From positions 1 through 41,963 of IMG/VR virus record IMGVR_UViG_3300047409_000492: a stretch of DNA of 41,963 nt; one strand, written 5' to 3'. The stretch comes from a virus. Each line of letters begins with the position of its first letter. Position 1 is the first letter of the stretch. Shown here in pieces: positions 1 through 41,963 of the stretch. The translations under genes and the position numbers were made by a program. The notes under the pieces were generated by a model. That model did not search any database and was not told the origin of the DNA. It worked only from the letters and a program-made list of their open reading frames with translations.

Positions 1-450
1 GCGCGCGCGCGAGGGTCGAGCCCTCGTCGAGCCCTCGTCTTTAATGGAAGAACCCTCGTCGATCCCTCGATGACCATTAGACGAATGCTCGCCGAATCGC
101 TCGTCAATTCCGCGCATTGGCGCAGGTAAGAGTGAAGGGCTGGGGCGATCGATCCGCTGCCATTTCGCGTCGTTGTTGAATTGCAGATACTCCCGCCCCT
201 CGATTTCGTAGCGGACCAGTTGGGTCATGGCGCCGAGGACCGCGCCGAGATCCTCGGCGATCGCGGCGTCCTCGGCGCCTACGAACAGGGTGGGCAGGAT
301 GAGACGCAGGGCGACCGGACTCCCTTTCAGGCGTCCCTCGTCATCCGCATTACTGAACAGACCGATGAAGAGAAGCTGCTGCCGCGCAGAAAGCTCGGCC
401 ATCCCCTCGTCGATCCACAGTGAGGGGTCGATCATGCGTTTGCGAGCCAT
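1..450 (-). CDS. Replication initiator, N-terminal part (runs off left end)
   Basis: This is the first 150 codons of a phage replication-organiser protein, starting at the ATG at 450 with AAGGAGG upstream. It opens MARKRMIDPSLWIDEGMAEL, continues with a stretch around LFSNADDEGRLKG, and has YLQFNNDAKWQRIDRPSPS near residue 105. This N-terminal pattern is common in phage proteins that bind the origin and recruit a helicase loader. No stop occurs before position 1. The matching C-terminal part enters at the right end of the window. The last 25 codons are built from repeated DNA (iterons at 18-71) and encode a DEG/S-rich linker. It lies 29 bp downstream of the helicase gene in the early operon. 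The family is clear by eye; the exact family name is not. Confidence 0.75.
   Translation of the reverse strand, partial: MARKRMIDPSLWIDEGMAELSARQQLLFIGLFSNADDEGRLKGSPVALRLILPTLFVGAEDAAIAEDLGAVLGAMTQLVRYEIEGREYLQFNNDAKWQRIDRPSPSLLPAPMRGIDERFGEHSSNGHRGIDEGSSIKDEGSTRARPSRAR
18..71. repeat. Four 11-bp iterons inside the initiator gene (putative origin)
   Basis: Copies lie at 18-28 and 29-39 (gagccctcgtc twice), 50-60 (gaaccctcgtc) and 61-71 (gatccctcgat). Their spacings are 11, 21 and 11 bp, about whole helical turns. An inverted copy (cgaggg, 11-16) precedes them. Iterons within the initiator gene are the arrangement of lambda ori within O. The origin role is inferred. Confidence 0.5.
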
Positions 451-478
451 GCGCCTTCGCCCTCCTTAGCGCATCTCA

Positions 479-3010
479 TCAGCGGGCATAAAACCGCGCG
501 ACCTCCGGTAGGTGGTCGGTGGTACTGGCGGGGGGCAGTGCCCGCAGAATCCGCGCCCCGTATGGCTTCGTGGTCAGGCGGCCGTCCAAGAGGGCCACCA
601 CCCCCCGATCGCTCCCGGTGCGGATCAGGCGGCCAAATCCCTGTTTCAGCGCGATCACCGCGTTCGGGACCGCCAGGCGCGTGAACCACGCCCACTCGTT
701 CCCCTCCTCGCGGTTGAGGAGCTCGCACTTCGCGTCCCACACCGGATCGCCGGGCGGTGCGAAGGGGAGCTTGTCGATGACCACCAGGGAGAGGGCGTCC
801 CCCTGGACGTCGACCCCCTCCCAGAACGACTTCACCCCGAACAGCACCGCCGAGCCGTCCTCGCGGAAACGGCGCACCAGCTCCGGGCGGGGAGCGTCCC
901 CCTGCCGCAGCACCAGATGGCGGGCGGCGAGGGAGCCCGCGAGGCGGTCGTAGACCTCGCCGAGCGCGCGGTTACTGGTGAACAGCAGGAACGCCCGCCC
1001 TTGGGATCCCTCCACCAGCTCGCCCATGCGGGCGGCCAGGCGGTCGAGGTAGGCCCGCTGCTCGGCGAGCGAAGCCTTCGGGCTGGGGGGCTCGAAGGCC
1101 GTGGCGTCCGACGGGCGGTAGAGGAGCGCGGCCGACGGATAGTCGAACGGCGAATTGACCTGCAGCGGGAGCGCGTCGTCGCACCCCACCCGCCCCTGCC
1201 AGAACGCGAGCCCGGTGTCGGTGGCGATGGTCGCCGAGGTAGCGATGACCGACGGGAACGCGGTAAAGAGCCGCTCTCGCAGCGCGTCGGCCACGTCGAC
1301 CGGCTTCGCGTGCAAGATCAGGCGAGGCGCTCCGCGCCGTTCGGTGAGCTCGGCGTAGCGTACCCACTCCACCTCCCCTCGAGGGCGAATCACGCGCTCG
1401 AGATCGGCTGCGTACTTCCCGAAGGCGGTGGCCAGCTTCGCCCACACCGCACGCTCGTCGAGCTCGACCCAGGACGGGGTCCCGTCGGCCAACTGGTCGG
1501 CCAGGGCCTGCACGGCCGCCACGATGCCGTCCCCCGCGACCTCGACCCCCAGCCGGAGGGACGGTTTATCGGCGTCCTTCAAGCGCTGGGCGAGGGTGGC
1601 GGTCCACCCGTCGATCACCTCCTGCTGGTGCACGGCCTTCCCATACCAGTCCCCCGCGATCACCGTCTCTTCCCCGAGAGCAGGGGCGTTCTGGACGACC
1701 TTGTGCGCCACCGTGAGCTTTTCCAGGCGAGCCACCAGGCGCGGGTAGCGTCCCGGGGTGATCTCCACCCCCAGCGCATCAGTGGCGATGTCTTCCAGGT
1801 GGTGCGCCTCGTCGAGCACGATCTGCTCGACCTCACTCGGGAGCACGGTGGCCTGTCCCTCGGTCTGGTGGCGCAACTCCAGGTCCCGCAGCAGGAGCGC
1901 GTGGTTGACCACGATGAGCTGCGACTCCTTGGCCACCTCCTTCGCTTTCCGACTCCAGCACACCTCGTGGTACGCGCAAGCCTCGCCGATGCAGCCCTCA
2001 GAGTCGATCGCCACCGCATCCCGCAGCTCCGGCGGGACCGTCACGTCCATCTCTTCGAGGTCGCCGGTCTCAGTGGTGGGGGCCCACGCCACCACCTGCT
2101 GCCACACCTCGGCGGCTTGGGGAGTCTTGAATCCCGCCCCCCCAAAGCCCTCGAGGGCGGTCTGCTGCAGGTCGTGCTGCGTCCCGTGGTAGGCGCGCAG
2201 GCAGAGATAATTCGACTTGCCCTTGAGGAGCGCCGCCTTGAACGGGGTGGGCATCACCGAGTGCAGGAACGGGATGTCCTTCAGCCAGAGCTGCCCCTGG
2301 AGGCTCTTGTCCGCGGTCGACACCACGGTCTTCTTCCCCGACAGCAGCGCCGGCACCAGATAGCCGAGGCTTTTGCCGGTGCCGGTGCCAGCCTCGATCA
2401 CCGCGTGCTGGTGCGTAGCGAGGGCCCGCTCGACCAGCGCGGCCATCTCGAGCTGAGGGGCGCGACTTTCGTAGCCCGGCAGCGCCTGCGCGATTACGCC
2501 ACCGGGGCCGAGGATGTCGACGGCGCGCGGAGGAGTTCCTCCGCGTCGAGGGTCATCGCCCAATAGTACGCCATCGCCAGGTTGCGGCGGATGGTATTCG
2601 AATGACGACCGTAGCTCTCGGCGAGCTCCGCTATCGTCCACCCCCCCTGGACGTGAAGCGTCAGTAATTCCCAGTCGGGCGTCCAGGGGGGAACCGTCCA
2701 GGCTGGCGGGCACTCGGAGGGAAGGTGCTCCCGGAGATCCCGCTGGTACTTGGTACGTCGGGGCGCGGATCTGGCCATAGTCGACTCCCAGGCGGGCGAG
2801 CTGGCCCGCGTACTTGCGCAGCATCCGATGGGCGCTCTCCGCCTGCTTGAACGACAGGCGTCGCCCGGCTTGCACCTGCGCGGCGAGGGAGTTACCGAAA
2901 GCGGCGTCCGAGCCGTTGAAGCCCGCCCCGTCCCGCTGCTCGGCGCCGTCGCAGACGTCCGACAGGGCCACGAGAGCGGCCTCGAGGGTGGGCAGCTGCG
3001 TTTGGGTCAT
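479..3010 (-). CDS. DinG/XPD-like superfamily 2 DNA helicase
   Basis: An 843-residue ATP-dependent 5'-3' DNA helicase of the DinG/XPD/Rad3 type, acting in phage replication or recombination. Visible motifs are Walker A EAGTGTGKS near residue 204, DEAH near 395 (VLDEAHHLED), SATIA, and the C-terminal SFWEGVDVQG and FGRLIRT blocks. Cysteines near 265 (NYLCLR) and 338-350 (CIGEACAYHEVC) fit an Fe-S cluster. Residues 1-85 form a separate small domain containing FNGSDAAFG. Residues about 85-160 are a Pro/Gly-rich linker, and in that stretch another frame encodes an HTH protein. Its ATG overlaps the recombinase stop (ATGA). It could have arisen by fusion of the small N-terminal domain to the helicase core. 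Confidence 0.9.
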   Translation of the reverse strand: MTQTQLPTLEAALVALSDVCDGAEQRDGAGFNGSDAAFGNSLAAQVQAGRRLSFKQAESAHRMLRKYAGQLARLGVDYGQIRAPTYQVPAGSPGAPSLRVPASLDGSPLDARLGITDASRPGGVDDSGARRELRSSFEYHPPQPGDGVLLGDDPRRGGTPPRAVDILGPGGVIAQALPGYESRAPQLEMAALVERALATHQHAVIEAGTGTGKSLGYLVPALLSGKKTVVSTADKSLQGQLWLKDIPFLHSVMPTPFKAALLKGKSNYLCLRAYHGTQHDLQQTALEGFGGAGFKTPQAAEVWQQVVAWAPTTETGDLEEMDVTVPPELRDAVAIDSEGCIGEACAYHEVCWSRKAKEVAKESQLIVVNHALLLRDLELRHQTEGQATVLPSEVEQIVLDEAHHLEDIATDALGVEITPGRYPRLVARLEKLTVAHKVVQNAPALGEETVIAGDWYGKAVHQQEVIDGWTATLAQRLKDADKPSLRLGVEVAGDGIVAAVQALADQLADGTPSWVELDERAVWAKLATAFGKYAADLERVIRPRGEVEWVRYAELTERRGAPRLILHAKPVDVADALRERLFTAFPSVIATSATIATDTGLAFWQGRVGCDDALPLQVNSPFDYPSAALLYRPSDATAFEPPSPKASLAEQRAYLDRLAARMGELVEGSQGRAFLLFTSNRALGEVYDRLAGSLAARHLVLRQGDAPRPELVRRFREDGSAVLFGVKSFWEGVDVQGDALSLVVIDKLPFAPPGDPVWDAKCELLNREEGNEWAWFTRLAVPNAVIALKQGFGRLIRTGSDRGVVALLDGRLTTKPYGARILRALPPASTTDHLPEVARFYAR
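2494..2778 (-). CDS. Embedded helix-turn-helix protein overlapping the helicase gene
   Basis: A 94-residue ORF lies wholly within the helicase gene, on the same strand but in another frame. It begins at the ATG at 2778 with GGGAG six bases upstream. The product has an aromatic segment (WTVPPWTPDWELLTLHV) and an HTH, WTIAELAESYGRHSNTIRRN. It looks like a natural small DNA-binding protein. In the same stretch the helicase frame reads as a low-complexity linker, which suggests the HTH frame is the constrained one. Alternatives are a chance open frame in GC-rich DNA, or an HTH domain formerly part of the helicase and now displaced by compensating frameshifts. Protein evidence would settle it. Confidence 0.5.
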   Translation of the reverse strand: MARSAPRRTKYQRDLREHLPSECPPAWTVPPWTPDWELLTLHVQGGWTIAELAESYGRHSNTIRRNLAMAYYWAMTLDAEELLRAPSTSSAPVA

Positions 3011-3975
3011 ACGAGCTCACCCTGCTCGGCCTCCGGCTCCTCGGGTGGCTCCGGCTCGTGGTCGATCACCGTCGCCTTCGACAGGTCCGGGTCCCCTCGA
3101 GGCACCGTGCCCCCGGCCTTCTCGATCGCGGCGGACAGGCTCTTGACCGCCGCCTCGTAGGCCAGGACCGGCGGGTGCTCGCCTAAGAGCGGCACGTTCA
3201 GCTTGAGCTGCGACGCGGTGCCGCACAGGCTGGCCCAGTAGTGGATGCGCGGGTCGTCCTCGTCGGTGATGCGGGGAACGTTCCCCCCGTTCGTCGGGCG
3301 GTTCGCGGTGGGGGTGGGCGCGTGCAGACGAGGAGCGGCTCCCCCGTTCGGGAGCGGACGTCGAGCGGGCTCCGGGACGTGCTCGATGTAGTCGGCCTGC
3401 TCCATCTCGGTGTCGGTGTAGAGGCCCCCCAGCTGGTCCGGGAAGGCCTTGCGGAGCGCCAATGCCTCTCCACACTTCGAGAGCATGAGATAGGGCATCT
3501 GCTTCCACTGGGCGTCCTGGCCCGAGGGGGGGCAGTATTCGCTCCAGCGGACGGTGGCGGTGAAGGGGTAGCGGGAGCTCCCCACCAGCTTCCAGACCGT
3601 GACGCTGGCGGTCTCCGGGTGCCAGTCCCGCCCGGTGACGATGTGCTCGTACTCCGAGAGCCCCTCGTCGAACACCGGGTCGTCGCTCCCGGCGTAGCGC
3701 TCGGTGCGGTCCGCGAGGGAGCGGTAGCCGTCGATGCCGGTCTGGAAGGTCGCGCGGCGCTTCTCCCCCTGGCCGCGCATGATGCAGTACACCTGCCTGC
3801 GCAGGGGGTCGAGCCCGCTGCGGGCGCAGTAGTACAGGAACAGCTTGAGCTCGTCGGGCGAGGCGCCGTTCGCCACGGTCTTGTGGATGAGCTCCACCTG
3901 GGACGGGGTCCACGGGTGGCTCTCGGTGGTGGTCGGGCTGGACGTGGGTCGTTCCATGAGGGCGGTCTGGTTCAT
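3007..3975 (-). CDS. RecT/Bet single-strand annealing recombinase
   Basis: A 322-residue protein of the RecT/Bet annealing family, which pairs complementary single strands in phage recombination-dependent replication. Diagnostic stretches are ELKLFLYYCARSGLDPLRRQ, FQTGIDGYRSLADRT, and LSKCGEALALRKAFPDQLGG followed by LYTDTEM. The start is the ATG at 3975, preceded by GAGAAGAGG and overlapping the upstream stop (ATGA). An open upstream extension to 4041 has no better signal. The C-terminal tail is Pro/Glu-rich, as is common in these proteins. No partner exonuclease of the Exo or RecE type is seen. The VRR-NUC nuclease at 38770-39168 is the only other recombination-type nuclease. Confidence 0.88.
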   Translation of the reverse strand: MNQTALMERPTSSPTTTESHPWTPSQVELIHKTVANGASPDELKLFLYYCARSGLDPLRRQVYCIMRGQGEKRRATFQTGIDGYRSLADRTERYAGSDDPVFDEGLSEYEHIVTGRDWHPETASVTVWKLVGSSRYPFTATVRWSEYCPPSGQDAQWKQMPYLMLSKCGEALALRKAFPDQLGGLYTDTEMEQADYIEHVPEPARRPLPNGGAAPRLHAPTPTANRPTNGGNVPRITDEDDPRIHYWASLCGTASQLKLNVPLLGEHPPVLAYEAAVKSLSAAIEKAGGTVPRGDPDLSKATVIDHEPEPPEEPEAEQGELV

Positions 3976-4355
3976 GCGCGTAACCTCTTCTCCCAGTCGC
4001 TGCAGATCGGGCAGATGCCCCGCTCCGGGCTGCGCGAGCATTGGTTCATATGCGCGTGGGCTTGCTGCTCGGCCTGGTGGAAGCCCTCATGGGTGAGGTC
4101 GGCTGGTCCGTAGGCGAGATACCAGCGGTAGTAGCTGCAGGTATGCGCACGGCAGTCGTCCGGCGCGTCCGGGGCGAGGTCCGTCTCCCTGGCGAGCAGC
4201 TTCTCGAGGGCGTTGGCCTGCAGTACCCCCAGCGTCATCAGCGTTTCCAGGCTGCGCTCGATGCGCTGCAGCACGAGGAGCTGCTCGGCCAGGAGGTCGA
4301 GCTCGGTCGGGGTGCGGTCGTAGTAGTCGGGCAGTGCGTTGGGGACGTTCACCAT
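3972..4355 (-). CDS. Unknown early protein with Cys/His C-terminus
   Basis: 127 residues. The start is the ATG at 4355 with AGGAGG seven bases upstream. The N-terminal two thirds is predicted helical (ELDLLAEQLLVLQRIERSLE). The C-terminal third is rich in Cys and His (CRAHTC, CSRSPERGICPIC), suggesting a zinc-binding site. It is translationally coupled to the RecT gene through ATGA, so it may be a recombination or replication accessory factor. That role rests on position alone. I do not recognise the family. Confidence 0.7.
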   Translation of the reverse strand: MVNVPNALPDYYDRTPTELDLLAEQLLVLQRIERSLETLMTLGVLQANALEKLLARETDLAPDAPDDCRAHTCSYYRWYLAYGPADLTHEGFHQAEQQAHAHMNQCSRSPERGICPICSDWEKRLRA

Positions 4356-4636
4356 CCGTTGGCCTCCTGGGGCTGAAGAGGGTAGCCCTGCCGTGCATCC
4401 AATTCAGGCGACATCACCTCGCATACCGTGACCACCTGAAGGGCGGTGTCAGGGTCGACCCAGCGCTTTATCACGCGGGGGCCAGCGACTAATCGCCAAA
4501 CCAGTACGCGCTGGTACTGACCACGCTCCAAATATTGGGCGTTCCCCCACACCACACGGCCACCCGGGAGACGAAACCCACAGACGTTCTCGTAAAGCGG
4601 ATCAGCCGCCAGATCATGGGCTGTGATGCTCACCAT
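4349..4636 (-). CDS. Unknown small early protein
   Basis: 95 residues from the ATG at 4636, preceded by AGGAGGCCAACGC, almost the same ribosome site as the next gene downstream. The protein is mixed beta in character (VCGFRLPGGRVVWGNAQYL, VLVWRLVAGPRVIKRW) with no signal peptide or membrane segment. It overlaps the upstream gene by seven bases (ATGGTGA) and the downstream start by seven. An open extension upstream to 4921 is a shadow of the zinc-ribbon gene. The function is unknown. Confidence 0.65.
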   Translation of the reverse strand: MVSITAHDLAADPLYENVCGFRLPGGRVVWGNAQYLERGQYQRVLVWRLVAGPRVIKRWVDPDTALQVVTVCEVMSPELDARQGYPLQPQEANGW

Positions 4637-4914
4637 GCGTTGGCCTCCTGCACCGCGCGCCACCAGACGCCCAAGATCAACAGCCCCAGGCCGTAGCCCA
4701 GCAGCAGCCCCAGCAGCACACAAGCTTGCCAGCGCTCCCACCAGGGGGTTAGGAGGGGGCGCACCTCGCGGGGCATCCAGCAGACCTTCGGCTCCGGCAC
4801 CAGCGGGGCGCACTCGGGACAGCGGAAGCCCGGCCTCAGGGGCCCCGCATCGGCGTTGCACAGGGAGCAGATTCCTGCGATGGGTCGGGGACGGCTTATA
4901 CTCTTGGCAGTCAC
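4630..4914 (-). CDS. Small zinc-ribbon membrane protein
   Basis: 94 residues starting at the GTG at 4914 with GAGGAG eight bases upstream. Two CxxC pairs (CSLCNAD, CPEC) near residues 16-34 form a probable zinc ribbon. A hydrophobic helix at about residues 66-87 (VLLGLLLGYGLGLLILGVWW) should span the membrane. It overlaps the next start by seven bases. A strong hairpin lies just upstream of its ribosome site. The role is unknown; a membrane-tethered zinc ribbon in an early operon could be a host-takeover factor, but this is speculation. Confidence 0.68.
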   Translation of the reverse strand: MTAKSISRPRPIAGICSLCNADAGPLRPGFRCPECAPLVPEPKVCWMPREVRPLLTPWWERWQACVLLGLLLGYGLGLLILGVWWRAVQEANAW

Positions 4915-4930
4915 GGATCATCTCCTCTTC

Positions 4931-4963
4931 GCGCCCGCCCGGGTTGGCCTCCCGGGCGGGCGC
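4931..4963 (-). other. 13-bp perfect inverted repeat upstream of zinc-ribbon gene
   Basis: gcgcccgcccggg (4931-4943) pairs perfectly with cccgggcgggcgc (4951-4963) around a 7-base loop. It lies between the HNH gene stop and the GAGGAG ribosome site of the next gene. No T-run follows on the minus strand, so it is not a classical intrinsic terminator. It may be a transcript-stabilising or translation-controlling hairpin. Confidence 0.55.
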
Positions 4964-4992
4964 TCGTTTATTCGGTCACCAGCGGTGGGCGC

Positions 4993-5625
4993 TCAGGGGG
5001 GGCTCCAGGTGACCTCGCGGGCCTTCTTCTCCGCATAGAGCGCCCGGCGGCGTGCATTGGCCTTCTCCCGATAGGCGGCCGTGCGATGCTCCTCCCGGTC
5101 GCAAGCGCGACACGTTCGCTGATTCCGCTTCGATACGCGGGTGTTCTCGGGAGTGAATTCGTGCCCGTTCTTGCAGAATTGCTGCCGGGCTCGCTGGGCG
5201 GATAGGGAATTGCTTCGCAGTACATTGACCTGCGGAGTCACGGCCTCGAGGTGGTCCGGTCGGCAGCACGCAGGGTTTCGACAGAGATGGTCGAGCTGCA
5301 AGCCAGCTGGCACCGGACCGTTGACCACTTCATACGCATAGATATGCGTGCTGACCATGCGACGTACGGGTTTGCTCTGGTGAACGGTGCCATACCCATC
5401 CCGCCTGATCGATCCACGCCAAACCCAGCAGGGCCCCAACTCTGGCCGGTCCTCCGGGATCGGCCCGTTCTTGTCCACCTTGGTCCAGAATCGCTCAGCG
5501 AGCGGGATGCGCCGCTCCTCGAACGAGCAGGCGATGCTGCAATGCTTGGCCTGCCCTCGCTTGACGTAAACCGGCATGGTCTCGAAGGGTTGCCCGCACG
5601 TCTGACAAATCATCGTGACGGTCAT
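4993..5625 (-). CDS. HNH endonuclease 1 (zinc-finger flanked)
   Basis: 210 residues. The start is the ATG at 5625, coupled to the upstream gene by ATGA. It opens with a zinc motif (ICQTCGQPF, then CSIAC). The HNH_3-type core follows: RFWTKVDKNGP, GPCWVWRGS and LQLDHLCRNPACCRPDHLEA, the last carrying the HNH histidine and structural cysteines. A C-terminal Cys cluster (CKNGHEF, CRACD) precedes a basic tail. Such enzymes are usually free-standing homing endonucleases that cut DNA lacking the gene. It closely resembles the HNH gene at 37933-38676, so the two are probably paralogues. Confidence 0.88.
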   Translation of the reverse strand: MTVTMICQTCGQPFETMPVYVKRGQAKHCSIACSFEERRIPLAERFWTKVDKNGPIPEDRPELGPCWVWRGSIRRDGYGTVHQSKPVRRMVSTHIYAYEVVNGPVPAGLQLDHLCRNPACCRPDHLEAVTPQVNVLRSNSLSAQRARQQFCKNGHEFTPENTRVSKRNQRTCRACDREEHRTAAYREKANARRRALYAEKKAREVTWSPP

Positions 5626-5960
5626 GGCCACCACTCGGCGGAGAGATACTGCACGCCCCATTCGAGGGCGGAATTGCAGTCCGACTGCCATAAATCGAGG
5701 TGGAAGCCACGAACTCCACCGCCGGTATCCTCCGCCACGTAGGTTCGTGAAAGTCCTTCGATCCGCACCGTGGATCCCAATGGAATCCACTCGGGGTCAA
5801 CCGCAATCACGCCGGGCCGCGTCTGCGTTCCGCTCCGGGTTATTCCTTGCAGGCAGTAACTGGTCGTCTTGAATACGCCGCTCCCACTCGGCGCCTGGGC
5901 GTGGGCCGGTGGCCAGCTGGTGGCACCCAGCAGCACCAGGGCGGCCAAAGCCCGCGTCAT
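5622..5960 (-). CDS. Secreted 3D-domain protein (putative cell-wall enzyme)
   Basis: 112 residues from the ATG at 5960, overlapping the upstream stop by ATGA. Residues 1-20 are a signal peptide (MTRALAALVLLGATSWPPAH, followed by AQA). The rest is a 3D domain, a double-psi beta-barrel related to MltA and RlpA. Its three aspartates sit in IAVDPEWIPLGSTV, YVAEDTGGGVRG and FHLDLWQSD. Two cysteines (YCLQG, SDCNS) could form a disulphide. 3D proteins cleave peptidoglycan or assist its turnover. The gene is in the early operon, far from the GH25 lysis pair, so it may act in wall remodelling or superinfection exclusion rather than lysis. Confidence 0.82.
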   Translation of the reverse strand: MTRALAALVLLGATSWPPAHAQAPSGSGVFKTTSYCLQGITRSGTQTRPGVIAVDPEWIPLGSTVRIEGLSRTYVAEDTGGGVRGFHLDLWQSDCNSALEWGVQYLSAEWWP

Positions 5961-6190
5961 ACGTCGGCCTCCCGGGGCGGGTCGAGCTCGCGCATCACCT
6001 GCCGAAACGCCTCGTAGAAATTCATTCCCTGCGAGGTGAGCGCCGCCACTCGCTCCACTGCCTCGGGCGTGGCCATGACGTGCGGGTCCAGCGGCTCGGA
6101 GCGTGGATGGGTGGAGGAACCGGGACGGGGCTTGATCTGCCCACTCGCCAATTTGCCCGCGAGGTTCTTCCGCACCGTGCGTCCCATCAT
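5957..6190 (-). CDS. Unknown basic small protein
   Basis: 77 residues starting at the ATG at 6190, with GGGGAG five bases upstream and a second ATG at 6187. The N-terminus is basic (MMGRTVRKNLAGKLASGQIK). The C-terminal half is helical (MATPEAVERVAALTSQGMNF). The gene is coupled on both sides by stop-start overlaps. I do not recognise a family. Confidence 0.6.
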   Translation of the reverse strand: MMGRTVRKNLAGKLASGQIKPRPGSSTHPRSEPLDPHVMATPEAVERVAALTSQGMNFYEAFRQVMRELDPPREADV

Positions 6191-6411
6191 TGCGTCTCCC
6201 CGCCGGTGCGGGCCGCGAGCAGCTCCACCTCGTACGCCTGGTAGGTGACGAGGTAGCGGCTCCCACAGGCGCGGCAGGCGCGGGTGAGCACCACGTATTC
6301 GCCGGTGCCCTGGCTCTCGCCCTGCGAGCCGAGCAGCACCGTGGCGGCCGACTGGCAGCGCGGACAGTCGGTGGCCGTGATGGTGCCGTGGGGGACGGCC
6401 GACGCGCTCAC
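6187..6411 (-). CDS. Small zinc-ribbon protein
   Basis: 74 residues from the GTG at 6411, which overlaps the upstream stop (GTGA). Two CxxC pairs (DCPRCQ near residue 15, ACRACG near 47) define a two-knuckle zinc ribbon. It is followed by a short beta/helix tail ending TGGETQ. The role is probably nucleic-acid or protein binding; nothing more specific can be read. The upstream extension to 6531 is the shadow of the neighbouring frame. Confidence 0.65.
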   Translation of the reverse strand: MSASAVPHGTITATDCPRCQSAATVLLGSQGESQGTGEYVVLTRACRACGSRYLVTYQAYEVELLAARTGGETQ

Positions 6412-6587
6412 GAGGCCACCGCCCCACGCTGGGCGGCGTAATTCAGCAGCAGCGCCTTCGCCGCCATCTCGCGGCGGTCGTCGCTGATCCAACTGACCTC
6501 GCGCCGCTCCACGCGTTCCCATACCACCCACGCCTCGGCGTCCGGGCCGTAGTAGTAAATGGTCTTGACGTAATAGCGAGGGGTCAT
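6408..6587 (-). CDS. Unknown small protein
   Basis: 59 residues. The start chosen is the ATG at 6587, which has AAGGAG nine bases upstream; the ATG at 6611 has no ribosome site. The N-terminus is Tyr-rich (MTPRYYVKTIYYYGPDAEAW), with a helical C-terminus. Its stop overlaps the next GTG. The function is unknown. Confidence 0.6.
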   Translation of the reverse strand: MTPRYYVKTIYYYGPDAEAWVVWERVERREVSWISDDRREMAAKALLLNYAAQRGAVAS

Positions 6588-6611
6588 GTCGGTCATCTCC
6601 TTGCGTTGCAT

Positions 6612-7319
6612 TTACTTCGCCCCCTTCCGCCGCGCCGCGTTCGCCTTCAAACGGATTTGCGTCGCGGTCCCATCCGTCGGCAGGTCTCGCCAGCTTCGGT
6701 AGTGAGCGATGGCATGGATGGACTGGACCGTCACGCCATGCTCCCGCGCGAGGGCGGATTGGCTTTCACCCGCCGCCAGCCGTTCACGAATGGCAACTAC
6801 CTGTTCGGCAGTCAACTTGGCTGAGAGATGCGCCTCGCCCATCAAACGAGGACCGGATCGACCCTTCCCCACTTTGTCTCTGGCGTTGTCGAGAGCACTT
6901 CCTGCGAAGAGGTGTGCGGGGTTCACACACGGCGGGTTGTCGCAGCGATGGCAGACCACTTGCCCCGGAACAAGGGGGCCGTAAGCCATCCGATAGCTGA
7001 CGCGGTGCGAGCGGTCGATGCGCTCGCCATCCCCGAAGCTCCCATAGCCGTGACTCGACTTGCCCGCGGTCCAAATCCAACAAGGACCCAATTCGGGGCG
7101 ATGCGCAGGGACTGGACCGTCGCGATTGACCTTGGCCCAGAAGCGATCAGCCATCGTTTCGTACTTGGGCTGCACGGGCACCCCGTTGCGATGCGCGATC
7201 GCCCGTACGGTCGTCACCGCAACTCCGGTGCGACGAGAGATCGCACGAAACGAAAGACCACCCTCGGCAATCCCTGCCAGGACGGCCTGCACTGCTTGAG
7301 GCGGGAGGCTGTAGCTCAC
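6612..7319 (-). CDS. HNH endonuclease 2 with two helix-turn-helix domains
   Basis: 235 residues from the GTG at 7319 (GGGGAG six bases upstream), overlapping the upstream stop by GTGA. An N-terminal HTH (SFRAISRRTGVAVTTVRAIA, about residues 18-40) precedes an HNH_3-type core: RFWAKVNRDGP, GPCWIWTAGKS, VCHRCDNPPCVNPAHLFAGS. A C-terminal HTH follows (QSALAREHGVTVQSIHAIAH). The two HTHs probably read DNA on either side of the cut, as in NUMOD-bearing homing enzymes. It is more distant from the other two HNH proteins in this genome than they are from each other. Confidence 0.86.
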   Translation of the reverse strand: MSYSLPPQAVQAVLAGIAEGGLSFRAISRRTGVAVTTVRAIAHRNGVPVQPKYETMADRFWAKVNRDGPVPAHRPELGPCWIWTAGKSSHGYGSFGDGERIDRSHRVSYRMAYGPLVPGQVVCHRCDNPPCVNPAHLFAGSALDNARDKVGKGRSGPRLMGEAHLSAKLTAEQVVAIRERLAAGESQSALAREHGVTVQSIHAIAHYRSWRDLPTDGTATQIRLKANAARRKGAK

Positions 7320-7564
7320 TTCGCCCTCCCCTTCGCCCGTCGTGCGGCGTGAGCCTTGGCGCGGATGCGCGCCAGGTGAGCTTGGTAGAGGTGCTCCGCC
7401 CGCCGCTCCCTTTCGTCGTCGGGTAAAGCGGCGTCGGTCTCCGCGAAGAACTTCCGTCGCAGCCCGGCCTGGCCCGAGCGCGCGAACTCGTGCATGTCGG
7501 AGGTGGCGGCTTTCATTTCGCCGCCGATCTTGCCGATCAGGCGGTAGCGGGTGGTATCGGCCAT
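7316..7564 (-). CDS. Unknown basic helical protein
   Basis: 82 residues from the ATG at 7564 with AAAGGAGG upstream, overlapping the previous stop (TGATG). The protein is helical and strongly basic at its C-terminus (AKAHAARRAKGRAK), with a charged middle (ALPDDERERRAEHLYQAHLA). It could bind nucleic acid, but no family is recognised. Confidence 0.62.
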   Translation of the reverse strand: MADTTRYRLIGKIGGEMKAATSDMHEFARSGQAGLRRKFFAETDAALPDDERERRAEHLYQAHLARIRAKAHAARRAKGRAK

Positions 7565-7782
7565 CAGGACACCTCCTTTCGGGGGCGACCCCGACGCGGG
7601 CCACCGGGCAGTTCGCTATCGGGAACCCAGTCCAGTGCGCTGAGCGCCGGATGACGCCGCGTCCGCGTCCCACAGGTCCGACAGCGGTAGCAATCGTCGA
7701 TCCAGTCCGGCGCCATGCGCGGTGCCGAACAGCAAAGATGGGAATGGGGGTCTCTCCCCCGTGCTAGAGTTCTCCTGGGCAC
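7564..7782 (-). CDS. Small Cys-rich (zinc-ribbon-like) protein
   Basis: 72 residues. The chosen start is the GTG at 7782, with GGAGG eight bases upstream. A GTG at 7863 also opens the frame but would overlap the regulator gene upstream. Cysteines in HLCCS and CYRCRTCG form a probable zinc site. The C-terminus is basic (GGPRRGRPRKEVS, AT-hook-like GRPRK), suggesting DNA binding. The exact function is unknown. Confidence 0.5.
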   Translation of the reverse strand: MPRRTLARGRDPHSHLCCSAPRMAPDWIDDCYRCRTCGTRTRRHPALSALDWVPDSELPGGPRRGRPRKEVS

Positions 7783-7849
7783 CTGTACTGCCTCCTCTCG
7801 CCGCTCCGTGTTCTTCGCACGTGGGCGGCGTTCCTTTGTGTCTGGCGAC

Positions 7850-8086
7850 CTACGCAGTCGCACCCTCGCGGGCTTCCTGGCGGGCCCGCAAATGGGTCAT
7901 GTCGTCGTCGTAGAGGGGCGCGCCAATGCGCACGATCTCCCGCATCACGTCAGACGCCGACTTTCCCCACTTGCGGGCGAGGTCGTTGACGTACTTCCAC
8001 TGCGCCCGTTCGAGCATGTAGGTCGCGCTTCGCAGATCACCCAGCGAGCTCCCGCCGGGGTCGACTAGGGCTGTCTCGGACGCCAT
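7850..8086 (-). CDS. Ribbon-helix-helix-like regulator, first gene of early operon
   Basis: 78 residues from the ATG at 8086 with GAGGTG upstream. A beta-strand followed by two helices (ATYMLERAQWKYVNDLARKW, then SASDVMREIVRIG) matches the Arc/CopG ribbon-helix-helix layout, in which paired strands bind the DNA major groove. It is the first minus-strand gene after the divergent switch region. It is well placed to act on the palindrome overlapping its own promoter, as Cro does in lambda. That role is inferred from position and fold. Confidence 0.65.
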   Translation of the reverse strand: MASETALVDPGGSSLGDLRSATYMLERAQWKYVNDLARKWGKSASDVMREIVRIGAPLYDDDMTHLRARQEAREGATA

Positions 8087-8105
8087 CGGCTCACCTCTAC
8101 GCAAG

Positions 8106-8117
8106 ATGCTATAGCAT
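8106..8117. promoter_or_regulatory. 12-bp perfect palindrome at the early promoter
   Basis: atgctatagcat is self-complementary and overlaps the -10 of the minus-strand promoter, 20 bp ahead of the ribbon-helix-helix gene. This is the expected place for an operator of that regulator or of the divergent repressor. Confidence 0.5.
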
Positions 8118-8141
8118 AAGCGAATCGCGTAGACTAATCAA
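8113..8141 (-). promoter_or_regulatory. Early leftward promoter (sigma70-like)
   Basis: On the minus strand, TTGATT (8141-8136) and TATGCT (8118-8113) are separated by exactly 17 bp in an AT-rich island between divergent genes. The expected start is near 8105, giving a short leader to the ATG at 8086. It would drive the whole early operon. Confidence 0.6.
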
Positions 8142-8183
8142 TAAATCCTCTTGGCTTTCGCTAGAATCCGCGCGGATCGCTTA
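8117..8183. repeat. Inverted pair of 13-bp sites in the switch region
   Basis: TAAGCGAATCGCG at 8117-8129 and its inverted relative cgcggatcgctta at 8171-8183 (11 of 13 bases match) bracket the AT-rich divergent promoter region. They look like repressor half-sites or operators. Confidence 0.4.
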
Positions 8184-8199
8184 GCGAGGAGCATGAGAG

Positions 8200-8619
8200 C
8201 TGGCCCGCGCTGATCGTCTCGCCCGCGAGAGACTGGCGGACCTGATTTACACGTCGGGTCTTTCCAAGAAGCAGGTCGCCGCCCGTTGCGGGAAACAGCC
8301 GCAGTGGTTGAGCGACCGTCTGAGCGGTCATAGCCAATTGCTGGCGGATGACATTCCGCTCATCGCTACGGGACTGGGGATCTCACCATGTGCCTTTTAC
8401 GACGACGAGAGGGAGCGCAACGAACGAATGAACGCATTGATCCGGGAGCAGGCGCGTCCCATCCTCGAACGCCGCCGAGCGGAGCGCGGGGAGACGGAGC
8501 CATCCCTGGGACAGGAGTTGGCCGCCGACGCCCTGGCAGTGGCAGCCAAGGTGCCCGAGGCGCAGCTCCGCCAGTTCCTGGACTTCCTCGCCTGGCAGGC
8601 CGAACGCGCCGATCGGTGA
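8200..8619 (+). CDS. Cro/C1-type HTH repressor (apparent CTG start)
   Basis: 139 residues, the first rightward gene. The HTH spans about residues 12-55: LADLIYTSGLSKKQVAARCG, then KQPQWLSDRLSGHSQ, LADDIPLIATGLGIS and PCAFYD, a lambda-repressor-type fold. The C-terminal half is charged and helical (LREFL-like LRQFLDFLAWQAERADR). No ATG, GTG or TTG lies ahead of the HTH in frame. A CTG at 8200 has GAGGAG eight bases upstream. An out-of-frame ATG at 8193 leads to a stop after six codons. The TTG at 8308 would remove the recognition helix. It probably maintains lysogeny by binding the neighbouring palindromes. Confidence 0.72.
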   Translation: MARADRLARERLADLIYTSGLSKKQVAARCGKQPQWLSDRLSGHSQLLADDIPLIATGLGISPCAFYDDERERNERMNALIREQARPILERRRAERGETEPSLGQELAADALAVAAKVPEAQLRQFLDFLAWQAERADR

Positions 8620-8625
8620 GACGCC

Positions 8626-8653
8626 TTGACTTCTAGAACGCGCGTTCTACGAT
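8626..8653 (+). promoter_or_regulatory. Promoter with SOS-box-like palindromic operator
   Basis: TTGACT (8626-8631) and TACGAT (8648-8653) are 16 bp apart. Between them lies a perfect 16-bp palindrome, TAGAACGCGCGTTCTA (8634-8649), containing GAAC-N4-GTTC. That is the core of LexA boxes in Firmicutes, Actinobacteria and some other phyla. It is placed ideally for repression of the 8683 gene. Confidence 0.6.
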
Positions 8654-8682
8654 GTGGCAATCACAGCATTGCAGAGGTTGGC

Positions 8683-9033
8683 ATGAACCGAACACCCGAT
8701 GATCTACCCGTGGGCCACCTCATCGAGCTCGGCAAGCGCTGGGGCGAGCGGATCGAGCGCCACACCCAGGAGACCGTAGACGGCGCGGTGGTCGACCACG
8801 AGGAGCGGATGCATCTGCCGCCACGTCGGACGGACCCGGTGACGGCGGTCCCCTTTGCGGGCGAGCGCATCCCGGACATGACGACGTGTCAGGGCATTGA
8901 GTTCATGCACCAGGGGCATTCCTTAGAGACTGCCGCCGAGCTCTTGGGCGTCGACGCGCTGGTGCTGGAGCGCGCCATCGTGGACTACCGCCCGCCCTAT
9001 CGCCGCTGGCTGGTGGCGCGAGGCATCGGGTGA
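8683..9033 (+). CDS. Unknown protein under palindromic operator control
   Basis: 116 residues from the ATG at 8683 with AGAGG five bases upstream. The N-terminal part is acidic/polar (LIELGKRWGERIERHTQETV). The C-terminal part contains a probable HTH (IEFMHQGHSLETAAELLGVD, then ALVLERAI) resembling the small HTH of DUF433-type antitoxins. It sits directly after the SOS-box-like operator, so a DNA-damage response or induction role, such as an antirepressor, is possible. The family is not firmly recognised. Confidence 0.6.
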   Translation: MNRTPDDLPVGHLIELGKRWGERIERHTQETVDGAVVDHEERMHLPPRRTDPVTAVPFAGERIPDMTTCQGIEFMHQGHSLETAAELLGVDALVLERAIVDYRPPYRRWLVARGIG

Positions 9034-9068
9034 CCAGCCATGAACCTGCGGATGGAGGAGTTGGGACT

Positions 9069-9458
9069 ATGAAACGAACCATTCTGGCGTCGGTGCTGAG
9101 CTCGGTGGCGGCGTCGGTGCTTACCGCGATCGTAGTCGTACTGCTGCTCCGTCCACCCCCGGTGGAGGCACAGCCTACCACGTTGTTCGCCCAGCAGCTG
9201 CGGCTGTCTTCGCCCGACGGCAAGGCCGAGCTGGTGCTCAATCCGAACAGCCTGGTGATGACGGACGGCTCGGGGAATGCGAGCGTCTACCTGGGGACCC
9301 AGACTGCCACGCCCTCGGGGCCGATGTTCTTTCTGTTTGATGGCAACAATGTCGCGCGGGTGGGGCTCAAGCTGGACCCCAACGGCCGACCCTGCATTGC
9401 GACGTTCGACGGCGATGCACGTCCAACCAGTGTCCAACCCACGACCTGTGTTCCGTGA
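9069..9458 (+). CDS. Exported or membrane-anchored beta-repeat protein (lysogenic conversion candidate)
   Basis: 129 residues from the ATG at 9069 (GGAG eight bases upstream). Residues 1-35 are a signal peptide or anchor: MKRTILASVLSSVAASVLTA, then IVVVLLLRPPPVEA. The mature part has short beta repeats of the type LxLxSPDGKAELVL, GSGNASVYLG and ARVGLKLDPNGRP, ending with two cysteines. Such repeats are seen in exported bacterial proteins of unknown role. Its place in the lysogeny module makes surface modification or superinfection exclusion plausible. Its stop overlaps the next start (GTGA). Confidence 0.65.
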   Translation: MKRTILASVLSSVAASVLTAIVVVLLLRPPPVEAQPTTLFAQQLRLSSPDGKAELVLNPNSLVMTDGSGNASVYLGTQTATPSGPMFFLFDGNNVARVGLKLDPNGRPCIATFDGDARPTSVQPTTCVP

Positions 9459-9718
9459 ACGAGCGGGCCTACACCCAGGAGCAGCTGCTGCGGCGACTGA
9501 GCCTGCGGCAGGACACCTTGGCCGCCCGGCTCCGCGCCAACCTGGCCGAAGGCAGTCCCCTCTTCGACCTCCGACCCTACGGCGAAGTGCAACCCGAGGG
9601 GAGCCTGCTTATTCGGGATCCGGCGGCCCTGGAGGCGGCGCTGCGGGCGGATCTGCAGAAGCTGCTGACGACGCTGGTGCAAAGCATGCTGGATACAGCC
9701 TACGCAGATCGTCCATGA
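9455..9718 (+). CDS. Unknown helical protein in lysogeny module
   Basis: 87 residues from the GTG at 9455, overlapping the upstream stop (GTGA). The protein is helical and Leu-rich (QEQLLRRLSLRQDTLAARLR, ALRADLQKLLTTLVQSML). No membrane segment or known motif is seen. A minus-strand ORF overlaps its last 110 bases. Confidence 0.55.
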   Translation: MNERAYTQEQLLRRLSLRQDTLAARLRANLAEGSPLFDLRPYGEVQPEGSLLIRDPAALEAALRADLQKLLTTLVQSMLDTAYADRP

Positions 9719-9791
9719 GCGACTGCACCAGCTCGGCGGCGAAGTCGTCGATCCGCGGGAGCTCTTCGGGGGTGAGATCAGGGTTGACCAC
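9609..9791 (-). CDS. Possible small acidic protein, convergent to the lysogeny genes
   Basis: 60 residues from the GTG at 9791, with AGGAAAG just upstream. The first part looks natural and helical (NPDLTPEELPRIDDFAAELV, then QSLMDDLRRLY). The tail is Pro/Ala-rich and overlaps the plus-strand gene antisense. It is the only minus-strand candidate inside the rightward module, and it may be a chance open frame. Confidence 0.3.
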   Translation of the reverse strand: MVNPDLTPEELPRIDDFAAELVQSLMDDLRRLYPACFAPASSAASADPPAAPPPGPPDPE

Positions 9792-10086
9792 GGTTCTTTC
9801 CTGCTTCAGGTACTCGCTCCCATTGTAGAAGCCGTCTCTCCCCGACCGGAAAAGTGGACTTAGAAACTGACCCAAACTGACCCGAACTAACCCCTGGCTT
9901 TCGGGTAAGAGCCTGCCCGTCCACCCCTCGAAAAAGAGACGGTAACCGGCGCTCTTTTTGCGCCTGCTCCAGGCGTGCGGTAAGCCAGATGCACGCGGAT
10001 ACTCGAAGGGTATCAGGTTGACATGGGAATCGGAAATGCGAGGATCGTAGGCACGAATTCAGCGGGTAACCGGAGGGCTTCTTTAA
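9719..10086. other. Non-coding, repeat-rich region before integrase (putative attP)
   Basis: 368 bp without a convincing gene apart from the weak minus ORF. It holds three imperfect 10-bp tandem units around actgaccc/actaaccc (about 9866-9893), an inverted repeat aaaaagag/ctcttttt (9931-9938, 9951-9958), a cgcctg-ctc-caggcg hairpin (9961-9975) and gcgtgc/gcacgc arms (about 9973-9996). It also holds gatac/gtatc arms, GGTAACCGG copies and a TTGACA box at 10018. Such density directly upstream of a tyrosine integrase is typical of attP plus control sites. The crossover core cannot be identified without the host sequence. Confidence 0.5.
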
Positions 10087-10129
10087 ATGAAGGTCGCCAA
10101 GCCAGCGAACGAGACGGTAACCGGCACTC
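9936..10129 (+). repeat. Three GGTAACCGG direct repeats flanking the integrase start
   Basis: gagacggtaaccggcgctc (9936-9954) recurs as gagacggtaaccggcactc (10111-10129, inside the integrase N-terminus), with one mismatch in 19. A third shorter copy, ggtaaccgg, is at 10065-10073. They are candidate integrase arm-type sites or autoregulatory operators. Confidence 0.55.
10018..10046 (+). promoter_or_regulatory. Possible integrase promoter
   Basis: A perfect -35 TTGACA lies at 10018-10023. The best-spaced -10 candidates near 10040-10046 (GAGGAT, AGGATC) are poor. This suggests a weak or activator-dependent promoter for the integrase. Confidence 0.35.
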
Positions 10130-11028
10130 GGGACCTCACCGACTACCAGGCGCTGCTCTGGTCCTGGCTCCTACACCTGGAGGTGGGCGGCAAGAGTATC
10201 GAGACCCGCAAGGTCTACCGCACGTCGGCCGAGCAGCTGGGTGCCCACCTGCTGGCGCAGGGCATGCCCGTCTACGTCGCCGGTATCACCCGCGAGCACG
10301 TGGAGTCCTATCTCCTCGAGCTCCGTCGCCAGCATCCGCAGAGCAGCACGGTGGCCACCCGCTACCAGGGCCTGCGCCAGTGGTTCAAGTGGCTCGCCGA
10401 AGAGCACGAGATCGACGTCTCGCCCCTGCTCAACATCAAGAAACCGACCTACACCGAGAAGGAGATCTCGCTGCTGCCCGACGTGGCGGTCAAGCGGATG
10501 CTCGACGACTGCAAGGGGCCGGGCTTCGCGGACCGGCGCGACCTGGCGCTCCTGCGCCTGTTTCTGGCCACGCCGCTCCGCCGCTCGGAGATCGCCAACC
10601 TTAAGCTCACCGACATCGACCTATCAGCGCGCACGGTCCACGTGACGGTGAAGGGCAACCGCCAGCGCACGGTGCCCATCGACGTGAAGGCCGTGAGTGC
10701 GCTCGACCGCTACCGTCGCATCCGCTCGAGCTCGCGCTATGCGGATCGAGCCGGGCTCTGGCTGGGCCAGCTCGGGCCGCTCACCGACAGTGGGCTCTAT
10801 CAGGTGCTTCGCCGTCGCGCGAAACACGCGGGGGTGGAGGGCTTTCACCCGCACTTGTTCCGGCACTTGTTCGCGCACGGCTGGCTCAAGGCCGACGGCC
10901 AGGAGCGGGACCTGATGCGACTGGGCGGCTGGCGCTCGGCCGCGGTGATGCGCAAGTATGGGGAGATGCTCGCCGAGGAGCGGGCCGTGGAGGCCTACCG
11001 ACGGCTCAGCCCGGGGGATCGGTTCTAG
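10087..11028 (+). CDS. int: Tyrosine recombinase (phage integrase)
   Basis: 313 residues, XerC/D-like. Residues 15-105 form the SAM-like core-binding domain. The catalytic domain carries R in PLRRSEIANL near 163, a beta-hairpin Lys (VKGNRQRTVPI), HLFRH near 254-258, LGGWRS, and the Tyr in RKYGEM near 291, so the R-K-H-R-W-Y set is intact. It catalyses site-specific integration and excision between attP and the host attB. The start is the ATG at 10087 with GGAGG ten bases upstream. One copy of the GGTAACCGG repeat lies within its first codons. No excisionase is identified; a small neighbour may serve. Confidence 0.93.
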   Translation: MKVAKPANETVTGTRDLTDYQALLWSWLLHLEVGGKSIETRKVYRTSAEQLGAHLLAQGMPVYVAGITREHVESYLLELRRQHPQSSTVATRYQGLRQWFKWLAEEHEIDVSPLLNIKKPTYTEKEISLLPDVAVKRMLDDCKGPGFADRRDLALLRLFLATPLRRSEIANLKLTDIDLSARTVHVTVKGNRQRTVPIDVKAVSALDRYRRIRSSSRYADRAGLWLGQLGPLTDSGLYQVLRRRAKHAGVEGFHPHLFRHLFAHGWLKADGQERDLMRLGGWRSAAVMRKYGEMLAEERAVEAYRRLSPGDRF

Positions 11029-11107
11029 ACCCTGAGCGGCCTGGCCAGAGGCCCCTTCGCGCCGCCCCGCCCCGGCTTCCGGCACCACGAGGTGGAGGAA
11101 AGCGGAA

Positions 11108-11317
11108 ATGGAATGGCTGGCGGAAGGGAAGCCGCGACTCATCCTCGACCAGGACGCGGACGGCCGATGGCACGTCATCGCGTACTACGAGCCGGCCGTC
11201 TCGGAGGAGGAGCGGCAGGCCGTGCTGGAGGTCGTCCAGGCGGCCCTCGATCGTTACGCGGAGACCCACCACCAGCTCTCGCGGCCCCGTCCGTACATCC
11301 CGCCGGACCACTGCTAA
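11108..11317 (+). CDS. Unknown small protein downstream of integrase
   Basis: 69 residues from the ATG at 11108 with GGAGG nine bases upstream. It has a beta-strand pair (RLILDQDADGRWHVIAYYEP), a helix (SEEERQAVLEVVQAALDRYA) and a Pro-rich end. The composition looks natural, and the gene is co-directional with the integrase. No family is recognised. Confidence 0.6.
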   Translation: MEWLAEGKPRLILDQDADGRWHVIAYYEPAVSEEERQAVLEVVQAALDRYAETHHQLSRPRPYIPPDHC

Positions 11318-11322
11318 GGGGG

Positions 11323-11694
11323 GTGCTCTACCAGCTCGACGGTGGGTACTTCTGCGCCGGGGTGGTGGTCACCGGTGGCTTCGTCAGTCGGGCCGCGCCC
11401 ATCCTCCGCTGGACGCAGGGCCGCCCCTGGTCGCAGGTCCAGGCCTGGGCCACCGCCCGAGGGGTCACGGTCACCCGCTGCTCACCCCCCGAGTCCCCCA
11501 CGGGCGAGGAAATCCGCCGCGCAGAAGAAGAACAATCCGATGCTGGTCAAGCTCCCCCGCCAGGGCTCCCCGGCGGCGGCGATGGGGAGGTACAACAGCA
11601 GGGCCAGCAGGAAGAAGATCAACGCGACGACAAATGCCACGATGGCCAGTACGGGCATGGGGGTAACTCCTTTCTAGGGGGCCAGGGTTCGTAA
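11323..11694 (+). CDS. Small phage protein with shadow-like C-terminal extension
   Basis: 123 residues from the GTG at 11323. Residues 1-52 (LYQLDGGYFCAGVVVTGGFV, then APILRWTQGRPWSQVQAWA) resemble a small beta-alpha protein common in phages that typically ends about here. The remainder is Gln/Glu/Gly-rich and lies antisense to the holin-like gene at 11482-11658, so it is probably tolerated rather than selected. The ribosome site (AAGGGG) directly abuts the GTG, so the start is uncertain. The function is unknown. Confidence 0.5.
   Translation: MLYQLDGGYFCAGVVVTGGFVSRAAPILRWTQGRPWSQVQAWATARGVTVTRCSPPESPTGEEIRRAEEEQSDAGQAPPPGLPGGGDGEVQQQGQQEEDQRDDKCHDGQYGHGGNSFLGGQGS
11482..11658 (-). CDS. Small two-helix membrane protein (putative holin)
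   Basis: 58 residues, encoded just downstream of the endolysin. The ATG at 11658 has AGGAG eight bases upstream. Helix 1 is VLAIVAFVVALIFFLLALLL (about residues 3-22) and helix 2 is around TSIGLFFFCAAD (38-50), with an AAAGEPWRG turn between. Size, two transmembrane segments and position as last gene of the late operon fit a small class II holin that releases the endolysin. It overlaps a plus-strand ORF in antisense. Confidence 0.7.
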   Translation of the reverse strand: MPVLAIVAFVVALIFFLLALLLYLPIAAAGEPWRGSLTSIGLFFFCAADFLARGGLGG

Positions 11695-12432
11695 TACCGA
11701 CGCGATCGCGTGGATCTGCTCGGGGCGGGGGCCTCCCCGTCGGTCAGCTTCCCCATCGAGGTCGTTCGCCACATCGTAGCTGGCATACCCGAGGCTCGAC
11801 TGCAGCCATTCGTAGCTGGCCGGGGCATTGACGATCTGCCCCTCGACCATCGTGATGTCCTCGTCCATCACCGAGAGGTCTACCGGGTCTCCACTGTACT
11901 GATGACCCAGGACCAGGGAGGGTTCCCAGTAGCGACTCACCCCCTCCAGGTCGGCCCGTCCGTTGTAATTGGCGATCCAGGCCGGGCGGGCCCGCAAGGT
12001 GGCGGGGACATGCCCACCCCAGAAGGACTCGATCACCCAGTCCCCGATATAGCAGCCGCTCCGTACCCCTCGCTCCTCGGTAGCCCGACAGGCCCGCTCG
12101 GTCCACATCGCGTCGGGGCACCCCTCATCGGCATAGGGCTCGATATCTGGCCACAGGCAGGGGAGGGGACCCACATTGGCCCGCTGCCAGAGGGTGAGTG
12201 CATCCTCCACGTTCTGCTCGGGGACCCAGGACTCATACCCCCACCAGTAGCCGCTCACGGAGCACCCATTGCCGACCGCGCTCTGTAGCTGGTCGATGGC
12301 CCAGCCGGGGTCAGGCCGCTCGCCCGGCAGCCAGAGGCGCACGATGACATGGCTGATGTCGTAACGATGGATCAGATCGGTGAGGTCCCGAGGTTGGTAA
12401 TTCGAGACATCGAGGGCGTGCAGCAGGGTCAT
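11674..12432 (-). CDS. GH25-type endolysin (muramidase)
   Basis: 252 residues from the ATG at 12432, coupled to the upstream stop by ATGA. The glycoside hydrolase family 25 barrel shows LHALDVSNYQ (Asp near residue 7), VIVRLWLP, CSVSGYWWGYESW, a catalytic-type WPDIEPYADEG near residue 95, WIANYNG and LVLGHQYSG. It should cleave the MurNAc-GlcNAc bond of host peptidoglycan at the end of infection. There is no signal peptide, so it needs the adjacent holin. The C-terminal 45 residues may be a short wall-binding or linker segment. It is the penultimate gene of the late operon. Confidence 0.87.
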   Translation of the reverse strand: MTLLHALDVSNYQPRDLTDLIHRYDISHVIVRLWLPGERPDPGWAIDQLQSAVGNGCSVSGYWWGYESWVPEQNVEDALTLWQRANVGPLPCLWPDIEPYADEGCPDAMWTERACRATEERGVRSGCYIGDWVIESFWGGHVPATLRARPAWIANYNGRADLEGVSRYWEPSLVLGHQYSGDPVDLSVMDEDITMVEGQIVNAPASYEWLQSSLGYASYDVANDLDGEADRRGGPRPEQIHAIASVLRTLAP

Positions 12433-12965
12433 GCGCTCCCCGCTCCCGCGATCGACTGGTGGAGGATGAAGGGGCCCTCCTCGAGGGTGCGGATGTTGCC
12501 TCCCGTTTTCGTGCCTTCGAGCTCCTGATACCACGTCACCTTGCTCCCCCCCACCGGAGCGCTCGCGGTCGCCGTGCTGCCGATGAGGACGTTCACCAGC
12601 CCGTTGGTCTGCGGAGCGATGCTGGTCCCCGGCACCGCGGTCGTCCACACCAGGGGGCCCACGATGATGGTGCCTTTCGGTTTGTCCCGCACGGTGAACT
12701 CGAAGCGCGTGAAGTTGGCCAGGTTTTCCGGAGCCCCGTGCTCGTCCACCAGTTGCACGGGTTGGACGACATCATCTCCGCTCCACAGCTCCATCTTCTG
12801 ATTCACGGCTGTCATCACTTTCCTCCGATCCCAGGCGTAGGTGACCCCGCCCCCCACCAGGGTGGGCAGCTGGTTGCGGCTGATCCCCAGGAGCGCGGGC
12901 AGGGGCACGCCACTTGGCACGTAGGGGATGGCGCCGGCGCCCCCCAGCAAGAGCAGCAGGGTCAT
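12429..12965 (-). CDS. Baseplate/tail-fibre-like protein with alternative in-frame start
   Basis: 178 residues from the ATG at 12965, which overlaps the upstream stop (ATGA). A second in-frame ATG at 12815 has an ideal GGAGG six bases ahead. It would give a 128-residue protein lacking the Leu/Gly/Pro-rich leader (MTLLLLLGGAGAIPYVPSG). The main domain (ELWSGDDVVQPVQLVDEHGA, then FEFTVRDKPKG) resembles the beta-sandwich of BppU-type N-terminal domains used in phage tips. It lies between tail genes and the endolysin. Confidence 0.6.
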   Translation of the reverse strand: MTLLLLLGGAGAIPYVPSGVPLPALLGISRNQLPTLVGGGVTYAWDRRKVMTAVNQKMELWSGDDVVQPVQLVDEHGAPENLANFTRFEFTVRDKPKGTIIVGPLVWTTAVPGTSIAPQTNGLVNVLIGSTATASAPVGGSKVTWYQELEGTKTGGNIRTLEEGPFILHQSIAGAGSA

Positions 12966-13387
12966 GGGGTCGGCCGCAGGCGCTGGAGTCCGTACTCGGT
13001 CAGGAGCTGCTGGGGGTCGAACCACTCGCTGTTCTGCAGGCTCCAGCGCAGGTCGATGCCGGTCTTCTGCTTGATCTGCGCCAGGAGGGGCCCCAGGGCG
13101 GCCTCCTTCTCGGCATCGGTCCAGGTCTGCCAGCCCGGCGGCATACTGATCTGCCCCGCGTTCGTCAACTCTGCTAAGAGCGCGTCGAACACTTCGGCGG
13201 TCAAGGCCAGGCTGGCCCAGTAGTGGGTGATGGTGCTCTGGGGATTACCCGTCGCGTTCAAGCCCACCCGCCAGGTCGCCGCCCCGTGGCCCGGGTCGAT
13301 CGCCTGGTCCCAGAAGGCGATCAGGGCGTTCCGTCGGTTGGCGGGGGCCAGGATGAGGGCGCGGTGGATGAAGAGGTTTACCGCCAT
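12962..13387 (-). CDS. Unknown tail-region protein
   Basis: 141 residues from the ATG at 13387, directly after the upstream stop (TAGATG). It begins MAVNLFIHRALILAPANRRN. The centre (GNPQSTITHYWASLALTAEV) and C-terminus (FDPQQLLTEYGLQRLRP) are mixed helical. It lies among receptor-binding candidates and is probably a virion accessory or a chaperone for the fibre. The family is not recognised. Confidence 0.6.
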   Translation of the reverse strand: MAVNLFIHRALILAPANRRNALIAFWDQAIDPGHGAATWRVGLNATGNPQSTITHYWASLALTAEVFDALLAELTNAGQISMPPGWQTWTDAEKEAALGPLLAQIKQKTGIDLRWSLQNSEWFDPQQLLTEYGLQRLRPTP

Positions 13388-14122
13388 CTACAGCGCCCAG
13401 GGGTTGATGAGATAGGTCTCCACCTTGACCCGATCCGTGCTATTCAAGGTGGTGTTGTAGACCACGATCTCCCCGAAATCGCCCCCCAGCGGGAGCGAGC
13501 CCCCCGCGATCTGCGCCAGGGTGTCCATCACGATGCTGCCGATGACGCCCCCGTTGTCCAGGTTGACCCCCTTCGCCCAGAAGTGGGGGGGGGTCCCCGT
13601 CTGGTACTCGGCCAGGGACCAAACGGTGCGGGCGGTAGGGATGGTGAGGGACTGCGGATTGTTCGACCCGTCGTACAGGGAGAGCGCGTTCGCCCCGCCC
13701 TGCCCGATGCGCACCTGCCCGTTGCCGCTGAAGGGGGCCATAAACACCCCATCCCCACTGGTCTTGTGCACCACGAAGACGGTGAACGCGGCGCCGGGCA
13801 CCGTGCCCAGCGACCCGAGGGTCAGGGCATCGTCCACCCCGTCGAGGCGCAGGATGCTGCGCCCGTTCTGGATGGCCAGCTTCAGCGTCAGCGCCTGCGA
13901 GGCGTTGGGTTGGATCACGTGGCGCGCGGCTGGACTGCGATCGGTCCACCCCTGCACCGGAGCCCCGTCCGCCACCGCCGGGGTGGACCGCGCCGTGTCC
14001 TGGTAGGTCCCGAAGTCGGCCGCCAGCCACCACACCAGGCCGGGGAGGTCGGTGGGCACGAAGGGTGGTGCCGTCACGCCCCCCTGGGGGCCCGCGTGCA
14101 AGAGTGAGAGACGGCCGGGCAT
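13388..14122 (-). CDS. Laminin-G-like tail protein (receptor-binding candidate)
   Basis: 244 residues from the ATG at 14122, overlapping the upstream stop (TGATG). The sequence DLPGLVWWLAADFGTYQD, WTDRSPAARHVIQ, ILRLDGVDDALTLG, AFTVFVVHKTSG, WSLAEYQTG and FGEIVVYNTTLNSTDR follows the concanavalin/laminin-G sandwich seen in phage carbohydrate- or receptor-binding proteins. Its position after the large fibre-like protein suggests the distal adhesin. The protein starts after a short Pro-rich linker. Confidence 0.72.
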   Translation of the reverse strand: MPGRLSLLHAGPQGGVTAPPFVPTDLPGLVWWLAADFGTYQDTARSTPAVADGAPVQGWTDRSPAARHVIQPNASQALTLKLAIQNGRSILRLDGVDDALTLGSLGTVPGAAFTVFVVHKTSGDGVFMAPFSGNGQVRIGQGGANALSLYDGSNNPQSLTIPTARTVWSLAEYQTGTPPHFWAKGVNLDNGGVIGSIVMDTLAQIAGGSLPLGGDFGEIVVYNTTLNSTDRVKVETYLINPWAL

Positions 14123-15921
14123 CAGACTCCCCGGTAGCCGCTGGCGGACACCATGAGGCTGGCCCCGGTGGTCACCGCCTGCGCATTGATCGCGGTATTG
14201 CCACTCCCCTTGAGCGGGGTGGGGAAGGTCACCGTCATGCCGCCGCCACCGGGGGCCGCGTAGCCCTGCCAGAGGAGGGCGGCCCCATCGAGGAGCTTCA
14301 CCAGCGTCCCCACCGTGGCGTGGGCGTTGGTGATGGTCAAGGAGGTCACGTAGTTGCGGATCGCGGCGGTCCCCGAGGCGCCGATCACCGGGGTACTGGT
14401 GGTGTCGACCACGGCGGTGGCGAAGGCCCCCTGCACAAAATTCTCCGGGTTGGCGTAGGGCAGCACGATCTGCTTGCCCACCAGATCCGCCACCAGTTGC
14501 ACCATCCGCCCGGTGGTGACCACCGCGTTCTCGGCGCTCACCGCCTGGACCCCCAGGTTCACCGGGTTGCTGGCGATCACCACGTTGGTGGCCACCGCGC
14601 CGCCCACCACCCCGTTGGTCCACAGGCGGTTGCTGGCGTCCACCTGGAGGATGGTGTACTCCCCATCGACGATACCCCCGAAGGGGGCGGCGGTGTCCTT
14701 CCGCATCACCAGCGGGGCGATTCCGTGGTCCCCCAGGGCCGCCAGCGTATTCCCGGCGAGGTTCAGTTGCGCCAGGTTGAACTCGTTGACGTTGAGCCCC
14801 CCCGCCAGGGCCTCCACCCGCAGGGCGTTGTTGGTGGTGACCTCCACCCCCCGTTCCGCACGACTGGAGGTACCGTCACGGATCTGCATGTACTGGGAGC
14901 GGTTGGGCGAGATGCGGGGCAGCCCGAACTTGCTCCCGGTCATCGCGGCCGGGGGGCTTTCATCCATCAGCAATAGCTGGGGGTGCCCATTATCCGCCGC
15001 CGCCCAGACGTGCGCATCACTCCAGGTCGCGTTGGTGAGGATGTTGATCTGGTTGTAGTTCTGAAGATCGCTGACCCGAAGCTCCCCGAACCCGGTGGCG
15101 TTCAAGGCCACATTTTGATCGGCGGCCACCTGGTTGGGGAGCACGAGGAACGGCGGGGTGCCGGTCGAGTCCACCCGCCGCGCCATGATCTGAGGACCCG
15201 TGGGGTCCGCGATGGCAGGCGTCCCTTCGGTGACCCCCCCGATAGAGAGCGAGCCGCTCACCGGCACCGCCCCGAGCGCCCCGATCCCCTGCACATAGAG
15301 CACGCCCGGCGGGGTGCCACTGATGGCCGCGCCGGCCACCCCCACTCGCAGGCGGTCATAGGTGCCCCCGTTGTAGCCCAGGGTCACCCCCTGGACCGCC
15401 GGCAACGTGTTGCCCAACGTGGCGATAGTGACGGCGTCGCCCGGCGCGACGGCGGCGGGTAGCTCGGTGTCGGCCTGCACGGCGAAGATGCCGGCGTTGG
15501 TCACCGGGTGACTGGCGATGGTGCCACTGATGTTGTTGATGTTGAAGGTGCCAGGGGTGCCGGTGTCCACCGTGACCGATCCCGCGTTGTCATCCACATG
15601 GACCACGTTGGTGATGCCGGTGAGGGTTCCGCTCACCGGGATGGGTGTCGCCCCGCCGGGCGCCCCTTGCACCGTGACGATGCCGCCGTCGGGTATGCCC
15701 GAGGTCCCCTGGCCGGTGATGGTGATGGTAGGGGCGGCCCGCACGTCCACGTAGAGCGCCCCGGCGGGGGCCAGGACCGGCGCCACGCCGTTGATGGTCC
15801 CATCGACCAGCTTGACGTACTGGACGACCTCCAGGGACCCGTCGATGATGTCAGCGGCGATCTTGGTCCCGCTGGCCACCGTGGCCGGATTCAGTTGGGT
15901 GGGGATGCTTTCGAGTGGCAT
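14122..15921 (-). CDS. Large tail-fibre-like structural protein
   Basis: 599 residues from the ATG at 15921, overlapping the upstream stop (TGATG). It is rich in Gly, Val, Thr and Asn with many short beta repeats, such as VTVQGAPGGATPIPVSGTLT and NVVHVDDNAGSVTVDTGTPG. This is typical of trimeric fibre or sheet-stack proteins. The C-terminus (GYRGV) ends shortly after a strand-rich domain. No enzyme motif (pectate lyase or endosialidase) is evident. It probably forms the tail spike or fibre shaft that carries the following laminin-G-like protein. Confidence 0.65.
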   Translation of the reverse strand: MPLESIPTQLNPATVASGTKIAADIIDGSLEVVQYVKLVDGTINGVAPVLAPAGALYVDVRAAPTITITGQGTSGIPDGGIVTVQGAPGGATPIPVSGTLTGITNVVHVDDNAGSVTVDTGTPGTFNINNISGTIASHPVTNAGIFAVQADTELPAAVAPGDAVTIATLGNTLPAVQGVTLGYNGGTYDRLRVGVAGAAISGTPPGVLYVQGIGALGAVPVSGSLSIGGVTEGTPAIADPTGPQIMARRVDSTGTPPFLVLPNQVAADQNVALNATGFGELRVSDLQNYNQINILTNATWSDAHVWAAADNGHPQLLLMDESPPAAMTGSKFGLPRISPNRSQYMQIRDGTSSRAERGVEVTTNNALRVEALAGGLNVNEFNLAQLNLAGNTLAALGDHGIAPLVMRKDTAAPFGGIVDGEYTILQVDASNRLWTNGVVGGAVATNVVIASNPVNLGVQAVSAENAVVTTGRMVQLVADLVGKQIVLPYANPENFVQGAFATAVVDTTSTPVIGASGTAAIRNYVTSLTITNAHATVGTLVKLLDGAALLWQGYAAPGGGGMTVTFPTPLKGSGNTAINAQAVTTGASLMVSASGYRGV

Positions 15922-16247
15922 CAGTTGTCCCCCTCAGGGGTCCCATTGGTCACTGGCTCGGGGATCTGCTCCTCGAGTAGCTCGAGCGTGGGCACCACGG
16001 CGGGGGGTACGGAGAGCGCCTCCACGGAGAGCCACAGCACCCCGGCCGGGTTGAGGAAGGTGTACTCCAGGCCGGCCATCTCGCAGCGCAGCGCCAACGC
16101 AGGGTCCATCACCAGCACGCTCCCACTGGTCTTGAGCTCGCGGGTCACGCCCTGCAGGTCCATGTAGGTGATGCGATGACTGCTCGGCCCGAGCGTAGGG
16201 GGCGCGGGTGCCATCATGGCCGGGGTCGTCGTGCTCTCGATGGGCAT
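15921..16247 (-). CDS. Small tail-associated protein
   Basis: 108 residues from the ATG at 16247 with AAGGAGG upstream. A Pro-rich N-terminus leads into a beta-rich centre (YMDLQGVTRELKTSGSVLVM, then EYTFLNPAGVLWLSVEALSV) and an acidic C-terminus. Its stop overlaps the start of the fibre-like gene. It is probably a virion component; the family is unknown. Confidence 0.6.
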   Translation of the reverse strand: MPIESTTTPAMMAPAPPTLGPSSHRITYMDLQGVTRELKTSGSVLVMDPALALRCEMAGLEYTFLNPAGVLWLSVEALSVPPAVVPTLELLEEQIPEPVTNGTPEGDN

Positions 16248-16256
16248 AGGACCTCC

Positions 16257-18584
16257 TTAGCTGGCGGTGCGGAAGGTCAACAGGGTCAAGCTCATATCGT
16301 GGCGGGGGCCCATGGTCGTCGAGCCCTCCAGGTAGCGATCGGTGAAGTCGTTGATGGCGGCCCGCTGGGTCTCCCCGTCGGGCAGCAGCACGGTCACGTC
16401 ATCGCCCTTCGCCTCCAGCCGCCGCAGCAGGTCGTGCAACTCCCTGGCGCTGACGCGGGTCACGTGGCCGTCCCGTCGCACCAGACGCGGCCCCACGTGG
16501 GCCGTGAAGCTGATCTCCTCGATGGAGCTCGGGCGGAGCTGCTCGCCGAGCGCCACGCCCTCGATCACCGGCGAGTCGCCGTCCACGTCGGTCTCCATGG
16601 TCACCATGAGCTGGATCCACTTGCCCTGCGCGCCCTCGGGGAACACGAGCGGCTCGCCGCCCTCCGTCACCTCGCCGGGGATGTCCCGCCAGGCGGTGTC
16701 CTCCGGCAACTGGTAGCTGAAGCGCACGCGCTGGCCGTTGGTGACGACCGGCCCGAACCCGGTCAGATCGAAATAGTTCTTGTCGTCGGCCTGGAAGCCC
16801 ATGGAGTGGCGCGAGAGCACCGTGAAGCCGGTGCTGCGGAACACGCAAACGGGATCATTTGGGGCGAACGGCGTCTGCCCCGGCAGGATGGTCCAGGCGA
16901 GCCCGCCGTTGTCGAAGCCCACATACAGGCGCCCGTTGCCGGAAGGCTCGCCAATCGTCGAGTGCTGCATCCAGGTGATGCGGCGCCCGGGCCAGGACTC
17001 GAGCGCCCCGTGCAGCACCGGGATCAGCTGGCTGTTGGGGTCATGGGCCGCTTCGGGGTTGATCCAGGCCCCGTACTTGCCCACGTAGGCGGTGCCGCCG
17101 GGCACCCCGTCGCGCTCGTTGTAAGCCGCCCAGAACAGGTGCCAGGGGCCCCAGGGGGCCAGGGCGGTGATGCGGCCCTGCACCGGCGCGTCGTTCTCGA
17201 TGAGCCGCTCCATGCCGACCGCTTCGACCGTGGCGCTGAACTGCCCGGTGGGGGTCAGCTTGTACAGCCCCATGCCGAAGGGGGCGTACACACTGCCCAG
17301 CCACACGCAGGCGCAGCGCCCGTTGTTGGGGTCGGCCGGCAGGCCACGGTCCGGGGTGAGCTCGGTGATAGAGCCGCCGGTGCCCACCGCGATGCGGTTC
17401 TCCTCGAACACGAAAAGGGTGCCGTTCAGCCGCACCAGGCGGGTGACCGCGGACGGGCGCTCATCCTGGTAGCTCGGAGTGGTGGCGCTGGGCGACGCGA
17501 TGGTGGGCTCATCGGGGTGGCGATACACGAAGTTCGCCGGTCGCGGGTTGGTGCTGGCCTGGTTCCAGACCGACGAGCGGTAGAAGTCGAACCCCTCCAT
17601 GGTCAGGGCGCGACCATCCGTGGCCGCCTCGGTCCAGGCTGCCCCATCCCAGGCCCACCAGCTGCCCGCCTCCATCCCCACGAAGAGGCGGGGCCACCCT
17701 TGCGGGGCGGCGGTCAACAGCTGATAGGGAGCCTGACCGCTCCCTACCAGACTGCCAGGGGAAGCCGGGTTCCAGATCAGGCTGCCGTTGTCGTCCACGG
17801 TGGAGAGGTTGGGGCCCAGGTACGCTTGCTCCCAGGAGGTCCCGGCATTGAAGGAGCGGTAGAGGGTGACCCCCAGCCCACTTGGCTGGGGGGTCCAGGT
17901 GAGGTGAATGTAATTCCCCACGGTCGGGGTAGCCGGGGCGAGCAGCACCGTAGCATGGGGGCCAGCGAGCGATTGCGGGGGGCTGATCGGACCCGTCCCC
18001 GAGCCCCCGTGGTGCCCGCTCAGTGCCAGGCTGTACCAGATGGTGGCGGCCCCCGCGCCCCCGATGACCGAGCCCGTGGGGGCTGGCGGGGTGGCTGGGG
18101 TCCCGAAGTTTCGCTGGAGGGTGAAGTCGCCGGTCAATTCGATGTCGGCGACCGTGGAGGTCCACACCTCGTTGCCCGACAGGACGCACAGGTAACGGGT
18201 GCCCCCGATGGTGAGCTGCTCGATCGACTTAATCGGGCCGCTGCCGATCAGACGAGGCGACACGAAGCGGGTGGCCAGTGCGCCCAGGCCACAGGACCAG
18301 TCCATTCCCAGCGCGTAGGAATATCGCTGGGAGCTCTCGGAGACCTCGACGGGCTGGCCCATGCCCATGACTAATCGTTTGAACAGGGCGGTGCGCCGCG
18401 TGAAGGGGCTCTGGGACCCGTAGGCGAAGTCCGTAGGAGTCACGTTCTCGAGGCCGATATGGCGATGGCGCACTACCTGCGTCCCGCTCTGGTCGGTGGC
18501 CAGCAGGAGGCGGGCGGTCCCGACGGCCGGGTTCGAGAGCCAGAGGTCCCACGGGTAGGGCGTGCGCCCGCTAGGCCGTCGCAT
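16257..18584 (-). CDS. Large tail tubular/nozzle-like protein
   Basis: 775 residues from the ATG at 18584; an in-frame GTG at 18593 is the alternative. It is beta-rich with recurrent blade-like motifs, such as LTIGGTRYLCVLSGNEVWTS, RLFVGMEAGSWWAWDGAAW and RLYVGFDNGG. It begins MRRPSGRTPYPWDLWLSNP. Size, order after the connector protein and strand repeats fit a tail tubular B/nozzle protein of short-tailed phages, or a beta-propeller tip. It overlaps the upstream gene by 14 bases. No catalytic motif is visible. Confidence 0.6.
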   Translation of the reverse strand: MRRPSGRTPYPWDLWLSNPAVGTARLLLATDQSGTQVVRHRHIGLENVTPTDFAYGSQSPFTRRTALFKRLVMGMGQPVEVSESSQRYSYALGMDWSCGLGALATRFVSPRLIGSGPIKSIEQLTIGGTRYLCVLSGNEVWTSTVADIELTGDFTLQRNFGTPATPPAPTGSVIGGAGAATIWYSLALSGHHGGSGTGPISPPQSLAGPHATVLLAPATPTVGNYIHLTWTPQPSGLGVTLYRSFNAGTSWEQAYLGPNLSTVDDNGSLIWNPASPGSLVGSGQAPYQLLTAAPQGWPRLFVGMEAGSWWAWDGAAWTEAATDGRALTMEGFDFYRSSVWNQASTNPRPANFVYRHPDEPTIASPSATTPSYQDERPSAVTRLVRLNGTLFVFEENRIAVGTGGSITELTPDRGLPADPNNGRCACVWLGSVYAPFGMGLYKLTPTGQFSATVEAVGMERLIENDAPVQGRITALAPWGPWHLFWAAYNERDGVPGGTAYVGKYGAWINPEAAHDPNSQLIPVLHGALESWPGRRITWMQHSTIGEPSGNGRLYVGFDNGGLAWTILPGQTPFAPNDPVCVFRSTGFTVLSRHSMGFQADDKNYFDLTGFGPVVTNGQRVRFSYQLPEDTAWRDIPGEVTEGGEPLVFPEGAQGKWIQLMVTMETDVDGDSPVIEGVALGEQLRPSSIEEISFTAHVGPRLVRRDGHVTRVSARELHDLLRRLEAKGDDVTVLLPDGETQRAAINDFTDRYLEGSTTMGPRHDMSLTLLTFRTAS

Positions 18585-19722
18585 ATCGATCACTCACGTG
18601 ACCGCGACGGACGTCCACGTAGGGAGTGAAGGTGCGATGCCCCCTGCGCCGCAGGCTCTGCTCCTGCCAGCGCTGGAAGGCCACCGTGGCCTGCTGGAGG
18701 TTCTCGATGCGCCCCCGCTCGGCCAGCGCCTCCATGGTCTGCGGCGCGGTCACCCAGGCCTCCTTCAAGGCGCCGGCCGTGACCCACTGCGGATCGGGGA
18801 TCGCTTCGTCGGTGTCGAGGGTGAGCCCGCTCTGTGCGCCATAGGAGCCTCCCGACGGACGGCAGAGATGGTACGCGGGGAAGAGGCCGTACAGCAGGAG
18901 GCGGGGTGGGGCGACCAGCGCGGTGCCGCTGGGGTGGTCGGCGGGCGTGGTGGAAGAGAGGCCCCGCGCGAGCCCGTAGGTGCCGCCCACGATGGCGGTC
19001 ACCTGGAGGAGCTCGGTGTCCACCGTGAGGTAGAACGGCGGGGTGGTCGGCATCTGCGCGTTCGGTGTGAGGTTCGACGTCGCCACCGTGCCCGCCAGGA
19101 GGGGGGCGGTGAGGGTACCCACCGCCACCCCGCCCGCCGACAGCCCGCTCTCGATCGCCAGGTACAGCGATCCTGCCGACTCCTCGGTCCGTCCTCGCAG
19201 GCCGTACAGATACGGGGAGGCGTTATCGCGCTGCGCGGTCCCGGCCAGCGAGCCCACCTGGTAGATGCTCGCGCCGTCGGTGAGCCAGGGGTAGAAATCG
19301 GTCACCGGCTGCCGCCCGAGCAGGGGCACGCAGGGCACCTCGACCTCGGCCGGCACGCGGATGAAGCGCAGCGCCTCGTTGATGAAGTCCCGCAGCTGCT
19401 CGGTCGGATGGAACTCGGGGGACAGGAGCTCGTAGACCTCCCCGCCGGGGGGCGCGGTCCACTGCGACCCCGGCGGGAAGTCCGCGAAAAACCACCCCTG
19501 GTCCATTTGCACGCTGGAGACCAGGCGCACCTGGTCGAGCGGATCGGTCGCCGCCGGGCGGTACAGATACCACTCCACCAGGTCGTCCCCGATGGTCAGA
19601 CTACTCTTGCGCGCGGGGTCGGCCAGGTAGGTGCGGGTGCTGCTGGCGTCGGCCGTGCCGGCCAGGAGCCCCGTCCCCACGTGCCGCGCGAAGCGACGGC
19701 GATAGTCGCGCAGGCTGGGCAC
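18571..19722 (-). CDS. Head-to-tail connector/adaptor-like protein
   Basis: 383 residues from the GTG at 19722. It opens MPSLRDYRRRFARHVGTGLL, and a helix-rich segment (RDFINEALRFIRVPAEVEVP) resembles adaptor proteins that dock below the portal. The middle contains many short beta stretches, and the C-terminus is helical and basic (NLQQATVAFQRWQEQSLRRR). Its place between capsid-associated small genes and the nozzle-like protein supports a connector role. Direct family identification was not possible. Confidence 0.55.
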   Translation of the reverse strand: MPSLRDYRRRFARHVGTGLLAGTADASSTRTYLADPARKSSLTIGDDLVEWYLYRPAATDPLDQVRLVSSVQMDQGWFFADFPPGSQWTAPPGGEVYELLSPEFHPTEQLRDFINEALRFIRVPAEVEVPCVPLLGRQPVTDFYPWLTDGASIYQVGSLAGTAQRDNASPYLYGLRGRTEESAGSLYLAIESGLSAGGVAVGTLTAPLLAGTVATSNLTPNAQMPTTPPFYLTVDTELLQVTAIVGGTYGLARGLSSTTPADHPSGTALVAPPRLLLYGLFPAYHLCRPSGGSYGAQSGLTLDTDEAIPDPQWVTAGALKEAWVTAPQTMEALAERGRIENLQQATVAFQRWQEQSLRRRGHRTFTPYVDVRRGHVSDRYATA

Positions 19723-19723
19723 C

Positions 19724-20075
19724 TTACTTCTTCTCGGGCGCTGGAGGTGCGGTCGGACTGCCGCCGGGCACGTTCTGGCGGCTGACCATCGGCGTGGCCG
19801 CCTGGCGCGCCTCGAGCTCCTGGGCCCGCCGCTCGGTCTCGCGGTCCTCCGCGGACTGCCCGGTGCCGGCTTCCTCGCGGCGCTGCCGCGCCGCGTCGAG
19901 GGCGTCCTCCTCGCGCAGCTTCTCGAATGCCTCGAAGGCGGATTTATTGGAGTCCCGCCCCACCCCGATGCGCTTCCACTGGGCGGCGAGCTCGTCGGTC
20001 ACCTCCAGGATGTCACCGACCCGCAGCGGATGGTACTCGAACCACGTCGGGCTGATCACGCGGATATAGGCCATA
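19724..20075 (-). CDS. Small capsid-region protein, paralogue B
   Basis: 117 residues from the ATG at 20075 with GAGG eight bases upstream. The N-terminal 35 residues (YIRVISPTWFEYHPLRVGDI, ending KRIGVG) match the neighbouring 112-residue protein. The rest is a Glu/Arg/Ala-rich coiled-coil-like region ending PAPEKK. The compact N-terminal fold with a charged tail suggests a head decoration or completion protein that binds near the capsid. It arose by tandem duplication with the next gene upstream. Confidence 0.65.
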
Positions 20076-20084
20076 CGAAAAACC

Positions 20085-20423
20085 TCACTTCTTCTCGGGC
20101 GCGCGTCCTTCGGTGAGCGGCGCGGGGGTACGGGGCCCCTCCCGGTGGCGCTGCTCGGCCGCCTGGCGCTCACGCTCTTCCTGGGTGGCGGGTGCTGGCT
20201 CCCCCTGCGCCCGTCGACGCTCCGCCTCCGCCTCGCGGGACCGCGCCTGCGCCTGCTCCTGGGCCGCCTTATACACCGGCTCGGTGATGGGCACCGCGAC
20301 CCCGATGCGCTCCCACGCCTCGGCGGTGCCGTCGTCGTAGAGCTCGACCACCTCGTCCACCGCGAGGGGGCGATAGTTGAACCACGTGGGACTCACGATC
20401 TGTACGTGCTTGACGTCCACCAC
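20085..20423 (-). CDS. Small capsid-region protein, paralogue A
   Basis: 112 residues from the GTG at 20423 with AAGGAGG upstream. The N-terminus (HVQIVSPTWFNYRPLAVDEV, ending WERIGVAV) parallels its downstream neighbour, and both end in PEKK. The charged middle (SREAEAERRRAQGE) is helical. It directly follows the major capsid gene, the usual position of head-decoration or head-closure proteins. Its exact role is not known. Confidence 0.65.
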   Translation of the reverse strand: MVDVKHVQIVSPTWFNYRPLAVDEVVELYDDGTAEAWERIGVAVPITEPVYKAAQEQAQARSREAEAERRRAQGEPAPATQEERERQAAEQRHREGPRTPAPLTEGRAPEKK

Positions 20424-20438
20424 CAGAAACCTCCTTGC

Positions 20439-21458
20439 TTACTCGCCGCCGGTGGTCGCCTTCTGCTGCAACGCCCCGAACGGGTAGCGGTTGGCCCCCA
20501 CGGGCTGCAACCGGTTGATGGGGTTCGGCACCGCGAACGCGAAGCGCGCGACCACGCGGAGCGCCACCATGTCCTGCTGGGGCAGGTTGTAGACCACCAG
20601 CCCGCCGGCATCGGTCAGGACGGCCTGGTCGAGCATCTTGTAGCTGATGTCCTGCCGCACGCCGATGATCCCTTGCGTGAAGTCGCCGGTGATGAGAGAC
20701 CACTGGTCGGCGGCGGTGGCGAAGGAGCTGAACCCGGCGCGACTGAACACGATGGGCTCGTTGAAGAGGGTGCCGAACTGCAGCGGCATGTTCATGGCCG
20801 ACTGGTCGTCGGGCTGGAACAGAAACGCCTTCGTGGTATCGCGCAGGCCCCGCAGCTTGGCCCGGAGCTGCATGCGGGCGAAGAACCCGTTGGGCATGTA
20901 CCCATCGGCCTCCACCGCCGCGAGCACGTTATTGATGTCGTCCACGAAGTCGATGGTGGAGGAGGTGCCGCTCCGCACCACGTTGTTGGCGGCGGCGGCG
21001 GCGGTCACGATGGCGGTGGCCCAGGTGGCGGGCTTGTTGGTCCCGAAAAAAATCGCGTCGTCTAAGGCCACCGCGATGGCCTCTTCGAGCCAGGGCTTGA
21101 TCTCTCCCCACAGGTCGTACTTGGTGTCGTCGAGGATCTTCTCGGGGATCGGCACGATGGTAGCGATCTCTTCGGCGTTCAGATAGACGTTCGTCCACGA
21201 CATTTCGGTCGTCTGCTTCAAGCCGATGTCGGGGTTGGTGCCGGTCACGAAGTACGCGGTGGGGAGGGCCGCGAGCACCGGGAGGCGCGTCTGCGCGGTC
21301 CCCATGTCGCGGTGGCGGAAGAGCTTCAAGGCGGCCGATTTCTCGGTCACGCCCTGCATGACCTCGCGGGAGACCTCCTCGGGGATGAGAGCACCGACAT
21401 CGCCGGCGAGCAGGGTCGAGGGCGCATTCCCTCGGTCGATGACGCTGTTGTAAGGCAT
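20439..21458 (-). CDS. Major capsid protein (HK97 fold)
   Basis: 339 residues from the ATG at 21458 with AGAGG upstream. The pattern fits phage major capsid proteins of HK97 type: ALIPEEVSREVMQGVTEKSA at the start, LPVLAALPTAYFVTG, VPIPEKILDDTKYDLW, EEAIAVALDDAIFFGTNKP (spine helix/E-loop boundary), FSSFATAADQWSLITGDFTQ, and a C-terminal beta core ending ALRVVARFAFAVPNP. It forms the icosahedral shell. The scaffold gene lies just upstream. A strong hairpin with a U-tract sits directly in front of its ribosome site. Confidence 0.88.
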   Translation of the reverse strand: MPYNSVIDRGNAPSTLLAGDVGALIPEEVSREVMQGVTEKSAALKLFRHRDMGTAQTRLPVLAALPTAYFVTGTNPDIGLKQTTEMSWTNVYLNAEEIATIVPIPEKILDDTKYDLWGEIKPWLEEAIAVALDDAIFFGTNKPATWATAIVTAAAAANNVVRSGTSSTIDFVDDINNVLAAVEADGYMPNGFFARMQLRAKLRGLRDTTKAFLFQPDDQSAMNMPLQFGTLFNEPIVFSRAGFSSFATAADQWSLITGDFTQGIIGVRQDISYKMLDQAVLTDAGGLVVYNLPQQDMVALRVVARFAFAVPNPINRLQPVGANRYPFGALQQKATTGGE

Positions 21459-21471
21459 CGCTTCCTCTCAC

Positions 21472-21524
21472 AAAAAAAAAGCGCCGACCCCGTTTCCCGC
21501 TCTCACGCGGGAAGGAGTCGGCGC
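21472..21524 (-). terminator. Terminator-like hairpin in capsid gene leader
   Basis: On the minus strand, GCGCCGAC (21524-21517) pairs with GTCGGCGC (21488-21481). An inner stem TTCCCGC/GCGGGAA lies between them, and nine U follow (21480-21472). The U-run ends 13 bases before the capsid ATG, so capsid mRNA must read through it or be made by processing here. Confidence 0.8.
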
Positions 21525-21574
21525 TCACTAGCCGATGTTCAGTTAGGGAAGGTGTGACACTTCGCTCGTGGTGC

Positions 21575-22384
21575 CTAGCGGCCGAAACTCCGCCGCAGGA
21601 AGCTGTTCATGTCGGGGGACGAGCCCCCGTTCCCGCCGGTGGCCTCCGCGACCAGATCCGGCTCTTCATGGGCCAGGCCCCACTCGTGGGCGAGCTGCTT
21701 ACGGACCGAGGGGTTCTTTTCCATGCGCAGCCGCTCGGCGCGGGCGCCCTCGGTGGTCCAGTGCTTCTTGAGCGCACCCTTGATCTCGTTGGCCAGGGCG
21801 GCGCGCCCCTCGGGGCCCTGCCACACCTCGCGGGCGATGCGCTCCTGCTCCGCGCGGGGGAGCTCCTGGAGGTAGTTGTCGCCATAGATCGAGTCGTAGG
21901 TCGCCGTGATGGTCCCGATCAGCGAGCCCTCGCGGGACTCCTGCGCGGTCCCGTCGCGCACGGCCACGATCTGGCGCTCGAGGCTGGCGACCTCCTCGCC
22001 CACTTCCCAGTCCTCGTGGGACGAGAGGAGCTCGCGCTTCTGCTGCTCGAGCTGAGCGACCTGGGCGGCCCGCTGCTGCTGGTCGGTCTGATACTGACGG
22101 CGCCGCTCCTCGGCGGCCTCGCGGTCGCGTTGGGACTGGAAGCGGCGCCGTTCTTCCTCCGCGTTGGTGGGAGGTCGCCATTCCGGCGGCTGACCCGGGG
22201 CGGGTTGGTCCGGTGCCTCGTCGCGCCCTGGTCCTGGGGTGCCGCGCAATCGCGCGCGCACGCCCTCAAACCAGGAGCGGGAGGCCTCTGAACGCTCCGC
22301 GTCGGAAGCTGCCTCGGGGGCGCTCTCCGGGGAGGAAGGGATCTGCGGGTCCTGGGACTGCTCAGGACCGCCGGTGGGTTCCAT
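21575..22384 (-). CDS. Scaffold protein
   Basis: 269 residues from the ATG at 22384 with GAGGAA upstream. The N-terminus is Pro/Ser/Glu-rich and disordered. The middle is a long charged coiled coil (EEERRRFQSQRDREAAEERR, then QYQTDQQQRAAQVAQLEQQK). The C-terminus is helical and basic (PDMNSFLRRSFGR), like scaffolds whose C-terminal helix binds the capsid protein. Its place immediately before the major capsid gene supports this. Its leader has the same kind of hairpin-U8 element as the capsid leader. Confidence 0.8.
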   Translation of the reverse strand: MEPTGGPEQSQDPQIPSSPESAPEAASDAERSEASRSWFEGVRARLRGTPGPGRDEAPDQPAPGQPPEWRPPTNAEEERRRFQSQRDREAAEERRRQYQTDQQQRAAQVAQLEQQKRELLSSHEDWEVGEEVASLERQIVAVRDGTAQESREGSLIGTITATYDSIYGDNYLQELPRAEQERIAREVWQGPEGRAALANEIKGALKKHWTTEGARAERLRMEKNPSVRKQLAHEWGLAHEEPDLVAEATGGNGGSSPDMNSFLRRSFGR

Positions 22385-22403
22385 GCAATTTCCTCGATGG
22401 CAC

Positions 22404-22452
22404 AAAAAAAAGCGCCGACGGCGGGCCCTCTCTCGGGTCCAGCGTCGACGCT
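22404..22452 (-). terminator. Terminator-like hairpin in scaffold gene leader
   Basis: On the minus strand, AGCGTCGACG (22452-22443) pairs with CGTCGGCGCT (22420-22411) with one G-U pair that works only in this orientation. Eight U follow (22411-22404), then a short run to the scaffold ATG at 22384. The segment cacaaaaaaaagcgccgac is nearly identical to that in front of the capsid gene. Confidence 0.75.
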
Positions 22453-22486
22453 TCGGTCAAGAAGCCGATCTGTGATTAGTGCGAGT

Positions 22487-22681
22487 TTACACCGTGGGTA
22501 CTTCCAGCACGACTTGCCGCCCCACGCGAGCCACCTGGAGCTGGCCGTTCCGTAGCATAACGACCTCGAACCGCGCCCCGCGCAGGTCCTTCACCATCCG
22601 CAACAGGCGCAGCATCAGCCGCTGCTCGTCCTCGCTGAAGTCCCGCCAGGGGGACGGATCCGAGCGGGTCATCGTCTCCAT
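22487..22681 (-). CDS. Unknown small virion-operon protein
   Basis: 64 residues from the ATG at 22681, overlapping the upstream stop (TGATG). A helix (SEDEQRLMLRLLRMVKDLRG) is followed by a beta hairpin (FEVVMLRNGQLQVARV). It precedes the scaffold leader hairpin. Function and family are unknown. Confidence 0.6.
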   Translation of the reverse strand: METMTRSDPSPWRDFSEDEQRLMLRLLRMVKDLRGARFEVVMLRNGQLQVARVGRQVVLEVPTV

Positions 22682-23865
22682 CAGCCACCCGCCAGCGCGC
22701 CGGAGAGGCTGGGTGGCGGCACGTAGGCCAGGCTCATCTGCAACTGCAACCGCTTCAGCTCCTCCGGGCTCATCGTCGCAAAGGCCGGCGTGCGCTGGAG
22801 CAATTGCTCGAAGCTGGGGAGCCCCCCGGTCACCCCGGCCTGGGCGTAGCCGGCCTGGCGGGCTCCCTCGAGGTCCGGTGCCGGCAGCCGAAAGGCGTCC
22901 GCGCTGTACGGGGTCAAGGGTTGGCGCGCCGCCTCCTGGGCCCGCCGCGCGGCGAACTCACTGGCGAACTGGGGGCTGGCGCGGTAGGGCAGGGTCTCCA
23001 GCATGGCTCGCACGCGGGAATCGGCCGCCGTGGTTCCCGCGTTGTAGCGTCCCGTCTCGTAGGTCCCCTGATTAGCGGCCGCCTGGTACTGGTTGAGGCG
23101 TGCCTGGTTCTCGTCGGCCACCTGAGTGCGCGGGAGCTCGTAGAGCAGACGGTAGTCGCGGGTGAAGGCGTTCTGCTGGGCGGTCTCGTCCTGCTGGCTG
23201 GCGTTGATGATGTTCGACCAGTAGCTGTTGAAGGCCTGGGTATCGGCCTGCCCCGCCTGGATACGGGTGCGGTTGCGGGCGTCCTCGAGCTCCTGGTTTT
23301 TGGCGTCGATCGCCGCCTGGTCCTGCGCGATCCCGGCCGTGTCGGTGTACACCACGCGGGTGGATCCGTCCGGGAGTTGCTGAATCACCGCGTGGGGCGC
23401 GTTGTGCAGGGTGGGCGACGTCGGAGTCTGCTGCGGCGGGAGGGTCTCCACCGCGTTCGTGGCCGGATTCCAGATGTACCCGCCGCCGAGGGGCGTCGGG
23501 GACTGGTTGCCGCCCTCCCCGGTGGCGGGCGTGTCGTACTGGCCGGTGGCGGCGTTGTACTGCCAGTAGCCGGTCTTGGCGTTCCCAATTACCCGAGGGG
23601 GCGCTCCCGCCTGTTGCGTCTCCTGGCGGTAGTTGTCGGCCTGCTTGTCGTCGGTGAAGCTGCCCACGAAGCGGGCCCCGTGCAAGCCGCCGGGCTGGAA
23701 GATCCAGGCGCCCTCCTCCCCGATTTGGAGGGGCTCCGCACCGCCCGGCCCGTAGGCGACCTGGATGACGCGCCCGTCCTTGAACGTGATGGTGCGGATC
23801 ACCTGGCCCGGACTGCTCTGGTCGTCGTCGCTCCAGCTCTGGATGGTGGTGGGCGTGGCTGCCAT
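22681..23865 (-). CDS. Unknown virion protein, probably internal or ejected
   Basis: 394 residues from the ATG at 23865 (GGAGG seven bases upstream), immediately after the giant gene's stop. The N-terminal third is beta-rich (IRTITFKDGRVIQVAYGPGG, DTPATGEGGNQ). The C-terminal two thirds is Gln/Ala/Asn-rich and helical (FNSYWSNIINASQQDETAQQ), a composition common in ejection proteins. Adjacency to the polyvalent giant protein suggests both are packaged in the capsid and delivered with DNA. Confidence 0.6.
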   Translation of the reverse strand: MAATPTTIQSWSDDDQSSPGQVIRTITFKDGRVIQVAYGPGGAEPLQIGEEGAWIFQPGGLHGARFVGSFTDDKQADNYRQETQQAGAPPRVIGNAKTGYWQYNAATGQYDTPATGEGGNQSPTPLGGGYIWNPATNAVETLPPQQTPTSPTLHNAPHAVIQQLPDGSTRVVYTDTAGIAQDQAAIDAKNQELEDARNRTRIQAGQADTQAFNSYWSNIINASQQDETAQQNAFTRDYRLLYELPRTQVADENQARLNQYQAAANQGTYETGRYNAGTTAADSRVRAMLETLPYRASPQFASEFAARRAQEAARQPLTPYSADAFRLPAPDLEGARQAGYAQAGVTGGLPSFEQLLQRTPAFATMSPEELKRLQLQMSLAYVPPPSLSGALAGG

Positions 23866-26800
23866 TTATCTGCCTCCTGCGGCGAGTTGGCCGACTTGCG
23901 ATTGGATCGACTGGCGGGTGGCACTTCGCCGCGCCAGCTCGGCGGTATAGGCGGGGTTCGCCTGCCCCTCGTACTGGCGAGCCAGCGCGCGCTGGCTCGG
24001 GTTGCGTCTATTCTCCGGCAGGCTCAGGGCGTGGGCGATCTGGGTCTCTCGCGCACTCCCGGCCGCCACCCCTCGGTAACGGGGCGGCAAGCCCAGGTCC
24101 CGCACCGGCGCGCTGATGCCCACCTGCGTCTTCAAGGCGTCCTGCAGCTCGAGGTTCGCCGAGCGCAGCATGCTGGTCTGCTGGTCCGGGGTGGACCGCG
24201 CGAAGGCCGGGTTATTGCGCACCAGGTCGACGGCGCGGGAGTTCAGCTGGCGGTACAGGTCATCGTAGCGCTGCCACTTCTGCTGCTCCACCTCCCCGGG
24301 ATAGTCCCGCAGGACGCGGCCCACCGCACCCTTGAGCGGCGGCGGCAGCCCTTCCTGCTGGCGGGCGGTCCCGAGCGAGGAGGTGTCGAGGAATGCCTGG
24401 CCGGCGGTGCCGAAGGTCGCGGCGATAAGGTGGTCGAGCTGCAGCGGCGCGATGCCGGTCAGCTCGGTCAGCTTCTGCGCGGCCGCGCTGGTCGCCAGCG
24501 CGGAGGTACGCGGGCCGACCTGCTCGGACGGCGGCAGGCCCTCGAGGCGGCGGGACACGATGGGGCGGCCGGTGAAGAAGTCGGTGTTCACCTGATTCTC
24601 GAAGGGGCCCTTCACCACGCCCGGCAAGAGGCCCGGCAGGCCGCCGGCCACCTCGCCCTTGGGCACGCCGGGCGTGTAGGACCGCGCGAAGTCGGCCGCC
24701 ATAGCCGCGAAGCTGCGGGGGTCGGTCTGGTCGTAGTGCGCGAGCGCGGCGGTCACCGGGCCGATCAGGGGCGCGAACTCGGACATGTTGAGCGCGATAT
24801 GGAGCGGCTTCTCTTTGGTCGCACCCGGCAAGAGGAGCGTAAAGAAGTTGTCCTTCTCCTGCTGGCTGATCTCGGCGTAGGCTTCGGGGTTCTGGCGGTT
24901 CCACAGGTACGCGCCGATGGCCGCCGCCACCAGGCTCCCCGCGCGAGCCTGCGCCCCCAGCACGTCGCGCGTGGTGCGGCCCGGGCCGGGGGTGAAGGGA
25001 TTCAGGGTGCGGAGCGGCTGCATCGCGCCGCCCACCTGGGCGCCTAAGAAAGCCACCGCCGGGTTCGCCGCGCGCACCCACTCGCCCATGCGGGAGAAGT
25101 CGAGGGTCCCGCGCCCGGCCGCGAAGCCCGCCATCTGCGAGGTCTTCCCCTTCGACAGCTCGTTCTGGTAGATCGCCAGGCGGGTGCCCATCTCGGACGC
25201 GCGGTTGACGCGCTCGAGCGCGCGCCGCCCGCCCGCGAAGGCCCCGGCCCTGAGCGCGATATCCCGCCCGTAGTTCGGGTCGTTCGGGTCGCCCGTGAGC
25301 GCGGCCTGCCCGCCGCCTAAGCCCGCCGACACCAGGTCGGGGATGAACTGTTTCAAGTCCCCGAGGTTGCGAATATAGATGCCGCCCCCGCGCTGCAGCT
25401 CGTCCGCGATCTGCGCCGCGCTCTTGCCGAGGTGTTCGAGCGCCTTCACTTGCGCATCGCCCCGCAGCGCGTGGAGGAAGGCGCCGGGGGCGCGCACGGT
25501 GGCGCCCGGACCAGAGCTGATGTACGCCGCAGCGGTGTCGCGGATGATGTTGCCGATCGGGAAGTACGGACTGAAGACGGTGGAGCCCAGCTTGAGCGGC
25601 AGGTTCAGGGCGCCCATGACCTTGCCGAAGGCGCCCACCTGCTCGGCGCCCATGTTCTTCACCATACGCTCGATGCCGGGGTCCACGCGGTAGACCTCCC
25701 GCACGCCATCCTTCATGCGGCTGATGGTCCCCGCGACCTCCCCCGGCAGATGGGGGCCCTTGTCGCGCGTGATCTGGCCCGGCTGGTGCTGGAGCAGCTC
25801 GTCGATCAGGGTGGACACGGCCCCGTTCTTCTGGAGGCTGGCCTCGCCCTCCCGCAGGCCCTGCACGAAGGTGACCAGCGGCGGCAGGGTGTCCGCCTCA
25901 TGGCCGGTCTCCGACAGCTTGCGCAGGCCCGCGTTCCGCACCGAGAAGTTCTTGCCCATGCGGTCGAACAGGTCGGCCGCCTCGTCCAATCTGGTCGGGT
26001 TGTAGTGCGGCTGGGTGTCCTTCAGCGCGTCCGCCACTTCCTGGGGCAGCGTACCGGCCGCCACGCGGTCGTCGAGGAGCTGCGTGAAGGCGTCGGCGCG
26101 GAGCTGGTCGGCGTCCTGCAGCCGTTTCCAGGTCGCGGGACCCACGCTCTGCTCGAGCTCGGTGAGGGCGGCCTGCGCGTCTTCGGCGGTCTTGATGCCG
26201 GCGGCAGCGTTGCGCACGCCCCCGAAGCGCGCCAGGTTCGCGACCTCGAGGTCGCGCTGCAGCTTCACGTAGGCGTTGAAGGGGGTCTGGAGGTCGCGCA
26301 CGGCGTCGAACACGGGCTTGGCCCACTGCTCGAGCCGCGCGGCCTCCGGACCGCCCCGCCAGCGGTAGTAGGCCAGGGCCACCTCGGCCGGGTCGGAGAC
26401 CTTGTTGCCGGCCATGAAGTCGTCGAGGCCCTTCTGCTCGATCTGGTCGGGGAGCGCGCGCAGCTTGCGCCCGAGACTGGCGAAGGGGTTCTTCTCCCAC
26501 ATGCCCACGGTACGGGCCAGGGTCTGCCCGCCGGGGGTGGATGGATTCTTGATGGTGAAGGGGACGCGGCGGGCAGCGCGGAAGCCGAAGATCCCAGCGC
26601 CGAGGCCCGCCACCCCGCGCTTCAGGCGTTCTTCGGGAGTGGTCTGCTCGTCGGTGCCGGCCTGGCTGGTGGCAGCCCCACCGAGAGATCCCAGCACCCG
26701 TTCTCCATTGGGTGAGGGCGCGGTCCGTGCATTCCAGAGCTCCACGGCTTTGCGCTTGATCTCCGCCGCCCGCGTCTCCGTGGTCGGGTGCAGGTCGCCC

Positions 26801-29800
26801 CAGGCATTGGGAGCGGAGCCATCCGCCGGTCCACGGGTGGGCACGTCGATGCGTTCGCCCGCGATCTCGGTGGCCGCGAAGCGCCGCCCTCCGTTCACCC
26901 CGTACTGCTTCACGATCTTCACGTCACGCGGGGTGGGTGCAGCCACTGGTGGGGCACCAGTGGCCGGTGGGGTGACCGGCGCGGGGGGTGGCTCCATGGC
27001 TGGTGCCACCGTCCCCCCCCGCAGCCGCGCGTTCTCCCCGCGCAGCCGCTCGATCTCGGCCGCCACGTCGGGCTGCGGGGCAGTGGGTGCGGTGGGAGTG
27101 GGAGCAGCCGAGGGTGCCGCTCCTCGACCGGCCGCCTCCTCGGGGGTCAGCAAACGCTCGGGGTTCAGCACGGCCACCTCGTGCCCGTACTCCCGCGAGG
27201 CCGGGTCGATGATGGCGTCGTAGCCCTGTGCGCGGGCGCGTTCTGCAAAATACGCACCCCAGGCGGGCTCCTGGTCGTCGAGCGGTGGGGTGCGGGCGCG
27301 CAACTCGTCGGCCGCCCGCAGATCCCCGTTCAGCTCGAGGTCCTGAATCCGCTGCCAGTTGGCCTCCACCTCCTGGTTCACCACGCCCGCCAGCTGCCGA
27401 TACTCCTCGGACCCCACCAGGAGCGGCTTTTGCAGGTCGGCATACGCCTCGATGACGTGCCCCCCGTCCCCATGCACCGTGGTAGGAATCTCCGGATTGG
27501 TCGCAAAGTAGACGGCTTTGCCCCACTGCTCGGCGGTCACCGCCCGCAAGTCACGCGGGTTGGTCACGTTGCTGGTCGTGCCGTGGTACAGCTTCACGCC
27601 GTCGAGCGGCGAGGGTGACGCAGCGGCGCCCGGCGCGGGGGTGACTGGCCCTGGCACCTCCGGCACGGCCCGCGCCGCCGCCGCCTGCCGCCGCAGCGCC
27701 AGCTCCTGGTTCGTATCACCCAGACTGGCCGCACGGGTGGCCTGCTCGTCGAGAGAACGGGCCGCCTGCTCGAGCTGCACCCGCGCCGGGTTGCCCGCTT
27801 CCAGCTGCGGATACGCCGGCCGCCCTCCAGATTCGATCACCGGGGGCGTCCAGCCGCGCGGAGCGCCGCCTAAGGGAATATCTTGCCCTGGAATACCAGG
27901 ACGGGCTCCGGGAAGCTGTGCGGGGCTGTACGGGGCGCTCAGGGCACGTTCTGAGCCAAGCACGTCCCCCGAAACTTGCGGGGCGCGGCTCAATTCTTCC
28001 TGCGCCACCTCGAGTTGGGGGATGCGCTCATAGGTCTGACGGGGCGGCGCCCACTGACGCCCCGCCCGCGCGGCTTCATCGGCGGCCCGTCCGGCGGCGA
28101 TCGCCTCGTCGGTGGCGCGCTGGAGGTCATCCGTCTGGCGGATGCTGGTCTCGTAGGCTTGCTGAGCGGCGGCTCGCACCGCTCCCTGGCGGGTGACGGT
28201 GGCCCGGTCCAGCGCGGCGGCCACGCGGGGGCCCTCCGCCAGGAACACGTCCGGGCCCGGCAGGAGCAGGTTCACCACCCCCTCGGCCACGTCCAGGGGG
28301 GTGAGTCCCAGCGGGCCCCGGTGGGCCACGTCCCATTCCTGCACGCGGCCGGCGGTGCGGATGGCCTGGATGGGGGCGGCGGCGATCTCGCCGTACACGT
28401 TGGCCTGGGTCTCCATCGGACTGCCGGCCCCCAGCACGCCCGGCACGCGGGCCAGGATGCCCCCCGGGCTGAGGTCGACCGGGGTGTTCCACTCCTGCTG
28501 GAGGGCGGCCTGCTGCGCGGCCCGTTCGGCCGCCACCTGCTCGGGGCTCTTCTGCCCGAAGCCGGCGCGGCCCAAGTGACCCAGGAACTCGCCCACGCCG
28601 GTGGCAATGCGCACCGGGAGCGGCGCCGGGGGCGGCGGCGTCAGCCCGAGCCCCTGGTCGGCGTCCCCGGTGGGGGACCCGAAGCCCCCGGGCTGCCCGG
28701 CGGGGATCAGCGGCGGAGGAGGCGCGGCCGGGGGAAGGGACGGCGAGGGCCCCCCCGGCCGCACCGAGATCATATTGGGATAGGTGGTCTCCGTCACGCC
28801 ACCCGCGAGCGGACGCTGGCTGAGCGCCCCCGGCGGCAAGGCAGCCGGTGGTGGGGGCGGTCCGATGTACGGCGCGGCGTAGGGCTGGTCGTAGGAGCTC
28901 TGGCCCAGGGTCGGATCGTTCTCGAGCCCGTAGGCCGTGGCCCCCAGCGCTGGCGCGGGCGCCGGTGGCGGGGGGATCGGGCGCGGTGGAGGTGGCTGGT
29001 AGCGCGGATACGGTGACGGTGGCGGCTGATAGGGCGGCACGGCGTTGGTGTTGGCGGCGGCGGCCTGGGTCAGGGCCAGCAGGTCCGGGCTCGAGGGATG
29101 AACCGGCGTGCTGACCGGCGGCTCCTTCCCACCGGGCAGGATGGCAGCGATGTACCGCTGGGTCTCGGGAAAAGGGGGGACCCCCCCATACTGCGCTACG
29201 GCGCCCGGGCCCGCGTTGTAGGCGGCCAGGGCGGTGGCGTAGGACCCGTACTTGTGGACATTGGCGGCCATGAGGTTCGCCGCGTAGTCCAGGCTCGCAA
29301 TCGGGTCGGTAGGGTCGACGCCCGGGTGCCACTGGGGCACGATCTGCGCGATGCCGGTGGCCCCGCTGGGGTTCCTGGCCACCGGGTTGAACCCGGATTC
29401 CTGCTGGATCTGGCGCTCGAAGGTGGCCGGGTCGATGCCCGCGCGGCTGGCGGCTCCTCGCGCGTAGGCGTGGAGGTCGACGGCCTGGGTGGCATCGGGT
29501 GGCACGGGACCGGCAAGGGCGGCGCGCAGGTGGCCCACCGCGTCAAAACCACCCCCACCGGCCCCCCCGGCCGGGCCGGTGCCCTCGAGAATAGAGGGAC
29601 CCGCCCCGAAGTGCAAGTGGGTGCCGGTGCCCTTGGCATTGCCGGTATCACCCACGCCCCCGAGCTGCGCGCCAGGGCCGACCTGCTGGCCGGCTTTGAC
29701 CAGGGGGGTGTCCTGCAGGTGGGCGTAGTAATACTGGTTGCCGTCCTGCCCCTGGATCTGGACGTAGTTGCCGCCGATCTTCGAGTACCCGGCGTCGGTG

Positions 29801-30165
29801 ACGGTGCCGCCCATGGCAGCCACCACCGGGGTGCCCGCCGGCGCGAAGAGGTCCGCCGCTCCGGCGTGGCTGCCCCAATGGAGGTCGACCTGCCCGGAGT
29901 AGTCCTGCACCGGAAACGTCCAGGTCGGAGGAGCCCCCGAGCCCGCCGTCGGAGATGCCGCCACAGACGACGAGCTCGGGGTGGCCGAAGGAGCCGTTGC
30001 GCGTGGAGGTGGAGGGGTAAGCGGCTCCGTGGCCAGCATAGCAGGTGGCGGTGGTGGCGGGTTCTCGAGCAGCGCCTGGCGCAGACCACCGGCCGCGCGC
30101 GTGGCCGGACGGCGCTGCTCCTGCCACTGGGACCACTCCTCGTCGGTTACAGGCGGAAGAGGAAT
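23866..30165 (-). CDS. Giant polyvalent ejection protein (M23 peptidase, lytic transglycosylase, ART-like, LPD-like)
   Basis: About 2,099 residues with the ATT at 30165 as start, or 2,057 from the ATG at 30039. In ATG numbering, residues 52-145 form an M23 zinc peptidase (HAGAADLFAPAG, GTHLHFG) and 190-310 a soluble lytic transglycosylase (QQESGFNPVARNPSGATGIA, AYNAGPG; catalytic Glu near 214). Long Pro/Ala linkers follow. Residues about 810-980 resemble an ADP-ribosyltransferase-like polyvalent domain (LYHGTTSN, YFATNPE, YDAIIDP). The helical C-terminal third, containing GSTVFSPYFPIGNIIRD near 1485, resembles large polyvalent protein domains of ejected phage proteins. It probably enters the cell with DNA, cutting the wall and possibly modifying host proteins. 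Confidence 0.8.
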   Translation of the reverse strand: MPLPPVTDEEWSQWQEQRRPATRAAGGLRQALLENPPPPPPAMLATEPLTPPPPRATAPSATPSSSSVAASPTAGSGAPPTWTFPVQDYSGQVDLHWGSHAGAADLFAPAGTPVVAAMGGTVTDAGYSKIGGNYVQIQGQDGNQYYYAHLQDTPLVKAGQQVGPGAQLGGVGDTGNAKGTGTHLHFGAGPSILEGTGPAGGAGGGGFDAVGHLRAALAGPVPPDATQAVDLHAYARGAASRAGIDPATFERQIQQESGFNPVARNPSGATGIAQIVPQWHPGVDPTDPIASLDYAANLMAANVHKYGSYATALAAYNAGPGAVAQYGGVPPFPETQRYIAAILPGGKEPPVSTPVHPSSPDLLALTQAAAANTNAVPPYQPPPSPYPRYQPPPPRPIPPPPAPAPALGATAYGLENDPTLGQSSYDQPYAAPYIGPPPPPAALPPGALSQRPLAGGVTETTYPNMISVRPGGPSPSLPPAAPPPPLIPAGQPGGFGSPTGDADQGLGLTPPPPAPLPVRIATGVGEFLGHLGRAGFGQKSPEQVAAERAAQQAALQQEWNTPVDLSPGGILARVPGVLGAGSPMETQANVYGEIAAAPIQAIRTAGRVQEWDVAHRGPLGLTPLDVAEGVVNLLLPGPDVFLAEGPRVAAALDRATVTRQGAVRAAAQQAYETSIRQTDDLQRATDEAIAAGRAADEAARAGRQWAPPRQTYERIPQLEVAQEELSRAPQVSGDVLGSERALSAPYSPAQLPGARPGIPGQDIPLGGAPRGWTPPVIESGGRPAYPQLEAGNPARVQLEQAARSLDEQATRAASLGDTNQELALRRQAAAARAVPEVPGPVTPAPGAAASPSPLDGVKLYHGTTSNVTNPRDLRAVTAEQWGKAVYFATNPEIPTTVHGDGGHVIEAYADLQKPLLVGSEEYRQLAGVVNQEVEANWQRIQDLELNGDLRAADELRARTPPLDDQEPAWGAYFAERARAQGYDAIIDPASREYGHEVAVLNPERLLTPEEAAGRGAAPSAAPTPTAPTAPQPDVAAEIERLRGENARLRGGTVAPAMEPPPAPVTPPATGAPPVAAPTPRDVKIVKQYGVNGGRRFAATEIAGERIDVPTRGPADGSAPNAWGDLHPTTETRAAEIKRKAVELWNARTAPSPNGERVLGSLGGAATSQAGTDEQTTPEERLKRGVAGLGAGIFGFRAARRVPFTIKNPSTPGGQTLARTVGMWEKNPFASLGRKLRALPDQIEQKGLDDFMAGNKVSDPAEVALAYYRWRGGPEAARLEQWAKPVFDAVRDLQTPFNAYVKLQRDLEVANLARFGGVRNAAAGIKTAEDAQAALTELEQSVGPATWKRLQDADQLRADAFTQLLDDRVAAGTLPQEVADALKDTQPHYNPTRLDEAADLFDRMGKNFSVRNAGLRKLSETGHEADTLPPLVTFVQGLREGEASLQKNGAVSTLIDELLQHQPGQITRDKGPHLPGEVAGTISRMKDGVREVYRVDPGIERMVKNMGAEQVGAFGKVMGALNLPLKLGSTVFSPYFPIGNIIRDTAAAYISSGPGATVRAPGAFLHALRGDAQVKALEHLGKSAAQIADELQRGGGIYIRNLGDLKQFIPDLVSAGLGGGQAALTGDPNDPNYGRDIALRAGAFAGGRRALERVNRASEMGTRLAIYQNELSKGKTSQMAGFAAGRGTLDFSRMGEWVRAANPAVAFLGAQVGGAMQPLRTLNPFTPGPGRTTRDVLGAQARAGSLVAAAIGAYLWNRQNPEAYAEISQQEKDNFFTLLLPGATKEKPLHIALNMSEFAPLIGPVTAALAHYDQTDPRSFAAMAADFARSYTPGVPKGEVAGGLPGLLPGVVKGPFENQVNTDFFTGRPIVSRRLEGLPPSEQVGPRTSALATSAAAQKLTELTGIAPLQLDHLIAATFGTAGQAFLDTSSLGTARQQEGLPPPLKGAVGRVLRDYPGEVEQQKWQRYDDLYRQLNSRAVDLVRNNPAFARSTPDQQTSMLRSANLELQDALKTQVGISAPVRDLGLPPRYRGVAAGSARETQIAHALSLPENRRNPSQRALARQYEGQANPAYTAELARRSATRQSIQSQVGQLAAGGR

Positions 30166-30181
30166 AGTTCCTTACCTCCCC
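30163..30181 (-). promoter_or_regulatory. Ribosome site pointing to an ATT start codon
   Basis: The minus strand reads GGGGAGG, then TAA (stop of the upstream gene), then GGAACT, then ATT. GGAGG to ATT is 9 nt. The 42 codons between this ATT and the first ATG encode a natural-looking segment (VTDEEWSQWQEQRRPATRAA), and no ATG, GTG or TTG lies between. Confidence 0.6.
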
Positions 30182-31281
30182 GCCCCGCGTCGACGACGCA
30201 GCCCCATCAGGTAGGCGCGCTCGGCCGGCGTCATGGTCCCGGCGTCCTCGCCTCGAGCGAGCATGGACGCGCGGGGGCTGTTCTGCAGCACGAAGTCCTC
30301 GTATTGCTTCCAGGCCGCCTCGCCCTCGGGGCTGGTGTCGGTGGCCATGCGGTTGAACTTCTCATAGTCCTGGGGGTTCGCACCCGAAGGGCGCACGTTG
30401 TCGCGGTTGGTATGGATGCCGAACGCTTGATTGCCCTTCATCGTGTTCGCGGCGCTCTGGTCGGCACTCATCCCGAAGGCCGGTCCGCTGATCCACTGGG
30501 GGCGCGGATCGTAGGGGGCAGCCATCCGCACGTCACCCGCGGCCACCGCGTGCGACAGTCCATAGCGATCGGGCAGTCCCATCTGGTTCACGTCCCCCAT
30601 CGGGGGCGTCAGCACCTGGGGCCCGGCCTGCGCGGCGGCCTCCTGGGCGCCGATGGCCTGCTGCACGGCGGCGCGCTGGGCCTGCGCCTTCAGCATGTCC
30701 TGCTGGATGGCACTGCGCGCGCTCATGGCCTCGCCGGCCTGCCCGGTGCCCTGGGGAGCGCCCTGCTGCCCGAACACCCCGAAGGCGTTCACCAGCGCGG
30801 CCTGCTTACTCGCCGCCTGCTGGGTGTCGAACTCGTAGGCCCGCTGCTGGCGGTCCGATTCGATGTTCTGCTGGTTGACCGCCTTCCAGTCCAGAAACTC
30901 CTGCAACAACTGATCAGCGGGGCTCCGCGGCTCCACCGGAGGAGCCCCCACCACCGGCAGGGAGGGCTGGTCGCCATAGCCCGGCGGGCGGCTAGTGGTC
31001 CCGTACAGCGCCGCCTGGCCGGGGTCGGCGTAGATGGTCGGCTGCGCAGGTGGTGCTCCCACGTTGCCGTAGTTGAACGGAGTCGACGAGGGGTAGCCCC
31101 GCGCGCCCGGGGGGCGGTAGGGGAGCTGGTCGAGGTAGCTTGCCTGGGGCGGGGTGAGGGTGTCCCGCCAGGAGGGCCAGTCGAGCCCCCAGGGCTGACG
31201 GGGTCGACGCGCCGCGTAGGGATTGGCGGCCGCTCGGAAGCCGGCGGCGGGATCATACGACGAGCCATAGAACGGTGGCAT
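30172..31281 (-). CDS. Unknown structural protein between portal and giant protein
   Basis: 369 residues from the ATG at 31281 with GGAGG seven bases upstream. The N-terminus is Pro/Tyr/Gly-rich (MPPFYGSSYDPAAGFRAAAN). A Gln/Ala-rich helical middle (AQAQRAAVQQAIGAQEAAAQ) and a polar C-terminus ending RRRRGAGR follow. Its TAA stop is in the same frame as the giant gene, one codon before that gene's GGAACT-ATT. It is probably an internal virion or portal-associated protein; the family is not recognised. Confidence 0.6.
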   Translation of the reverse strand: MPPFYGSSYDPAAGFRAAANPYAARRPRQPWGLDWPSWRDTLTPPQASYLDQLPYRPPGARGYPSSTPFNYGNVGAPPAQPTIYADPGQAALYGTTSRPPGYGDQPSLPVVGAPPVEPRSPADQLLQEFLDWKAVNQQNIESDRQQRAYEFDTQQAASKQAALVNAFGVFGQQGAPQGTGQAGEAMSARSAIQQDMLKAQAQRAAVQQAIGAQEAAAQAGPQVLTPPMGDVNQMGLPDRYGLSHAVAAGDVRMAAPYDPRPQWISGPAFGMSADQSAANTMKGNQAFGIHTNRDNVRPSGANPQDYEKFNRMATDTSPEGEAAWKQYEDFVLQNSPRASMLARGEDAGTMTPAERAYLMGLRRRRGAGR

Positions 31282-31282
31282 G

Positions 31283-31642
31283 TCAGTACCTCCGAGGGGG
31301 ACGCGGCAGTGGTGGCGTCGGCGCCTGGTAGGGCGCCATGCGATGGGGTGGGATCGCCTCGGCCTTCTGGCTGACGTGGCGGTCGAGGGCCTGGCCGAGG
31401 CCCTTCACCTCGTCCTTGGTGCCGGTGGTCAGGATGTGCGCGACGTAGCTGGTGTCCATCTGGCCCCCCAGCTGCGGCGGGTACAGGTGGTCCAGGTGGT
31501 AGGCCATCTGATCCTCGTGCGACATCGCCGCCTCGAAGGGGCGATGCTCGCCCACGATGTCGGACGCGATCTGGTCCGGCAGGCGGTCCATCCAGTCGGC
31601 GACCTCGTTGGTGGTGGCCTCCCAGGGGTGCGGCTCGGGCAT
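31283..31642 (-). CDS. Unknown small late protein
   Basis: 119 residues from the ATG at 31642, overlapping the upstream stop (TAATG). It is acidic and helical (NEVADWMDRLPDQIASDIVG, GTKDEVKGLGQALDRH), with a Pro-rich, basic C-terminus (PLPRPPRRY). It lies in the portal/head cluster. No motif identifies its function. Confidence 0.6.
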   Translation of the reverse strand: MPEPHPWEATTNEVADWMDRLPDQIASDIVGEHRPFEAAMSHEDQMAYHLDHLYPPQLGGQMDTSYVAHILTTGTKDEVKGLGQALDRHVSQKAEAIPPHRMAPYQAPTPPLPRPPRRY

Positions 31643-31782
31643 TACTTCTTGCCGCCCTTGCCTTTGTGCGCCTGGGCGTTGCTGATTTTGGCGGCCTGCT
31701 CTTTTGATTTCCCTTGCTCACGAAGCGCCTCATACACGGCTGGCTTCTTGATGCTCGGTCCTGGTGACTTGCCTCCTGGCAT
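31642..31782 (-). CDS. Short basic protein of the 'YEALREQGKSKEQAAKI' kind
   Basis: 46 residues from the ATG at 31782 with GGAGG upstream. The pattern IKKPAVYEALREQGKSKEQA, then AKISNAQ and a Lys/Gly-rich end resembles a very common small phage family of unknown function (DUF7218-like, from memory). It follows a tandem-repeat intergenic stretch after the portal gene, and its stop overlaps the next start. Confidence 0.65.
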   Translation of the reverse strand: MPGGKSPGPSIKKPAVYEALREQGKSKEQAAKISNAQAHKGKGGKK

Positions 31783-31793
31783 GGTTGCCTCCT

Positions 31794-31823
31794 CCCCGGG
31801 ATATTCCCCGGGATATTCCCGGG
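31794..31823. repeat. Tandem 12-bp repeat downstream of portal gene
   Basis: ccccgggatatt occurs at 31794-31805 and 31806-31817, followed by cccggg (31818-31823). The units can also pair as overlapping CCCGGG palindromes. The repeat separates the portal stop from the next ribosome site. Confidence 0.6.
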
Positions 31824-31829
31824 TACTCC

Positions 31830-33839
31830 TTACCCAGCCCCTGGTCCCGGTGGCCCCGGCAGCACCGGCGTCGGCCCCAGGCTGCCTGGTCCGGGACCGA
31901 CGCCACCCATCGGTGGGGGTAGCTGCGCCCCGTTCATGCCCGGCGGGGGTGGCTGGATCGGCATGTTCTGACCGGGCATCGGCACCTCGCCCATGCCGCC
32001 CAGGGCCGCACCGGGCGGCGGCCCTCCCAGCCGCTCGAGGGTCGAGCCGTACAGCTCCTGGTCGGCCACGTCGAGCTTGGCCAGGGTGCGGTCGATCAGC
32101 TTCTGCTTGACCCGCGGATCATTTTTCGTGTCATAGACCAGCCATTCGCGCTCGACCTCGTCCGGGTTCCGCCCGAGCTCGGTGATGGCCTGGTACGGTC
32201 CCATCACGCGGAGCTGCATGGCCTCGGCGATGGCCCGCAGCTTGATCACCTCGTTACTGGGGGTGTCCGGCTCGAGCCGCACGCGGTAGCGGTGGACGCC
32301 GTTCAGGTCGTCGGGCCCGATACTGAACACCCCGCGTGGGGCGGTCCGCTTGCCGGTACCCGGCAGATCCCCGAACACGTAGACGTTCTCTTGCACCTGG
32401 TTCTGGATCAGCCAGGACTCGAACCCCACCCGCTGGGCCAGGCACATCTCGGCGTTGTCGACGATGGGGTCCCAGATCAGGCGCGCCAGGTGCGCCGCCT
32501 GGGATATCGCGTAGCCGGAGCTGTCCGCCATCACCCCCTGGACCACCTGGGGGAGGGCCAGGTCCAGCATCTCGCGGACTAAGCCGATGGCCTTGTCGAG
32601 GTCGACCCCGGCGTGCCCGAGCTCGATGGGGTCGATGTCCCAGGGGATGATGTCCCCCGGCTGCACGTCGACGATCTGCTCGGTTCCGGATTCGGGGCCT
32701 GGACTCAGCGCGTAGACGTTGTCCGGCATGCCATAGCCGGGCTGCTGGCGCCGCTTGTAGGCGGTGAACGCATAGCGGAAGGCGGCCTGTTGGGACATGG
32801 TTAACAGGCTATCCAGCAATCCGTAAAGACGCAGGAATCCGAAAATCACGCTCACGCCCATGGTCTCGACCTGGCGTGAGCTCGTGGTTATGCCGTAGCA
32901 ATGAAAAAACGGTCCCCGCAGGGTCTGCGTGTCGGGGTCGCCGTAGCCGTGTCGGACCGTATGGACCAGCTTGCCGTTGTTCTTCTCGAGGGTGTCTCCC
33001 GGCCCCAGCAGCAGGTAGCGCACGTCCTTACAGGTCCAGACCTCGATGAGCTCGAGCGTGCGAGCCTTGTGGCGCCCCATCACCCGCGCCCACTCGGTCT
33101 CCGGCAGCGCGGCGGCCGCCTCCACCACCTTGCCCGCCGAGTTGAGCCCGTACTCGTACTTCTGCAACGTTTCGTAATACGGGACGAACTTGCGCTCGAC
33201 GCAGGTACTGAACCCCTGCTCCCCGCGAATGTAGTAGAAATTTTCCGGTGGCACGTCCTGGGTCATGTAGGGCAGCAGGAGCCCGCGCTTGAGCTGTTCG
33301 GTCTGCGTGTCGTAGGCGCGATCGTAGCCCGCGTGGTTGTCGCCGTATTCGCTTTTGAGGCGCTCGGTCAGCTTGGGGAGCTCGGTGTCGTACTGGGCCC
33401 AGGCGCGTTTCCTGCGCTCGAGGGTCTTCACCACCGCCTCGCCCTTCCCCACCAGGCTGTACATGAAGGGGCGGAAGATGCGGCGCCCGGCCTCCTGCTG
33501 CTGCTGCTCCCAGGAGGCGTCGAAGAAATGCTCGCGCCGCGTGCTGTTCTCCATCCCGACGTCGCCGATGGAGACCGGATCGAACTGCGTCTCGGGCGCG
33601 TTGACGGAGAGCGCGGCCGCCACCGTGTTGACCGTATGGAGCGCCAGGGGAGTGCGGACCTCCACCGTGGAGGCTTTGTATTTCTCGGGGATGAACACCG
33701 GCTCGTCGAGGTAGAGCACGCGGTCGATGTAGCGGTAGAGGTCGTTGCGCGCCTGGAAGGTGTGCTCAAGATCGCGCACCAGCTCGAGGGCGTCCGCCGC
33801 CTTGGCCTCCTCCGCCGCGCTGCTGGTCGACTTCGCCAT
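31830..33839 (-). CDS. Portal protein
   Basis: 669 residues from the ATG at 33839, overlapping the upstream stop (TGATG). The length and motifs fit a large podovirus-type portal: LVRDLEHTFQARNDLYRYID, TPLALHTVNTVAAALSVNAP, RPFMYSLVGKGEAVVKTLER, VPPENFYYIRG, and a helical stem region with LGHAGVDLDKAIGLVREMLD. A Pro/Gly/Met-rich C-terminal tail follows. It forms the dodecameric vertex through which DNA is packaged and ejected. The order TerS-TerL-portal supports the call. Confidence 0.82.
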   Translation of the reverse strand: MAKSTSSAAEEAKAADALELVRDLEHTFQARNDLYRYIDRVLYLDEPVFIPEKYKASTVEVRTPLALHTVNTVAAALSVNAPETQFDPVSIGDVGMENSTRREHFFDASWEQQQQEAGRRIFRPFMYSLVGKGEAVVKTLERRKRAWAQYDTELPKLTERLKSEYGDNHAGYDRAYDTQTEQLKRGLLLPYMTQDVPPENFYYIRGEQGFSTCVERKFVPYYETLQKYEYGLNSAGKVVEAAAALPETEWARVMGRHKARTLELIEVWTCKDVRYLLLGPGDTLEKNNGKLVHTVRHGYGDPDTQTLRGPFFHCYGITTSSRQVETMGVSVIFGFLRLYGLLDSLLTMSQQAAFRYAFTAYKRRQQPGYGMPDNVYALSPGPESGTEQIVDVQPGDIIPWDIDPIELGHAGVDLDKAIGLVREMLDLALPQVVQGVMADSSGYAISQAAHLARLIWDPIVDNAEMCLAQRVGFESWLIQNQVQENVYVFGDLPGTGKRTAPRGVFSIGPDDLNGVHRYRVRLEPDTPSNEVIKLRAIAEAMQLRVMGPYQAITELGRNPDEVEREWLVYDTKNDPRVKQKLIDRTLAKLDVADQELYGSTLERLGGPPPGAALGGMGEVPMPGQNMPIQPPPPGMNGAQLPPPMGGVGPGPGSLGPTPVLPGPPGPGAG

Positions 33840-34162
33840 CAGGGCCTCCACTCGACGGGGTCCGTAATCGACAATCCCTGCTTCAGGCGCGCCCACTGGG
33901 CCGCCCGCCAGCGATCCCGGGCGAGGAGATAGGCGCTGGCCGCCTGCTCGCGCGCCGCCCCCGCGTCCACCCAACGGGGTGGCACCTGGCGGTGGTAGTA
34001 CACCCGCAGGTGGCGCTCGATCCGCTGGCGCACCCGTCCCGCCGAGAGCCCCAGCTCGGCCGCGGCCTTCGCCACGCTGCCAGCGTGCTGCACCGCCGCG
34101 ACCAGCTCGCGGTCGCGCGCATCCCGGGCCAGGGTAAAGGGACTCTCGCGTGTCGTCGCCAT
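33839..34162 (-). CDS. HTH protein between TerL and portal
   Basis: 107 residues from the ATG at 34162, directly after the upstream TAG. An HTH is visible at about residues 17-50 (LVAAVQHAGSVAKAAAELGL, then SAGRVRQRI). The C-terminal half is Ala/Arg/Trp-rich and helical (AASAYLLARDRWRAAQWARL). It may bind packaging DNA as a second terminase-associated factor, or regulate late genes. The family is uncertain. Confidence 0.6.
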   Translation of the reverse strand: MATTRESPFTLARDARDRELVAAVQHAGSVAKAAAELGLSAGRVRQRIERHLRVYYHRQVPPRWVDAGAAREQAASAYLLARDRWRAAQWARLKQGLSITDPVEWRP

Positions 34163-34357
34163 CTACGGCTGCTCCTTCGGCGGGAGGGTCCCGCGAATAC
34201 GGAGCAGGAGGTCACTGGCGGCCAACACGTCGCGGTAGGCTTCGTCCAGGCGACGGTCGAGCTCCTCTCGCTCCTTGAGGATCACCCGCAGCACCTGGCG
34301 CGCCAGGGTCAACGCGGCCTCCGCGTCCTCGGGGGTCATCTCGGACAACTCCCGCAC
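34163..34357 (-). CDS. Small helical protein after TerL
   Basis: 64 residues from the GTG at 34357, two bases after the TerL stop; the ATG at 34339, with GGGAG nine bases ahead, is the alternative. It is almost wholly helical (MTPEDAEAALTLARQVLRVI, then LKEREELDRRLDEAYRD), probably a coiled coil. It sits in the packaging cluster. The function is unknown. Confidence 0.6.
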   Translation of the reverse strand: MRELSEMTPEDAEAALTLARQVLRVILKEREELDRRLDEAYRDVLAASDLLLRIRGTLPPKEQP

Positions 34358-34359
34358 GG

Positions 34360-35949
34360 TTAACCCCCGATCCGCACGAACTGCTGGGCGAGGTCCGGCT
34401 TGCCCCGCCCACTGGTGAAGCGCACGCCGGCCTTGCGATCGTCGGTAGCGGTCAGGTCGAGCCAGGACCAGAACGCCGCGTCGGTGAGGTCGAACGGCTT
34501 GCGCAGGGGGAAGCGCCCCAGGGCCCGCTCGAGGGTGCGGTGGGTCCCTTCCACGTGGACGAAGCGCCCCCGCTCGTAAGCCGCGTGCATGAGCGCGGCG
34601 CGGTGCGCCTTGGGCCCATGGCCGGCGCCGGCCTTGTTCGAGCGGAATTGCGGTTTGACACTCCCCGCCGGCACCAGCTCGGCCTGACGTAGCTTCAGCC
34701 ACGCCTGCTCGTAGGTCGAGAGCCAGGTATCGCCGCCCTGGTCGGTCTCGACCCCCACCGTGGTGGCCTGGAGCTCGAGGGCCTTCTGGATGGCTCGCTG
34801 CAGCGCGTCCTCCGGCCCCCCGCGTGCCTCGTAGGACCACAGGCGGTAGATCCGACCGTCGACGCCGAGCGCGTCCGCCTGGATGCCCTGGCAGTCGCTC
34901 TGGTCGGTGTCGGTCACCGCCGGGTCCACCCACACGCAGGTGCGGACCAGCGACGGGAGCTCGTCGAAGCGGCAGTGCTCGAACACGATGTCGGAGAACA
35001 TGCCCCCGGTGGGCTCGTCGACCTCGTGCTGGCACTCGGACAGGAACGCGGCCAGGCCGATGTCGTTGAGTAAGACCGTGCACTCGGCGAGGCCCTGACC
35101 CTCCCAGGTGGGGGTGCCCTCGGTGATGACCCAGCGGTCGTCACGCTGGGTGCAGGCAAAGTCCTCGAGCGCCGGGATGGGACCGATCACGCGGCGCCCG
35201 CCCAGGAAGTCCGCGCGCCCGTCGGCCAGCTGGGCGAACACCCCGTCGGCCTGCACCAGGTTCTGGATGGCCAGCACCGCCAGGTCGCTCGAGCCGGCGG
35301 GTAAGAGGTTCTTGGTGATGAGCCCGATCTTGCGGGCGGTGGTCTGCTGGGTGTCGTAGGCGTCGTCGAGGTCGTCGAAGATCATCAGGTCCGGGCGGGC
35401 CTCGTCGATCTTGATGCCGCGCGCGGCGGTGTCGAGGCCCAGCGCGTCGATGGTGAAGCCGGACGCGGTGCGCAGACGGTTGCGGCGCCAGCCCCGCGAG
35501 TGGCCGTACTTGGAGAGCAGGCGGTTGGCGACGTCGGGATGCCGCTCGGTGAAGCGGGCGGACTCGAGCATGGCGGCCACGTTGGCCACGTGGTCGTCGG
35601 CCTGCTGCTGGGTCTCGCAGATATAGAGCGCGTAGCGACGGGCGCGAAGAGCAGCAATCGCCGGGCAGGCCATCTCGGCGGTGGTGCTCTTCGCGCCGCC
35701 TCGAGCGAGGATAGCCACCAGGGGGTCGGGGCGCACGCCGCGCTGGAGGGCCCAGACCCAATTCCAGATCCGCAGGTGGTGAGGGGCGAAGCCCACCAGC
35801 TCGCCGCGCTGGTTGGTCAGGTAGGTCGGGAAGACCGCGGACAGCCAGGTAGCGGGATCCTCACTCGGCGGCGGGCTCGCCTTCGTCCTCTGGCTCGGAG
35901 CTGGGCCCGATGGCGGCGAGTATCTGAATGGCCCGGTCGCCAAGGGCAT
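34360..35949 (-). CDS. terL: Terminase large subunit
   Basis: About 529 residues. It is the packaging motor ATPase with C-terminal nuclease. Walker A is AILARGGAKSTT near residue 78; Walker B is DLMIFDDLDDAYD near 186. Nuclease acidic residues lie in CVWVDPAVTDTDQSDCQGI near 338 and VGVETDQGGD near 396. The start is uncertain: the ATG at 35949 overlaps TerS by 89 bases and has a weak ribosome site, and no ATG, GTG or TTG lies between it and the conserved N-terminus (TWLSAVFPTYLTNQRGELVG). The open frame extends to 36060, but that part is a shadow of TerS. Confidence 0.85.
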   Translation of the reverse strand: MPLATGPFRYSPPSGPAPSQRTKASPPPSEDPATWLSAVFPTYLTNQRGELVGFAPHHLRIWNWVWALQRGVRPDPLVAILARGGAKSTTAEMACPAIAALRARRYALYICETQQQADDHVANVAAMLESARFTERHPDVANRLLSKYGHSRGWRRNRLRTASGFTIDALGLDTAARGIKIDEARPDLMIFDDLDDAYDTQQTTARKIGLITKNLLPAGSSDLAVLAIQNLVQADGVFAQLADGRADFLGGRRVIGPIPALEDFACTQRDDRWVITEGTPTWEGQGLAECTVLLNDIGLAAFLSECQHEVDEPTGGMFSDIVFEHCRFDELPSLVRTCVWVDPAVTDTDQSDCQGIQADALGVDGRIYRLWSYEARGGPEDALQRAIQKALELQATTVGVETDQGGDTWLSTYEQAWLKLRQAELVPAGSVKPQFRSNKAGAGHGPKAHRAALMHAAYERGRFVHVEGTHRTLERALGRFPLRKPFDLTDAAFWSWLDLTATDDRKAGVRFTSGRGKPDLAQQFVRIGG

Positions 35950-36256
35950 TGTGGATGGCAACCAGACCGTAGGCGTCTTGCGCGGCGATCCAACCCGGCT
36001 CAGCAGCTGCTCGGGCCTGAGCTGTGAGGGCGCCGAGGTTGGCAGTGAGATACTCGGCAACTAAGCGCCCCACATCCACCCGCACTGAACGTTCAATGTC
36101 CTGTTGAACGACAGCGACGTCCTGCGCATCACGCCAGTTAGAGATCGTGCCCTTGCTGACCCCGAAGTGAGCGGCCGTGGCGCTGAGGCTGGCACCGGCG
36201 AACAGCATGGCCAGCGCGGCGGCTCGGACCTCCGGTGGGTACTCGGCACGGGCCAT
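35861..36256 (-). CDS. terS: Terminase small subunit-like HTH protein
   Basis: 131 residues from the ATG at 36256. An N-terminal HTH (MLFAGASLSATAAHFGVSKG, then TISNWRDAQ) precedes a helical oligomerisation region (VGRLVAEYLTANLGALTAQA) and an acidic tail (SSEPEDEGEPAAE). It would recognise the packaging site and pass DNA to TerL, whose gene it overlaps. A 9-bp-stem inverted repeat lies 9 bp upstream of its start and could be its target. The call rests on fold plus position. Confidence 0.75.
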   Translation of the reverse strand: MARAEYPPEVRAAALAMLFAGASLSATAAHFGVSKGTISNWRDAQDVAVVQQDIERSVRVDVGRLVAEYLTANLGALTAQARAAAEPGWIAAQDAYGLVAIHNALGDRAIQILAAIGPSSEPEDEGEPAAE

Positions 36257-36264
36257 ATCCCCTC

Positions 36265-36294
36265 GACTGCGCGAAAAGCGTGTTGCGCGCAGTC
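36265..36294. repeat. Inverted repeat upstream of TerS (possible pac/cos element)
   Basis: gactgcgcg (36265-36273) and cgcgcagtc (36286-36294) pair perfectly around a 12-base loop. There is no T-run. Packaging recognition sites often lie at or near terS, but a transcript hairpin or regulator site is equally possible. Confidence 0.45.
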
Positions 36295-36352
36295 TACCAC
36301 TACGGCGGGAAGATCGGATGCGGAACGCCGGCGGCCAGGCGCGCCCTGCCCC

Positions 36353-36544
36353 TCAGCCGGCATGGTCGGGGTCCTTCGATGCCCGCCTATCCATCTCTTC
36401 CCGAAGCCGCCTGATTTCGCGGTCCATGATCTCGCCCGGCTCCGACATCGGTATATCCTTCATCAGGTTCTCAAGCATTCTCATCTGCTCAGGGAACATC
36501 GCATCGTATTCTTCGCGGGTCAGCTTCCCGTCAGGACCTGGCAT
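36353..36544 (-). CDS. Unknown small acidic helical protein
   Basis: 63 residues from the ATG at 36544 with GGAGGAAAC immediately upstream. It begins MPGPDGKLTREEYDAMF and is helical and Met/Glu-rich (RMLENLMKDIPMSEPGEIMD). It lies just ahead of the terminase genes, overlapping the upstream small membrane protein gene. The family is unknown. Confidence 0.6.
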   Translation of the reverse strand: MPGPDGKLTREEYDAMFPEQMRMLENLMKDIPMSEPGEIMDREIRRLREEMDRRASKDPDHAG

Positions 36545-36689
36545 GTTTCCTCCACCAGTATCGAAATGCACTAGGTAAGCCAACGATCAGTTCGTGCAAC
36601 ATCCAGAGAAATAAGAACAGCGCCCAGAGGGGAGCCAGCACCACAGAGGCGAGAACGGCCAACCACTCCGGCGGCTCGGGCCAGTCCAT
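36531..36689 (-). CDS. Small membrane protein
   Basis: 52 residues from the ATG at 36689 (a second ATG is at 36692), with GGAGG upstream, overlapping the previous stop (TGATG). A long hydrophobic helix (WLAVLASVVLAPLWALFLFL, then WMLHELIVGLP) is followed by a basic end (WWRKHARS), giving one transmembrane segment with the C-terminus likely inside. It could be a holin or antiholin acting with the endolysin, but it sits far from it. The role is uncertain. Confidence 0.58.
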   Translation of the reverse strand: MDWPEPPEWLAVLASVVLAPLWALFLFLWMLHELIVGLPSAFRYWWRKHARS

Positions 36690-37171
36690 CATTCCACCTC
36701 CCCCTCTGCGCGCGACGGTGCGGCCGGCGGTGTCAGCGGGCGTAGGAAATCGTGCCAACGATCACGCCATCGCTCAGCCGCACCTACCCACTCGGTTGAC
36801 TCGTGCTTCCATCCGCCCATCCCCTGTCCCGCATTGGCGATGACCGTCCAGGCGAGATAGAGCAACTCATCTGCTTCGTGAGCACGGGCCTCCCACCCGG
36901 CCAGGAAGTCCAGCCACCTCGGGCTGCCCTCGCTGATGGCCAGCTCGACCACCCAGGCCGGCGTGCCTTCCGCCGCCGCCCGCCGCACGAAAGCCTCCAT
37001 CGCCGCCTCGGTGATGGATCGGAGCGGTGCCAGGATGGCGGCATCGTACTCCTCCCAGGCGCGCTCCAGGTTCTGCGCCAACTGCTCGTCAATGCGAATC
37101 CGCCCCTCCCCGTCGTAAATCGCATAAATCGCATCCAGTAAAGCCCGCCGCGCGCCCTGCACCTCAGTCAT
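36689..37171 (-). CDS. Unknown helical late-operon protein
   Basis: 160 residues from the ATG at 37171, overlapping the upstream stop (TGATG). It is helical and Ala/Trp/Glu-rich (LLDAIYAIYDGEGRIRIDEQ, AWEEYDAAILAPLRSITEAA, WRDRWHDFLRPL). There is no signal or membrane segment. It is coupled to the XRE regulator upstream and the small membrane protein downstream. The family is not recognised. Confidence 0.62.
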   Translation of the reverse strand: MTEVQGARRALLDAIYAIYDGEGRIRIDEQLAQNLERAWEEYDAAILAPLRSITEAAMEAFVRRAAAEGTPAWVVELAISEGSPRWLDFLAGWEARAHEADELLYLAWTVIANAGQGMGGWKHESTEWVGAAERWRDRWHDFLRPLTPPAAPSRAEGEVE

Positions 37172-37734
37172 CACGCGCGCCGCTGCCACAGGCGGCAGAT
37201 CACCCGCAGCACCTGCGTGAACTCCGCCAGGTCCTGCTCGTCGAGCAGGTTGGCGGTAGCCCCCACGCACTCGAGCGCGCGGCTCCAGCGGGGGACGGCG
37301 GCGTGACCCGCCAGGGTGAGGAGCTCGTGGAGCTCGAGGGTGGAGAGCCTCAGGATGCGCCCGAGGGCCTCGATCAGCGCCGGGTTGGCGGGGGGCCGCT
37401 GGCCGTTCTCGAAGCGCTGCACGTAGCTGGGATTGACGCCCGCGGTGAGTGCCAATTGGTTACAGCTCAGCCCCACCCGCTCGCGCGCGGCCTTGAAGTA
37501 GGACCCGAAGCTGTCGTGCACCTCCGGCGGGAGGGGGGCAGGTTTCGGGGGGGATGGAGACGGACGCTTGGCCCGCTCCTCGCGGATGCCGTCGTGGCGG
37601 CCGAGGTCGTAGGCCTCGCGCACCAGATCACGCTGGCGCTCCTCGGGCCCCAGGAAGTCCAGGAGGGGCAGCACCGCCGGCGCGGGTTCCCGCTCCAGCA
37701 GGCCGCTGGCATCCTGCCACTGACGGGGGCTCAT
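37171..37734 (-). CDS. XRE-family HTH regulator of the late operon
   Basis: 187 residues from the ATG at 37734 with GGAGG eight bases upstream, overlapping the previous stop (ATGA). The XRE HTH lies near residues 78-135: FGSYFKAARERVGLSCNQLA, LTAGVNPSYVQRFENGQRPP, ALGRILRLSTLELHELL. It is flanked by a Pro-rich linker and a helical C-terminal domain. It is a candidate ligand for the 15-bp palindrome overlapping the promoter near 38762-38790, about 1 kb upstream in the same operon. Autoregulation is inferred. Confidence 0.78.
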   Translation of the reverse strand: MSPRQWQDASGLLEREPAPAVLPLLDFLGPEERQRDLVREAYDLGRHDGIREERAKRPSPSPPKPAPLPPEVHDSFGSYFKAARERVGLSCNQLALTAGVNPSYVQRFENGQRPPANPALIEALGRILRLSTLELHELLTLAGHAAVPRWSRALECVGATANLLDEQDLAEFTQVLRVICRLWQRRA

Positions 37735-37949
37735 CGCTCCGTCCTCCACTTCCGCATGGCCTCGGCTTCCTCGAGCGCCTCGGCGATCTGGGACGGGCCG
37801 TGGTGGGTCAAGCCACTGGCGAGCTGGGCCCAGTAGAGCACCACCAGGGGGGCCAGCTCATCGTGGGCCCGCAGCACGAAGATCGGCTCGTCCTCCTCCG
37901 CGCGGTTCAGGCAGGATCGGGGGTCGTTCACTTCATCGCATTTCAACAT
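37731..37949 (-). CDS. Small protein of a common phage type (unknown function)
   Basis: 72 residues from the ATG at 37949 with AAGGAG seven bases upstream. The sequence EEDEPIFVLRAHDELAPLVV, then LYWAQLASGL and IAEALEEAEAMRKW matches a pattern often seen in small phage and prophage proteins of unknown role. It overlaps the end of the HNH gene by 17 bases and couples to the XRE gene. Confidence 0.65.
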   Translation of the reverse strand: MLKCDEVNDPRSCLNRAEEDEPIFVLRAHDELAPLVVLYWAQLASGLTHHGPSQIAEALEEAEAMRKWRTER

Positions 37950-38676
37950 CGGTGTACTCCTTCGGGTAGTCGTTGCGTAGAAGCTCGAGGATCCGCCCGC
38001 GGTCGGCCGGACGGTGCGCCCGGGCGTAGTCGGCAGCTCGTCGAATATTGACGAGCTGCGTAACCGCTTCGAGGTGGTCAGGATTGACACACGCGCGATT
38101 GCGACAGAGATGATCAAGCTGCAACCCCGCCGGCACGGGACCATGCAGCTGTTCATAAGCGAACCGATGCGCCAGAGTAGTGCGCGGCCTCTCCACTCCA
38201 AACACGCCATAGCCGTTGGTGGTCGCCGCCGTCCATACCCAGCAAGGTCCAAGCTCCGGGTGACCCTCTACGGGAGGTCCCGACCGATCGACTTTGCTCC
38301 AAAACCGATCGACGAGCGGTGGCCCTGGAGACGGAGGGCGACGTGCACGCGCCCCACACGCCCGAGAACAGAAGCGCACCTCTGCGTGTTTCCGGCTGCG
38401 GAGAAATACCCGCCCGCACTCCGCACAGGGCACGAGGTCTCGGGTCCGCTTAAACGCCACCATGACACAGGCTCGAGAGCAATAGCGCTGAAGGCGCCAT
38501 CTCCTGGCAAACTGCAGTCCGCAGGTGGGACAGATCACCTGCGGGGGAGCCTTCCGGACGTAGACCCGAGCGGAAGCACCACAGGACCTGGAGCAAAAAC
38601 GTTGGCGGTGCTGAGCGCCACGGGTAGTGAAATCGTGGCCGCAGTAGGCGCAGGGACGAGTAAACTCGGGGAGCAT
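37933..38676 (-). CDS. HNH endonuclease 3 with three N-terminal zinc fingers
   Basis: 247 residues from the ATG at 38676 with GGAGG six bases upstream. Three successive four-cysteine fingers precede the nuclease: CAYCGHDF...CSRSC, CPTCGLQF...CSRAC, CAECGRVF...CSRAC (residues about 9-110). The HNH_3 core follows: RFWSKVDRSGP, GPCWVWTAATTNGYGVF, LQLDHLCRNRACVNPDHLEA. It is a probable homing endonuclease with an expanded DNA-reading module, and its core is closest to HNH endonuclease 1. A strong hairpin precedes its ribosome site. Confidence 0.88.
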   Translation of the reverse strand: MLPEFTRPCAYCGHDFTTRGAQHRQRFCSRSCGASARVYVRKAPPQVICPTCGLQFARRWRLQRYCSRACVMVAFKRTRDLVPCAECGRVFLRSRKHAEVRFCSRACGARARRPPSPGPPLVDRFWSKVDRSGPPVEGHPELGPCWVWTAATTNGYGVFGVERPRTTLAHRFAYEQLHGPVPAGLQLDHLCRNRACVNPDHLEAVTQLVNIRRAADYARAHRPADRGRILELLRNDYPKEYTDVEMR

Positions 38677-38702
38677 GCCGAACCTCCATTTCGGGGTGCC
38701 GT

Positions 38703-38731
38703 GGCCCCGGCGGTAGCCGCCGCGCGGGGCC
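38703..38731 (-). other. Hairpin upstream of HNH endonuclease 3
   Basis: ggccccg (38703-38709) pairs with cggggcc (38725-38731), with further GCGG/CCGC pairing inside. It lies between the promoter and the HNH ribosome site, without a T-run. A second short inverted repeat, ggggt/acccc (38740-38754), is adjacent. Confidence 0.5.
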
Positions 38732-38761
38732 GTTGTTGTGGGGTGGATTACCCCTCATTTT

Positions 38762-38790
38762 ACCATGAATCATGGTCGTTTCTCTGTCAA
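38762..38790 (-). promoter_or_regulatory. Late-operon promoter with 15-bp palindromic operator
   Basis: On the minus strand a perfect TTGACA (38790-38785) lies within the 3' end of the VRR-NUC gene. The -10 position 17-18 bp on (CATGGT/ATGGTA) is weak and is covered by a perfect palindrome ACCATGA-A-TCATGGT (38762-38776). It would drive HNH3 through lysis genes under control of an operator-binding protein. Confidence 0.5.
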
Positions 38791-39168
38791 GAGTCGCCAT
38801 AGTTCTTCCTTATCCCGGGGTCGAAACACCCCGACCACCACCCGTACGGTCTGGCTCAGCCCGTTCATGGTGGCGGCGATAGCTCCCCAGGCGTCCAGCC
38901 ACTGGTCTTGAGCGGCAGTCGTTTTGCCCCGTTCGGTTTTTAGCTCCGCGATCACCACCGTGAAGCCGGGTGATTCGCGTCGGATCGCCACGACATCCGG
39001 CCAGCCCTTGGGACTGTGCAAACTGTTCCAGGTCGAATAAACCAGCTGGAAGCCGGCCACGGTAAGCAACGACCGCACGTGCGCGGCCCAAACTTTCTCG
39101 CTCATGCCTTTGGCCACCGCCGCCTCGAAGGCCACCAGGTGGGGATGGGACGCCGTCACCACCGGCAT
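38770..39168 (-). CDS. VRR-NUC-type nuclease
   Basis: 132 residues from the ATG at 39168. The VRR-NUC (PD-(D/E)XK superfamily) motifs are KGWPDVVAIRR near residue 54-64 (the Asp), AELKTERGKTTAAQ near 74-87 (the Glu-x-Lys) and a C-terminal LWRLL. The N-terminal helix (SEKVWAAHVRSLLTVAGFQL) fits the family. Members act as structure-specific nucleases or Holliday-junction resolvases in phage recombination. This fits RecT/Bet and the DinG-like helicase in the same early operon. It is the last early gene; the late promoter lies inside its end. Confidence 0.85.
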   Translation of the reverse strand: MPVVTASHPHLVAFEAAVAKGMSEKVWAAHVRSLLTVAGFQLVYSTWNSLHSPKGWPDVVAIRRESPGFTVVIAELKTERGKTTAAQDQWLDAWGAIAATMNGLSQTVRVVVGVFRPRDKEELWRLLTEKRP

Positions 39169-39172
39169 GGTG

Positions 39173-39694
39173 TTACCGCCCGCCCTGGTCGTCGAGCGGC
39201 AGCGCGGGCTGCTCCCACACGGTACTCGCCATGAGCTTCAGGTCCTCGCGCCAGGGTCCGTAGGCCTCGAGCGCCGCGTTGAACCCCGCGAAGTCGTAGG
39301 GGCGGAGCTCGGCGGTCCCCGTGTTCTCGTTCGAGCCGGCTTTACTAAGCTGCTCGAACATGAGGGCCTCCCACTGCAGGGCGGTGAGGCCGAGGTCGAC
39401 GAGGTGGTTGGCACTGAAGACCACCACGAAGTCGGCCTGGCTGTAGTGGAGCGTGAGCCCCCCGGGCTTCAGGAGGTCGGCCAGGATCGGCTCCCCTCGG
39501 CGGGTCCCGCCCCGCGCGCGCCAGAGGTAGTCCACGCTGAAGTCGGTGAGCAGCTCGAAGCGCGGGGCGTGGCGGTCGATCACCGCGTCGGCCAGGCGCG
39601 AGAGCTCCGGGGCCACCAGGAAGGGCTTGCCGTTGAAGGCGTCCTTGCCGGGCACGGTGAGCTCGAAGGTCATCTGGGTCACGGGTGCGGCCAT
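39173..39694 (-). CDS. PhageMetallopep-like protein lacking the zinc ligands
   Basis: 173 residues from the ATG at 39694. The order and spacing match phage-encoded putative metallopeptidases: FSVDYLWRARGGTRRGEP, LADLLKPGG, ADFVVVFSANHLVDLGLTAL, then the active-site position and LRPYDFAGFNAALEAYGPW. In that family the active site reads HELCH-like, and the later segment reads RPHD. Here they are FEQLS and RPYD, so all expected histidines are replaced. It is probably a catalytically dead relative retained for binding. The family assignment is from memory of its pattern; the missing residues are read directly. Confidence 0.65.
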   Translation of the reverse strand: MAAPVTQMTFELTVPGKDAFNGKPFLVAPELSRLADAVIDRHAPRFELLTDFSVDYLWRARGGTRRGEPILADLLKPGGLTLHYSQADFVVVFSANHLVDLGLTALQWEALMFEQLSKAGSNENTGTAELRPYDFAGFNAALEAYGPWREDLKLMASTVWEQPALPLDDQGGR

Positions 39695-39711
39695 AGGGAT
39701 ACTCCTTTCGG

Positions 39712-40794
39712 TTAGTCGTTCAGTCGAGCGGAGAGGGCGCGGAAAGCGGTCGCTGCCACGAGCGGAACGACGCCGTTGCCGAGTGCGTGCAGTCGGTCCA
39801 ACCGCACGGGAAGCCCATCAGCCACTCGACAAACTGCGGGTTCAAAACCGGGCGGCACGCCGCGCCATGCGGACAGGTCGGCGGGGCCAGGGGGGAAGAG
39901 CGGACGGTCTGGTCCGTCAGGCTCGGCGAGTTGCCATAGTTGCCCGCCCCCCTCGCGTCGGTCGTCTTGGGCGTGGCCCACCGCGCAGTCTGCTGGTCGA
40001 GGCTGAGCGAGCGCCGCTCGAGGGGAGCGAGGGTCGCCCCCTGGTCCGAACGCCAGTCCCTGGCGTTCGGAGTCGCCCAGAGGGAGGCCGTCACCGCTTT
40101 CGCTTGTCCGCGTAGCAGCAACTCGCTCGAGCGATCCCCGCCCCGACTCAGATGGCCACCCATCGTGTCGGCCACGGTCGGGGTCTGCCACAGGGCCGCG
40201 GCCAACGCCAGCGTTGGCCGCTCGGCCGCTCCTATCGAAGGCGATTGATTGATCCGCTCCGTCGCGCTCGCATCCGGCGTCGGCCAGGAGGAAGAGGCGG
40301 TCGCGCTGATGGGGTGCCCCGACCTCCGCCGCGCTGAACACGTCCCATTCGCAAGCGTACCCGAGCGCGGCCAGGTCCCCGAGAACGTGTTCAATTCCGC
40401 CATGAAGGAGATTTGGGACGTTCTCCAGGAACACGTAGCGGGGTCCCACTTCCCGAACCACCCGCGCGATCTGCGGCCAGAGCCAGCGGTCGTCGTCGGT
40501 CTTGGCGCGCTTGCCGGCGAGGCTCCAGGGCTGGCACGGGAAGCCTGCAGAGACGAGATCCACGACGCCACGCCATGGGCGGCCGTCAAAGGTCGTGACA
40601 TCGTCCCAAACAGGGGCTGGGCATAGGCTCTGGTCTTCCATCCGCGCCACGAGGCAGGCTGCGGCGAAGGCGTCCCGCTCGACCCAGCAAACAACGCGAG
40701 CGTGGGGGACGGCGAGCTCGAGTCCGAGCTCGAGTCCGCCGACGCCAGCACAGAGGGCGAGAACGTGGAGGGGACGTACAGCCAGGCCATTCAC
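39712..40794 (-). CDS. C5-cytosine DNA methyltransferase
   Basis: 360 residues from the GTG at 40794 with AAGGAG five bases upstream; the GTG overlaps the loader gene's stop. Motif I is LALCAGVGGLELGL, motif IV FPCQPWS near residue 83 (catalytic Cys), motif VI LENV near 121, motif VIII HQRDRLF near 161 and motif X LHALGNGVVP near 340. It transfers methyl groups to cytosine C5, probably protecting phage DNA from host restriction; no partner nuclease is present. The region between motifs VIII and X is variable and polar. Nearly the whole gene is also open in a second frame with recognisable protein features (39720-40790). Confidence 0.92.
   Translation of the reverse strand: MNGLAVRPLHVLALCAGVGGLELGLELAVPHARVVCWVERDAFAAACLVARMEDQSLCPAPVWDDVTTFDGRPWRGVVDLVSAGFPCQPWSLAGKRAKTDDDRWLWPQIARVVREVGPRYVFLENVPNLLHGGIEHVLGDLAALGYACEWDVFSAAEVGAPHQRDRLFLLADAGCERDGADQSIAFDRSGRAANAGVGRGPVADPDRGRHDGWPSESGRGSLERVAATRTSESGDGLPLGDSERQGLAFGPGGDPRSPRAALAQPRPADCAVGHAQDDRREGGGQLWQLAEPDGPDRPLFPPGPADLSAWRGVPPGFEPAVCRVADGLPVRLDRLHALGNGVVPLVAATAFRALSARLND
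39720..40790 (-). CDS. Overprinted protein sharing the methyltransferase gene
   Basis: 356 residues from the ATG at 40790, four bases after the methyltransferase GTG and nine bases from the same AAGGAG. It begins MAWLYVPSTFSPS. Signatures are SWRGWKTRAYAQPLFGTM, WISSLQASRASPGASP, CSWRTSQ, TWPRSGTLANGTCSARR, SSSWPTPDAS, SLWATPNARDW and NPQFVEWLMGFPCGWTD. I recall closely similar stretches in phage and prophage proteins annotated separately, so selection on this frame is likely. It ends eight bases before the methyltransferase stop. No catalytic motif is visible and its function is unknown. The competing explanation is a chance open frame mirroring conserved methyltransferase motifs. Confidence 0.5.
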   Translation of the reverse strand: MAWLYVPSTFSPSVLASADSSSDSSSPSPTLALFAGSSGTPSPQPASWRGWKTRAYAQPLFGTMSRPLTAAHGVASWISSLQASRASPGASPASAPRPTTTAGSGRRSRGWFGKWDPATCSWRTSQISFMAELNTFSGTWPRSGTLANGTCSARRRSGHPISATASSSWPTPDASATERINQSPSIGAAERPTLALAAALWQTPTVADTMGGHLSRGGDRSSELLLRGQAKAVTASLWATPNARDWRSDQGATLAPLERRSLSLDQQTARWATPKTTDARGAGNYGNSPSLTDQTVRSSPLAPPTCPHGAACRPVLNPQFVEWLMGFPCGWTDCTHSATASFRSWQRPLSAPSPLD

Positions 40795-41687
40795 ACCGTC
40801 TCCTTTCGGGTGCGCAGGTTGGGGGCGTCGTCGGGGAAGCGCAAGACCAGGCACATCTCGGCCAGGCGCTGGCTGATGCGCGGGCCCACGTGGCCGTCGA
40901 GCTCACCTTGTGGCAGGTTGCTGGTGAAGATGGTGGCCAGCTCGTAGTTGTTGCGGTGGTTCACCAGGGCAAACAGCTTCTCTTCGACCCAGTCGGAGAC
41001 CTTCTCGGCGCCGAGGTCGTCGACCACCAGCAGGGCCACCGACTTGACGGCCTCCATCACCTGGGCTTCGCGGGGGCCCGCCTCGCCCCGCTCGCGGTTG
41101 TAGGTCTCGCGGATACGGTCCAACAGGTCGGGACTGGTCAGAAACAGGGCCTCGCAGTGGGTCGACCCTACTCGCTCCCGCATGGCACAGATGGCCAGGC
41201 CGGTCTTGCCCACCCCCTGGAGTCCGGCGAGCAGCAGGCTGGCGCGGGGCGGGTCGAGGGCCCAGCGCTGGGTCGCCTCCGCCAGGGGGGCGGTGATCGG
41301 GACGGAGGGGTAGGTCATGAACGTCACGTCCTTGAACTTCGGGGGCACGCTCTGGCGGAAGATGCGGGCCACCTGCTGCTCGGAGCTGGTCGAGCAGGCG
41401 GTGCAGGGGACCGCCTGGCCGAACCCCGGATCGCCGGGGTGGGCGCGGTGGTCGACGACCTTGCCCACTCCGTAGCAATACTGGCAGGTGGCCTGCTCCG
41501 CGGCGAGGTCGGTCCGTCGAGGGGGTAGTCCCTCGGGATCGGCCACCAGTTGCCAGTAGGCCAGGACTGCCGCATTTTTTTCAGAGCCCGACGGAGGTGA
41601 GCCAGGCGCGGTCGGCGGCGATGCGGGCGGGGCTGGCCCCGTCGGTGCGGGTGCGAGCTGCGCGAGGGTGGTGGCCAGGGGTTCCAT
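40791..41687 (-). CDS. DnaC-like helicase loader ATPase with zinc finger
   Basis: 298 residues from the ATG at 41687 with AAGGAG seven bases upstream. A Pro/Ala-rich leader (1-36) precedes a zinc site (CQYCYGVGKV...CTACS, residues about 67-97). The AAA+ core has Walker A LAGLQGVGKTGLA, Walker B LLVVDDLGAEKVS, sensor TIFTSNLPQGELDG and the Arg region VGPRISQRLAEM. It loads the replicative helicase onto origin DNA. No DnaB-type helicase is encoded, so the host enzyme is presumably recruited. The leader overlaps the C-terminus of the initiator gene by 107 bases. Confidence 0.87.
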   Translation of the reverse strand: MEPLATTLAQLAPAPTGPAPPASPPTAPGSPPSGSEKNAAVLAYWQLVADPEGLPPRRTDLAAEQATCQYCYGVGKVVDHRAHPGDPGFGQAVPCTACSTSSEQQVARIFRQSVPPKFKDVTFMTYPSVPITAPLAEATQRWALDPPRASLLLAGLQGVGKTGLAICAMRERVGSTHCEALFLTSPDLLDRIRETYNRERGEAGPREAQVMEAVKSVALLVVDDLGAEKVSDWVEEKLFALVNHRNNYELATIFTSNLPQGELDGHVGPRISQRLAEMCLVLRFPDDAPNLRTRKETV

Positions 41688-41963
41688 GCGATTGCTCCTT
41701 GCGGACGTCGTCGTCGAGCCAGTCGGTCACGTACTTCCGAGGGTCCAACGCCCCTAAGAGGGCCCGCTGGTTGCAGGCTTTGTCGATGGCGCGGCGCACC
41801 GCCTCTGGACTCCCGAGCTGCGGGGTGTACTGGCTCACGAGCTCGGTGCGAAAGGCGTCGTCGATGGCGGCCAAGCCCCGTTTGGGCTTTTCCGTCGGGG
41901 GGGTTTTCCCGGGGGGCGCGTCGCGCGCGCGCGCGTCCGGCGGCGGAGCCGCCGCCTCCCCTG
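41581..41963 (-). CDS. Replication initiator, C-terminal part (enters from right end)
   Basis: A frame open from the window edge ends at the TGA at 41581. It reads a Pro/Arg-rich linker, then a conserved-looking C-terminal domain (IDDAFRTELVSQYTPQLGSP, then AIDKACNQRALLGALDPRKY and VTDWLDDDV). This matches the C-termini of phage replication organisers and should be the rest of the gene truncated at position 1. A TTG at 41874 would be a possible internal start, but the upstream frame continues. Joining position 1 directly to 41963 is out of frame by one base. The last 36 codons overlap the loader gene. Confidence 0.65.
   Translation of the reverse strand, partial: GEAAAPPPDARARDAPPGKTPPTEKPKRGLAAIDDAFRTELVSQYTPQLGSPEAVRRAIDKACNQRALLGALDPRKYVTDWLDDDVRKEQSHGTPGHHPRAARTRTDGASPARIAADRAWLTSVGL

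Follow-up and report, generated by a model that had tools for sequence, protein, structure and literature searches.

A single locus of the IMG/VR virus record IMGVR_UViG_3300047409_000492 very probably encodes, as judged from its sequence, one two-subunit C5-cytosine methyltransferase of the M.EcoHK31I kind, in which the two subunit genes overlap over almost their entire length and the target-recognition domain (TRD) is located in the beta subunit. The record was analysed over its full length of 41,963 bases, which is referred to here as the window. The features of the locus are listed in Table 1, where the outer frame is designated frame A (alpha) and the inner frame is designated frame B (beta).

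Table 1. Positions of the overlapping methyltransferase frames, their motifs and the upstream gene in the window
Feature	Position	Strand	Remarks
Upstream DnaC-like helicase loader	40791..41687	minus	phrog_50, 2.3e-39
Shared Shine-Dalgarno-like site, AAAGGAG	40800..40806	minus	5 nt to A start, 9 nt to B start; from sequence
Frame A (alpha)	39712..40794	minus	GTG 40794-40792, stop 39714-39712, 360 aa
Motif I in frame A, within VLALCAGVGGLELG	40732..40764	minus	From translation; L14, G17, G19 and G20 nearly invariant
Motif IV in frame A, GFPCQP, with catalytic Cys	40528..40545	minus	G84, P86 and C87 invariant in 64 sequences; Q88 nearly invariant
Motif VI in frame A, ENV	40417..40425	minus	E124 and N125 invariant
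Motif VIII in frame A, HQRDR	40297..40311	minus	R166 invariant; H162 and R164 nearly invariant
Predicted disordered linker, frame A residues 193-293	39916..40218	minus	pLDDT <50 throughout
Motif X in frame A, LGNGV	39769..39783	minus	G339 and N340 nearly invariant; pLDDT >90 after residue 340
Frame B (beta)	39720..40790	minus	ATG 40790-40788, stop 39722-39720, 356 aa
Target-recognition region with WPTP/WQTP/WATP repeats, frame B residues 168-310	39861..40289	minus	wB 0.30; aligns with the in-frame TRD of mycobacteriophage methyltransferases
Motif IX in frame B, NPQFVEWLMGFPCGWTD (including LMGFPCGW)	39792..39842	minus	P318, M325 and P328 nearly invariant

The two full-length open frames reported in the first-pass annotation, as well as the ribosome site that they share, were confirmed at exactly the positions given there, and the overprinting is on the same strand. 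Frame B is in the +1 register to frame A, the first codon position of B corresponding to the second codon position of A. No stop codon interrupts frame B over its whole length, and the third frame of the locus contains 7 internal stops. The TGA of the DnaC-like gene (40793-40791) is in frame with B and overlaps the start of A, resulting in the junction GTGA.ATG; since this stop codon sits within the junction, re-initiation could also reach both starts. The two-start arrangement is kept across relatives: an ATG exactly 4 nt past the A start was present in 17 of 96 non-redundant loci, versus 0-7 at other offsets in the +1 frame.

In C5-methyltransferases the catalytic domain, which holds motifs I-VIII, is complemented by a TRD and by motifs IX and X. 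Frame A is a C5-cytosine methyltransferase. It matches Pfam DNA_methylase (1.2e-33) across residues 11-171 and phrog_363 (1.3e-62), contains motifs I, IV (PCQ), VI (ENV), VIII and X, and has the methyltransferase fold; in a fold search with its AlphaFold model the nearest structure was M.HhaI (E 1.6e-13), with matching cores. The model was confident for residues 1-190 and the motif X helix, residues 193-293 being disordered. The first-pass annotation had assigned all C5-methyltransferase motifs to this frame. This does not hold for motif IX, which is absent from the translation of A and is found in frame B. Frame A therefore has neither a conserved TRD nor motif IX: besides the missing motif and the disordered segment, its region 176-300, which spans the TRD region, was under no purifying selection in relatives (see below).

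Frame B matched phrog_1008 (2e-31) and phrog_27243 (2e-11), as well as phrog_26627, and had no match in Pfam, NCBIfam, PADLOC or PDB sequences. All 64 of the 64 B homologues compared matched phrog_1008, and 54 matched phrog_27243. Homologues of B were found at 77 viral loci, with another 24 on bacterial contigs, in line with the earlier suggestion that the second frame represents a conserved and widely distributed family. At each of the 77 viral loci fetched with B, the frame lay over a methyltransferase gene in the same register; a stand-alone B gene away from a methyltransferase was not found among them. Against a profile made from distant relatives the window B scored 292.6 bits, and its codon-permuted copies reached 127 +/- 13. 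This test is not fully specific, as the +2 frame and, in single-chain genes, the +1 frame also gave somewhat elevated scores, and it was kept as supporting evidence only. AlphaFold prediction of B alone was poor (mean pLDDT 54.9) and was better only at motif IX, the C-terminal helices and a short hairpin, which might be as expected for a subunit that needs its partner. A fold search with this model gave no match, as its low confidence would lead one to expect, and the TRD fold of B is thus putative.

The partition of the motifs over the two frames was found throughout the family. Both IX and X were recognised in 40 of the 76 non-redundant viral dual loci, with IX in the +1 frame and X in A, and the spacing between them was 13 codons in 32 of these 40. 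The window has the same spacing, with motif IX 13 codons ahead of motif X. Motif IX was present in frame A at only 2 of the 76 loci (one of them with X recognised), and in the +1 frame of codon-permuted controls its frequency was 0.2-0.8%. In the single-chain methyltransferases of mycobacteriophages, motifs IX and X share a frame, mostly with a spacing of 23 codons, and the +1 frame is closed, in most cases by 7-16 stops. In a profile comparison the catalytic half of these enzymes corresponded to A (probability 100, E 2e-50) and their TRD/IX part corresponded to B (probability 97.9, E 5e-13). In addition, the block PTPxxADxxGGHLxRxGxRxxELLL is common to the window B and the in-frame TRD of Rita and Estave1.

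Since TRD-like repeats and the motif IX missing from A are found in B, and since this module is in frame with the catalytic domain in the single-chain relatives, B is best read as a second subunit, and not as a separate gene of an anti-restriction pair as had been proposed from the first inspection. It has its own start and belongs to a distinct conserved family, and annotators often label it as a hypothetical protein, all of which would also fit an independent accessory protein (e.g. anti-restriction or regulatory) that merely overlaps the methyltransferase. However, the overlap with a methyltransferase in the same register at all 77 viral loci makes this very improbable, as does the finding that B holds exactly the motif missing from A and is homologous to the TRD of single-chain methyltransferases.

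The chance occurrence of the open second frame was assessed by permutation of synonymous codons in A, with the A protein and the codon usage fixed. For the window gene alone, the length of B was marginally improbable (p = 0.03-0.05), and the p value is no lower than this because the gene has a G+C content of 69%. The G+C content by codon position in frame A (0.81/0.55/0.71) departs from that of most other window genes (about 0.70/0.49/0.86-0.95), as is expected from two superposed frames. In relatives with a G+C content of 50-56%, 0 stops were present in 340-400 codons where 4-6 are expected. Homologues of A (80 from viral contigs) were fetched regardless of B; in the 27 non-redundant loci of this set, which is not perfectly blind to B since some of the A peptide search patterns fall in the TRD region, B was open over at least 85% of A in 27 of 27, with p<=0.05 in 25. 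The family-wide Fisher p was about 1e-26 for the loci fetched with A and about 1e-50 for those fetched with B, which is decisive: family-wide, the open B frame is beyond chance. It is hardly credible, then, that B is untranslated and only a non-coding echo of the conserved sequence of A in a G+C-rich genome. The marginal p value of the window gene agrees with such an echo, and much of the similarity in the N-terminal part of B is indeed an echo of A (null score 117 bits). Against it stand the stop-free frames at 50-56% G+C, the many stops in the +1 frame of the single-chain relatives, and the finding that in the TRD region A is neutral while B is constrained.

The latter was obtained by a comparison of the rates in both frames across phages, as had been suggested in the first-pass annotation. 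Substitutions were classed as NN, NS or SN by their effect in A (first letter) and B (second letter), with wA = NN/SN and wB = NN/NS. Rates for the dual loci are from 23 independent pairs with 75-97% identity; they were obtained by plain counting, with no tree, and some of the pairs are linked by older common ancestry. The window itself was left out of the pairwise rates, its nearest relative (47% in A) being too distant for synonymous sites. In the dual loci, wA was 0.12-0.32 and wB 0.42-0.49 in the catalytic region, 1.02 and 0.30, respectively, in the TRD region, and 0.33 and 0.36 in the IX/X region. In the single-chain control (6 pairs) the corresponding values were 0.13-0.15 and 0.64-0.68, 0.66 and 1.01, and 0.14 and 0.54. 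Selection thus passes from A in the catalytic domain to B in the TRD and then acts on both frames at motifs IX and X. This regional pattern indicates that the TRD is encoded in B and that A crosses the TRD region under little or no constraint. The N-terminal half of B was only weakly constrained relative to the control (0.42-0.49 versus 0.64-0.68), and it may chiefly be required to remain open downstream of the shared start. In the named E. coli Kagunavirus-type phages (4 pairs), wB was 1.76 in the 29 codons before the inner start and 0.28-0.66 inside the inner frame; in the TRD, wA was 0.60 and wB 0.34. The 'short beta' pairs (n=5) were too few for firm regional rates.

According to the first-pass annotation, the second frame would be discredited if its homologues were found only antiparallel to methyltransferase motifs, with frequent stops or no constraint. 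The antiparallel relation is inapplicable, as the frames are parallel. Homologues of B always lay over methyltransferase genes, yet they were open and under purifying selection.

The switch of the selected frame near residue 175, together with the domain order, which is the same in the single-chain relatives, could also be explained by programmed frameshifting, in which translation starts in A and a +1 slip near the end of the catalytic domain fuses the core to the TRD and motif IX of B. We consider this quite improbable, because B is open for at least 160 codons upstream of the switch, which is needless for a frameshift, and because the fusion would be without motif X, which is located in A beyond the TRD. 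Moreover, B has its own start codon at a conserved position.

For the two-subunit enzyme we propose that one Shine-Dalgarno site recruits ribosomes and that initiation would take place at either GTG 40794 (A) or ATG 40790 (B). The alpha subunit would consist of a SAM-binding catalytic domain (motifs I-VIII), a disordered linker of about 100 residues and a motif X helix folded back against the core. In the beta subunit, a largely disordered N-terminal half would precede the WPTP-type repeats of the target-recognition region and motif IX. The complete enzyme, which the single-chain relatives make as one polypeptide, would be rebuilt by association of alpha and beta, and it probably methylates the phage DNA against host restriction. 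Translation of B, assembly of A and B, activity and an anti-restriction role of the heterodimer are what we infer from sequence data. No restriction-enzyme gene was identified among the examined genes adjoining the A/B pair, so that self-protection of the phage DNA would be the simplest role. The genes examined were the DnaC-like gene on the upstream side and, on the downstream side, putative metallopeptidase, VRR-NUC-like and HNH genes. The one directly downstream (39173-39694, minus strand) matches Pfam PhageMetallopep (5.8e-11).

Elsewhere in the window, three ORFs on the minus strand (4993-5790, 6612-7673 and 37933-38676) contain the HNH-type block LDHLCRNxACxxPDHLEAVT or a variant of it; apparently, several homing-type endonucleases are present in one phage. 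The genome is mostly minus-strand, with a small plus-strand island at 8308-11028. Within this island a tyrosine-recombinase-like ORF (10087-11028) is found, which suggests a temperate phage.

The arrangement was compared to known systems. The beta gene of M.EcoHK31I (YGGCCR), said to have been described by Lee in 1995, reportedly lies in another frame inside the alpha gene, a beta of 176 aa inside an alpha of 309 aa; the +1 position of the window B within A resembles this arrangement. M.EcoHK31I is a two-polypeptide C5-methyltransferase whose larger subunit contains motifs I-VIII and X and was predicted to hold the TRD as well, motif IX being confined to the smaller subunit (PMC3404938). Compared by description, the window likewise has I-VIII-type motifs and X in the larger polypeptide and IX in another. 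It differs in that the overlap spans nearly both genes with a shared start region, in that selection and profile comparison place the TRD in beta instead of alpha, and in that it is a phage locus next to which no restriction enzyme was found. M.AquI carries motif X on its second subunit and has a split variable region (PMC3404938). The window shares with it a catalytic part and a target/motif IX part on two polypeptides, but its motif X stays with the catalytic subunit A and does not accompany IX on the second subunit.

The single-chain enzymes Estave1 gp75 and Rita gp76 (mycobacteriophage) and Gordonia phage Derg gp4 belong to the same catalytic family and have the same WPTP-type TRD together with motif IX, but in one frame and one chain, with the +1 frame closed. 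In Mycobacterium phage Jarcob (gp69/gp70) a frame change splits the methyltransferase, which is one chain in the nearly identical Rita gp76, into two annotated genes. The Mycobacterium phage pairs Phelipe gp80/gp79 and Bora gp5/gp6 are annotated as consecutive, slightly overlapping 'DNA methylase' genes, as is the case in many Mycobacterium phages; such pairs are possibly M.AquI-like split enzymes. The same +1 overlap as in the window, with IX in the inner frame, is present in Escherichia phages K1ind2 (gp32/gp33) and K1H, Xanthomonas phage PhiXhv-18 and Paenibacillus phage Honeybear (gp55/gp56), where the inner start is 82-202 nt after the outer start instead of 4 nt. Out-of-frame HNH endonucleases in phage methylases have been described as the ShiLan domain (PMC11855218). 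These too are hidden proteins in another frame of a phage methylase gene, but they are mobile insertions in the single-chain type and no subunit.

Dual-frame genes were found in phages of Acinetobacter, Synechococcus, Microcystis, Pseudomonas, Paenibacillus, Xanthomonas, Escherichia (including prophages) and Salmonella (epsilon15). Depositors annotated both frames in K1ind2, K1H ('Mte8-like'), PhiXhv-18 and Honeybear, the second frame as methyltransferase or 'Mte8-like' with no mechanism stated. Records of Kagunavirus and similar E. coli phages differ for one and the same overlapping gene, which has been entered as A only, as B only or as both, and as a result the protein databases hold inconsistent halves. 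In a Sphingomonas paeninsulae plasmid and in Synechococcus phage Ssp-JY39, B is the only annotated frame, labelled a hypothetical protein, and the records have no entry for the methyltransferase. The depositor's phrog_1008 gene of Escherichia phage vB_VIPECOMC04 is the inner frame. A search of E. coli genomes revealed overlapping-type prophage methyltransferases and no restriction-modification operon. No paper on a wide phage distribution was found in the literature covered, which excluded most subscription journals.

The arrangement, known but supposedly rare, is common in phages. What goes beyond the M.EcoHK31I precedent is that the overlap is nearly complete and the start region is shared, that the TRD is in beta, that selection is handed between frames and that a broad range of phages is involved. 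We consider the chances even that C5-methyltransferases with overlap-coded alpha and beta subunits form a major and mostly overlooked class of modification enzymes in phages, in which the recognition module moves between an in-frame (single-chain) and an out-of-frame (split) state. If this is true, the frame under selection changes along the gene, and recognition by beta could evolve with hardly any constraint imposed by alpha. In dsDNA phages, long overlaps on the same strand are mostly disregarded or annotated wrongly. Here about 1 kb is dual-coding in dozens of unrelated phages, so that either subunit may go missing from databases, and a single frame, cloned by itself, would be expected to yield a dead enzyme. 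The family would offer a clean natural system for the evolution of overlapping genes, in which the single-chain relatives serve as a control, and it would also supply many naturally split methyltransferases, which are useful for engineering.
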